From Coptis chinensis (Eukaryota; Streptophyta; Magnoliopsida; Ranunculales; Ranunculaceae), in contig CM027378.1 of NCBI GenBank assembly GCA_015680905.1, forward strand, positions 81,001,501-81,065,500: a stretch of 64,000 nt of DNA, given 5' to 3'. The position numbers were made by a program, and so were the translations under genes. How positions within the stretch are numbered: position 1 is the first letter of the stretch; every line of letters starts with the position of its first letter. The notes beneath the pieces are model-generated. The model worked only from the letters and a program-made list of their open reading frames with translations, searched no databases and had not been told where the DNA came from. Of this stretch, positions 1 through 64,000 are shown piece after piece.

Positions 1-90
1 GGGAATCAAACACAAGACCTTGGACAACCTCCCAAGGCTTGGCTAGTAGGCCACTGGGTATCGTCCATGTCATTTACACTACATATAGTT
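1..90 (-). mobile_element. SINE head, cut by the window edge
   Basis: Read on the minus strand, this stretch has a tRNA-like RNA polymerase III promoter: a box A-like TGGCCTACTAGCCAAG followed by a box B-like TGTTTGATTCCC ending at position 1. That is the arrangement of plant tRNA-derived SINEs. The body and poly-A tail would lie outside the window, so neither full length nor target duplication can be seen. A decayed tRNA pseudogene is the alternative. Confidence 0.4.
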
Positions 91-503
91 ACTGTACGCT
101 TATCCTTTTTTTACCAATGAAGTGAAGAATATTTGAAAAATAGGGGTATCAGAATCAATAGGGAACATTCAACAAAAAAAGACACTTAATGCACCACGCT
201 AATAACTATAGATGGCAATTGAATAATATTAACTGTCAGACACCAAAAGAAAGTGAAATTACCAGAAGAAGGACCATCAACACCACATGGACCCAGAGTC
301 ACAACACCAGTACAGTGAAGATCTATAGACCTGCTCAAGCGAGGTGCCAATGTGCCATAGCTAACATGACAGCTCCCAACAACAAACACTGCAAGCAAAT
401 GAATGGAAAACATTAGATATTATTATAGCATGGCAAGAATTGTTAACTAACACTTAGCGTAGGCCGTAGGCTATCCGAACCGCATAAAATTTACTTTCTA
501 AAA

Positions 504-765
504 ACAGCTGGCATATGGAGGTAACAGAAAATTAGTTGCGTAGGAGTTAAGCCAGCTTAGAAAAAACGCAAAGTCCATAAGCCCGGTTGGTCTATAAAAG
601 AAAGTCCAAGGGCCCAGTCCTTAAATTTCCCCATAACAGCTGGCACCGAGTAAAAATTAGTTGCGTAGGAGTAAAGCAGAGATAACTGGCTTAGAAAAAA
701 CGCAAAGTCCAAGTCCGTCTGTCTATAAAATAAGGTCCAAGACCCACTTCATAACCTTCATTATC
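504..765 (+). repeat. Imperfect tandem duplication with two TATA-like boxes
   Basis: Two copies of a segment of about 132 bp lie in tandem, the first from 504 and the second from 636. Both begin ACAGCTGGC and share TTAGTTGCGTAGGAGT and AGAAAAAACGCAAAGTCC. Each copy carries a TATA-box-like sequence at the same place, TATAAAAG at 593-600 and TATAAAAT at 724-731. The copies differ by several small indels. A duplicated promoter segment is possible, but no coding exon directly follows. Confidence 0.6.
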
Positions 766-2224
766 TGCAGTTCTTACTTCTTAGACAGAAAATTAGTGGG
801 TTCTACAAAATTAGGCCTTGTTATTTGTAATAACTATTAGACTTCACCTCTTTGTGTCAAATTACAAATAGTGGTTTCTGGTTTATTCAAGTAAGACAAG
901 TGGTCAAATTTCCCACTTTTATGGATATTTAGCTTGTAGTGTCATTAGAGAACAAAGTGAAATCTAGAGCTTCAATGTCATACATGGATAATCAACAAGG
1001 AATCTCAAATCTAATTTTCTTAACGTACGATCATCGAAAATTTAGGTACAAATCAAGAAGGACAAATCTCGGTACCTTTATCTTTTGGGGTTATATAAAC
1101 TATAAAACATAAAATCTAGATTGTGAGATCCTTGGTCTCCCCACTCCTTTGCGTATCCGTCCATTCCAACAATTTTGGTTTTCCTCCATAGCTAATCTTG
1201 TCTGGACATGTAAAATCGCTAAGAAGGCCGATCATTATTTTTTATTTAGGTACAGCTTATCCTAAGATCTGATTCCACCCATTTTTTTTAATGCCATACT
1301 TGAATAGAAATATCTGGTATAAACATAAAATTGATTGAGAATCTCCAACACAATAGATTCTGAATTTTGTTAAATACTAGTCCATTTTCCTGAGAATATG
1401 GACTATTATTGAATTCACAGGTTGACCATTTTCAATTCCACTTATTGAACTTAATCTCGGTTATCTTCCAATGAATCTTAACTTCCTTCCATGATATTTG
1501 TTGGACACCCTCACCCTCAAGGAGTCTGTGTCTGTCCTTTGTTAAACTGTAATTCCTTTGTTCATAGTTGATTATCTTTCTAACAGCTTGAAGTCATAGA
1601 ACAGCCGCTTGTCAACAAGGTAATAGAGAGGTAATCCTAGATGTGCAGGTTAGTCTCCGATCCAGCGGTAGCATGGGTGTCCTTGGGCATGTGCCATCTC
1701 TGGATGTCCAATCTTATAAATTTGTCAAATGTAGACTTTATATAGTCCTTGATTGAAACTTATTGGTGTCGTTGATCTGAACAAATTTTGTAGATTTTGA
1801 CCCATTCAATACTTTAATTGATCGCCTGGAACGAGATTTGTTGTGCTGTAATAATCTATCTCTATTTTCCCAACAGAGAGTTTCAACTGTTGTGTGTGAA
1901 GTATAATACTCTTTAGATGTTCTTTAATCGGAAGTATTCTACCTCAGAGTTTTCTGGATGTTAAGAAATTCAGTTGAAGTCATAAATACTATAAGAAGTT
2001 GGACAGAATGGAACAATCACTTTTATTAAATAAGTTTTCGACAACAGAGCTATTTCAAATTTTTTTAACTGGTGACAGAGCTGTTGCTAGAAACATTATA
2101 TACATACAAATTAGCTGCACACTAACAATTCAAACTTGATAGAAGTACACAACTGTAGGAGTAAATCTTGGAATGCAATTTGTTACTCTGTTTTAGTGTC
2201 GTAAACACACTCCATGGAAAATAA
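766..2224. other. No gene recognised (5' flank or intron of the EDR1-type gene)
   Basis: AT-rich sequence with no convincing exon. The N-terminal exons expected for an EDR1-type kinase were looked for by their conserved motifs and not found, so they are probably upstream of the window. This stretch is either a large intron or the 5' flank of a truncated gene. Confidence 0.4.
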
Positions 2225-2368
2225 TGTTGAGATTTATAATCCCACATCGGGTATATTAAGTCTTGCATTCAATTAAATAAATCTGGGGGCCTCTCCACTT
2301 ATCACCAATTGGTTTTAAGTTGGATGCCCAAATTCAATAAATAATTTGTGTCATATTAGTATATAACA
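2225..2368 (+). mobile_element. Small solo-LTR-like remnant
   Basis: A 144-bp segment starting TGTTGAG and ending TATAACA contains TCCCACATCGG and, further on, CCAATTGGTTTTAAGTTGG. Both motifs are common in short plant LTRs (Copia and TRIM elements). No matching target duplication is evident at the borders, so ends and class are tentative. It lies about 95 bp upstream of the first visible kinase exon. Confidence 0.4.
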
Positions 2369-2463
2369 TCTTCTAGGGTCACACATTTTATTATTATTGC
2401 GTTTGGTTTGAGGATGGGCTAATGTAACAGGTGCAGCACATATCCTGTTTGTGATGAGTGCAG

Positions 2464-9617
<7,154 letters not shown>

Positions 9618-10806
9618 ACTCCACACCATAAAAAGGGCACAGGTTTATAATTGTATATAACCTTTTCTTTTTCTGTGTGGGAAACTATGAAAACATAGTG
9701 CCCCATTATCATATCATTATGTGTCTCCATGGCTTATAAGGACTGCGGTGGCTGTTTGGGGCTGTGTTTGCATGGTTTTAGTTTGCACATGAGTTGAGAT
9801 TTCAGTATATATGCTTTTGTAAAGAGAGTCATCTTGTCATGATTTCAGAGCAAAGTTCTGATTGTAAATTTTAAGGTGTGGAAGATACGTACTTGGGAAT
9901 TGCAAGTAATGGAACCAAATCCTATTTATGTTCTGTTTAGAATAGTGATGTGTGATCCATACATTTTAAAAAAAAAAAGAAGTTATCTGGGGTGGAGGGC
10001 AGAAGTGTAGTACATTTACTGTGTTCCTTTCAGTGGAGCTAACTCGGCAAACAATAATCTAGAAGATTCATTTCATATGGTGTGGAGAACCTCAAGTGCG
10101 AAGTTGCCGATGGAGGATTTGTTTCATATGATTATTGCTAAAGAGAGGGTGCTATCTGCAGTTCTGGTAAGTCAAACTTGTGCAACTCGTTAGTTAGCGA
10201 TTCATCAAGCGTTCAAGACTTGAAACAGTGGTCTGAATTTGGAGCAGGAACAAATTGAATCATCTTGGCATTGGTCCTGATCTTTATCCTCTTGTCCGGA
10301 TGTGGTGAATTATCTCCATTGATTTATCATTCCTGAAGAATCCGAATCCTTTTTAACTTGCCCCACCCAAGTCTGTCACAGCTGCCATGCGTCCCTGCCT
10401 AACAAAAAGACAACCCAAACTGTAAGATATATAGTCATGTAGAGGAGAATCTAAAATGGTGCACTTCAATGGACGGGACAACACCACTAACTAAACTATT
10501 CACCAAAAGAGCTTCCCAATGCCGAGTTGGAGACATGGATGGATTGAAATATCAAAATAGTACAACCTTAAAGGATTAGACGCATCGATTTTGATTTGCT
10601 TGATTTTATTTAAATATATAATTTATTGATATAAAAAGAAATTACACAATGGAAGCTGTGTTGCCACTTGCAAGTCTTTTCTGGATCTGAATGGTGAATC
10701 AAATTATTCTAAATGCATGCTTATTCGAACCAGCACACATCACATTCACATTGTTGTCCGCCAGATTTTGCAATCTCTTAAGAAGTTGTAAAGATCCAAA
10801 TATATA
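9618..10806. other. 3' flank of the EDR1-type gene, no gene recognised
   Basis: Begins with the likely 3' untranslated region after the TAA at 9615-9617. No open frame of note and no recognised repeat were seen; a short A run lies at about 9968. Confidence 0.4.
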
Positions 10807-10814
10807 GATCCAAA

Positions 10815-11216
10815 CATAGTACAAAATATCTCGATATATTTCGATATTTGGAGATATCTATCCATATTCTAGAAAAAGATATATAAATATCACGATATGT
10901 TTAGAGATATATACGATTGCAAATATCGGTGATATTTCAACGATATTTGTGATATTTGGAGATATTTGGAGATATTTTGTGTATATAATAATTTTATTTA
11001 ATATTTACTATTATATTTCAAATAAATATAAATAATGTATCATGATATATCAAGAAATATTTACAATATCTACGATATTTTTCGATATTTTAGATATATC
11101 TACGATATTTACATGTGAAACAATGTCAAATATTCCCAAAAAGAAGAATATATCCACGACACATATCTAGAGATTGAATATCAATAAATACCCATATCCT
11201 GATATTTTGTATTATG
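10815..11216. mobile_element. MITE of hAT type with 8-bp target duplication
   Basis: A 402-bp element with terminal inverted repeats CATAGTACAAAATATC (left) and GATATTTTGTATTATG (right), 15 of 16 matching when one is reversed. It is flanked by a perfect 8-bp direct repeat GATCCAAA at 10807-10814 and 11217-11224. An 8-bp duplication is typical of hAT transposons. The interior is very AT-rich with many GATATTTGGAGATAT-like subrepeats and no coding capacity, as in a non-autonomous element. Confidence 0.85.
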
Positions 11217-11381
11217 GATCCAAATACCAAAAATATCAACATCAAAAGGGATAAAACAAAACAATATTATTATTGAAAAAAGAGAGGATAAAACAATGTT
11301 GGTTGGGCTTTTTCCACTTTTGCTGAGGCTTGTCGATCAAAACGTCAGCTATCAAAAAACAAGTCCAATGACACACAAAAG

Positions 11382-11405
11382 AAAAAAAAAAAAAAAAAAA
11401 AAAAA
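11382..11405 (+). repeat. Poly-A tract
   Basis: A run of 24 A upstream of the PNRC-like gene. No SINE or LINE body was recognised to its left. Confidence 0.8.
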
Positions 11406-11963
11406 TGTTGACTGCAGGTGTGAATAATGGGGTGTTAGTAATAATAATTGTTTAATTCACTTCACCAACTCCCTCTACAAATCCGTAAACGACGATAGTT
11501 TTCCTTTTTCATTAAATTCAACTCTCAAAAGTCATTTCAGATCCGGAGCTAATTTAGATTGACTAACATTCAGATCTTTTAGATTCAGACTCACTTTTTC
11601 TGTACGTTTTCATATCCATTTCATCTTCATTTTCGGCTTTAAAGCTTCAAGTTTTGATCTTTACTTGTTTTATTTCAGGTTTTAAGACTTGGGCTAATTC
11701 AACTGGGAACTGGTAAGTGGCTCATTTTACTTACAGATCTGTTGTTTTCTTTACTGTTTAGTGTTAGTTGTGAGTGTTTGAACTGAAAGATTGGGTTTTT
11801 ATTGTTGTTTGCTGTTTATTAACAAGTTTTGAAGTTTTGCTTATTAACTGAACTGAAATATTAGATTTTTTCCGCTGTTCATCAGCAAATTTTCAGGTTG
11901 TAATATCCATTTGTGGTTAATCCAGCTGTCTTTACTGAGTTTTTGAGTTTGGCCATATTTGAG

Positions 11964-12566
11964 ATGGAGACTCTTGTTGTGGTACCACAGCACCGGAATC
12001 AGTATTACGGGAGAAATGGTTCTTATGTTCATGACATTTATGGTTCTCCAAATGGCGGTTTTAGAGATTTTAATTGCAGATTTCTAGCTAGAGAAGCTAT
12101 TCTGTCAACCCCTTTGAAGCCTTGTTATGTTGCTTCTGCGGATAAAATGACACCATCTCCCAAACCACGAAAACAATTTAAGGCTCACAGTGAAGGGGAG
12201 AAAAGGTTGAGAAACAATGGAACAAGCGTTGCAATTCCTATAAGTTTGAAAGTGGGCAACTTAGAGAAGTCCTTTAGTGATGATCTTTCATACGCTGAGC
12301 TATTTGCTGGTCCTGTGTATTCAAACTCACCGCCTCCTAGCTCCCTACCCATCCCCAAATTCTCGCTCCGTCAGAAGAGGAGTGTTTCACTTGAACTGCC
12401 TGTAAAGGAATACGGACTGAAGATTCACCATGTAGCCAAGTCAGCTCCATCTTCCCCTCGTGGGGGATCATGCCATTCTCGTGACCATTTCTTTCGCAGC
12501 ACTGCCTCAGATGCCTTAGCAACTAAAGATCTCAGGCGGATTCTGAATCTTGATATTGATAATTAA
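11964..12566 (+). CDS. PNRC-motif small protein, 200 residues
   Basis: An uninterrupted frame of 200 residues starts at METLVVVPQ and ends at LNLDIDN. An ATG-like frame extends 17 codons upstream, but METLVV is the first start in a sensible context. A 5' untranslated intron at 11713-11896 (GTAAGT ... TTTTCAG) fits the surroundings. Residues about 103-126 read ELFAGPVYSNSPPPSSLPIP, followed by KFSLRQKR. This matches the proline-rich 'AGP..NSPPPS.LPIPKF' motif of plant proteins in the PNRC (proline-rich nuclear receptor coactivator) family. The C-terminus ATKDLRRILNLDI is another short conserved-looking block. In animals PNRC2 binds mRNA decapping and nonsense-mediated decay factors through such a proline motif; the role in plants is not established. 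Transcription and function here are inferred. Confidence 0.75.
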   Translation: METLVVVPQHRNQYYGRNGSYVHDIYGSPNGGFRDFNCRFLAREAILSTPLKPCYVASADKMTPSPKPRKQFKAHSEGEKRLRNNGTSVAIPISLKVGNLEKSFSDDLSYAELFAGPVYSNSPPPSSLPIPKFSLRQKRSVSLELPVKEYGLKIHHVAKSAPSSPRGGSCHSRDHFFRSTASDALATKDLRRILNLDIDN

Positions 12567-15500
12567 TGAGTATGAGGGGGAGGTCCTCTTGTATATAGAT
12601 TTCCCTTTTGTATTTGGCTTCGTGGTAGGATGTATATATTGGAGGAATAAACTTTGGTCTAGCGTGTTGTTTGAAGTTTGGCAAAAGCTTCGTGTTGGTT
12701 GTAGAAAGAGGTACGGTCATGGATGGTTTGATACAGTGATCACTAGAGTTAAAGTTAGAAATGGAAAGAGAATTGTATGTTGGGTTCGCAGTTTGTACAT
12801 CTCCTTGAAAACGTGAAGAAAGTGGTAGATAAATGGTAGATAGATGGCGGGGTTTTAATGTGGATGGGTGACATATTCAGGCAGCAGAAAGAAGAAGAGG
12901 GTTGATACGTAGGAGTTTGGCTTTGCAATGCTCGTTCATCTCCAATGGAATTGCTTGGTAACCCCCAGTTGTTAACTACGGGGCAAACAGAAGCTATATT
13001 ACATTGATCAGCAAAGTTAGAACACATAAATCTGGTTGAAGAAAATTTCCTCTTTACTCGATAGATTCCGACTTCGTTGTTGTAACCTAGGGTCTTTATT
13101 CTTTTTCCCTGTGAATACTGTGGGGTCCTTGTTCACTGTAGGATCATATCTTTCTTTTAGGTTATAGTTCCATTGAACTTCTCTTGCCTTCACCCTATCA
13201 ATTATCTTTTTCTTCTCAACTTTTTAACCTTATAGATCTTGTTAAATATGTCTTTTCTCTTCTTGTTCGCATTCCACATCTCTTGAATTTACCTTTGTAA
13301 ACTTATGCTTCCTTCTTACCCTGTCTTTTCCTTCTGCCTAGATTGCCTGAAGTGGCTTCTTACATAATGTGCTAGTGCGCCTTTTTCTCATTATCGGTTC
13401 TTCTTTCCTAATTCTGACTCTTTGGTTGCTCTGTATGAGCATTACCCCCTCCCCCTTTTTCGTGTTTTAAGAGGAAAAAGTGGGGAATGGAACCAAAGGA
13501 TGTTTGTTAGTTACTTCAACTACTTAGAGTAACTTGTGCGATGCCTTCCTGTTGTAAGCCCCACCAGTTTTTTTTTTCTCATCTGTGTTAATTGGATCTT
13601 CTTGTGTCATTGGGTGTAGCTGTGATCGTTCCATCCTGTTGGTAGGCCTCATTAGTTGTTTGTTCTTTGTGTTTCAAGTTGTCTCTTTTTCTCCAGTTTG
13701 TCTTTGTGAAGCTCAGTTTGGTGAAGATTATGGATGGTACTAAGCTATAAATAATGTACGTTAATTTGGTTTCCTTTTACATCGAGTAGTCTTTCATATT
13801 TCTTATGATTATTCTAATTAATGTTTCTTGTTTTTCATCTGTGAAGCAGTGCTGAACCAGGGAGCCGATGGAAGAGGCATCTTCAAGAGGCTTTTCTGCA
13901 AATGCTTATGTGCTAGTAGGTTAACTGTGGTCTTCTCAGCCAGTGTTGGAGGACTCCAGTTTGTTACTGAAAGTGTTTTGCGTTGGACCTGTTTCTTTTG
14001 GAGCTGATTTGAGATTTCATAATAGAACTAGTGGTCAGGGATGTTTCTGGTAGATTGGGGATGATTTAGTTCTGTTATGTTTGTATCTCTTAGTTTGCAA
14101 TAATATCTAAGATCTTGAACTCCAAATCTTTTTAATTTTCTTCCTGCATTTGAATGGATGTTGAAACTTCTTTCATGCGTTCTACTGAAACTTTCATGTT
14201 TTGTGTGTATGTTGTTGCTTATATGGCTTCTGGGCAGGGTGATAATCATATGCTTCTTGGGGTGGTTATTTTGTCCATAGTTGATTATGATTTATCAGTG
14301 GGTGGGATTAGAGAGGTTCGGAAGATGCAGTCATTTGGTGTTAATCCATTGTTTTCTTATAGAAAACAAGTTAAAACCATTGAAGTAGGTCTCTTTCAGT
14401 GACTGCTGCTACGATTTTAAAAGTTCCTTGCCGCAACTTCACTGCATCACAATCCCATTATCTTCTTTTGGCATTGCATACTCACTTCATGAACTTGTTT
14501 TTATTTGCTATTAACAGTTACTGCTCGGTATTATTAGTTCAGCCTAGTTATCACTTATCACCAAACTGACCAAAGTCTTCAGCTGCCAGTGACCTTTTCT
14601 TACTAGGCCATAACCGTGTCGGTTCTCTCTGGAGTCCTCATAATTTACAATTCCGTTGGAAGTTTCTTTTCGTATCCACTTGGCTGCCTATTGGGGTATT
14701 CTACTACCCTATCTTTTTCGTGATAAAATTATAAACAATTGTTATTGGCCAATAATATGTGATTTCATTGACCATTTTTTTGATTTCATTGCTGTCTTGA
14801 GATGCTTGAAATGGTCACTGGGGAATCAGTTGGCCCTGTCTTAAGCTAGGGCTGCAGAATTGCAGACACAAAAATAATTTGAAGGCAATTGACTGACAAG
14901 AGAAATCCTATAATATATAATGTAATAGTAAAGGGATTGGCTTGCTCCCATTAGTATCACCTGGCATGATGTTGAAACTTGAAAGTTCGATACGCTGTCA
15001 GATTAAACGTTATTTTAAAAAACTGCTCTGGCAGGGTTATTGTATAACATATATTAGCCCGTCTTCGGATTATTTGAGCCTTTGAGCTGCCAACAAGAAT
15101 GGATTGAAAAACCTTTATGTTTTACACTTTTACTACAGTCAGTATGAAAATTCCTGAAACTTCATGGCTTCGCCCCTCGGCACCTCCTTGTTTATGCCTA
15201 TACTGTACTGAAACTTGAGCAAACTTTATGCATATATGTATTTCAGGAGAAATAGTTTACAGTCATCAGCTTGAAGCAAAACGTGTTTCTGGTAGTCAGA
15301 TTGTCTTAATAAGCATCCGATGGAGAGCCAAGAGGCTTAATCATCTTTTATCTTGTTCCTGAATGTGCGAATAGCAACCATGAATAAGCTGTTAAAGGTT
15401 TTGCATGCCATACAAGGAACATGAATAAATTAGCATTTCCGTTTTAAAGTTGGATCGTAACTCAGTGAAACAAGGATATTACGAATCCAGTTTGCAAGAT

Positions 15501-15967
15501 TCCTCAATTTATCATCCTTCTGTTTCTACCTACTTTTAGCTCGATAAAATTTGTTATTCAAATACTTTGGTGTGCTGATCGATTGCCTGATCAGTTTTTC
15601 ATCATTAATAATGTCTATTCCGTTTGTGGTTGTGCAAAACTTAAGTGTCAGCAACATGAATCTCCTCCAGCTTGTGTACACCGTCTTTAGTCTATCTGTC
15701 ATACGTAAGTATGATTCCGCAGTGGTTGTCCAACCATTGAAAACCCCAACTGATGTGTGGTTAGCTAGACTTAACATGCACGTCCGCATTCTATATGAGA
15801 TATTTAGAGCATTTTTTCGAAAGAATTTGTTAGATTCTTCAAAGAAGGAAAAAAGTTTGTTGGTGACTTTTCTATTGGATGTCTGTCGACTTTGGGGCGC
15901 AACATTAAATATTTCAGACGCTAACAAACGCTTTTAATCTTTATACATATAGGAGTTATTCTTGTGA
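12567..15967. other. 3' region of the PNRC-like gene and intergenic DNA
   Basis: AT-rich sequence with short frames on both strands, none recognised. GCAG at about 13848 followed by GTGCTGAACCAGGG could be a 3' untranslated exon. Two overlapping opposite-strand frames of about 130 codons at 15526-15937 show no recognisable domain and are not called as genes. Confidence 0.4.
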
Positions 15968-16539
15968 GGGCATCTCCAATGGAGAGTGGAAAAATCCACC
16001 TCCATATAGGTTCCACATAGGCGCCATTAGGATTATACACTTTAGAGAAATCCCAAATACATAAAGTGTATATTTACTATTTGTGGCTATTCCAATGGTA
16101 GGTGGAAGCAAATGTGTAAAAATAGATAGCAACGGACTTAAACTTTCACAGCCCATTCAAAATAATGTAAAATAACGGATTTGGTCCGTTGCAAAAGCTT
16201 AAAACAAATAGTAGTCCACTTTCAAACGTCATTCAAAACAACGCCCGTGTTTTTAACAGTTTTAAATCACTGAGCGACGGACTTAGACCGTCGCAAACAG
16301 AAAAATAAAGCTTCAAACGTGTGTTGAAGTGACGTCCGAGTTTTTAAGTTAAATAGACGTTATTTTAAGTGACGTCCGGGCTTTTTATTAACTAATAGCG
16401 AGAGGGGGAATTCCCCATCCTCTCTATTAGCTAATACACTATTACCTACGGTATAGCACCCCCATTAGAGAGAGTTTTTTGATATTTGGAGTGTAAAATT
16501 TTCACTCTATACGGTTTACACCCCCCATTAGAGATGCCC
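15968..16539. mobile_element. MITE with GGGCATCTC ends and TGA target repeat
   Basis: A 572-bp element whose ends read GGGCATCTCCAATGGAGAG and, reversed from the right, GGGCATCTCTAATGGGGGG. A 3-bp TGA lies directly outside both ends, at 15965-15967 and 16540-16542. Three-base duplications and GGGCATCTC-like ends suggest the PIF/Harbinger group, though its usual target is TAA/TTA. The interior has short repeated pieces such as GACGTCCG and GGACTTA, and no coding frame. Confidence 0.75.
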
Positions 16540-16674
16540 TGATAAGAACCAGAACAGCATGCAGGGAGCACTTAGTTGATAGTTCCAAGACTTCCAACAA
16601 CAGTATCTAGCTTATAGAGGTGTTTGAATGGTTCTTACTTATCAATTAGGAATCTGATTCATCAATTAGCTTAT

Positions 16675-16688
16675 ATATATATATATAT
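16675..16688 (+). repeat. (TA)n microsatellite
   Basis: Seven TA units between the MITE and the LINE remnant. Confidence 0.7.
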
Positions 16689-16749
16689 GACATGTAGATA
16701 AGATGGTGCTAATGTGATAAACCGTCATCATTCAATCCGTTGAAAAGAT

Positions 16750-17850
16750 AATCTTTTTTTTATGAAAGTAAAAACATTTCATTAATATCCACTCAAAATT
16801 GTCATTAAAGATGGGAAACACAAGTATAGACTACCCCCTTCCCTAAGCCATGCACTCCCATCATCCGTTATCAGTCGGGCCATGCATCGCACGGGCAGCA
16901 CAACCTTTGTGGAAATCTAAGTATGAAGGAGATCTTCAAATAGTGCCAACTACAACGATACAAAGAGTGAAACAAATGAGACGATCAAAGTAAAATCCAT
17001 CTAATCAACTATTATGCTAATTCCACGTTATCATCACATATTCACATTCATAGAGACACCACCCAAACCTCATCAATGATCCATCAAGTCCGTATTCAAC
17101 CCCCATTGCATCATTACACCACGATTCATCGAGCTTTAAGCAATTCATCCCACCTGCAAATGAGATCTTTGAAGTTGTGTTCTTTTCTAGATTCATACCT
17201 TGTCGCTTTCAAAATTGTTCCTTTTATTCGAGCGATCCGGCCACGTACTTGACTGACCATTAGTTTCTTATCTTCAAAGATGATTTCATTTATTGTATTT
17301 CAAAGTGTCCAACAAACCGCGTAAGGAAAGATCTGCCATATGCATGCTCATAAACCACTCACATTTATATTCAGCCAATTCATCAACAATGCTTTAGCAC
17401 TTGGGGATGTAAGAACCAAGTTTACCATTTTCACATAATCTCCCAAAAGAGACTTCCAAATCATGATAGAGATTAGACAAGAGAAGAAAAAATGGAGAAG
17501 AGATTCATCCATAACATTACATAAAACACAAAAGCAATTAGGAGGATCCGTACCTTGGATTTTTTTAACGAGCTTGTCCTTTGTGAGTATTCTATCCTAA
17601 AAGAAGCTCCATATAAAAAAACTTTACGTTCATGGGAACGTCTGCTTCCCACGCTATCTTGTAAGGAAATGTCATACTGCTCAAATAATTTTTTGTGTCT
17701 TGTAGTAATGAGTAGAAAGACTTGACTGAAAAAATGTTTGTTTGTTATAGCAATCCATTCCCAGCTATCATATCATCACAATCTTCAAACACCATATTAG
17801 AAAGTAAATAGTTAAGGCTACTCAATTTTCGCCTGGAATTGATTCATCAT
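16750..17850 (-). pseudogene. LINE 3' remnant with zinc-binding RT-associated domain
   Basis: Translated on the minus strand, this region gives broken pieces of the C-terminal part of a plant L1-type LINE. In order they read HFFSVKSFYSLL, PYKIAWEADVPMNVKFFYME, ILTKDKLVKKIQGTDPPNC, FCVLCNVMDESLLHFFFSC and FPYAVCWTLWNTINEIIFE. This is the zf-RVT signature that follows the reverse transcriptase, with conserved Trp, Cys and His residues. Stops and frameshifts interrupt it. A T run at about 16753-16760 (A run on the coding strand) marks the 3' end. The reverse transcriptase and endonuclease are missing, so this is a 5'-truncated dead copy. Confidence 0.75.
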
Positions 17851-19349
17851 AATGTTGGAAATATATATATCCAAACTTTATTAAGTGCTCATAGGCTAAA
17901 CGCCTTAATCCTATATATATGCATAGAGTGTGACCATTGTTATTCAGCACCTATCTCAATGGACGAATCAATAATCATTCAATAGTCGAACTTATGTATG
18001 CGTCGATTTGCAGAGTGATTTTTCTTTCTTTACGACTCTTTATCTTAGCAAATAATCATGGTTATTCTATGTTAGTTAAGCTTACACGCGATAATGCCTA
18101 GAGTATCCTTTGTAGTGTACTGACTACTGGCCTGATGCGCAGCTGACTTTCTTGTGTTACAATTTAATATTGAGAAGTACAGAGTTGGTCTTGATTTTTT
18201 CGCTTATGAAATATCGAATGAGCCAAACGGAGATCATGGACTCGGTTGAAAAATAATTTCATATGATCCTGTGCCAAATCCCCCTCTTTCTAAATGATTG
18301 CGTATTCTTCAAAATTGAGGAGTTATCAAACTTGAGGTTTAAGAAACACATAGGAAAAGTTAATGGAAATCGGAGTTGAGCGGGTACAAACGCAAAAAGA
18401 ACCTAAAAAATGTATGTATGTACTTTCTTAATCCAAAATCATATTCGACAAAGTGAAAAATATGCAAAAGTTAATAAATAAGATAAAATAATTTTATTCA
18501 TCTAGTGTACATAATAAAAAATAATAATTTTATTCTCAAGACTTTTGATCCTTCTCACCGGCCGGGACTAGTACAATCTTTTTTCTAGAGAAAGAAGAAG
18601 GGAAAATGGAAATTTTGGTGTATACGTAGTCAGTAAGAAACTAAGAACTCGATGTGTAAAGTAAATCATTCTTCTACTGTCTATTTCAGAGGTGGAAATG
18701 TGTTTATAGGGAAATGAGAAGAAACAAGCTTCCAATAGACTATAAATATACCTCATTTTCCTGAAATCAAAATCAACTACTTTTTTCTTTTCATAAATAA
18801 AAATAAAAATAAAATAAGATATATATAAATTTGATTTCGGAATTCTATCGCTCTTTTAAGCTGGCTTCATTAAGAACTATGTATACACTTATACATACTC
18901 ATAAGTTTTGAATATAATATATAGGACAAAAACAGAGAGAAGACTCTAGTATTTGTAATGAAAGATGCATGCTCATACTCTATAGCTAGCAAGAAACTTA
19001 AAAACAGAAGGTTAGAAAACAAAGAAATAGAAGAAACTTAAAGCAAAGAGAAGAATAAAGATGAGAACTAAAGAATAATTATACTTGAACTTGACGTGGA
19101 GATTTTGTTCTAATACCATTGTACTAAATTTAGGATCTACTTACTATCTTTAGAACTTTTAATTATTCTCTGCTTCATCCTAGAGAATTAAAAAAAGAAG
19201 ACAAACTCCATCTTCAAGAAAACATAAAACTAGTACGTGTGCCTCCATTGGAACAACATCCTCTGTACAAAGACGAATAAGAAAATTAGCCATTAAAGGT
19301 GGTAAGAATTATTTCAGCAAAGAAGAGGTCTCCTTGTCACTCTAACAAG
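17851..19349. other. Intergenic, no gene recognised
   Basis: AT-rich, with A/T-rich simple stretches near 18790-18830. It probably includes the 3' untranslated region and flank of the minus-strand DUF1677 gene to its right. Confidence 0.4.
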
Positions 19350-19718
19350 CTAGTAAAGTGTTAAGGACGACACGTCGCCTACTTGTGAAGTGCTAGATGA
19401 TCTCAAATACTTCTTCGTAGAAGAAGGCTTGGACGGCGAACTAGTTAAGTCTGACCTCCTTCTAAGCATCTGCCTCATTCCATCGGCCACTCTAACAGCT
19501 GGATTGGACTTGAATTTTCGACAAAACGACATATGTGCTTTCACAGCTTCATGAACTTCAAATGGTACTTTTCCTCTGTTTACTTCATCTCTAACAGCTT
19601 CGGCGCATAAACCACAAAGCCATTTTCCATCAAATTTCTCCTTCACTTCTGTTATATAATCTTGGGTGCAATCCTCTTTCAGTCCACAACACTCACACTT
19701 CACTGATTCAACCTCCAT
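19350..19718 (-). CDS. DUF1677 family protein, 122 residues
   Basis: The chosen start is MEVESVKCECCGLKEDC, with 26 upstream in-frame codons treated as leader. Residues 8-50 hold the DUF1677 signature: CECCGLKEDC, then EVKEKFDGKWLCGLC and AEAVRDEVNRG. This is a plant-specific, cysteine-rich domain that probably binds metal; its biochemical role is unknown. A basic stretch with RQMLRRRSD and a serine-rich tail (SSPSKPSSTKKYLRSSS) follow, as is usual for this family. It is a single exon, complete and uninterrupted. The family assignment rests on the cysteine block; function is not inferred. Confidence 0.85.
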   Translation of the reverse strand: MEVESVKCECCGLKEDCTQDYITEVKEKFDGKWLCGLCAEAVRDEVNRGKVPFEVHEAVKAHMSFCRKFKSNPAVRVADGMRQMLRRRSDLTSSPSKPSSTKKYLRSSSTSQVGDVSSLTLY

Positions 19719-19796
19719 GTTTCTCTCGTTTCTTCTTTTTTCTCTGTTGAATGCAACAACCAAGTGTGAAAAAGATATGAAGAAAGTGATTAGCAA

Positions 19797-20463
19797 ATTA
19801 TTGCAAGTTGATACTACTTTTCAAACTTAGAAATGATTGTGATCTTATCATAGTGAAGGGAAGATTGGATTGCTTTATTATTGCTTTAATATATCTCACT
19901 AGGGAGTTCATGGTTTTGTTGCCAGGATAACTGATGTTGTCATGTTGGGTGTTGTATGAGAGCTTTTATGGTGGGGGAAGAGAGAGAAAGACTTTCACTT
20001 CATGTGGTAGGGAAATCTGCCATAATTTCCTCCATGTTCTAAGGAACATGGGGAGTGGAAGATGAGACAATGTAGTTGGGGAGGGGTCATAGTTGGCCTA
20101 TTTGTCATATTTTATACTCAATTAGAGGGGTTTTAGCATTAGAATCTATACGCCCCATGTCATATTTTCTCTTGTCTTCTTACTCCTTTTTGGCTAATGC
20201 TGTAGTTGATAAATCGATATACTGATGCTTTGGGGTTGACATAGTTTAATTTGTTAGCTTGACTTGGCTTAGCTTACATTTTACTTTTGGACTTGGCTTG
20301 CTGTTCTTTGTTTGCTTTCTGGTTGGTTGGATCCTGCTTGTTCTGACTATGCATGTGATTCCATGAATATGCAACAATATATTTTGTATGAATACGTGTC
20401 TGCTTGTTCACCTTAATAAACAATTGAATCCATTCATTGTCAAAGTTGCAGTTGAACCTTTTG
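19797..20463. other. Upstream region of the DUF1677 gene
   Basis: Lies 5' of the minus-strand DUF1677 gene and presumably holds its promoter. No distinct element was recognised. Confidence 0.3.
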
Positions 20464-20920
20464 AGGCTAAGTCTAATAGTGGCAAAACATCAAATATGAG
20501 GGAAATTGTAATCCAATAGTACGTCAAAATGCTAACCCGCTAACGCTATCGGTATAAGTTTAACTTTCTATACCGCCAGTTTTAACGATATAATAGAAAT
20601 GACGGCTAGAAAATTTGTTTGGCCAAATTTATTTTTAAAATTTTTAGCTTTGGTAAATTACGTTTGCATCTTTATTATTTTATTTGTATACTTAGAAAAA
20701 AAGGGCAAAATGGGAAAGAAAGAAAAAAATTTCCACCATTGGCATTTGGCAGTGGCGGTTAGAGTTTAGTTTTTTTTTTTTTTTTTAGGCGGCTAGGGAG
20801 GTGTTTTTGTTTTTTTTTTTTTGTAAAAACCATTGAATCTTAAAACGCTATCCCACTAACTTTATAAACTATTCTATTGTAGTTAGGTGCAATAGCGGTC
20901 CAAACTATTGGACTTAGCCT
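20464..20920. mobile_element. MITE-like element with AGGCTAAGTC ends
   Basis: A 457-bp segment whose left end AGGCTAAGTCTAATAGT is matched in inverted form by ACTATTGGACTTAGCCT at the right end (16 of 17). The interior has T runs at 20770-20825 and GCTAACGCTATC-like pieces but no frame. TTTTGA borders the left GGCTAAG and TTTTCA borders the right; these may be a decayed target repeat. Confidence 0.65.
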
Positions 20921-21438
20921 TTTCAAAATTATATAATGTACGATGTCTAACCAGCATATGGTTCATACAAGGACAACTGACTAAAAACAATGTTTCGGAT
21001 AAGTTGGTGTTAGTTGTTGTAAAACTTGCAGACAAGCTAGTAAGTTTTTTTCGATAATTCACAAGCTAGTAAGTTGTTAATACAATAACGCATTCTTTTC
21101 GGGTCAGTTTTTTTTTGGTAACTATTCTTTTCGTCAGTTAATAACCCCGAAAGGATATTTATAAGCTTGCATGCTGCAATTGGCGAATATCGTAACGACA
21201 GTGTCATGATGTCTTGTGACAGCGTGCGTGCTTCTTAGCATTTAGCATGTTAATCACATTGACGGTGATGTCTTAGACAATCAAAATTTCCAACATCATT
21301 AAATTTAAATCGTGCCCTAACTGCTTAAGAAGGATATGAAAGCTGCAAGTCATCAAAACTTAATCACGTATTACTTCTAGGACATGACTGATTTGCAAGT
21401 GTATGACAATATAAATAATGATTGGTTGTTGAGTTATC
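20921..21438. other. Intergenic, no gene recognised
   Basis: AT-rich sequence between a MITE and a SINE with no supported feature. Confidence 0.3.
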
Positions 21439-21453
21439 AAGTTTCAAATCATT

Positions 21454-21575
21454 GCAGGTGCCGACTAGCAAAGTCGGTAAAACCTTTGGTGATGATACCA
21501 GAGGTTTGGGACTCGAACCCCACCAGCATTAAAGAGTTACCGATCTCATTTAAAATAGGTTTGCTAATAAAAAAA
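21454..21575 (+). mobile_element. Short SINE with 15-bp target duplication
   Basis: About 122 bp with a tRNA-like head: box A-like GACTAGCAAAGTCGG, box B-like GGGACTCGAACCCC, and a short body ending in an A run. It is flanked by AAGTTTCAAATCATT (21439-21453) and AAGTTTTAAATCATT (21576-21590), a 15-bp direct repeat with one mismatch. The long direct repeat and A tail are the hallmarks of target-primed reverse transcription by a LINE partner. Confidence 0.85.
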
Positions 21576-21880
21576 AAGTTTTAAATCATTCGGTAAAGCT
21601 GTGGCGTGTTTTATTTGTTGCTTCTCTGTTTAGTCTGATAACTACGACTCAAGCTTGGACAAACACCTATTCATTTCCAAGCTAGTGATGGCAATATTTC
21701 AACCATATTTTCTATGGAGGTATTATATGATTGCAGAAAATTAATCAAGAAAAACAATGCACTCAGGTAGAGAAGTTGACCCTTGCATCTATTTGCAAAG
21801 TTGTAACATAATCAAAACTCAAAAACCAAAATAGTAGGCATGCATTCTATTAAGTATGTGCATGTCAGTTTGCTTGTAAG

Positions 21881-22162
21881 AGCAAGTCTAATGGCACTCC
21901 AAATACCAAAAAACCATTCCAATGGGGCTGTTAGAAGGCTCTTAAATTTAGTTGGTGTGATAAACTGAGTTAAATTTGTAGTCTTGTATAGCAGTTGCTA
22001 AAAATAAGTTACGGGAGACGGTCTGTGCGTTAAATTGCAATAGACGCAACCATCTGTCACTATTTATGGTATTGTTCAGTTTTGCTATTCATTTTTAAGT
22101 AAATAGTGACCGTCTGTCCACCAATTCTACCAAAATACTAAAAAAAGCTTATTGGACTTGCT
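21881..22162. mobile_element. MITE-like element with AGCAAGTC ends
   Basis: A 282-bp segment starting AGCAAGTCTAATGG and ending TTATTGGACTTGCT, an inverted match over most of 14 bases. No clear target duplication and no coding frame. It abuts the Copia element to its right within 53 bp. Confidence 0.55.
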
Positions 22163-22214
22163 TTCTATGTATGCCAAAATTTCGCCCGACTGCTAAAAAA
22201 TCTTAAAATCTTAT

Positions 22215-22636
22215 TGATAGCCTAACCGAATCTTACTCTCCTCATATCAAGGAACAGATAGGAGCTGAGACTCTATAACCTTCTCTCTTGAAATATCTCT
22301 CAATCTTACTTATAATTTAAATGTACTCTTAGCTTGTAATTCCCAAGTATTGGGAAGAGACTTATTATGTACAATTTATAAATAGGGTTAGTTAGACTTA
22401 ACCCCCCCCAATTTTCAAAAATATTAGTGATACTCCCCATTTGTAAGATCCAACGGTTATGATTCTTCATCCTAAAAAAAAAAATCATCTCAGAGTTTGG
22501 ATCTTGCAACTGAGTAACACTAATTGCAACTAGTAATTGGGGGGAGGGGGGTAAGTTTAACTAACCCTTATAAATATAACATGGAACACCACTGAAAACC
22601 CAAGTGGTTTGAAACCATCTTTCGTACAAACCTTTA
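22215..22636 (+). repeat. Copia 5' LTR (with inserted MITE)
   Basis: Starts TGATAGCC and ends AAACCTTTA directly before the primer binding site. It aligns with the 3' LTR at 45041-45270, except for 192 extra bases made of a MITE and its target duplication. Confidence 0.85.
22385..22567. mobile_element. Mutator-type MITE inside the Copia 5' LTR
   Basis: A 183-bp insertion bounded by GGGTTAGTTAGACTTA and, at the right, TAAGTTTAACTAACCC, which are inverted repeats. The 9-bp TTATAAATA occurs on both sides (22376-22384 and 22568-22576) but only once in the 3' LTR, which serves as the empty site. A 9-bp duplication points to the Mutator superfamily. The interior has runs of C and G near each end and no frame. 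Confidence 0.9.
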
Positions 22637-22648
22637 TGGTATCAGAGC
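22637..22648 (+). other. Primer binding site of the Copia element
   Basis: TGGTATCAGAGC directly follows the 5' LTR. It is the standard Copia site complementary to the 3' end of initiator methionine tRNA. Confidence 0.9.
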
Positions 22649-22706
22649 CTCTACATCCAACGATTTCCTATAGCTATTTTTTTTCCCTCTCATCAATCTA
22701 ATCACA

Positions 22707-23096
22707 ATGGAAGGAAACAACTCAAACTCAAATGATGGTGTCGTAGTACCTAGCTTGTCGGGATTCATGTCAATCAAACTAGACAGAACCAATTATCCAT
22801 TATGGTTGGCTCAGATTTCTCCTATTCTGAAGAGCAAAAATTCATGGGTATTGTTGATGTTACCACTAAGTGTCTGTCGAAATTTAAACTGGGAGAAAAT
22901 GGTGTTCCAACAACAGAGGAAGATCCTGCATATGTTGAATGGCAGCAGAAAGATCAAATGATTTTAGGCTGGATCAATAATTCGTTGACTCCGACAGTTT
23001 TATCGACTGTTGCTTGCTCAAAATCTTGACATGAATCATGGGTCTCACTAGAGAAAAGGTATGCTTCTCAATCTCACAATTGCATTATGCACTTGC
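22707..23096 (+). pseudogene. Copia gag, first part
   Basis: Starts ATGGAAGGAAAC. The frame gives FMSIKLDRTNYPLWLAQISP, a typical Copia gag N-terminus, then shifts near 22835 into another frame with EWQQKDQMILGWINNSLTPT. An in-frame TGA follows at about 23029. The gene is cut at 23096 by a solo LTR; its continuation is at 26421-26637 and 39254-39560. Confidence 0.8.
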
Positions 23097-26000
23097 TATC
23101 ACACCCCGAATTTCGACAAAATCAGAAAAACAATATTTGTTCCTGACTCTTCGATTTTCGAGGTGTGATGCACTCTCCACTTCCAAAAACCCATAACCTG
23201 TTTAACTATTCCAATAATTGGAAACCAATAAAAAATTTTAAATAAACAAAAGTCCTCTTCATTACAAAAATTTACAAATATGATTAAGTTACAAATTTCT
23301 TTTCAACAACTCTTTAATTATAATTACAACTGAAAATACAAAATATTGTCTCAACTAAAAATCTATTGCACCTTAAGGGAAAACAAAGCATATCCTGTAA
23401 TGAGACGCTAACGCAAACAACAAGCAGCAACCAACCTTCTTCAACATTAATCCTGTCAAGACTTATCAACTGTGTTCATTTTATGAACACACCCGATAAG
23501 TAAACATGCAAATCGGGTCAGCATTATAAACAATACTGCTTATACATATATATACACAATCCATAAGGCAGTTAGTTCCTCCACCGAGGCACCTTAACTT
23601 CCAACGACTAATACAATATTCTTAATTACAATAATTAAGACAGGTAGTTCCTCCACTGAGGTGCCTTAGCTTCCAACCGTACTAAATCAACTGCATCTAA
23701 TAATAAAATAACAAAACTAAAACTTACTCTATACTTACACTGGTGTAAGCCTAATCACAGAGTGGGTCACATCTGCATAAATAATCAATTCAACCCACCC
23801 TTCTGCAAAACCATTGTGAATGTAACATAACTTACAATAAATCATTTATTATAGATTTAATGTACACTTTGATATATCATCACAATTATTGTTTAAAATT
23901 TCTTCAACTGTCTCTAGAATCACGTCGTCTCTATGTCTTACCTAGTTTTCCTGGCTACCACAATCACTTTCCTACGCCGAACATGTACATCCACATGCCT
24001 CCCCTCACATAATGAACCACTCCGTGCGTAGTTACCATAAGCGGGATATCACATACCACGTAACCCCCACACAAACGCCATTATGTAGGTATTGCCACTA
24101 TTTGACATAAAATATCGCGTGTCTCGTTCTAATTTTGCGAACGAGATAATTAAGCTACTATTCGGCTACGATTGCCCTATACATGGGTCAATCAATATCT
24201 TATACACCTTATACAAGGGCCAATCATATTATGTATGCCCTACACCAGGGGAAAATCAAGTAAGTTATGGTAGCTATGTTCTAGAATTTTCGTTACGTAA
24301 TTTATTCAGGTATCATACATTTATATCTCATAACCATTTCACTTTATCACGTGCATGCCAAATACATTATTGCACTAAGCCACAATATTTAGAAATATCT
24401 CAATATATCTCATAACGACTTTCATTCTTACACGTGCCAAATAAATTATTACACTAAGTCACAATCCGTTGGGAAATATCTACAAATATTATACTACCTC
24501 ATAGTAGCATCTCACAGATATAATGATGGAACGTTTATATTTATTTGCTAAAAAATATCGCATTTAATATATATCATAACATATCATCTTATTTAACAGA
24601 ACAAAAATTTCAGCATACCACATAATGTCATAATTACTCCAAACGTACCGCATAACATTTTTATAACGTTTTAGGAATATCATGTCTCTTAAAATTTCAA
24701 TCTCGTCATGTGTCAAAAATTGCACAATATCAACGTCAAATCTTTCTTAAATAATGACAAATAGTTTATATAGGCTTCCACAACATGCTACCATTGGATT
24801 AGTCTATAAAATTTAATATAAAAAAAAATGTAACACAAAGTCAATGGTCAACAATCAAAGGGTTGACTGGTCAACAGGTCAAGCCCAACAGTCATCAGTC
24901 CCTAACTGGTGTTCATCCAAACAGGTCCTACCCCAAACCCATGTTTAAAATAGTTTAACCCACTGTCCTAATCAAATTAAACAAGACAAAGCCCCAAAAC
25001 CAAAGCCCATCTAACTTAATAGAATCTGGTCCACTCAAACTCAACAGATCTGGTCCACTCAAACTCAGCAGACCCAACTCAAGGCTAACCCAATAGATCC
25101 AAACCAACTAAACAAACCTTAAGCCTAAAAGATCATAACCAGGCCCAAAGAAAACAAACCCATTAGTTTCGGCCCAAGCCCAAGCCCAACCAAGCTAACA
25201 GGTCGTCTCCCTCACCTCACCAGCCGCTCTCCTCCACCACCAGCCACCATGAGTTTCCACTTGCCACCACTCCAAACCTAACCGAAACAGTTCGGTTTTG
25301 AACCCCCAGAAAAATCCAACATTTCGATACCCTCAAAACTCGATTCCCCTCAGATCCAAAAATCGATCTCGACCGCCATTAACCACTTCTTCAAGCTCCC
25401 AACAACACCTCTGCCAACCCCCAACCACCACCAAACGGTTGGGTTTTGATCCCCATCAAAACCAAACCTTTGGGTATAATCAAAACCCAAAAATCCTCAC
25501 TCCTCACAAAACTCTGTCTCGACGCCATTAACGCCTCCAACCTTCAACGACACCCATTTGATAGCCCTCACACAGCCCCACTACCACCAATCCTAATCCA
25601 ACCAAAACAACAACATAATCCAACCAAAACAACCAAAACAACAACATAATAGAGGTTCAAATAAAATCCAGTACGATTCCTAGGGCTCGCGCCGCCATTA
25701 ACTTCTTCAGAATTCCAACAGTCCAATAATTTCAATAATTAAGAAAGACAAACAATATATAACGGTAACCAGTTTAACAATTCGGCAAGTTTAACACTTT
25801 AACGCGATAAGAAAATATCGAAAGAAGAATAAAGGCAGCACAAAGAAACTGAGCGGAAAAACTCTAACAGTACAACTTTTTCTTCGTACCCGTAGGTTCG
25901 GTGAAACAGAAAAAAATATAACTACTCACCTCTTGTATCCCCGAAACAGAGTATATAGAAAAATTACGTGAGAAAACCAATCCTAAGCTAGCTAAAAGAT

Positions 26001-26420
26001 GCACGATCCGTGTCTCCGTTCTTTCTTTTAGTTAACTTGTCAAGTTCTAAGCAAAAACTTATTTTTCTAAAAAATCCTAAATTTTTGATAAACCATTCCA
26101 TTCTTAAAAATTTATATTTTGTTTAACATTTTATAAACTTCCTATTTTACCAAATATATATATATATTCATAATATAGAATATTATTTTATATTAAAAAT
26201 ATTCTATTTATTACATACCTTATATTAACATCTCTTTTGAAAACTTTCTAACTATTAAAAATCTGTACACAAAAATTCAAAATACTAATTTTCCCTCCTT
26301 TCTCTTTCTATCAAAAATTCAACCCCACATTTACTAGCCCGTTGACCAAGAAATAAATATCAAATTCCAAAATGCTAAATATTGTTACGAAATAATGTAA
26401 AAATAATTTGGGGTCTTACA
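23097..26420 (+). mobile_element. Long solo LTR (3.3 kb, chromovirus Tekay/Del-like)
   Basis: Begins TATCACACCCCGAATTTC and ends TTTGGGGTCTTACA, close to the TGTCACACCCC ... GGGGTGTTACA ends of long Tekay/Del-type LTRs. A perfect 5-bp repeat CTTGC flanks it (23092-23096 and 26421-26425). No coding domain lies inside, and Copia gag resumes on both sides, so this is one LTR left after LTR-LTR recombination. The lineage is inferred from size and ends. Confidence 0.8.
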
Positions 26421-26637
26421 CTTGCGGAATGAACTATTTACCACTAAAGGGGACAATCTTTCTATTATTGAATTTGTGGATAAAATTAACCGCATTGCTG
26501 ATAATCTTGCACTTACTGGAAAACCGATTGAAGATGATGATATTATTTCCATTATTATGAGCAATGTTGGACCTAGTTATGAAGCTACTGTTAGCTCTGC
26601 ACAAGCAAGAGACAGTCCAATTTCTTATGATGATCTT
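26421..26637 (+). pseudogene. Copia gag, middle part
   Basis: An open stretch reading FTTKGDNLSIIEFVDKINRI and IIMSNVGPSYEATVSSAQAR, then SPISYDDL, which is Copia gag (UBN2 type). It is cut at 26637 by the Athila-like element and continues in frame across it at 39254 with ALLLGAEIR. Confidence 0.85.
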
Positions 26638-28156
26638 TGATAAACGTAAAAAGAATAATTTTACTAATGAATAAAGCGATGAAACTCTAAACGTAAGTAA
26701 AACTAAACGATAGTTTACGTGCCTAATTTATCAAAGATTTCTACTCTCAATCCTATTGAGATATAGTGGAGTAGATGATTCGTTCCACTCTTAGTTCTTT
26801 CACAAAGTAATGTTCTCTACGTATAAATAATCTTAACTAAAATCTAATGAGAGATTTACGAATTATAAACTAGACTACGATGCAACTACCCACAAGATGC
26901 AACTAGTCAACTAAATAAACAGCTATGAAAATACTACGTCGATTCTATGATAAGGAATTAGGGGGGGGGGGGATTGATTCCACCTTAACTCAACTTAACT
27001 TACTAACGACGAATCGTCGTAATCCGAATTGAACTGCTACACAGAACAATTGGTTTTTCCTAATCCCTAATTACACATGACATTTCTACCAATTCATAAC
27101 TAGCATGTGAACGATTAAACCCATTCTCATGGTGAACTAATCGTTTCTAGAGTGGAATAGAAATTACGACTATCCTACGCTAACACAAATCAAGCTTTCA
27201 TCAAGGCTTCTCAACCCCCTATAATGGAGGTTTAGTCGAGAATCATTACGCAATCATTTCTGATTAAATTAAAACTAAACATACTATAAAGAATTGAAAT
27301 TTACTAATCTAAATTAAACAATAATTAAAATCTAATTAATAATTAAGAAATGATATCAACAAGAAATTAAACTAGATCTATAAATGTAATGACAGAAAAC
27401 GAATTGAATAATAATAAACTATTTTATTAATCTAATCAAATGAATAACAATATTTTAAAGGTTTAATCTAAAACAAGGAATGAAAATGAAACTAAACTTA
27501 ATTAAAAACCATTAAAACTAGATCTAGAAGCTATTCTAATGGCTACTTTCTATTCTAAGCTACTTTTATTTTCTAACCTAACTATCTATCCATTACAAAG
27601 AGTCAAGCTTTTGTTTTTATACTTTCAGATCCAAAAATCGTGCATGGGCTTGGAGTTATGTTTTGGGCCAGAAAATCGGGCCCAAAACCCAATTCTTTCA
27701 GTCCGAAAAGGGCTCTTCAGCTGGATTTGGCTTCAATAGACTTTTTGTCCACTTCTGCTCCTCTGATTGGGTCAAGGCTTCAACCATTGGAAAGCTCTTT
27801 CCGAGCCGGTCATTTTGACATAAGGTAGGCCCAATTCCGAGGTCTGAGTCCAAAGATATGGTCTTCGGAAATTCTGCTGACTTGTGCACTGTTTCTACCC
27901 GTGTTGACTTTTCAGCTTTTGACCGGGCTTTACAAAGGCTTTGTCTCCTTGAATCTTGGCCTTTATTCACAGAACTCCTTAGCAACCGACCTTTGCTCCT
28001 TTATCTCGCTAAAGTGGCACATTTATGCACATAATGGACTTTGAAGCCCGAAATGCATAAAACACGTGTCGATATTAACTCTTACTTATTATTCACATAA
28101 TTGGTCTAAAAGTACGATTGTTAAGGAGTTAAAACTACAGTTTTGGGCTCTTATCA
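26638..28156 (-). repeat. 3' LTR of the Athila-like element
   Basis: 1519 bp, on the minus strand TGATAAGAGCCC ... TACGTTTATCA. It is nearly identical to 37731-39248. A TATAAAAA on the minus strand near 27617 lies after GGATCTGAAAG and is likely the promoter TATA box in the other LTR. Confidence 0.9.
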
Positions 28157-28196
28157 AACCACCCCCAAACAGCATTTTGCTTGTCCTCAAGCAAAT
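28157..28196 (-). other. Polypurine tract and adjacent hairpin
   Basis: On the minus strand TTTGGGGGTGG directly precedes the 3' LTR and is the plus-strand primer for reverse transcription. Just upstream is a perfect 8-bp hairpin: TTTGCTTG (28176-28183), 4-base loop, CAAGCAAA (28188-28195) as written on the plus strand. The loop is AGGA on the element's own strand. Confidence 0.8.
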
Positions 28197-29723
28197 ATGA
28201 GAAATTAGAATAAGTGACAAAAAATGGAGTTCTAACTAATCTCGTTTCGTTGAGTGCGATTGCATTGACCACATGCAACAAGGCCTTAAACCACTAGGAA
28301 TTCCTTAGTGGACAAGTTGTAGCCTCGTGAGAGTTTTCCAGTGAAGGTACTCACAAACTTCATCTATACTACAACGACTAAGAAATAAAACTATTGTTTC
28401 CTTATTCATGCTCTAAATTAACTATACATCTCACTAGCAATGAATATAGAATAATCAAGTCGAAACCTAAGTTAATATATGCCGTAATAACCGATCATCT
28501 ACGAATAAACATATATATAATGAGTAATATTATGAAATGCATTAACAGGTCCGTTTCTGAAACTCGGAATAACGTCCTTAAGTAGGTTCTCACAATAATA
28601 GTCAAGATACAACACTCTGATTTTTCCACTCAAGTTTCACTACTCCGGTCTTGTGATGGGCACACTTTACCTTACAATCTCAATGACAAACAAGGAAGCC
28701 GGAGTCGATCAAACACATCTGCCACTTACTATCACACTAACCTATTCCTAATTGAGTTAGAGGTCTTTATTAGGTGTTGCGGGGATTAGGAGATGGTTTA
28801 AGAAGGAAGGAAATGGATATTCAAAAGGACAAGTCTGAGATACTAGAGTCTTCATATTATGTAACTTAGAGAAAACCTTGTTATTTCCTTTTGCTTCTAT
28901 ACTTTGTTTCCATCCTTAGCCATATTTTTCTTTTTATTTTCTTTGGCTTTTGACTCTCTTTTATTCTATTTTTGGAGTTTTTATTTATTTCTATTTTTCT
29001 TTTCCTTAGATGGAAACTTCTTCTCTTTTTCTGAAGCAACTAACTAATTTTTGTTTACACAGGTTTTTCTCTTCTTCTTTCTTCACTCATTCTATTCTCA
29101 GACTTATTCTAGATTGGGTAAGTTGAATTTTTTTTTTTTTATTTTGTTTTGTTTTTGTACAGGGTAAAGGAATTGTGGTTTATGGAAGGCTAAAGAAAGG
29201 CTCAGAGGGGCGACTAGCGGAAAATAATTCATAGGTTTGAATTTACGGCTATATCGATCCAAAGAGGGCCTAAATTCTCGCTTAGGATATGGCATAGTGA
29301 TCAAGCAAGTGGACGTGTGATTTCTCTATCCGGATTTTACTTCTCCCTTATGTCATTTCTCAAATGTTTCGCTTCATATAAGGCTTTTAGGCTATATTCT
29401 CACAGGATTTGTAGAATAAGTCTCTAGCATAGATTTCAAAATTTATCGCTAACAATCATAGATACTCATGTAATATATTTATAGATAGATGCAAAGATTA
29501 TTACCTACATATTAACCTAAGTTTCTAACAATTATTCGATGCAAAAGCTACGTTGAGACTTCTAGATTGTTAAGAGCATAGAGAAAGAAAATACCAATAT
29601 TCCTAAGTGTATAGCATAAACTTATTTATTTATATTTTTAAAAATTTTAACTTAAAAACAAATGCATATTATACATATCTATATCCTAACAGATGCCTTA
29701 ATTACACGTGTTTCTATGCCCCC
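28197..29723 (-). other. 3' untranslated region of the Athila-like element
   Basis: No open frame supported. A pyrimidine-rich stretch (purine-rich on the element's own strand) lies at about 28950-29100. The same region recurs inverted in the second element at 62414-63950. Confidence 0.6.
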
Positions 29724-29757
29724 CCCAAACAAGAAGCATGCTTTGTCCTCAAAGCAT
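29724..29757 (-). other. Internal polypurine-like tract with hairpin
   Basis: A G-run preceded by TTGTTT on the minus strand resembles the terminal polypurine tract. Next to it is a perfect 8-bp hairpin, ATGCTTTG (29738-29745), loop TCCT, CAAAGCAT (29750-29757) on the plus strand. The loop is the same as in the terminal hairpin but the stem differs. Confidence 0.65.
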
Positions 29758-30049
29758 TTAAATAAAAGAGGGTAGAAAAATACCATGGAAACGCTGCGGA
29801 AATTCGGAACATCCGCAAAAGCAAGGTTAGAACATTGTAATATAGAAAATAATAACTGACGCAACTTTGTAAGAGTTCCACCCATTATGGGGTTAACAAG
29901 AATAAAATTGCTTAGGACATAAGCAGACACTAACTGGAATTACAAAAAAAAACTGACCTTATCTCCCGCTTTTATTCTTCATCCTCCTCATCCTCTTCTT
30001 TTATAAAGAAGTGAGGTTCCTTCGCGTCCTGCCATGCCATGATAATTTG

Positions 30050-30836
30050 TCAGGCTTTCCGCCATTTATCATCTATTATTGCTAACCTATTTAGCACCAC
30101 TCGGTCTGACGGGGTGTAGGGTGCAACCTGATGAGGTTGTATCCTCCACCCTAGCCAAGTCATTGCACGGAAAGATCGAATAATACTATTGGTGGGTCGC
30201 ACAGTGTCGACCGTAATCCAATCCATGAAACGTGTACAAAAAATAGGAAAGAAACATAGCATAATACAGGAAATTAGCACAGGCATAAGAAGGTACTTAT
30301 GCCTAATGCTATAGGCTCGTGCTAAACTAGACATCAAGGTTCTGGGAAGGTCATGGCACATACGTCCCTGGGCTAAAGTAAGGAAGACGCTGCAAGTGGC
30401 ATCATTCACAGAAGAAAAATGCCATTCCCCTAAATGTTTAGCATGATCCAAAACATAACAGTTCCTATGTTCATGGACAGGCTACCAAAGGAGACGTTAT
30501 ATTCCCCTTGGTCCTCGATACGGAAAATGCCTGCCCCATACGACTCATGCAAAAACTCATAAGTGTAGACATGCATATTATCTACCCAATAGCACCATGG
30601 GTCTTGTATTTCAGCGGGCATAGCAAATCCAAGAACAAATGCTAGCAAGAACCTGGTAATTTCCATTGGTTCATCATTAATGTTGATGGAGAACACACTT
30701 CTTCTCCATCCGGTCTCTCAAAGAAAATACAGTTATCATAAAAATAAGATGCAAGTGTTGGAGAATAAAGTTCATCAGGTCTTACCATAAAAGCGGTTCC
30801 CGACCTCATTACGATGTGATCACCTCGCGAAACCAA
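30050..30836 (-). pseudogene. Broken second extra ORF of the Athila-like element
   Basis: Three overlapping minus-strand frames suggest one ORF broken by frameshifts. They include GTAFMVRPDELYSPTLASYF, ITRFLLAFVLGFAMPAEIQD, PWCYWVDNMHVYTYEF and AMTWLGWRIQPHQVAPYTP. No domain is recognised. Part of it (CYWVDNMH and the upstream TTYGAW-like stretch) recurs at 61950-62200 in the second element, which shows it belongs to the family. Confidence 0.5.
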
Positions 30837-30986
30837 GCACCATAAGTAGTGCTTTGGAACAAATCTTTGAAAGACTGTTCCGATATTATTGTAGGAGATG
30901 TCATCTTAAAATGACCCTCTGGAACAGCTGTAACTGATTCGGGAACAACCTGCAGAAAACTGGAAATTTATGGTCTACGGAGGTCA

Positions 30987-31105
30987 GGGCGCAGGTGCGC
31001 TCGGGTGCTTATGGATTTACAGTGTTTTGGGCGCAGGTGCGCTTAGTGTAAAATTTCTGAAAATGGCTTAGGGCGCAGGTGCGCTCCACTGGGGCGCAGG
31101 TGCGC
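30987..31105 (-). repeat. Four copies of a GC-rich motif, GCGCACCTGCGCCC
   Basis: Exact copies of GGGCGCAGGTGCGC (plus strand) start at 30987, 31029, 31071 and 31092. A fifth lies at 33151-33164 and a partial one at 37447-37458, all within this element. The core CAGGTG is an E-box-like palindrome flanked by GCGC on both sides. Confidence 0.8.
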
Positions 31106-31691
31106 TCCGAGGTGCTGATTTGTGAAAATGGTGAAGAACAATGGGAAACGTGGGAGTGAAAGGTGAGAGATGAAAGTTAGGTGTAGTGTGGGTTGTGAGT
31201 GTATAATGAATGAAGTTTTTATAGGTTTTAAGTTGCTAAAACGAATTAGGAAGTTACCAAAAAGTTTTTACGGCAATTTCCGAAAATACTAAAATTTTCA
31301 AACCCGAAACGGAAACAACTCATATTCTTGATTCTAAAACAACCCTAGTATCTTTTAGGTTGAATTTAGGATAAAACTACTTAACTTATCGAGATTTCAT
31401 CCTAACCAATATTTATTCATAGATATGCCCAGATCGGCAATATTCTCACCCTAACTCCGAAATAACTTCTAGAAATGAGGGTCATATAAAAATCATGCTG
31501 GAATAGATAATACCACCCCCAAACAATTTGGGAAGGTGGGATCAATATTAAACAACCACGCACAATGAAAATAACCGCATTATATTAAAATTTTCATTCA
31601 AAGTACATTTCACTACAAAATTCAAATTACCGAATTAAAACGGACATTAAAATAACTAACAATAATAAAACTACTAATAAAAATCATCAAG

Positions 31692-32831
31692 CTATACTAT
31701 CCCTAAACACGTCAGTACTGGTAGCGGAGGGCACACGCTCAGGAGATGGCTCTTGAGCTCCCGATGGGCCAACACCATTCGTCTTTTGGCGACGACGCTC
31801 GTGCCTCGATGATGTATCCTCAGAAGGAGAATCCCCGTGAGGTGGAAAGCGTGCAAGCATATTGGCGGGCGGACCGAAGCTTCTAGCTCAGCCCTCATCT
31901 GTTCCCACCGCTCATCCTCTCGCTGGGTACGAATCTCAAAGTTATGGTGGATAGTACCTGTCGAGTCCGAAAGTCTTCGCAGATAGTATTGAGTGAAAGC
32001 ATGCCACGATGAATCACAGCCATGCGTTCTGCATCTGACCAACACCTCTCCAAGGCATCAACATCAAAACATGTCAAGTCCTCCTCGTCCTCCGAGTCAT
32101 TCTCATTTCCGACGTCCTTCTCGTCGACTACCCTATCTTCAGGCAACCTCCAAACTTTTTGGATACACTCCTTATAAATTCGAGGATTTCGGTGTAGGGT
32201 GAGGCAAATCCTATCAGACGTCGAAGTCGCCTCAACTTCAAAGATGATCTTGGTTATCAAAACGGGGAGAGGTGCAATAGACTTCCTACTCCCCCTAATC
32301 ATGTTAAGCAAAACTCCAAGATCTGTAACTCATACTTACGCTCCCCGGAGTATCCATAGAATGTGAAGGCGATTCGGACCGATATCGCCGACCTTCTCCT
32401 TTCCTATGATATTCCTACCAATCCATCGAGCTGCGGCCCGGTTGGTTGGTTCGAGGATGCTGGCGAACACAATGCGAGCTCACATTGTAGTTCCCCCGAT
32501 CGCAACGATCCGCTGCTCATCAACGGCTCGACCCGATATATTGGGACTCCTGTAACGTGGCATCAAGATGGATTCTAGGCGGAATGCCTAGAATCTCAGC
32601 CAACAACCCAGTATTTACTTCCTTCCTCCTCTTTGCCACCGTAACAAAAATTCGATCCCCCTCCAACTCCCTCGTGTTGTAAAACCGTCGGACTAACTCT
32701 TCGTGGTAAAAGGCGTCTGTCGAGTACCACAAGCTATTCCAATCTCTACTAATCATTTCGTCACCGTAAAACGATGCGAAGTGGTCGCCAGTAAATGCTT
32801 GCTCTGGCAAAATCCGGCGTTGTTGAGCCAT
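31692..32831 (-). pseudogene. Broken Athila-type extra ORF ('putative plant transposon protein'-like)
   Basis: Minus-strand pieces in several frames. The first reads FASFYGDEMISRDWNSLWY, HEELVRRFYNTRELEGDRIF and NTGLLAEILGIPPR. The next reads RIVFASILEPTNRAAARWIG and VGDIGPNRLHILWILRGA, and the last holds an acidic stretch NENDSEDEEDLTCF plus a likely coil EDERWEQMRAELEA. The layout resembles the 'putative plant transposon protein' domain of Athila ORFs, where a block on limb-like F.Y..... is followed by LLGIP. Frameshift near 32520 and in-frame stops near 32320 break it. The second element in the window lacks this ORF altogether. Confidence 0.6.
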
Positions 32832-33164
32832 TGGAAGTTTTGATAAGGTTAGGGGGTTTGAATAAGGTAGGGGGAAGCAATGAGGGACAACCTCACTAAA
32901 AAAACGATGGTGGTGGTGGTGTGGTGGCGCGGCAGCTCCAAGATTTGGATTTTTCGGTGGTTTTTGGTTTTGTAAATTGATGGAAGTGGTGGTGGAAAGG
33001 TTTTTGAGAAGATTTGAAATTGATTTGGATGCTTGGCGTGGGTGTAGTTAGGTTTCTTTTTAATTTTATTGTTAGTTAGGGTTTGAAGCTTGGAAGTTTG
33101 TCAATGGCGGTTTGGAAGATGAAAACGCACGATTGTTGGTGGAAACATAGGGGCGCAGGTGCGC

Positions 33165-34084
33165 GCGAGTTGGGCCCAAGCCCAATTTGAATTTTTCGAA
33201 TTTTTGTCGATTTTTAGCGCGACTTCAACCTAACATTTCCGCTTCGTTACCGGTCCGATTTTTGCAAACGAGATATGGAAATGATCAGGAGAGAATTTCC
33301 AATCCAATGATCTATAAAACACTATTCCGACCATGGATGACATATAAGATAGTGGAAAACGCCTCGAAGTATGTGTTTGACGTAAGTTATGCGAACGAAT
33401 GAACTCTAAATTCATAGATTATGTCAACCAAAATCAGAATACAATTAAACGGCCTAAGCAACTCTAATGGGACATAAAACATTCTAGGACGAAAACACGA
33501 ACACCCCACCCCTAAACAAATTTTTTACAACAAAGTTTAGAAAATTTGTTTTTTTAAAAGTGGGTCTTTTAAAGTCAGATTCCCGAGACTTCCTAGATTA
33601 CTATGTTTATTATTTAATATTTTTTTTACTTTTATAAGGAAAAACAATAAGCAATAAGGACATAATTCACCCCATAGAGAAACATGACTCAAAAATCCGA
33701 GAAAACATGCAAGAGTGGAAAACATGAATTATGTTAAACGTGGACTTAGGATCCGGTACTTACAGCCACACACTCCATAGGGAGGGCCCGATTACCTTAA
33801 TGGTGCTTTCACCAATATCTGGAAATGAAAGAAAATGCACCAAACACAAAAACTGAGTTGTTTATAGTCAGATACTCGAGACTTTATCTAAACATATGTA
33901 TGAACATGCAGTTTATCCTATATCAACAACCGAAATAGTTGTGGATCATTCCATAAATAAATATCACAAACAACATACCTAAACACAATCAAGCACCAAG
34001 ATTTCCTATGACGCAACCTAGTGAAATGAAAACGAAGTCGGATAGACCTATATCGTAACCTAGCATGCACCTTCTTTTTCATCT
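33165..34084 (-). other. Spacer between ORFs of the Athila-like element
   Basis: No frame supported. At about 33508-33530 a polypurine-like TTTAGGGGTGGGG (minus strand) occurs, matching TTTGGGGGTGGGG at 61767 in the second element. The stretch 33740-33800 matches 61480-61530 inverted. Confidence 0.5.
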
Positions 34085-35193
34085 TTAAATGAGAGGGTGT
34101 CCTAGTGAATAAGTGTGGAAAAGTGAATGGTTGTGGAAGATATGGTGGATATGGATAAGTTGTAAAGGAAAGCATGGAAAAACTGAGGATGTGGGTTTAG
34201 CACAAAACTCATTCATGGTGTAGGTAGGGACTGTCTCAATTCTGAAAATGAAGGTGTCAAATGGTTTGTCCTTCTGAAGTATTTGTTTGCTAGGAGGATT
34301 TAAAAAATTATGAAGCATAGGAGAAACAAAAGGATCGAGTGCAAACTCGAGATTCCTTTGAAAGGGTGGAAGGAGGGGAGTCGAGGCGGATGTTGTGCAA
34401 AATAGTTCTTGATAGGGTGACTCATCACCTGCTCTAATAAACTCATCGAATTCCTCATCTAGCTTGGTCATATCCACAGTACTATGGTATTCCTCTATAT
34501 CTTTGAGAAAGTCATCTATCTCGTCCTCATCCATTATATGTGTATTGACTAGTGTAGGGATGAAAACGTTGGAGTCTGAACCTTCAAAGGAAAGAAATTT
34601 GGGCATCTGATTATCAGGGAACGTGTTGTTGAAATAATCTCGAGCTAAGCTCTCGATCATGCTAACCTCTCCATCCATAGATGAATCGGGTAACTATGTC
34701 TTTGTTTTAAAAACATTTACTTCAACAGAAAGATGGCCAAAAGACATGGACATCGAACCATCGCGACAATTTATGAGCGCATTGGCAGTTGCCAGGAAAG
34801 GACGCCCTAAGATGATCGGGACAGTCGTTAGCGACTTTTGTATCGAGGATGACGAAATCAGCCGGATAGTAGAAATCTGAACCTTTACCAAAGACGTTTT
34901 CAACCACCCCCCCCCAGATACTTAATAGACCGATCGACTAATTGCAACGTCATTTTAGTGGGTTGCATCTCCTCTAGACCTATTTGTCTATACAAATAAA
35001 ACGGGAGTAAGTTAACACTAGCCCCCAGGTCTAATAACGCGGTCGTTGTACAGGAATCTCCTAAGGTGTATTGTACAGTAGGACGACCAGGGTCCTTGTA
35101 CTTAACAATTCCGTTATGTTCAGATAGTGTTGCGAATTGTTCTGTTAAAAAGGCGTCTTTTGGTATATTGGTCTTACGCCTAGTAGTATACAA
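34085..35193 (-). pseudogene. Athila-like protease with non-pol C-terminal tail
   Basis: The first part (35193-34900) reads DLGASVNLLPFYLYRQIGL and LQLVDRSIKY, a retroviral-type aspartic protease of Athila style (DLGAS around the active aspartate; the usual D-T/S-G is D-L-G here). A second block, VPIILGRPFLATANALINC, continues it after a frameshift near 34900. From 34678 a 197-codon frame carries SMIESLARDYFNNTFPDNQM, acidic stretches and PFQRNLEFALDPFVSP. In another frame it ends in a basic run and RKSWCLIVF. In autonomous Athila elements reverse transcriptase follows protease; none is here. The same tail is intact in the second element at 60303-61334. Confidence 0.7.
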
Positions 35194-35388
35194 CTCCTTA
35201 AGAAACTTAGCATGGTGTGGTAGCTTTTTAATAGCTTCGAGGAAGGGAAGGTTTATAGTTAGATTCTTGAAAACCTCCCTAATCTCCTCATAATTTGTAT
35301 CCCTAGTTAATATGGCTAATTTTTGTGGAAACGGTGGTTTCTCTCTATATTTAGCATATGTATCACCTGGATGTTTAACTTTGGCTTT

Positions 35389-36974
35389 CTATTTATTAGG
35401 TTGTGTTGTAATTGGTACCTCTACAGTGGTAGGCTCTTCAGTTTCTATTTCGGTATCTAGTAAAGTAGCATGTGTAGGGGCTATTGATGGGGTAACTATA
35501 GGCATAGTTACTTTGTTATCAACCACTCTGCCAGAACGGAGAGTGGTGATGGCATTTAGCTCACCTATGTTTTCATTTTCATTACTAGTATTACCGGTTA
35601 CCTCAAAGGCTGCGTTTGTTGTTTTAGGATAAGGTATCGCGTGACCTGGAAACACACCTTTGGGTTGGGCTTTATCTTGGGCCAACTGTTGGCTTAAATT
35701 ATTAACGGATTGTAGAAGCTGTTGGTTAGATTGAGCCATGGTTTGGAAGAGTTGTTGGCTCACCTGTATGAAGGTGTCAAGACAATCCGGTTGGGTGGAT
35801 GTAGTGGTCACGGGTGGCACGACTGGAACTATCTCGCGTTGATTATTTATGGGCGGATTGTGATAGTTATTATTTACCGGAACGATACCTCTATTAGGAT
35901 TATAATTATTATAACTACTTTGACCTTGTGCTTGACCTTGTCGAGGTTGCACTTGGTTGTTATAATTATTATAATTACCCTGACCCAGTCCTTGTCGTGG
36001 TGGAGCTTGGTTATAACTGGGCGTTGGCCTAACATATTGATTATTGTACCATGGAGGTGTGACTTGTTGGTTATTTCTCCAACTGAAGTTGGGATTTTGT
36101 CTCCAAGGGGCGTTAGGTTCACTATTAATGGAACAAGCATGTTCATAGGCTATAGGACAGTGGGAGTCGGGATGCTCAGGACTCCAACAGAAACTACATG
36201 GATTGGAATTTACATTCATGACGGGGATAGGCTTTTGTTGTACATAAATGGCTTCTACCTTTTTAGTGAGTGATTCTATTAGAGTTTTAAGCTCGGGATC
36301 GTGTTTCATCTCAAACATACCAGCGGCCTTAACTGTATTAGAAGAACTAGCGGAGCGGTGGATATCGTCACTACCCCCCAGTTGTTATTTCGCTTAGTTT
36401 GATCCTCTAAAAATTTATAAGCCTCCGAGGCTCCTTTACTTAGGAAACTACCCCCATTCATTATGTCAAGGACTTCTTTATGGTGGTGTAGAAGTCCTTT
36501 GGAAAAGGCACGAACTAACGTGTCTTTCGCTAGGTTATGATATGGACACTCTATAAGGAGATCGGTGAAACGATTCCAAGCCTCTGAAAATGATTCATGA
36601 GGATTTTGTCGAAAGAAATGAATCTTTGAAAGCATCTCATCCGTCTTTAGGGGTGGGTAAAAATGTTTCATAAACAGCTGAACAAGTTTAGCCCACGAGT
36701 CTACAGAATTAGGTGCTTGGGCAGTTAACCAAGATGCCGCCTTATCGGCTAAAGTGAAGGGAAATACCCTGAGTTTAATTTGTTCAACACTCACCGTAGG
36801 ATGGTGGAATGTTGTAAGAACTTGTTCAATCCTACGCATGTGCTGATAAGGATGGTGGAATGTTGTAAGAACTTGTTCAATCCTACGCATGTGCTGATAA
36901 GGTTTTTCATGGTCTAAACCATGGAAAATGGGTAACAAATTAAAAATATTTGGGGGGATTCGGAAATCCCCCAC
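35389..36974 (-). pseudogene. Athila-like gag with zinc knuckle
   Basis: Frame one (36974-36306) starts MGDFRIPPNIFNLLPIFHGL and holds the retrotransposon gag domain: EQIKLRVFPFTLADKAASWL, KHFYPPLKTDEMLSKIHFF and EAWNRFTDLLIECPYHNL. After a frameshift near 36310 the second frame (36318-35389) has the CX2CX4HX4C zinc knuckle CSFCWSPEHPDSHC and a long Asn/Gln/Tyr-rich stretch. A 51-bp direct duplication at about 36787-36900 doubles YQHMRRIEQVLTTFHHP. Gag forms the virus-like particle and packages RNA. The frameshift may be damage, since the second element has a break at a similar place. Confidence 0.75.
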
Positions 36975-37710
36975 TGGGTCTGCAAGAACGATGCAAGATT
37001 TGGGGCTATCGCCAAGGCTTTATAAAAAGTCCGAGAGAGGAGTCTCTTTCGTCGGGCATTATCAGTCGCAGAGTATGTGGAATAGTAGCTAGAGGTGCAA
37101 TGAGTGGTATACTAGATAGGCGTGCTTGTTGATGTTGCCGTGTAATTACGTTAGGTGTTTTTGTTCGACCAGACCTTAATCTCATATAAGGTTAAGACCA
37201 AACTTAACTAAACACGACAACCTCCAAACAATCCTGATATTCTAGTATAAGCCTCTAACAGAAGATGCGAGGTGTGGAAGAAAGGAATACCTGATTGCGT
37301 CCTTGCTTCGCTTATGAATAGCGTCTTGTTTACGTGTGTTCAGTGTATATAACAAGTTAGAACACTGAAAAACTTGAAAAATCGAAGTTCGAAACACACC
37401 AGTGGAAATCCGGCAAAAATCAGCTGAGGGCAATTGCGCTCACTTTGGGCGCAGGTGCCAAATGTAAACTTCGAAGTTCTGACAGTGTTTTTTGGCGCTG
37501 GTCGGTTTCGGTTTAAGCGCAGTCGCTCAACTTCCAAGATTTTTAGGGTAGGTCGCTCTTTTGGCGCGGAGTGCGCCCGTGCAATTTTTTGCGAGGAAGT
37601 TTAATCTTTGAAAAAAGACAACCCACGGTTAGAATCGAACAAGGGTGGGTGGGTGAAATGGGACTTTAAGAAGAGTACTTATACTACGAAAACAATGCGA
37701 AAGTGAAACT
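36975..37710 (-). other. 5' leader of the Athila-like element
   Basis: Untranslated region between primer site and gag on the minus strand. It has GC-rich pieces including a partial GGGCGCAGGTGC at 37447 and GGCGCGGAGTGCGCCC near 37564. Confidence 0.5.
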
Positions 37711-37730
37711 AAGATGGCAGCGGCACCATT
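37711..37730 (-). other. Primer binding site of the Athila-like element
   Basis: On the minus strand AATGGTGCCGCTGCCATCTT follows the 5' LTR directly. It resembles the TGGCGCCGTTGCC site of Athila-type elements but differs at several bases, so the tRNA used is uncertain. The second element has the same sequence at 57521-57540. Confidence 0.7.
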
Positions 37731-39248
37731 TGATAAACGTAAAAAGAATAGTTTTACTAATGAATAAAGCGATGAAACTCTAAACGTAAGTAAAACTAAA
37801 CAATAGTTTACGTGCCTAATTTATCAAAGATTTCTACTTTCAATCCTATTGAGATATAGTGGAGTAGATGATTCGTTCAACTCCTAGGTTCTTTCACAAA
37901 GTAATGTTCTCTACGTATAAATAATCTTAACTAAAATCTAATGAGAGATTTACGAATTATAAACTAGACTATGATGCAACTACCCACAAGATGCAACTAG
38001 TCAACTAAATAAACAGCTATGAAAATACTACGTCGATTCTATGATAAGGAATTAGGGGGGGATTGATTCCACCTTAACTCAACTTAACTTACTAACGACG
38101 AATCGTCGTAATCCGAATTGAACTGCTACGCAGAACAATTGGTTCTTCCTAATCCCTAATTACACATGACATTTCTACCAATTCATAACTAGCATGTGAA
38201 CGGTTAAACCCATTCTCATAGTGAACTAATCGTTTCTAAAGTGGAATAGAAATTACGACTATCCTATGCTAACACAAATCAAGCTTTCATCAAGGCTTCT
38301 CAACCTCCTCTAATGCAGGTTTAGCCGAGAATCATTACACAATCATTTCCGATTAAATTAAAACTAAACATACTATAAAGAATTGAAATTTACTAATATA
38401 AATTAAACAATAATTAAAATCTAATTAATAATTAAGAAATGATATCAACAAGAAATTAAACTAGATCTATAAATGTAATGACAGAAAACGAATTGAATAA
38501 TAATAAACTATTTTATTAATCTAATCAAATGAATAATAATATTTTAAAGGTTTAATCTAAAACAAGGAATGAAAATGAAACTAAACTTAATTAAAAACCA
38601 TTAAAACTAGATCTAGAAGCTATTCTAATGGCTACTTTCTATTCTAAGCTATTTTTATTTTCTAACCTAACTATCTATCCATTACAAAGAGTCAAGCTTT
38701 TGTTTTTATACTTTCAGATCCAAAAATCGTACATGGGCTTGGAGCCATGTTCTGGGTTGGAAAATCGGGCCCAAAACCCAATTCTTTCAGTCCGAAAAGG
38801 GCTCTTCAGCTGGATTTGGCTTCAATAGACTTTTTGTCCACTTTTGCTCCTCTGATTGGGTCAAGGCTTGGACCATTGGAAAGCTCTTTCCGAGCAGGTC
38901 GTTTTGACATAAGGTAGGCCCAATTCCGAGTTCTGAGTCCAAAGATATGGTCTTCGGAAATTCTGCTGACTTGTGCACTGTTTCTGCCCGTGTTGACTTT
39001 TCAGCTTTTGACCGGGCTTTACAAAGGCTTTGTCTCCTTGAATCTTGGCCTTTATTCACAGAACTCCTTAGCAACTGACCTTTGCTCCTTTATCTCGCTA
39101 AAGTGACACATTTTCTGCACATAATGGACTTTGAAGCCTGAAATGCATAAAAACACGTAATCAGTATTAACTCTTACTTATTATTCACATAATTGGTCTA
39201 AAAGTACGATTGTTAAGGGGTTAAAACTACAGTTTTGGGCTCTTATCA
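37731..39248 (-). repeat. 5' LTR of the Athila-like element
   Basis: 1518 bp, nearly identical to the LTR at 26638-28156. On the minus strand it starts TGATAAGAGCCC and ends CGTTTATCA. Confidence 0.9.
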
Positions 39249-39253
39249 ATTTT

Positions 39254-39560
39254 GTAGCTCTTCTTCTTGGTGCTGAAATACGGTTCAAAGCTTAAAACAC
39301 TCTTGCTATAGAGACCACACCAACTGCACTATATACTCCTAGGTTTCAGCTTAACACAAAATGTGGATGAGGCTTCCATAGGGGTACTTTCTCGAGAGGT
39401 CGTGGTCGTGGTTGCCATTCACTAGTACATGTTTTTAATACTGCCAACAATGGTCCTGTAATAGCTAATGGGAATACTCCCATATGCCAGATCTGCAATA
39501 GACCAAGGCACACTGCAATTGATTGTTATGAACGCATGAATCAAGCGTATTACCATTTCA
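39254..39560 (+). pseudogene. Copia gag, last part with zinc knuckle
   Basis: Resumes the frame left at 26637 with ALLLGAEIR. It ends with a CX2CX4HX4C knuckle, CQICNRPRHTAIDC, after an RGRGRG-like stretch. Gag runs directly into integrase sequence at about 39563, so protease and the pre-integrase zinc finger were lost in a deletion. Confidence 0.75.
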
Positions 39561-39562
39561 AT

Positions 39563-40455
39563 TATCTGATTCCATTGCTAAGAATCCTTTAGAGTTAATT
39601 TATTTCGATGTTTGGTGTTCTCCAATCCTCCATCAAAGGTTACAAGTATTATGTTTTGTTTGTGGACAATTTTTCACTGTATTCATGGATTTTTCCTATG
39701 CATTTTAAATATGAAGTGTCTAATATTTTTATGAAATTCAAATTGTTTGTTGAAAATCTTTTCTCCACCAAAATCAAAGCCTTCCAATATGATGGAGGAG
39801 GTGAGTATACCAAACATTCTTTTCAAGATTTTTTAGCCAACCATGGCATAAGTTTTCGATCATCTTGTCCAGGTCATCCAGAGCAAAATAGATTAGCAGA
39901 ACGAAAATATAGGCATATTGTTGAAATTGGTTTACTCTTCTTGCTCATTCTCACATGCCTATTACATATTGGGTTGATGTTTTCAATGATGCTATGTACT
40001 TAATTAATCGTCTCCCAACTAAAGTTTTGCAACGTCAAAGTCCATATGCTAAATTGCTTGAAAGAAATCCCAAATATGAATCTCTTAAAGTTTTCGGGTG
40101 TGCATGTTTTCCATATAACACTAACAAATTGCAGTTTCGGTCTAAGAAATGTGCATGTTTTTCTAGGTTATTCACTAAATCATCAGGGATACCAGTGTCT
40201 TGATATTTCAACTGGTCGTGTCTATCTCTCTCGTCATATTGGTTTTGATAAACATTCATTTCCTTTCAAAGAAGAGATGCCCAAACCTTCCCTCCCTACA
40301 CTTACTCCTAACTCATTTGTGCCTTTATTGGAGATGGTTACATTACCTTCACAAAATAATGCCAACCGTACCATACCTCCTACAGTACCCCACCATTTGC
40401 CACCACCGAAACTGCTATCACTGAAACAACTGCACCTGCACCGCGCCACCGATTA
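39563..40455 (+). pseudogene. Copia integrase remnant
   Basis: Reads AKNPLELIYFDVW, GYKYYVLFVDNFSLYSWIFP, FQYDGGGEYT and ERKYRHI, the D,D,E core of Copia integrase. After it come YWVDVFNDAMYLINRLPTKV and GYSLNHQGYQCLDISTGRVY. Frameshifts near 39630, 39935 and 40150 break it. Confidence 0.85.
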
Positions 40456-41358
40456 AATATTGAACCATCACATACATACTATGGTTACGAGAGGCATAGA
40501 TGGGGTGGGGTCTTTATGTCAAACAAGAAGTATGTAATGCATGTTGCACATGTTACTGAATCTGAACCAAGGTGTTTTAGTCAAGCAGTTAAGCAACAAG
40601 AATGGAGGAATGCTATGGGAGCAGAATTTAATGCGTGGCAACAAAATGGGACATGGTCTTTGGTTCCAACTCATCCGAATATGAATATTTTATCAAATTT
40701 GTGGGTGTTTCGGATAAAGTGCAGGGATAATGGTTCAATTGAAAGACACAAGACACGTCTTGTAGCGAATGGTTTTTACCAATAAGAAGGCTTCGACTAC
40801 ATCGAGACATTTAGTCCTGTAGTCAAACATTCTATAATTCGTACGGTTATTGCCTTGGCTATTCACCACAATTGGCTAATTCACCAATTAGATGTTAAGA
40901 ATGCCTTCTTACATGGTTTTTTTATCTGTAGAGGTTTATATGAGACAACAAGCAGGCTTCGTTGATCCAAATTTTCCTAACCATGTGTGCAAGCTTCACA
41001 AGTCCTTATATGGTTTAAAACAAGCACCTCGTGCTTGGTTTAAACACTTCTCTAACTACTTGGAGGATTTTGGTTTTCAAGAATCGAAATCTGACAATTC
41101 ATTATTTACTTTTCAGAAAGGGAAGCTACTCATTATCCTACTCATCTATGTCGACAACATTTTGATCACAGAAAACAATGCATCATATGTAGCCAAGTTT
41201 ATTCAACAACTTGGCAAACTATTTGCAATGAAGGACTTGGGACACTTGAATTTCTTTCTTGGTATTGAAGCAACTTATGGAGATGGTGGATTATATTTAA
41301 CTCAGACGAAGTACACAACTGATTTACTACAGCGTACAAAGTTTCTTAATGTCAAACC
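40456..41358 (+). pseudogene. Copia reverse transcriptase, first part
   Basis: Includes WRNAMGAEFNAWQQNGTWSL, then a TAA at about 40783 within the KARLVANGF-type motif. [50 protein letters not shown] and the active-site box LLIYVDNILI follow; the usual YVDD is YVDN here. A frameshift at about 40920 adds to the damage. A solo LTR cuts it at 41358, after LNVKP. Confidence 0.85.
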
Positions 41359-42363
41359 TGTCACAACCCGAATTTCTAAACAATTACAAAGTGAATATTT
41401 GAAATATAAATATCTCAAACATCGCTATGTTCAATTGTCTAAAAACCCAGTCTATGACGGGGGGATACAACACATACCAAAACCGAAAACCCACATCATA
41501 AAAGAATCAACTTAACAACAATGATCTCCAAAATGTCTCAACCATCACTTTATTAAAAGACTATCTTCCATCCCAATAAAGTATCAAACAAACTCTAAGA
41601 ATAAAAGTCTTCAACATCGTATTCTCATGTCATATGAAAATGTAAACTACGTTATTACATCAATCCAATAAGAATCGGACCTAATAAAAGAACTAACGGA
41701 CTGCTCCAGGCAAGAATCCAAATCACACGCCGTGGTTCCACTGTCTTCCACCTATGTTCCCAAGAACACACCCACGTTGCCAAAACAAAGCAAACATGGG
41801 TCAGCAAAATGGAATTTGTTAGTATGAGTAGACTAACAACATAAATTCATTTCCAGACTTTAATTATCCAACCAACACTTTATATGTACCCATATTTTAA
41901 TCATTCTCAGCTTGGAAGACAGGTAGTTCCGTCATTTCAACCGGCATAATTTCTTCCCAAACAAGATTTCCATTCTATTAACTCATTATAATAACTCATT
42001 TTAATAACTAAGTAATTAAATGAAATCTTACCGATATCCACTTCTGTATAAGGGTAGGACCGCGTCCCTGCACAAAATATTATTAAGTCCTACCCTCCTA
42101 CAAACAGAAGTTAGAAATTCTAAATAAACATATGTAGATATCCTATCAGTATTCAAATGTAAGTCCAAGCACACCCATACAATCAAATCAATTTCTCTTA
42201 TTAATTAATCGGTTACTTTTCTTATACACCCACCCTTTAGTACCTACTCCACGATTTGCACTCCACACATTCCTGTGTGCCTCTCTCCCACTGAATACCA
42301 CAATATTATAGTCATCTCTGGGCTTTCATACACATATTTCACAGCCTCTTTGGGCATAAAACT

Positions 42364-42700
42364 CAGGTCATTCATGACACATTCAATGAATACCTTAGGT
42401 CATTCCCGCCATATTCAAAGAATACCTATCATATCACTAACGGGCCATTCATGGCACATTCAATGAATTCCCTGGGTCATTCCCGCCACATTCAAGAAAT
42501 ACCCAACCCTACATTCCTATACACTCAAGGAATATAACTAACCCGTAAGGCGAATACCTTAGTTCCTCTCTAGGGCGGTCCAAACAATCTGGTCATTCAT
42601 GACACATTCAATGAATACCCGGGTCATTCATGGCACATTCAATGAATACCCATTTATAACGCTAACGGGCCATTTATGGCACATTCAATAAATGCCCACC
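42364..42700 (+). repeat. Imperfect minisatellite inside the solo LTR
   Basis: A unit of about 30 bp is repeated around six to seven times with gaps. Copies read GGTCATTCATGACACATTC then AATGAATACC, alternating with CATTCATGGCACATTC and CATTCCCGCCACATTC forms. ATTCAATGAAT within the unit is a palindrome. Confidence 0.7.
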
Positions 42701-44217
42701 TAGCATATGACATCATCAGTCATAAAAACTTATTTCCAAAACTTGAGGCGTGGAGAGTTCTAAAAGGGTGCGGTAAATTTGTTTACGTATTATTGAACTT
42801 TATTGCATATATTATTTCAAAGAACGGAGGAATATCTTGTTTCATGTATTATTGTTTACGCGTTATTAATTAGATTGATGTCTAAATGTCATAGCGTCGT
42901 ATATCATAAGAGACTGAAACATCACATAGTAGTTAATACACGTACACATGTATATATAGAAAGGTCTTAGCCTAAAGCCAAGCCTGCTAATAGCCCTAGA
43001 CCTATCATAATAGACCTAATCTTAGCCAAGTCAAAGGTCAAATTGGGTCAACTGGTCAAAGTCAACCCTGGTCAACAATCAAAGTCAACCTGCCACGGGT
43101 CAACAGTAGTCAACCTGCCGAAGGGTCAATCTGACTAAAAACCCAAAGACTAAGGCCCAAAGGGTTTAGTCTTTCTCAGTCCCAATCTAAAATAACTTAA
43201 GCCCACAAATGAAGTAGAAAAAGAAAACACTCAAGCCCACATAACTAATATTGGCCCAAGCCCAACAACAAAAAAAAAGAATTTCACTGTCATCTTCTTC
43301 CTCACTTCACCAGCGCCTCTACCACCACAGCACCCAAGTTTCGGTCACCACTCCTCATCTCCTTAACCCCACGGTTTCATTCCTAGTCAAAAACCCTACC
43401 TTTCTATACAATAAAATTCCAATTCCCTCGCCCTTCAAAAATAGCGATATTGACGCCATTAATGGTTGTTCAAAACTTCACAACGCTCATACAACAATTC
43501 CACCACTACCAATCATTCCATGGCAACCCACACAACCCATATAGATCATCTCATTACCACAAAACACTTCCAACCACCAACAAAATCCTAAGACCAACAG
43601 TAGCAATAAAACCAAACCCTGGTAATAGAAATTCTATGCGAGTCAAATTAAACAATGAATTAGGTATTTACTAATACACATACTCATCATCATCACAGTA
43701 TAACAATCAGGAAAAATAAGATTTTCGTCAGAATTTTATATAACTGCAGTACTTCAAAATTTTATCTAACAACCAGCACCATTGACTACAGAGAACATAC
43801 TCAATACTACCCAAAGTGAGGAACCATGTTTATGCCTTACCACAGTGAGGCTTTAGTTCGCATGAATGGCAATTAAATCCTTTTTATCAAATCAACATTT
43901 TTATCACAACTTCCCAATATATTAAATAAGAAAATCACTAACAGATATGATCAGCAAAAATTTAAAAGGACATGTTCAGACTACTCACTCGTGATACGCT
44001 CCTGCTACCCGCTGATATCAGCTATCAGAAAAACCTTTCTTTTCATCTCTCAGTAAAACTTTTTTTTTTCTGTGTATAACTCTCTGTGTTCCCAAAAATT
44101 CTACGTGAGAATCTCCTTTTTATTTTCAAACCCCCCTAAAAACAAGGAAAGAAGGTTTATCTCTTAACCCTATTGGGTTTCCTATCCTTACTAATATCTA
44201 TCCTATTTTGTTTTACC

Positions 44218-44256
<39 letters not shown>
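44218..44256 (+). repeat. (TAT)n microsatellite
   Basis: Thirteen triplets in a row, about 36 bp from the right end of the solo LTR. Confidence 0.9.
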
Positions 44257-44257
<1 letters not shown>

Positions 44258-44292
44258 CTAGAAAAAATAAAAGAAAAAGATGGGGTGTTATA

Positions 44293-44988
44293 AAACCAGT
44301 CTCTTCTCTTGCTCAAACTGGAGAAATTAAGCAAATACGATTGGGGAATGTCTTCATGATGCTATTGAATATAGAAGTGTGGTCGGTGCTCTTCAGTACC
44401 TCACAATCACACGTCCTGATATTTCGTATGCCGTGAATCAAGTATGCCAGTTCATGTACCAACCAATTACAACTCATTGGACTGCAGTCACGTGCATTCT
44501 GAGATACTTAAAGCATACCCATGATCACGACCTTTTCTACTGGCCTGGTTCTTTGAAACTAGAAGCTTATTCTGATGTGGATTATGCCGGTAATCCGGTT
44601 GATTGTCATTCCACTGGAGGCTACTGCATATACCTTGGATACAATTCCATTTCTTGGAGTGCTATGAAACACCGCACTATATCTCCCTCAAGCACTGAGG
44701 CAGAGTATCGATAGTTGGCATATACAGCAGCCGAAATCTCTTGGTTGCACACTTTGTTTAGAGATTTAAGAGTGCCTTTGTCAACGCCTCTCATTTGGTG
44801 TGACAATATCAGCTCTATTTCTTTAGCTTCCAATCCAGTGTTTCACTCCAAGATGAAGCACTTGGAAGTTGATTACCATTATGTTCGAGACAAAGTGGTT
44901 TGCAAGGAGCTTAATGCTCGCTATATTAGCACCGTCGACCAAGTGGCAGATGTTTTCACAAAAAGCTTATCATCATCACGTTTTAAAT
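44293..44988 (+). pseudogene. Copia reverse transcriptase end and RNase H
   Basis: Continues from 41358 with KPVSSLAQTGEI. After a frameshift near 44370 it gives VVGALQYLTITRPDISYAVN, LEAYSDVDYAGNPVDCHSTG and SPSSTEAEYR, then a TAG, then LIWCDNISSISLASNPVFHS and ARYISTVDQVADVFTKSL. This is Copia RNase H with its D (YSDVDYAG), E (TEAEYR) and D (WCDN) residues. Confidence 0.85.
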
Positions 44989-45027
44989 AGTTAGCACACA
45001 AGCTTATGCTGCGTACTCGCCCCATCA

Positions 45028-45040
45028 GCTTGAGGGGGAG
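45028..45040 (+). other. Polypurine tract of the Copia element
   Basis: CTTGAGGGGGAG directly precedes the 3' LTR, the expected plus-strand primer. Confidence 0.85.
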
Positions 45041-45270
45041 TGATAGCTTAACCGAATCTTACTTTCCTCATATCAAGGAACAGATAGGAGCTGAGACTTC
45101 ATAACCTTCTCTCCTGAAATATCTCTCAATCTTACTTGTAATTTAAATGTACTTTTATCTTGTAATTCCCAAGTATCGGGAAGAGACTTATCATGTACAG
45201 TTTATAAATATAACATGGAACACCACTAAAAACCCAAATGGTTTGAAACCATCTTTCGTATAAACCTTTA
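45041..45270 (+). repeat. Copia 3' LTR
   Basis: 230 bp, TGATAGCTTAACC ... TAAACCTTTA. It lacks the MITE of the 5' LTR and so shows the empty insertion site. Confidence 0.85.
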
Positions 45271-45524
45271 CCTATGTGGTAGTACTATAACCCTTAAAAT
45301 TGAATATAGAGAAACATGACAAAACTTTGCAGCCATTTCAAAACTGTGAAACTCTTACCAATATCACATATTTTTGGAAGGAATTTGGAGGCAGAAACAC
45401 GTATCAACACTTGAAAACTATGCTATTCTACTTCAAAAACCTCTCTATTCTAGTCAAATGTAATTTCCATGGACAAATCTTTAGAGAAACAAGAACAAGC
45501 TTCAGCTAATATAATTAAGATATG

Positions 45525-46064
45525 TGTAAAGGAGCATTTTAGTATTCTTTCACATACAAGATCAGGTGGAGAAAAGGGATTGATTATTGGACAAACCGAG
45601 TTCGTTCTATGAGCGAACTGCCTACATATCTTTCTCTCGATTCTGGGGGGAGAGAAGAATCAGGTCTGACGTAGTTCATATGGGAGGTATTTATAGATGG
45701 TGAAAGTGAATCTTAACCCAACATGTGTAAAGATCAACACAAATGTAGGGTGGAGATTGAGAAGGCGTGTGAGAACTGTGTAGGTAGGCATGCTGTAATG
45801 ATGGGGATTAGTAGTAGTAGTTAGTAGCTTGCGACAATGATTTGTGTAAGTACAACTTTGGTCATGATTGCTTCTAGAAGATAGGCTGAGTCATGATATA
45901 GAACGATCTGCGTAGTGATACGATATGTTCTAGAGCAATCTCGTAGCTCGTGGACGCGAGCTAGTGACGTAGGTCGGAGAAGTAAGTTAGAAGTCGGTGT
46001 GGTATTTCCACCATGCTAAGCACGTGCTTGATATTCCTGAATGAGAGTATCACTCCCTCATACA
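45525..46064 (-). repeat. 3' LTR of the Tat-type element
   Basis: On the minus strand it runs TGTATGAGGGAGTG ... CTCCTTTACA, about 540 bp, with CTATAAATACC as a likely TATA box. A purine tract CTGAGAGGGGGC directly precedes it (46065-46076). ATATG lies outside the 3' end. The other LTR is not in the window, so the ends rest on the terminal TGTA/TACA and the purine tract. Confidence 0.7.
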
Positions 46065-46583
46065 GCCCCCTCTCAGTAGGTCGTGCAGTTCATTGAGGCG
46101 ATCTACTAAGAGAACACAGTAGCGCGTGTTGAGCATGCATGAAGAGATGAATTGATGTAACTGGAAATACCCAAGGAACTATAGAGATCGATTCGTACTA
46201 TCTGGTGAACTAGTATGCGGTAATAGCTCGCACGTGTATGGCACGTGAGCAAATTTGAGCAGTTACAGAGAAAACGTGCCACCCCATTTTTTTGGGATTT
46301 GAAAAGACAGGGCAACTTGTTGGAAGCCGTGTGCGGCTAGGGCTAGGGTGTAATCATAACACTTTGGGAACTGGAGGGGCGGTTATACAAAACAACGCTG
46401 ACTATCTGAATTGCCATTTCTTGCTTCTCTTTTAAAAAAAAACTCACTACATCAAGAGTCTTCAGGTTAGTTTTCTGCCATTGTTGATCTTCTACTCTCT
46501 GCTTCATTCTTGCTTTTTGTTGTTGAGTTGTTAGGTCATTCATTTTGTTGCCTGTTGTTGGAGATGTGAGTGACAAGAGAAAG

Positions 46584-48912
46584 ATGTTTGACTCAAATGA
46601 TACACGATCTAATGAGATTTGTGAAGTTTCTATTGGTTGGGATGATGTGGAGGAAGAGAAGGAGGAGTCAGTTTGTGGTGTGAGTAAGGGTGATGATGAT
46701 GATGAGGCTAAGGGTGGGGAAGATGATGCCCGATCTGCATTTGCGGTTGCTGTAACTAGCACTTCAGGTCGCGATGAGAGATTGTCGTCCAGTGGGCTAC
46801 CGCCTAGGACTGTAGACAAACACGCTTTGAGGGCGTTCCCCTACCTGAGAAAGACTTATGGGATAACTGTAAGCGGTCTAGAGATCCACGAGCCAGGACA
46901 GGACGCACAGGTCTTTAGTGATAGGTACAATCCACCGAACTACGGGGTTATAGTCTGTGAGGGGCAGTTGAGGGCTCACATGACGATACCGTTCTCTAAA
47001 CTGGTCTGTACGTTTTTGAACTTTTGTGGCAAAGCGCCCTGTCAGTTTGTAGGTAACACGTGGCGGTTGTTCAAGGTGTTTGACTTGCTGAACGCCAGCG
47101 GTGAGTACTGGATAGGGGTCGCTGACATTATTGAGCACTTTTCAGTAAAGCAATCTCGGCCTCTTAACTTTAGTTTGCAAACACGAACTAAGAGGTCGAA
47201 ATGTCTTTGACACGATGAATAACGAAGTCTTAGGGGACAAAAGGCCGTTGCTATTAGTTGGGAACTTCTGTGCTAGAGGGTTTGGTGTGGAAAATAGGAT
47301 ATGTGACCTTACTGGTGGGTACCAGTATGCTATTTGAGTGTTACGATATTGCATCTGTTGACTTTGTATTGACACTACTATTTTGTTGTCTGTGCAAAGC
47401 TTGCTATAGAGAAGGGAACTGATCGAAAGGTGATTAAGAAGTTCGCAAGGCTAACTCGAGCGCAGAAACAGGCGAAACTTCCTGAGGTTGCGCATTTCTT
47501 TGTGAAATGGGGAGGGGCTGCGATTAGGGAGAAGAGGAGGGTTCAGAAGAAGAGGGCTTGGGGTGTGGTGATCAGTGAAGCATCTAGTGGTCCTATGATG
47601 GAAAAGCGCAAGAGGGACCTGGTGACGAGGGAAGATAAGAACCAAAGTCGTGCTGGTCTGAAGCGACCCCTTAGAGGTGCTGGTGGCTCGGGGGCTGGGG
47701 TTGAGAGGGGTTTAGAGAGCGTACCCTACGATTTGGATGATATCAGCTTTGATATACCTGAGCAAAGTCGCTTACCGAAGAGGAAGGGCAACGCACTTGA
47801 GGCCCAGTCTGCCAAGGTCGGGAGGGTAGTTGAAACTGTGTTTGGGGGCAGCTTGGGACCTGGCGGTGAAGGGCGAACTGGGGGGAGGGCGGCTCACAGT
47901 TCGAAGTCTAGGCCACTGGTTGACTTCAGTGTGTTGGGTGAAGAGACCATGGAGGTCGCTGGAGATACTTTTAGTAAGATGAAGGGGAATGCTGCTGTTA
48001 AAGAGACTGACAGAGGTCACTCCAGTGGTGGGAAAGATGAGCTGGAGCGCAATCTAATGTATGTAGATGAGACGTCTGGCAAAAAATGCTTTGTGAAGAG
48101 GTCGGATTGTAGCTACAAATCCGCACTTATAGTTGCTTGTTTGTTGGAGGGGATGACGTTGGATGGTGATAGGAAGGACTTGGATTCCAAGGAGCTGGAG
48201 TCGAACTTAAAGGGAATGGATAAGGCATGGTGCTTGGTAAGTACCTCCTGTGTTGTAATTTGTTTGCCTTGTTCTGTTTCATGTTATTGCTTGAGACTGA
48301 CGCGGTGTACTGTACTTATTGATGCAGCTTATTGATGGGTACTAAAAATTGAAAATGGCTGCGCAGTTCACTGAGATGGAAAAGACTGAGGTTGAGTCCT
48401 TGAAGGATAAGCTCTCGACTCTTCGAGAAGTGGGACAGTTTGAGAAGAAAGAACTGGACACTTTGAAGACGCAGCTCACTTCATTAACTTTGGAGAAGAC
48501 GTCAGCTGTCAACGAGTCGGTCGAGCTGAGGCATGAGGTGGACGACCTGAAGAGAAAGTTAACTGCAATGAATGCCTTTGCTGAAAGATGCAAAACTACC
48601 ACGGTGCAGGCGAAGGAGGCCTATTTTGCCATTCGTGCTGAGGTAGAGGAGCTGGAGAAAAAATACAATGAGCTGCAGGAGGAACATGAACGTGGGGCTT
48701 TGGGTGATCGTAGGAATGAAACACTCGAAGATGCTAGTAATGTTCCTGAGGTCATGCCTCCTTTTGCTACTGGTGTATTAGCTGATCCTTCGCAGGTGCC
48801 AGTCGACCTGGACGTGACCGTTACCGATGCGGCTGTGGTAACCTCCGGCGAACCTAGTCCCTCTCAATTGCTAAATGTACTTATCACTGAAAGCTTTGAT
48901 AATGTTATTTAG
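46584..48912 (+). pseudogene. Antisense ORF of the Tat element, copy 1 ('putative gypsy type transposon' protein)
   Basis: Plus-strand gene opposite to pol. The start is ATG at 46584 (MFDSNDTRSNEIC), then an acidic stretch. A block GVIVCEGQLRAHMTIPFSKL, VCTFLNFCGKAPCQFVGNTW and RLFKVFDLLN matches the PF04195-type domain. This frame stops at 47210. A second exon-like frame (about 47405-48236) starts after TGTGCAAAG and carries KKFARLTRAQKQAKLPEVAH, basic stretches (KRRVQKKR) and KKCFVKRSDCSYKSALIVAC. It ends at a GTAAGT donor at 48237. The third exon (after TGCAG at about 48326) has an early in-frame TAA and then a long coiled coil (48349-48912). Known Tat elements carry such antisense genes; their role is unknown. 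The join between frames 1 and 2 is unclear and the copy looks inactive. Confidence 0.65.
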
Positions 48913-48963
48913 AAATGGTGATTTAAGTTTGTGTTTATGTGTGGCCTTTGGCCTGAAACAATA

Positions 48964-49162
48964 GAGCTGGTTTCCTGGGGTAACCTGGGCGGTTCGCTTT
49001 AAGTATTAATTTTTGTTTGTATCGTACCTGGACGACCTGGACCTCCAGATTGTTCTGGAGAGTTTGGGAAGTGATACCCGGTAGTTAAGCGAGCTGGATT
49101 TCCTGAGTAGACTTAGCAGCTCGGTTAGTCTACGAACTGGGCTTAACTTTGGCCGACAATTC
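48964..49162 (+). ncRNA. Hairpin cluster A downstream of antisense ORF copy 1
   Basis: Three two-stem hairpins and one plain hairpin follow the stop codon at 48912. Copy 1 (48964-48995) has outer stem GAGCTG/CGGTTC and inner loop GTAA. The plain hairpin is CTCCAGA-TTGT-TCTGGAG (49043-49060). Copy 2 (49091-49122) has outer GAGCTG/CAGCTC, a one-sided GATTTC bulge and inner CTGAG-TAGA-CTTAG. Copy 3 (49134-49162) has outer GAACTG/CAATTC. The layout is shared with cluster B. Whether it acts as RNA or DNA is inference. Confidence 0.5.
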
Positions 49163-49797
49163 CCTCTTTTGCTTGTATTTGAATGCATGTCGCTTCATTT
49201 TGCTCAATTACTTGGTGCTTTGCATATGATATGTCTGATTACGCTTTGTAAATGCGTGGCTGTTGTTGCGACCTGTGGTAAGAGTAAGATAGGCTAAACG
49301 ACCTGTGAGCTTGTTTACGCGTCATGTTTGTTATTCGTTTTTAGCATTATAGGTTGCACATATCTTTAGGACGCATGAAACGTTCTAAGTTTTAGAGCAA
49401 CATGGGCTACAGTACGTGCGTGCCACGTGTAGGAATATGGGCGGTCGGGAGATATGAAATGATAGCTGCCAGGTGGCCTGATGTTTGGCGTCTCAATGCA
49501 ATTATAACGTGCCTTGGGAAGGGACATTACTTGGGCATAAGTAGAACTGTTAGTAGAAGCTCAAGGGTATTTACTCTCCTTCATCTCCAAGCTGCTGTGC
49601 TCCAAAGTTCTTGCGCGCTTATCTTTACTGATCAACTTAAGTACGTGTACTTCTTTACTTAGTTTTCTGTTGAATAAGAATGCTTTGTTATTGTGTTAGT
49701 TCAGTGATCTTTAGTTTCGTTTGTAGACTCGAGTATGGACATGTGACGTGGATATGCTGGTGGTGGTGATGAGGGGACGAGGGAAGCCTCTCCCTTT
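49163..49797 (+). other. Spacer between antisense ORF copies
   Basis: No domain recognised. An 86-codon plus-strand frame at 49402-49662 has no recognisable features. Confidence 0.4.
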
Positions 49798-49800
49798 GTG

Positions 49801-50768
49801 ATGGAGGAGATGGAGTTTAGACCCCATCCTCATGGGAACCATGGTAAGCGCAAAGCTATTGGTTATAGTTCAAAGAAAGGCAAGCGTGCCAAGGTGGAGG
49901 GGTGTGGGCGACTTGGAGGTATTGTGTTCAGGTCTCCTAGTCGAGGAGGGGATAACGACCTGAACTGGGAGGAACATGGCAACCTAGGGCGAGGTCGCAA
50001 TACTGCGGCTGGCAGTTCATCCTAGCATTCTGGTGATGTGGGGAGGGACTTCTTCTACGTTGGGAAGACGGGGAAGAAGCGCATGGTCAAGCGGTCTAAT
50101 TGCAGCTTTCATTCGGCTTCTATAGCGACTTGCCTCCTGGAAGGAATGGTACTAGATGGTGATAAAACTAAGCTGGAAGATAAAACTTTGGAAACGACCC
50201 TGAAGACCACAGACTTGGCTTGTTATTTGGTGAGCTTTTTACTTGTACTGATTTCTTGTGGTGTAAATAATGACTATTAACATTAGCGTTCTCTTTGCAG
50301 TTTTTGGCGAGGTACGATAAATTGAAGCGAGTTGTGCTGCGTCTTGATAATGTCGATGGTGGCACGGCTGAGCTGGTTAGGATACATACTGCCTGGGAAG
50401 CTGATAAGAAGAAGATGAAGGCCCTAAGGAAAAAACATCAGGACGCGCTAGAGGAGAAAACTGTGATGGTTAGTTCAATGATGGACTTGCGTGAAAAATT
50501 GGCGTCCGTGACGGAGTACGCCAAGCAGTGTCAAATTGTGGCACGCAAAGCGCAAAGGGAATATGATCGAGTTTGTGAAGATCATGGTGTGCTGGCAAAA
50601 CTGTATGTTGTACTACTGGAAAAGCAAGATCGTGAGGTTGATGATACTGCTGCACTTGTCATAGCACGCGATGCGAGTAATATTCCTTCTACCAGTACCG
50701 CTCCGATTGATAAACACGTTGTTGCTGATGCGGGAGATGATTGCTGGACTTGTCTTTGTAAGTTATGA
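49801..50768 (+). pseudogene. Antisense ORF of the Tat element, copy 2 (3' part only)
   Basis: A second, diverged copy of the 3' half of the antisense gene. A frame from ATG 49801 holds GKRKAIGYSSKKGKRAKVEG and stops at 50025. The next frame (50038 on) reads DFFYVGKTGKKRMVKRSNCS and ATCLLEGMVLDGDKTKLEDK, parallel to the copy 1 stretch KKCFVKRSDCSYKSA ... EGMTLDGDRKDL. The donor GTGAGC at 50229 and an acceptor TTTGCAG at about 50300 mirror copy 1. The last exon starts FLARYDKLKRVVL and is a coiled coil to 50768. The N-terminal domain is absent. The intron position is shared, so the duplication kept gene structure. Confidence 0.65.
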
Positions 50769-50820
50769 AAATTTGTTGGCGCTTTGTTAGTTCTCCTCTT
50801 TGTGAAAGAGTTAAACAATA

Positions 50821-51008
50821 GAATTGGTTTCTCAGGTTCGCCTGAGCAGTTCGCCTTTTTGGTACACATACATAACAAATTGGTTTCCACCAAAGTGGCA
50901 GTTCGCTTTTTGCTAAAAATTATAAGAATTCCCGATCTGGATTTCCTGGGTAGACCCAGCAGATCGGTAGATTAGTGAACTGGTTTCCTGAGTTTATCCA
51001 GGCAATTC
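50821..51008 (+). ncRNA. Hairpin cluster B downstream of antisense ORF copy 2
   Basis: Four two-stem hairpins start 53 bp after the stop codon. B1 (50821-50852) has outer GAATTG/CAGTTC and inner CTCAGG-TTCG-CCTGAG. B2 (50878-50903) has outer AATTG/CAGTT and inner CCAC-CAAA-GTGG. B3 (50934-50965) has outer GATCTG/CAGATC and inner CTGGG-TAGA-CCCAG. B4 (50977-51008) has outer GAACTG/CAATTC and inner CCTG/CAGG. All keep a GGTTTC or GGATTTC spacer on the 5' side only. Stems differ between copies yet still pair. Confidence 0.55.
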
Positions 51009-51119
51009 AGTTGATGGGGGTTTATGGAATGCATGTTGTTTATTTACGCTTGATTTCTTGTACTTATTGTGTTGCTCATGATGTATATGGCATATAGTGA
51101 TTACAAAGTTTGAGACTTA

Positions 51120-52440
51120 GCTTAGGGAAACGTTCTGCTCGTAGATAATGTTCTCAACTGTGGGTTGCCCACTAGTAAGAACTTTATGGGCTGATAAGCC
51201 TGGTAGCTCATAGGAGTGTGCTAGCTTATTATAGCGTAGGGTTCGCTGAGAGCGTTCTGTCTGAGCTAATCCTAAAGTTATAGGTAATCACTAATGAGAA
51301 TTAGAAAGCGTGTTAGCTTATGAAAGTGTATTTCTCACTGAGAGTGTTCTCACTGAGTTGATCCCAGAAGTATAGGTCCTCAACTAGTGAGAATTGGAGA
51401 GGCCATGAAGCCTGTAAGCTCGAGAGAGCGTTTTAGCTTATGAAAGCATATTGCTCACTGAGAGCGTTCTCGCTGAGTTGATCCTAGAAGTATAGGTCCT
51501 TAACTAGTGAGAAATGGAGAGGCTATGGAGCCTATAAGCTCGAGAGAGCGTGTTGCTTGCGGAGAGCGTGGTAGCTTATGAAAGCGTTCTCGCTGAGTTG
51601 ATCCTAGAAGTATAGGTCCTCAACTAGGGAGAATTGGAGAGGCTATGGAGCTTGTAATCTCGAGAGAGCGTGTTGCTCGAGAGAGCATGGTAGCTTATGA
51701 AAGCGTATTGCTCACTGAGAGCGTTCTCGCTGAGTTGATCCTAGAAGTATAGGTCCTCAACTAGTGAGAATTGGAGAGGCTATGGAACCTGTAAGCTCGA
51801 GAGAGCGTGTTGCTTGCGGAGAGCATGGTAGCTTAAGAAAGCGTATTGCTCACTGAGAGCGTTCTCGCTAAGTTGATCCTAGAAGTATAGGTCCTCAACT
51901 AGGGAGAATTGGAGAGGGCATGGAGCCTGTAAGCTCGAGATAGCGTGTTGCTCGCGGAGAGCGTGGTAGCTTATGAAAGCATATTGCTCACTGAGAGTGT
52001 TCTCGCTGAGTTGATCCTAGAAGTATAGGTCCTCAACTAGGGAGAATTGGAGAGGGCATGAAGCCTGTAAGCTCGAGAGAGCGTGTTACTCACGGAGAGC
52101 GTGGTAGCTTATGAAAGCGTATTGCTCACTGAAAGTGTTCTCGCTGAGTTGATCTTAGAAGTATAGGTCCTCAACTAGGGAGAATTGGAGAGGCTATGGA
52201 ACCTGTAAGCTCGAGAGAGCGTGTTGCTCACTGAGAGCGTGGTAGCTTATGAAAGCGCATTGCTCACTGAGAGCGTTCTCGCTGAGTTGATCCTAGAAGT
52301 ATAAGTCCTCAACTAGGGAGAATTGGAGAGGCTATAGAGCTTGTAAGCTCGAGAGAGTGTGCTGCTCATGGAGAGCGTGGTAGCGTATGAAAGCGTATGA
52401 CTCCCTGAGAGCGTTGAAACTCATGAGAGTGCTGGAAGCT
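51120..52440 (+). repeat. Tandem repeat array, 120- then 138-bp period
   Basis: The phrase ATCCTAGAAGTATAGGTCCT recurs at 51361, 51481, 51601, 51738, 51876, 52014, 52152 and 52290. Spacing is 120, 120, 137, 138, 138, 138 and 138 bp, with degraded units at both ends. Units also share GAGAGCGTTCTCGCTGAG and AGCTCGAGAGAGCGTG. The longer unit has an extra GTATTGCTCACTGAGAG-like insert. The array sits between pol and the 3' LTR of the Tat-type element, a region known to be hypervariable and to seed satellites in this lineage. Confidence 0.9.
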
Positions 52441-52571
52441 CACATATATTGATGATGATTGTGGTGTGAATGTCATGTCTTGGTGGTGAAGTAGGTTGTA
52501 ATTGTAAACATAACTAGAGTATACCTAAATTTGCAGTAAGTAAAAAACATGGAATGTACAACAATGAATTT

Positions 52572-53564
52572 TTATTGGTAAAATTTCTTTAACAAATAAG
52601 TGTTCCAAGGGCGTGGCAATGGTTTTCCTTCTTGGGTCTTGATCCAGTACGCTCCATTGCCAACAACTCGTTCCACTATGTACGGTCCTTCCCACGTTGG
52701 TGCTAGCTTGGAGTCATCTTGAGTCTTTTTCAGAACTAAATCACCAGGTTGAAAAGATCGAGGATGTACTCGCTTGTTGTAGGACTTCTTCAGGGTTTGT
52801 TGGTAAGATGCCACTCTGATGGCTGCTAGGTCGCGGCGTTCTTTCAGCAAGTCGACCTCTCTAGCTAGGACGGAGTCATTATGTCTAGACTCGATGAGTT
52901 CTGATCGAGTTGTAGTGACTATCAGTTCGGTGGGAATAATGGCTTCTGTGCCATAGCATAAGGAGAATGGTGACTTGCCTGTGTTGGAGCGAGTTGTGGT
53001 GCGATGAGCCCACAGAATGTTCTCTAACTGATTTGGCCATTGGCTCTTGTTCTTTTCAATCTTTTTCTTCAAATTTTCAAAGATTGCTTTGTTGCTGGCC
53101 TCTGCTTGGCCATTGCTTTGAGCGTACTGAGGAGTGGAGAACGCATGGACGATCTTCCATTTGGCCAGAAACTCCTTGACTGTTTTTCCCTTGAATTGGG
53201 AACCATTGTCCATCACCAATATGTGTGGTAATCCAAATCTGGTAATGATGTGAGTCCAGATGAAGTTTCTGACGTGTGATTCCCTGACATGAGCTAAATG
53301 AATTGCTTCGACCCACTTAGTAAAGTAATCAGTTGCAACTAAGACGAAGCGGAAACCGGTACTTTTTTGTACGATGAAAGGTCCCATGATGTCCATGCCC
53401 CACATGTGAAATGGCCAAGGGCTCATAGTGTTGATCAACTCGCGAGCTAGTTGGATGATGTTATGGCCAAAGGTCTGGCATTTGATGCACTTGAGGACAT
53501 ATGTTTTGGCATCAATCTGCATTCGAGGCCAAAAGTATCCTTGGGAGATCGCTTTGTGGGCCAA
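52572..53564 (-). pseudogene. Tat-type integrase, 330-codon open frame
   Basis: The longest intact pol frame in the window, minus strand. It opens with HKAISQGYFWPRMQIDAKTY and CIKCQTFG (end of the zinc-binding region) and has WGMDIMGPF with the first Asp, VMDNGSQFKGKTVKEF with the second, and GQAEASNKAIFENLKKKI with the Glu. A C-terminal part with DLVLKKTQDDSKLAPTWEGP and YIVERVVGNGAYWI (the GPY/F-type module) ends in LKKFYQ. Integrase inserts the cDNA copy into the genome. The frame itself is open, but the surrounding pol is broken. Confidence 0.85.
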
Positions 53565-54005
53565 AGAGCGACCTCCAGCATGGTTCCTGCACTCTCACTC
53601 ATGAATTTTAGCAAAAATTAATTGACCTTGTTATGGGCTTATGCACCTTAAGTGAGGTCCGCCAGCTGATTTTTGGAATAACTTGTTATTGACCAAGCAA
53701 TAACGACGTGCCTGATATGGAATTTGTCTGGCCTTGGCATGCTTTTCTAGGAGTGTATCGTGCTAGATGTACTCTATGATAGGCTGCATCTATGTTTGAC
53801 TCATCTGATTTTTAGAGAGTGGGCACAGGTTGCTGACTTCTAGGATGTGTTTAGCTTGGTAAGCAGGTCGGTCAATTACTTCAATGAGTAACTGCCTAGG
53901 GGCACAGTTTGGTGTTTGGGTAGCCAGGTAAGCTATGTTATCCACGTGACGATTTTTGTCACGCAAAAAATGATGTATTGTGGCTTTCTTGAAAGAAGGA
54001 AGTAA
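53565..54005 (-). pseudogene. Pol spacer between RNase H and integrase, with stops
   Basis: Minus-strand translation continues pol (LATQTPNCAPRQLLIEVIDR, ARRYCLVNNKLFQKSAGG) but contains several stop codons. It links the second RNase H to the integrase zinc region (H and C residues near 53590-53640). Confidence 0.6.
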
Positions 54006-54281
54006 CTAATAAACAACTTGAAAGCATTTAGAAAGGTTATCTTCGTGGGCAGTGTACTCTTTATCAACTTGGCGAACAACTAGTTGCGAGTCACTAAAGA
54101 CTTGGAGCTCTTGTGCACCGAGCTGTAGTGCCATTCGAAGCCCCATGATTAATGCCTTGTACTCCGCCTCGTTGTTGGAGGTCACAAAGTCGATGCGAAT
54201 TGATTTCTCCATCATTGTTCTATCTGGGGACACTAAGACAACTCCGATGCCACTTCCTCCGGGGTTGCTAGATCCATCCAC
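54006..54281 (-). pseudogene. Second (plant Tat-type) RNase H
   Basis: Reads MDGSSNPGGSGIGVVLVSPD, TSNNEAEYKALIMGLRMALQ and FSDSQLVVRQVDKEY, with the catalytic D, E and D of the RNase H fold. This extra RNase H, resembling archaeal and plant RNase H1 types, is a mark of the Tat lineage. Confidence 0.8.
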
Positions 54282-54289
54282 GAAGAGGG

Positions 54290-54943
54290 ACCAGACGGTC
54301 TTGTCATTCTTCTTTGTGGACGGGATATCTGTTTATGGCTCCCAAGTTAGGTCGTCGACAAGGAAATCTACTAAGAAATCTGCGATAACCTGCCCTTTCT
54401 GAGAGATGTGTGGGACAAACTCGACGTGGTGTTCCCCGAGTTCTTCGGCCCATACTGCCATATGAGTTGTCTTGTTCTCCTTATGAATGATTTTCTTTAA
54501 CGGGAGGTCGGTGAGTACTTTGATAAGATGCACTTGAAAGTAAAGCCTGAACTTCCGTGCAGAATATAACAATGCGAGTACTACTCTTTCAATGTAAGAG
54601 TAGTTCTTTTCAGCTGGAGTTAGCGTCTTACTTGTAAAGTAGATCGGTTTCTTTGAGTTGTTTACCTCTTTGAAGAGAACCGAACTGATGGCAAAGTCCG
54701 ATATTGCTAGATAAAGCCTCAGCGTTTCGCCATCTGTTGGTTTTGCCAGGACGGGAGGTGTAGTCAGGTACTCTTTGAGGGTGGAGAACGCTTGGTGGCA
54801 CTAGTCGTTCCAGGAGAACTACTCACCTTTTTTATGAAGTTACAGGAACGGTTGGCATTTGTCTGACGCCCTGGAGATGAATCGGTTAAGTGCTGCGACC
54901 ATTCCTGATAGCTTTTGTATTTGCTTCTTTGTCTGTGGATTAG
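54290..54943 (-). pseudogene. Tat-type reverse transcriptase end and first RNase H
   Basis: Minus strand, from the interruption leftward: KQIQKLSGMVAALNRFISRA, AFSTLKEYLTTPPVLAKPTD, RLYLAISDFAISSVLFKEV, ARKFRLYFQVHLIKVLTDLP, MAVWAEELGEHHVEFVP and KGQVIADFLVDF. This is the RT thumb and RNase H region of a Ty3/Gypsy pol. Stops are present, and the catalytic RT palm would lie beyond the break. Confidence 0.8.
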
Positions 54944-56031
54944 GTTATAAACATAAAATTGAATAGTTTACTTACGAAATGAACGATAAAACTCAAAATG
55001 TAAGTAAACTAAAACTAGATTATGTGCCTATATTTTATCAAAGATTTCTACTCTCAATCCTATGAGATATAATGGAGTAGAGTGATTCGTTCCACTCCTA
55101 GTCCTTCCGCATGCTATGTTCTCTGCGTATAAGTATTCTTAACTCTAAAGTCTAATGAGAGATTTACGAAGTGGCAACTAGACTACGATGCAACTACCCA
55201 CAAGATGCAACTAGTCGACTATTAGAACAACTATGGGAATGCTACGTTGATTCTATGATAAGGAGTTAGAGGGGATTGATTCCACCTTAACTTCGACTTA
55301 ATCCTACTAATCCACGAATCGTCGTAATCCGAATCAATCGCTTCGAGAACAATATGGTTACTCCTAATCCCTAATTACACATGGCATTTCTACCAATTCA
55401 TAACTAGTATGTGAACGATTAAACCCATTCTCATGGTGAACTAATCGTTTCTAGAGTGGAAAGGAAATTACGACGACTTTCTACGATAATCGAATCAAGC
55501 TTTCATCAAGGCTTCTCAACCCCTCAATGGAGGTTTAGCCGAGAATCATCACGCTATCATTCCCAATGGAATTCAAACAAGACATGATATAAAGATTGAA
55601 ACTTTGCTTGTTTAAACCCAATTCAAAACTACTAATGCAATAATTTGAATTAAACTAATAATGACAATTACTTATATCTACGAATTGAAATTAAACAATT
55701 AATGGAAATGAAACTAACTTATGGAGAACAATATTTTATTAATCTAATGAATAATAAAACAATGATTCAAATACTAAATTAATAATCTAACTAATCTAAG
55801 TCTAGCTATCTACGTAATAAGGGAAATTATATCTACACAATTGTAAACAACAAGAATCGAAATTGACAAACTAGCTAATTTATTAATCAAACTAATTAAG
55901 AATAATGATTCTAAGAGTTTAATCTAAAACAAGAATTGAAATGGAACTAAACTTAATTAAACTACTGAAAACTAGATCTAGATTCTATAAATTTTTAGGT
56001 CTAACTAGCTACCATTAACTATCTACCCTAT
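54944..56031 (-). repeat. Athila-like LTR fragment, minus orientation
   Basis: Similar to 26638-27590 of the LTR at 26638-28156 (shared TTATCAAAGATTTCTACTC, CACAAGATGCAACTAGTC and TCAAGCTTTCATCAAGGC), but more diverged. It begins TTATAAACAT next to Tat pol and stops at ACTATCTACCCTA where the second Athila-like element begins. It is the edge of a third Athila-like insertion whose remainder would lie beyond the window. Confidence 0.75.
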
Positions 56032-57520
56032 TGATAAGATCCCAAAACTGTAGTTTTAACCCTGTAACAGTCATACTTTTAGACCAATTATGTGAGTAAT
56101 AATTAAGAGTTAACACTGATTACGTGTTTTTATGCATTTCAGGCTTCAAAGTCCATTATGTGCAGAAATGTGCCACTTTAGCGAGATAAAGGAGCAAAGG
56201 TCGGTTACTAAGGAGTTCCGTGACTAAAGGCCAAGATTCAAGAAGACAAAGCCTTTCTAAAGCCCGATCAAATCAAAAGCTGAAAAGTCGACGCCGGGCG
56301 TAAACATCACAAAGTCGTCGCCAGAACTTTCGAAGGCAGTATTTTTGGACTCGGACCTCGAATGGGGCCTACCTTATGTTAAAACGACCGGCTCGGAAAG
56401 AGATTTCCAATGGTCCAAGCCTTGACCCAATCAGAGGAGCAGAAGTGGACGAAAAGTCTATTGAAGCCAACTGCAGCTGAAGAGGCCTTTTTAGACTGAA
56501 AGAATTGGGTTTTGGGCTTGATTCTCTGGCCCAAAACATGGCTCCAAGCCCATGCACGATTTTTGGATCTGAAAGTATAAAAACAAAAGCTTAGCTCTTT
56601 GTTAATGGTAGATAGTTAGACCTAGATTAGAATTAGATTAGTTAGCCTCCATTAATGAGTTTTAGAACTTAGTTTTAGAATTTTATTTTCTTGTTTTAGA
56701 TTAATTTCTTGAATCATTGAATATCATTCATTAGATAAATAAAATAGTGATTATTCTTGTCATTTCGGTTTTTGTTATTTCAATCTATTAGATCTAGTTT
56801 TAATTCTTGTTGATTATCATTTCTTAGTTGTTAATTAGATTTTAATTATTGTTAGTTAAATTAGTTAAGTTAGAATTTTAATATGATGTGTAGTTATAAT
56901 TCAATGGGAAATGATGGGTTGATGACTCAAGGCTAAAACCTCCATTGAGGGGTTGATGAAGCTTTGATGAAAACTTAGTGGTATAGTGTAGAAGCATTGT
57001 AGAATCTATTCCACTCTAGAAGGTCGTGATTAAGCCATGAGAATGGGTGGACGACCTCACATGCTAGTTAGTATTTGGTAGAAATGCCATGAACACTAGG
57101 GATTAGAACTCGAAATTCTTGCCGTAAGAACGTAAGAATTGAGATACAAGAATCTATGCTAGGTTATTAAGTTGGATTCGAGGTGGATTCAATCCCCCTA
57201 TAATCCTTTATCTAGATTAAAAAACAATCATATTTCCATAGCATTCGTAGTTTAAATTCAACATAATCAATTTTATATTGTATCGTAGTATAACACCATT
57301 CGTAAAGCTCTCATTAGACTTAAGACTGATCAATTAGATTAGAAAACACTCCATGCTAGAGAACTAGGAGTGGAACGAATTTGTTACTCCACTCTATTTC
57401 GATAGAATTGAGAGTAGAAACTTTGATAAATATAGACACATAAATAGTTTTAGTTTTACTTGCGTTTGTAAGTTTAATCGCTTTATTTCGTAGGTAAAAC
57501 TATTATTTTTGCGTTTATCA
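56032..57520 (+). repeat. 5' LTR of the second Athila-like element
   Basis: TGATAAGATCCC ... GCGTTTATCA, 1489 bp. TATAAAAA after GGATCTGAAAG at about 56575 is a likely TATA box. It is similar to, but clearly diverged from, the LTRs of the first element. Confidence 0.85.
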
Positions 57521-57540
57521 AATGGTGCCGCTGCCATCTT
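57521..57540 (+). other. Primer binding site of the second Athila-like element
   Basis: AATGGTGCCGCTGCCATCTT directly follows the LTR, identical to the site in the first element. Confidence 0.75.
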
Positions 57541-58327
57541 AGTTTCACTTTAGCATTGGTTTCATAGTATAATTAGTCATTTGTTAAGTCCCATTTCACC
57601 CACCCACCCTTGCTTGATTCATACTGTGGTTGTTCGTTTCAGCATTGAAAAGTTCTGCGAAAAATTACACGGAGCGCCGACCGCTTCAAAGCGAAGCACC
57701 TGCACCCAAACGGAACCTTGAACCTTGACCAGCCCCATACCGAAGCGACCAGCGCTAAGTTCGAACATAGAACGCGACCAGCCCCATACCGAGCGACTGC
57801 GCTTAAGTTATCGAACACGCGATGACTTCAAAGCGAACCAGCCCCTAAGCTGAAATTTGCGGATTTCCACAGGTTTGTTTCAATTTCAAATTTCGATTTT
57901 TCAAGTTTTTCAGTGTTTTAACTTGTTATATACACCTAACACGCCGTAAACAAGACGCTATTCATAAAAGCGAAGCAAGGACGCAATCAGGTATTCCTTT
58001 CTTCCACACCTCGCGATCTCCGTTAGAGGTTTCTACTAGTATATCGTAATTGTTTGGAGTGTTGCATGTTTAGTTAAGTTCGACTTAGTCTTGCATGAGA
58101 TTAAGGTCCGGTCGAAGAAAAACAACTAACGTAATTACACGGCAACGTCAACAAACAAGTCTATCTAGTTTCCCACCCACTACACCTCTAGCTACTATTT
58201 CACACACACCACCGATATTATGGATGAAGAAAGAGAGACTCCTCTCTCGACTTTTATAAAGCCTCGAGCGATAGCCCTAAATCTTGCATCGCTCTAGCGG
58301 ACCCGATGGGGATTTCCGCATCCCCCA
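57541..58327 (+). other. 5' leader with GC-rich repeated pieces
   Basis: Untranslated leader. From 57665 to 57850 it holds a series of related GC-rich pieces: GCGAAGCACCTGCACCC, GAAGCGACCAGCGCT, GAGCGACTGCGCTT and two copies of ACCAGCCCCATACCGA. They correspond to the leader GC pieces of the first element near 37430-37590. Confidence 0.55.
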
Positions 58328-59880
58328 AATATATTTAATTTGTTACCCGCTTTTCATGGTTTAGACCATGAAAAACCTTATCGGCATTATCGTTAGGATT
58401 GAACAAGTCCTTACAACATTCCACCATCTTACGGTTGGTACGGAACAAATTAAATTGAGGGTATTCCCTTTCACCTTAGTTGATAAGGCTGGCGTCTTGG
58501 TTAACTGCCTCAAGCCTAATTCGTGGACTCGTGGGCCAAACTTGTTCACCGTTTATGGAACATTTTTACCCACCCCTAAAGACGGATGAAATGCTTTCCA
58601 AGATTCACTTCTTCGGCCGTAATCCTCATGAATCATTTTCGAGGCTTGGAATCGCTTCACCGATCTCCTTATAGAGTGTCCACACCATCACCTAGCAAAA
58701 ACACGTTAGTTCGTGCCTTTTCAAAGGACTTCTACACCACTATAAAGAAGTCCTAGACATTATGAATGGGGTAGTTTCCTAAGTAAAGGAGCCTCGAGGG
58801 CATATAAATTTTGGAAGATCGGACTAAAGCGTAATAATAATTGGGGGTATTGACGATTACTCCCGCTCGGCTAGTTCTTCTTCAACAGCTAAGGATACCA
58901 AGATGTTTGAGGTTAAATCAGATCCCCGAGCTTAAAACTCTAATTGAATCCCTCACAAAAAAGGTAGAGGCCATTTCTGTACAACAAAAGCCTATCCCCG
59001 TCATGAATGTAAATTCAAATCCATGTAGTTTCTGTTGGAGTCCTAAGCATCCCGACTCCCACTGTCCTATAGCCTATGAGCATTCTTGTTCCATTAATAG
59101 TGAACCTAACGCCCCTTGGAGACAAAATCCCAACTTCGGTTGGAGAAATAACCAACAAGTCACACCTACAGGGTACAATAATCAATATGCTAGGCCAACG
59201 CACAGTTATAACCAAGCTCCACCACAACAAGGACAGGATCAGGGTAATTATAATAATTATAACAACCAAGCGCAACCTCGACAAAGTCAAGCACAAGGTC
59301 AATGTAGTTATAATAATTATAATGCTAATAGAGGTATCGTTCCGGTAAATAATAACTATCACAATCTGCCCATAAATAATCAACGCGAGATAGTTTCACC
59401 ACACCACCCGCGGACTACTACACCCACACAACCGATCGCCTTGACACCTTCATACAAGTGAGCCAACAACTTTTCCAAACCATGGCTCAATCTAACCAAC
59501 ACATTCTACAATCCGTTAATAATTTAAACCAACATTTAGCCCAAGAGAAAGCCCAACCAAAAGGCGTGTTTCCGTGCCGCGATACCCAACCCTAGAACGG
59601 CAAACCACAGCCTTTGAGGTAAACGGTAATACTAGTAATGAAACTACATCCGTGGGTCATTTAAATGCCATCACCACTCTCCGCTCGAAGAGTGGTTGAT
59701 AACAAAGTAACTATGCCTATAGTTACCCCATCAAGACTCCTACACCGATATCGAACTAGATACCTAATAGAAACTCAAGAACCTACCACCGTAGAGGTAC
59801 CGGTTAAACCACAACCTAAGAAACGTAAAGCCAAGGTTACACATCAAGTCGAGCCATATGCTAAATACAGAGCTTAAACC
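58328..59880 (+). pseudogene. Athila-like gag, degenerate
   Basis: Pieces in several frames match the first element's gag: FHGLDHEKPY at the start, then EQIKLRVFPFTLVDKA, PPLKTDEMLSKIHFF and RNPHESFS. In 58841-59461 comes the zinc knuckle CSFCWSPKHPDSHC and an Asn/Gln/Tyr-rich stretch. Multiple frameshifts and stops show it cannot make full gag. Confidence 0.75.
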
Positions 59881-60142
59881 ACCGCCTCGAAAATTAGCCA
59901 TGCTAACCGGGGATACTAACTTTGAGGAGATTAGGAACGTTTTCAAAATCTAACGATAAACCTTCCTTTTCTCGGCTATAAAAAGCTACCTAACCACGCT
60001 TAAGTTTCTTAAGGAGTTGTGCACTACTAGGCGTAAGACCAACATACCTAAAGACGCTTTCTAACCGAACAGTTCCCAACTTTATCCGAAAAATAATGGA
60101 ATTGTTAAGTACAAGGACCCCTCGGGTCGCCCCACTCTGATA

Positions 60143-61334
60143 ATGCACCTTAGGAGATTCTCACACGACGACCGCTTACTAGACACGGGGGCTAGTGTTA
60201 ACTTACTCCCATTTTATTTGTATAAACAAATAGGTCTAGAGGAGATGCAACCTACTAAAATGACATTGCAATTAGCTGATCGGTCTATTAAGTATCCTAA
60301 GGGTGTGGTTGAAAACGTCTTTGGTTAAAGTCCAAAATTTTTACTACCCAAATTACTTCGTTATCCTCAACACGAAAGTCACTAACGACTCTGTACCTAT
60401 CATTTTAGAAGGCCCCTTATTGCTACGCCAACGCCGCCATAAACTGCCGCGATGGTTCGATGTCCTTGTCCTTTTGGCCATCTTTCTCGTTGAGGTAAAT
60501 GTTTTCAAAACGAGGACACAGTATCCCGATTCATCTACAAATGGCGAGGTTAGTATGATCGAGAGCTTAGCTCAAGATTACTTCAAAAACATGTTTCCGG
60601 AGAAACAGATTAACAAATTCCTTTCCTTCGGAAATTCCGACTTTAACAATGACTCCCTGGTAGTAGACGAAATCGAAGAAGAATTCCTGCAACTCTTTTG
60701 CACCGCTTCTTTACCACATCGCGAGTCCCCCCTTGCCAACAACCATTCATCCCTTGATGTTATGACGGAAGATGAATTTTTCAATCTCTATCCCAGTGAT
60801 CCTTTTGACCCACCTATTGAGGAATGTCTTGCATATATCAAGATTTCTGATGATATGGACTTGAGAGCTCTAGCTGAGAATCATTCACCTTCCATCACCA
60901 ATATTCCCCACCCTCCACCTTTTCAAAGGAACCTCGAGTTTGCACTTGATCCTTTAGTTTCTCCTGTGCTTCATGATTTTTTAAATCCACCTAGTAAACA
61001 AATACTTCACAAAGATAAACCACTTGACACCTTCATTTTCAGACTTGAGACAGTCCCTAACTACACCATGAATGAGTTTTGTGCTAAACCCACATCTTCA
61101 TTTTTTCCATGCTTTTTCTCTAAAACTTATCCCAATCCACCATATCTTCCACAACCATTCACTTTTCCACACTTATTCACTAGGACACCCTCTCGTTCAA
61201 AGATGAAACATAAGGTGCATGCTCGGTTATGTTATAGGTCTATCCGACTTCGCTTTCATTCCATTAGGCTGCGTCGTAGGAAATCTTGGTGCTTGATTGT
61301 GTTTGGATATATTTTCTGTGATATTTATTTATAG
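60143..61334 (+). pseudogene. Protease remnant and conserved C-terminal tail ORF
   Basis: The frame 60143-60328 reads DTGASVNLLPFYLYKQIGLE, an aspartic protease active-site region (D-T-G, unlike D-L-G in the first element). From 60303 an overlapping frame of 343 codons continues with pieces of the protease flap region, then SMIESLAQDYFKNMFPEKQI, an acidic middle and PFQRNLEFALDPLVSPVLHD. The tail LPQPFTFPHLFTRTPSRSKM leads to a basic run (RSIRLRFHSIRLRRRKS) and a hydrophobic end. Reverse transcriptase does not follow. The tail is the best preserved coding piece of this element. Confidence 0.7.
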
Positions 61335-61899
61335 AACGATCCACAACTATTTCGGTTGTTGATATATGATAAACTGCATATTCATACATATATTTAGATA
61401 AAGTCTCGAGTATCTGACTATAAACGACTCAATTTTTGTGTTTGGTGCATTTCCTTTCATTTCCATATATTGGTGAATGCACCAACCGGGCCCTCCCTAT
61501 GGAGTGTGTGGTTGTAAGTACCGGATCCTAAGTCCACGGTTCACATAATTCACGTTTTCCATTCTTGCATGTTTTCTTGGTTTTTGAGTAATGTTTCTCT
61601 ATGGTGTGAATTATGTCTTTACTGCTTATTGTTTTCCTTTATATTAAACCTAATTCATAAAAAGTAAAAAAGTTTAAAGCTATAAAAATAGTAATCTAGC
61701 AAGTCTCGGGAATCTGACCTTAAAAGACCCACGTTTTAAAACAAATTTTTACAAACCTGTTTTCAAAAATTTGTTTGGGGGTGGGGTGTTGGTTTTTCCA
61801 TTCTTGGTCACTCAAATTCCTATCCTTACCCCCACCTCGCCCCTTGTCAAAAAAAAAAAAAAAAACGAGGCGCACTGCGCTTCAAGTGGAGCCAGCCGC
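61335..61899 (+). other. Spacer with internal polypurine-like tract
   Basis: Contains TTTGTTTGGGGGTGGGGTG at 61762-61780 and an A run at 61849-61864. It corresponds to 33480-34080 of the first element. Confidence 0.5.
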
Positions 61900-62200
61900 T
61901 GCGCCTTTCGTAAACCCGTGAAAATTTCCAGTTTTCTGCGGGTTGTTCCCAGGTCATTTGCAGCTGTTCCAGAGCGTAGTTTCGAGATGACATCTCCTAC
62001 AATAATAACGGAATAGTCTTTCGAAGATCTGTTCCCAAGCACTACTTATGGTGCTTGGACTCGCGAGGTGATCACACACGTAGGCTGGGAACCGCTTATG
62101 GTTCTTGCTAGCATTTGTTCTTGGACTTGTCATGCACGCACGTTGAAATACAAGACCCATGGTGCTATTGGGTAGATAATATGCATGTCCCGAGATAATG
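61900..62200 (+). pseudogene. Remnant of the second extra ORF
   Basis: About 300 bp match the first element's 30580-30930 region inverted (for example CACTACTTATGGTGCTTGG and ACCCATGGTGCTATTGGGTA). The rest of that ORF is missing, so this element carries a deletion here. Confidence 0.6.
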
Positions 62201-62377
62201 TAAGTTTTAATTCCATTTAGTGTCCCTTATGTCCCAAGCAATTTAAGCTGTTAACCCCATAATGGGTGGAACTCTTATAGAGTTCGTCGGTTTTATATTA
62301 GTATGTTTTAACCTTGTTTTGTAGATGTTCCAGATTTCACGCCGTTTCCATGGTACTTTTCTACCCTCTTTATTTAA

Positions 62378-62413
62378 ATGCTTTGAGGACAAAAAGCATG
62401 CTTCTTGTTTGGG
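62378..62413 (+). other. Internal hairpin with polypurine-like tract
   Basis: ATGCTTTG (62378-62385), loop AGGA, then CAAAAAGCAT pairs with two extra A. TTGTTTGGGGGTGGG follows at 62405. It corresponds to 29724-29757 of the first element. Confidence 0.6.
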
Positions 62414-63950
62414 GGTGGGCATAGAAAAACGTGTAATTAAGGCATCTGTTAGGATATAGATATGTATAATATGCACTTGTTTTCTAGTTAAAATTTCATA
62501 AATTCAAAAATATAAATAAATAAGTTATGTTATACACTTAGGAATATTGGTATTGTTTTCTTTTTCTATGCTCTTAACAATCTAGAAGTCTTACGTAGCT
62601 TTTGCATTAGAATAATTTTTAGAAACTTAGGTTAATATGTAGGTAATAATCTTTGCATCTATCTATAAATATATTACATGAGTATCTATGATTGTTAGCA
62701 GTAAGTTTCTGAAATCTAGGCTAGAGTACTTATTCTACAAATCCCGTGAGAATATAGCCTAAAGCCTTATAAGAGTGAAACATTTAAGAAATGACACAAG
62801 GGAGAAGTAAAATCTGGATAGAGAAATCACACGTCCACTTGTTTGATCACTAAACCATATCCTAAGCGAGAATTTAGGCCTTCTTTGGATCGATATAGCC
62901 AGAAATTCAAACCTATGAATTATTTTCCGCTAGTCGCCCCTCTGAGCCTTTCTTTAGCCTTTCATAAACCACAAATCCTTTACCCTGCTTACAAAAACAA
63001 AACAAAATAAAAAAAAAAAATCAACCTACCCAATTTAGAATAAGTCTGAGAATAGAATGAGGAAGAAAGAAGAAGAGAAAAACCTATGTAAACAAATATT
63101 AGTTAGTTGCTTCAGAAATAAAGAAAAAGAAGTTTCCATCCAAAGAAAAGAAAAATTAAAATAGAAATAAAATAAAAACTCCAAAAAATAGAATAAAAGG
63201 AGTCAAAAGCCAAAGAAAAAAAAAATATGGCTAAGGATGGAAACAAAGTGTAGAAGCAAAAGTAAATAACAAGGTTTTCTCTAGTTACATAATATGAAGA
63301 CTATTTTATCTCGGACTTGTCCGTTTTGAATATCCATTTCCTTCCTTCTTAAACCATCTCCTAATCCCAAACACCTAATAAAGACCTCTAGCTCAATTAG
63401 GAATAGGTTAGTGTGATAGTAAGTGGCAGATGTGTTTGATCGACTCGGCTTCCTTGTGTGTCATTGAGATCGTGAAGGTAAAGTGTGCCCACCACAAGAC
63501 TAGAGTAGCTTAAACTTGAGTGGAAAAATCGAGTGTTGTATCTTGACTATTATTGTGAGAACCTACTTAAGGACGCTTATTCGAAGTTTCAAACGGACCC
63601 TGCTATTGCATTTCATAGTAGTACTCATTGTATATATGTTTATTGTAGATGATTGATTATTATGCATATATTAGCTTAGGTTTTGACTTGGTTATTCTTG
63701 TTCATAGCTAGTGAGAGAGGAATAGTTAATTTAGAGCATGGATAAGGAAACAATAGTTTTATTTCTTAGTCGTTGTAGTATAGATGAAGTTTGTGAGTAC
63801 CTTCACTGAAAAACTCTCACGAGGCTATAACTTCGTCCCACTAGGGAATTCCTAGTGGTTTAAGGCCTTGTCGTGCATATGGTCAATGCAATCACACTCA
63901 AATAAACGAGTAGTTAGAACTCCATTTTGGTCACTTATTCTAATTTCTCA
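62414..63950 (+). other. 3' untranslated region of the second Athila-like element
   Basis: No frame supported. Purine-rich runs lie at about 63055-63240. The whole stretch matches the first element's 28197-29723 in inverted orientation. Confidence 0.6.
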
Positions 63951-63952
63951 TC

Positions 63953-64000
63953 TTTTGCTTGAGGACAAGCAAAATGCTGTTTGGGGGTGGTTTGATAAGA
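63953..64000 (+). other. Terminal hairpin, polypurine tract and start of 3' LTR
   Basis: A perfect 9-bp hairpin TTTTGCTTG (63953-63961), loop AGGA, CAAGCAAAA (63966-63974) is followed by TGTTTGGGGGTGGTT. The first 8 bases of the 3' LTR (TGATAAGA) begin at 63993. Confidence 0.8.

Follow-up and report, generated by a model that had tools for sequence, protein, structure and literature searches.

The window analysed here is a stretch of 64,000 nucleotides of Coptis chinensis, and all coordinates refer to it. It contains an integrase gene on the minus strand, identified by its rve (E=1.9e-14) and H2C2 (E=1.3e-6) matches in Pfam, and the host element therefore reads leftwards. The hairpins described below are on the opposite strand. 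In the leftward direction, given in plus-strand coordinates, the integrase is followed by a tandem array and then by a region of plus-strand ORFs, which are antisense to the element. The arrangement is as follows.

46545-48912, plus strand: antisense gene copy 1 (predicted; ORFs 46545-47210, 47430-48335 and 48349-48912; ORF list, tblastn)
48964-49163, plus strand: hairpin block 1
49996-50768, plus strand: antisense gene copy 2 (tail of the second part 49996-50178, coiled coil 50295-50768; tblastn, ORF list)
50821-51008, plus strand: hairpin block 2
51303-52415, no strand: tandem array lying between the integrase gene and block 2, in units of 120 and 138 bp (repeat analysis)
52572-53564, minus strand: integrase (rve, H2C2) of the host element (Pfam)

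Three traits of Retand/Tat elements are present: a retroviral-type integrase gene opposite the extra ORF, an antisense ORF beyond pol (from the ORF list, the protein being conserved in divergent loci), and a tandem array beyond pol, at 51303-52415, which is a trait of about half of the described elements. To judge from the integrase, the antisense ORF and the array, the host is a Ty3/gypsy retrotransposon of the Tat/Retand type on the minus strand. A first-pass annotation of this DNA had already proposed a Tat-type host, and the minus-strand integrase bears this out.

Antisense gene copy 1 consists, in order, of a first part homologous to TRP28, a basic region and a coiled coil; the second part of the protein, judged by eye, is rich in lysine and arginine. 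The first part was not found in copy 2 by tblastn, and the roles of the duplicates may differ. The relation to TRP28 is indirect. Against the Pfam family Transposase_28 (PF04195), the window ORF gives no match at E up to 1, and neither it nor four relatives reach the curated cut-off of 26.2 bits; among these relatives, tested up to E 10, L087 alone matches (E=0.018, 15.7 bits). The locus C4:53412658 passes the cut-off at 30.5 bits, and the four relatives match its protein with 36-41% identity (best E=6e-32 over 125 aa). By this homology to a protein scoring above the cut-off, the window antisense gene is TRP28-related. Searched at the protein level, the first antisense exon gave 121 candidates, none at E<=0.001.

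Antisense TRP28 (PF04195) ORFs are described for Retand elements by Vicient 2025 (PMC11963269), lying between pol and the 3' LTR. The window resembles the elements described there in having an antisense ORF beyond pol, a tandem array in the same region and a homologous protein, and differs from that description in that the gene is duplicated, each copy having a probable structured 3'UTR. An antisense ORF beyond pol is also shared with maize Grande, whose gene23 is described as transcribed from its own promoter, related antisense ORFs being transcribed as well (PMC7264820). The role of the Retand antisense ORFs is called unknown in the texts of both papers (PMC11963269, PMC7264820).

A hairpin block begins 51-52 nt past the stop codon of each antisense gene copy. 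In ten divergent 10-kb loci, which were selected for block 1, block 1 is present in 10/10 and block 2 in 8/10, and an integrase further on is found in exactly the eight loci that have block 2. What recurs, here in two copies, is an antisense ORF together with the hairpin block 3' of it.

The hairpin blocks

The first-pass annotation placed a cluster of four two-stem hairpins at 50821-51008, after copy 2. All four are there, but the cluster is one of two, since a second, paralogous block lies at 48964-49163 after copy 1. The hairpins are listed below, with primes for block 1.

48964-48995, plus strand: hairpin 1', GAGCTG-GTTT-CCTGGG-GTAA-CCTGGG-CGGTTC (alignment; consensus fold; covariance model, the site being within the model's own set)
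49043-49060, plus strand: hairpin 2', CTCCAG-ATTGTT-CTGGAG (alignments, pair table; consensus fold in a slightly shifted register)
49090-49123, plus strand: hairpin 3', CGAGCTG-GATTTC-CTGAG-TAGA-CTTAG-CAGCTCG (scan, alignments, consensus fold)
49133-49163, plus strand: hairpin 4', outer stem CGAACTG, imperfect in the window copy, and inner stem GGCT/GGCC (alignments, pair table, consensus fold)
50796-50810, plus strand: small plain hairpin just upstream of block 2, CTCTTT-GTG-AAAGAG (alignments, consensus fold)
50821-50852, plus strand: hairpin 1, GAATTG-GTTT-CTCAGG-TTCG-CCTGAG-CAGTTC (sequence; folds alone with z -3.2; covariance-model match, the site being within the model's own set)
50876-50905, plus strand: hairpin 2, with a 7-bp outer stem in relatives, a GTTT bulge and inner stem CCAC/GTGG (alignment, consensus fold)
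50932-50967, plus strand: hairpin 3, CCGATCTG-GATTTC-CTGGG-TAGA-CCCAG-CAGATCGG (scan, single fold)
50977-51008, plus strand: hairpin 4, GAACTG-GTTT-CCTGAG-TTTA-TCCAGG-CAATTC (hairpin-1 covariance model, E=0.003; consensus fold)

In hairpins 1-4, 1' and 3' alike, a U-rich bulge separates the outer stem from the short, small-looped inner stem, and it is confined to the 5' side. The bulge is GUUU or GAUUUC in the two blocks, and the loops vary. The architecture stands as first drawn, with outer stems of 5-6 bp, except that the outer stem of hairpin 3 has 8 bp (CCGATCTG/CAGATCGG). The outer stem given for hairpin 4, GAACTG/CAATTC, contains one C.A mismatch in the window; in most of 40 copies the second arm is CAGTTC and pairs fully. 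In the window copy the paired part of hairpin 2 is 50878-50903. Among relatives, the outer stem of hairpin 3' reaches 12 bp and the closing pair of hairpin 2' is G-C or T-A. An initial register for hairpin 2' was poor, and was replaced by another for the pair table.

The window copy of block 2 is decayed, and its units 2 and 4 folded singly do not give the structure drawn. In the minimum-energy fold of the whole region unit 3 pairs with unit 4: within 50940-51008, CCTGGGTAGA pairs with TTTATCCAGG. This may be a switch, or an accident of the decayed window copy.

A few further observations concern the surroundings of the blocks. The string GAATGCATGT occurs downstream of both, at 51027-51036 and 49181-49190, and is largely conserved in relatives. 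In two related copies, L017 and L019, about 13 nt of hairpin 1 have been deleted and hairpins 2-4 remain. In the block 2 copy L021, both the first hairpin and the sequence upstream of it are of block 1 type, and the copy is likely to be a recombinant between the two blocks.

Folding and pairing among the copies

A descriptor scan was run with an outer stem of >=5 bp, a 5' bulge of 4-6 nt, an inner stem of 4-7 bp and a loop of 4-8 nt, one G.U being allowed per helix. On the plus strand of block 2 it finds three non-overlapping matches in the window, compared with none in any of 1000 dinucleotide shuffles; unit 4 is missed because of its C.A mismatch. Block 1 of the window has one match, which is not significant alone (134/1000 shuffles).

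Copies were collected from the 935-Mb genome, where the best 40 of 1009 candidate places were scored for block 2 and 40 of 823 for block 1. To these were added, for block 2, eight copies from the ten 10-kb loci and 10 of 16 places tried (58 in all) and, for block 1, 15 of 24 places tried (55 in all). The first-pass annotation would have abandoned the hairpins had their stems been no more paired than in shuffled sequence; the 58 block 2 copies have on average 2.36 descriptor hairpins each, against 0.21 when shuffled, and three or more are found in 24/58 copies and in 0/290 shuffles. The means for block 1 are 0.58 and 0.12, the former being low in part because the scan permits only one G.U per helix.

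De novo folding with RNAalifold of the 58 gap-filtered block 2 copies returns all of hairpins 1-4, with their bulges on the 5' side, together with a stem closing around the four and some small stems. The gap-filtered block 1 alignment returns hairpins 1', 3' and 4', and hairpin 2' in its slightly shifted register. Against 30 column shuffles each, the consensus folds have z-scores of -12.6 (block 2) and -10.7 (block 1). Coding ends immediately upstream (260 nt, 25 shuffles each) give +0.4 beside block 2 (47 copies) and -1.7 beside block 1 (40 copies). The downstream flanks of about 260 nt, at about 51060-51320 and 49220-49480 in the window, give -8.9 (block 2, 48 copies) and -4.8 (block 1, 30 copies; 25 shuffles each), and some structure therefore continues past the blocks. 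The four units are confirmed as real and as lying far above chance.

A separate RNAalifold run on 40 block 2 copies gave a weaker, mixed fold with partial units only, in which arms are crossed between units. Such crossing can occur because units 1, 2 and 4 have nearly the same outer-stem sequence, and arm swapping among the units is possible according to these folds. The long-range alternatives (unit 3 with unit 4, and the arms of units 1, 2 and 4) were not adopted, as the larger gap-filtered sets give local hairpins.

Pairing was then compared between lineages. Hairpin 1 with its flanks occupies exactly 40 columns in both blocks, and 105 of the 113 copies (95 of them distinct) were used; L008, L017, L019, L021, L022, L097, L069 and L117 were left out for reasons of length, deletions, recombination or near-identity. 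In these 105 sequences 95.1% of cells are paired, compared with 26-48% when one arm is slid, and two-sided changes are seen at 4/6 pairs of the inner stem. For hairpin 3, in 54 of the 113 copies hand-picked for diversity, 92.6% of cells are paired, compared with 20-42% when slid. Here two pairs have changed cleanly on both sides between block 2 and block 1, one in the outer stem (UA in 28 copies, GC in 26) and the other in the inner (GC in 26, AU in 25). For both hairpins the percentage paired, the number of two-sided cells and the covariation score are beaten by none of 500 shuffles; the counts of two-sided pairs and of pair types are unexceptional (148, 263, 240 and 279 of 500 shuffles being as high). 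A divergent group of block 1 has further exchanges: C-G to T-A in the basal pair of the hairpin 1' inner stem, G-C to T-A in the closing pair of hairpin 2', and A-T to G-C by way of G.T in hairpin 3'.

Formal covariation tests are negative. Lack of significant covariation among many copies had also been named at the outset as a ground for rejection, and pair by pair this is what was found: in a tree-aware test of the R-scape type (G statistic with APC, the null being parsimony changes redistributed on a FastTree tree), the helix pairs at E<0.05 number 0/48, 0/47, 0/49, 0/12 and 0/14 across the sets. Within blocks, compensated pairs are not enriched, at 9/46 versus 1133/8964 other well-paired column pairs in one block (Fisher p=0.18) and 2/47 versus 1246/14508 in the other (p=0.43). 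Copies differ mostly through decay that followed insertion, and compensations that are informative are confined to a few deep splits. We read the negative tests as a consequence of this, because copies decay freely once inserted and the real compensations lie on few deep branches.

Changes that keep a pair outnumber those that break it by 102:46 on internal branches, versus 266:287 on terminal ones (OR 2.38, Fisher p=7.5e-6). Pair-keeping was nevertheless rejected as evidence, since random column pairs that are >=85% paired give a mean OR of 1.89, with 24/300 as high; with columns outside the helices only, 42/300 are as high.

Block 2 shows clear constraint on its helices as a whole; in block 1 the constraint is weaker. 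Counting parsimony changes as internal:terminal, block 2 has 62:304 in helices versus 246:477 in linkers, so that helices are depleted internally (OR 0.40, p=1.7e-9), and this holds for transversions alone (OR 0.19, p=2.3e-5) and for changes whose starting base is A or T (OR 0.50, p=0.028). The corresponding counts for block 1 are 103:302 and 184:354 (OR 0.66, p=0.004; transversions only, OR 0.36, p=0.001), and here the effect is gone once the count is limited to an A or T starting base (OR 1.09, p=0.8). Loop and bulge columns, pooled, show no depletion relative to linkers (OR 1.38, p=0.16; OR 0.91, p=0.8); the bulge of hairpin 1 (columns 14-17) is nearly invariant across the 105 sequences. 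The stems that have changed between lineages and still pair, the helix constraint on internal branches and the consensus folds support the original suggestion of selection on structure.

A related hairpin in a third lineage

The TRP28 Pfam model has at least 17 matches at E<=1e-3 in the genome (best 150 of 1295 candidates scored), and pieces were examined at nine TRP28 loci. Three of these, L133, L140 and L137 (65-83% DNA identity), have in the 3'UTR the hairpin GATACTGAGGTC-GTTTT-CCTAGG-ATAA-CCTGAG-GGCCTCGGTATC or a variant of it, in L133 about 150 nt past the stop. The bulge is GUUUU. In the pieces from the remaining six (L131, L132, L134, L135, L138 and L139) the hairpin-1 core is absent at up to three mismatches, those from L138 and L139 being 1.3 kb long, taken at a guessed distance, and liable to miss the 3'UTR.

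A DNA search (40 places scored) found 39 further places at 91-96%, of which 20 were read, making 23 copies with the first three. In 21/23 copies 16-18 of the 18 pairs form; the other two form 10 and 11, an apparent one-base deletion breaking the fixed register. The loop is AUAA in 22/23, which is not GNRA. The outer stem has 12 bp, versus 6-7 in the window family. Counting from the bulge, of the six adjacent outer pairs two have both bases changed relative to ours, two have one base changed and two are the same; this is in our own register, and MAFFT placed the gap elsewhere. A clear relationship to ours is seen in the bulge, the inner stem and the loop. The hairpin is conserved although the proteins of this family are only 36-41% identical to the window relatives.

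A covariance model of hairpin 1 was run over 183,592 bases. It finds 20 hairpin-1 places, every one in its own training set, and further matches hairpin 4 at six places (E=0.003 in the window) and hairpin 2 at two; hairpins 1, 2 and 4 therefore look like diverged copies of one design. The weaker matches that remain fall on the third-lineage inner hairpins (E 0.04 to 0.81) and, in one case, elsewhere (E=0.89).

Two features lie downstream of the third-lineage hairpin: in L133 a string, ATGCATGT, that is similar to GAATGCATGT, and at the third-lineage loci, further on, a long inverted repeat with arms of 12-14 bp (in L133 from 2287 on the plus strand, in L140 from 1159 of the reverse complement).

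The working strand and a possible role

The structure is established in silico, as are the conservation of the hairpins and the placing of a block behind each antisense stop. On this basis the hairpins are probably a structured 3'UTR of the antisense mRNA, the bulges being proposed as protein recognition sites. The TRP28-related antisense gene lies on the plus strand beyond pol, and in its mRNA each copy would be followed by some four short stem-loops in a row; the two blocks would most simply have arisen by the gene and its 3'UTR being duplicated as one. Bulged hairpins that recur in a 3'UTR point to several binding sites for a single protein, which would act on the antisense mRNA by controlling its stability, export or translation. 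The lysine- and arginine-rich second part of the antisense protein makes self-binding possible, so that this protein may be the element's own. We infer that the plus strand is the working one, that it is transcribed here and that it has a protein partner.

Majority pairs on the plus strand are G.U rather than A.C by 7 to 1 in block 1, 1 to 0 in block 2 and 3 to 0 in the third lineage, and this favours the plus strand because the same fixed G.U pairs would be A.C mismatches on the minus. The loops were sorted into what we take to be the GNRA, CUUG and YNMG classes. GNRA loops are found on the plus strand in 41/53 copies of hairpin 1' and 49/58 of hairpin 2, compared with none of either on the minus strand. 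Hairpin 1 loops of block 2 (n=52) are CUUG in 23 and YNMG in 18 on the plus strand, while 39/52 also fit YNMG on the minus; hairpins 3, 3' and 4 have almost no loops of a named type on either strand. Folding energies of the two window blocks are lower on the minus strand (z of -3.6 versus -0.8, and -4.7 versus -2.3), and the consensus folds are divided (minus versus plus, -14.7 versus -12.6 for block 2 and -7.0 versus -10.7 for block 1), so that the z-scores do not settle the question. Changes from Watson-Crick pairs to G.U or to A.C number 57:29 on internal and 203:156 on terminal branches, a difference with p=0.11 only. Taken together, we hold with good confidence that the plus, antisense mRNA, strand is the working one.

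The structure might instead work in the sense strand, in the genomic RNA of the element, for packaging, dimerisation or export, and lie behind the antisense genes by chance; the bulge would then be AAAC on the 3' side. By position the region does belong to the genomic RNA beyond pol, and the lower minus-strand z-scores of both window blocks and of the block 2 consensus fit this. It is unlikely, though, in view of the fixed G.U pairs and of the GNRA loops of hairpins 1' and 2, which exist only on the plus strand, and because there are two blocks, each behind an antisense stop and both retained in 8/10 divergent loci, and the third-lineage hairpin too is behind a TRP28 ORF. That the hairpins are a neutral leftover, inverted repeats of one ancestral element with no function and conserved by descent, would agree with the lack of tree-aware covariation and with the free breaking of pairs on terminal branches. 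We consider this quite improbable, given that the stems of hairpins 1 and 3 have altered between lineages and still pair, that internal branches show constraint on helices compared with linkers, and that the adjoining coding ends have little or no excess structure.

Closer to the protein-binding 3'UTR, and overlapping with it in likelihood, is a role in 3'-end formation or processing of the antisense transcript, by shielding or presenting a poly(A) site or blocking an exonuclease, with no special protein. Both blocks do lie between the stop and a conserved GAATGCATGT-like string. Yet a bulge repeated in most hairpins exceeds the needs of a plain end-protecting stem, and by itself this role seems rather unlikely.

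The retroviral TAR and Rev-response element are short hairpins with bulges or internal loops that are read by a small basic protein encoded by the element, the latter being a platform of several hairpins. The window hairpins resemble these as bulged stem-loops, the window system being known from its predicted stem-loops; TAR and the Rev-response element lie in sense RNA, whereas the window hairpins would lie in the 3'UTR of an antisense mRNA, and a sequence relation, looked for in Rfam, gave no match. A bolder version of the 3'UTR reading, possible but on the unlikely side, has the TRP28-type antisense protein binding the bulged hairpins of its own mRNA, in the manner of TAR or the Rev-response element but on the antisense transcript, with two genes carrying matched arrays and a module older than the split between TRP28 families that are 36-41% alike.

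The first-pass annotation knew of no described element of this form in Tat retrotransposons, and none was found. Rfam 15 gives no match at gathering over the whole window and none at E<=1 over 48900-51100. Among the literature matches listed, no title or abstract start concerns such an element, older papers on these ORFs lying outside this scope, and the words 'hairpin' and 'secondary structure' have no occurrence in the main texts of PMC11963269 and PMC7264820. An RNA structure that is conserved as part of the antisense mRNA would count as independent evidence for selection on the transcript as well as on the protein. It would also provide a marker for recognising antisense 3'UTRs and, as a bulged hairpin of 32-45 nt, a concrete bait for a protein partner.

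Elsewhere in the window, at 36798-36902, a 51-bp unit is present as a perfect tandem duplicate inside a gag-type ORF (36306-36974, minus strand) of another element.
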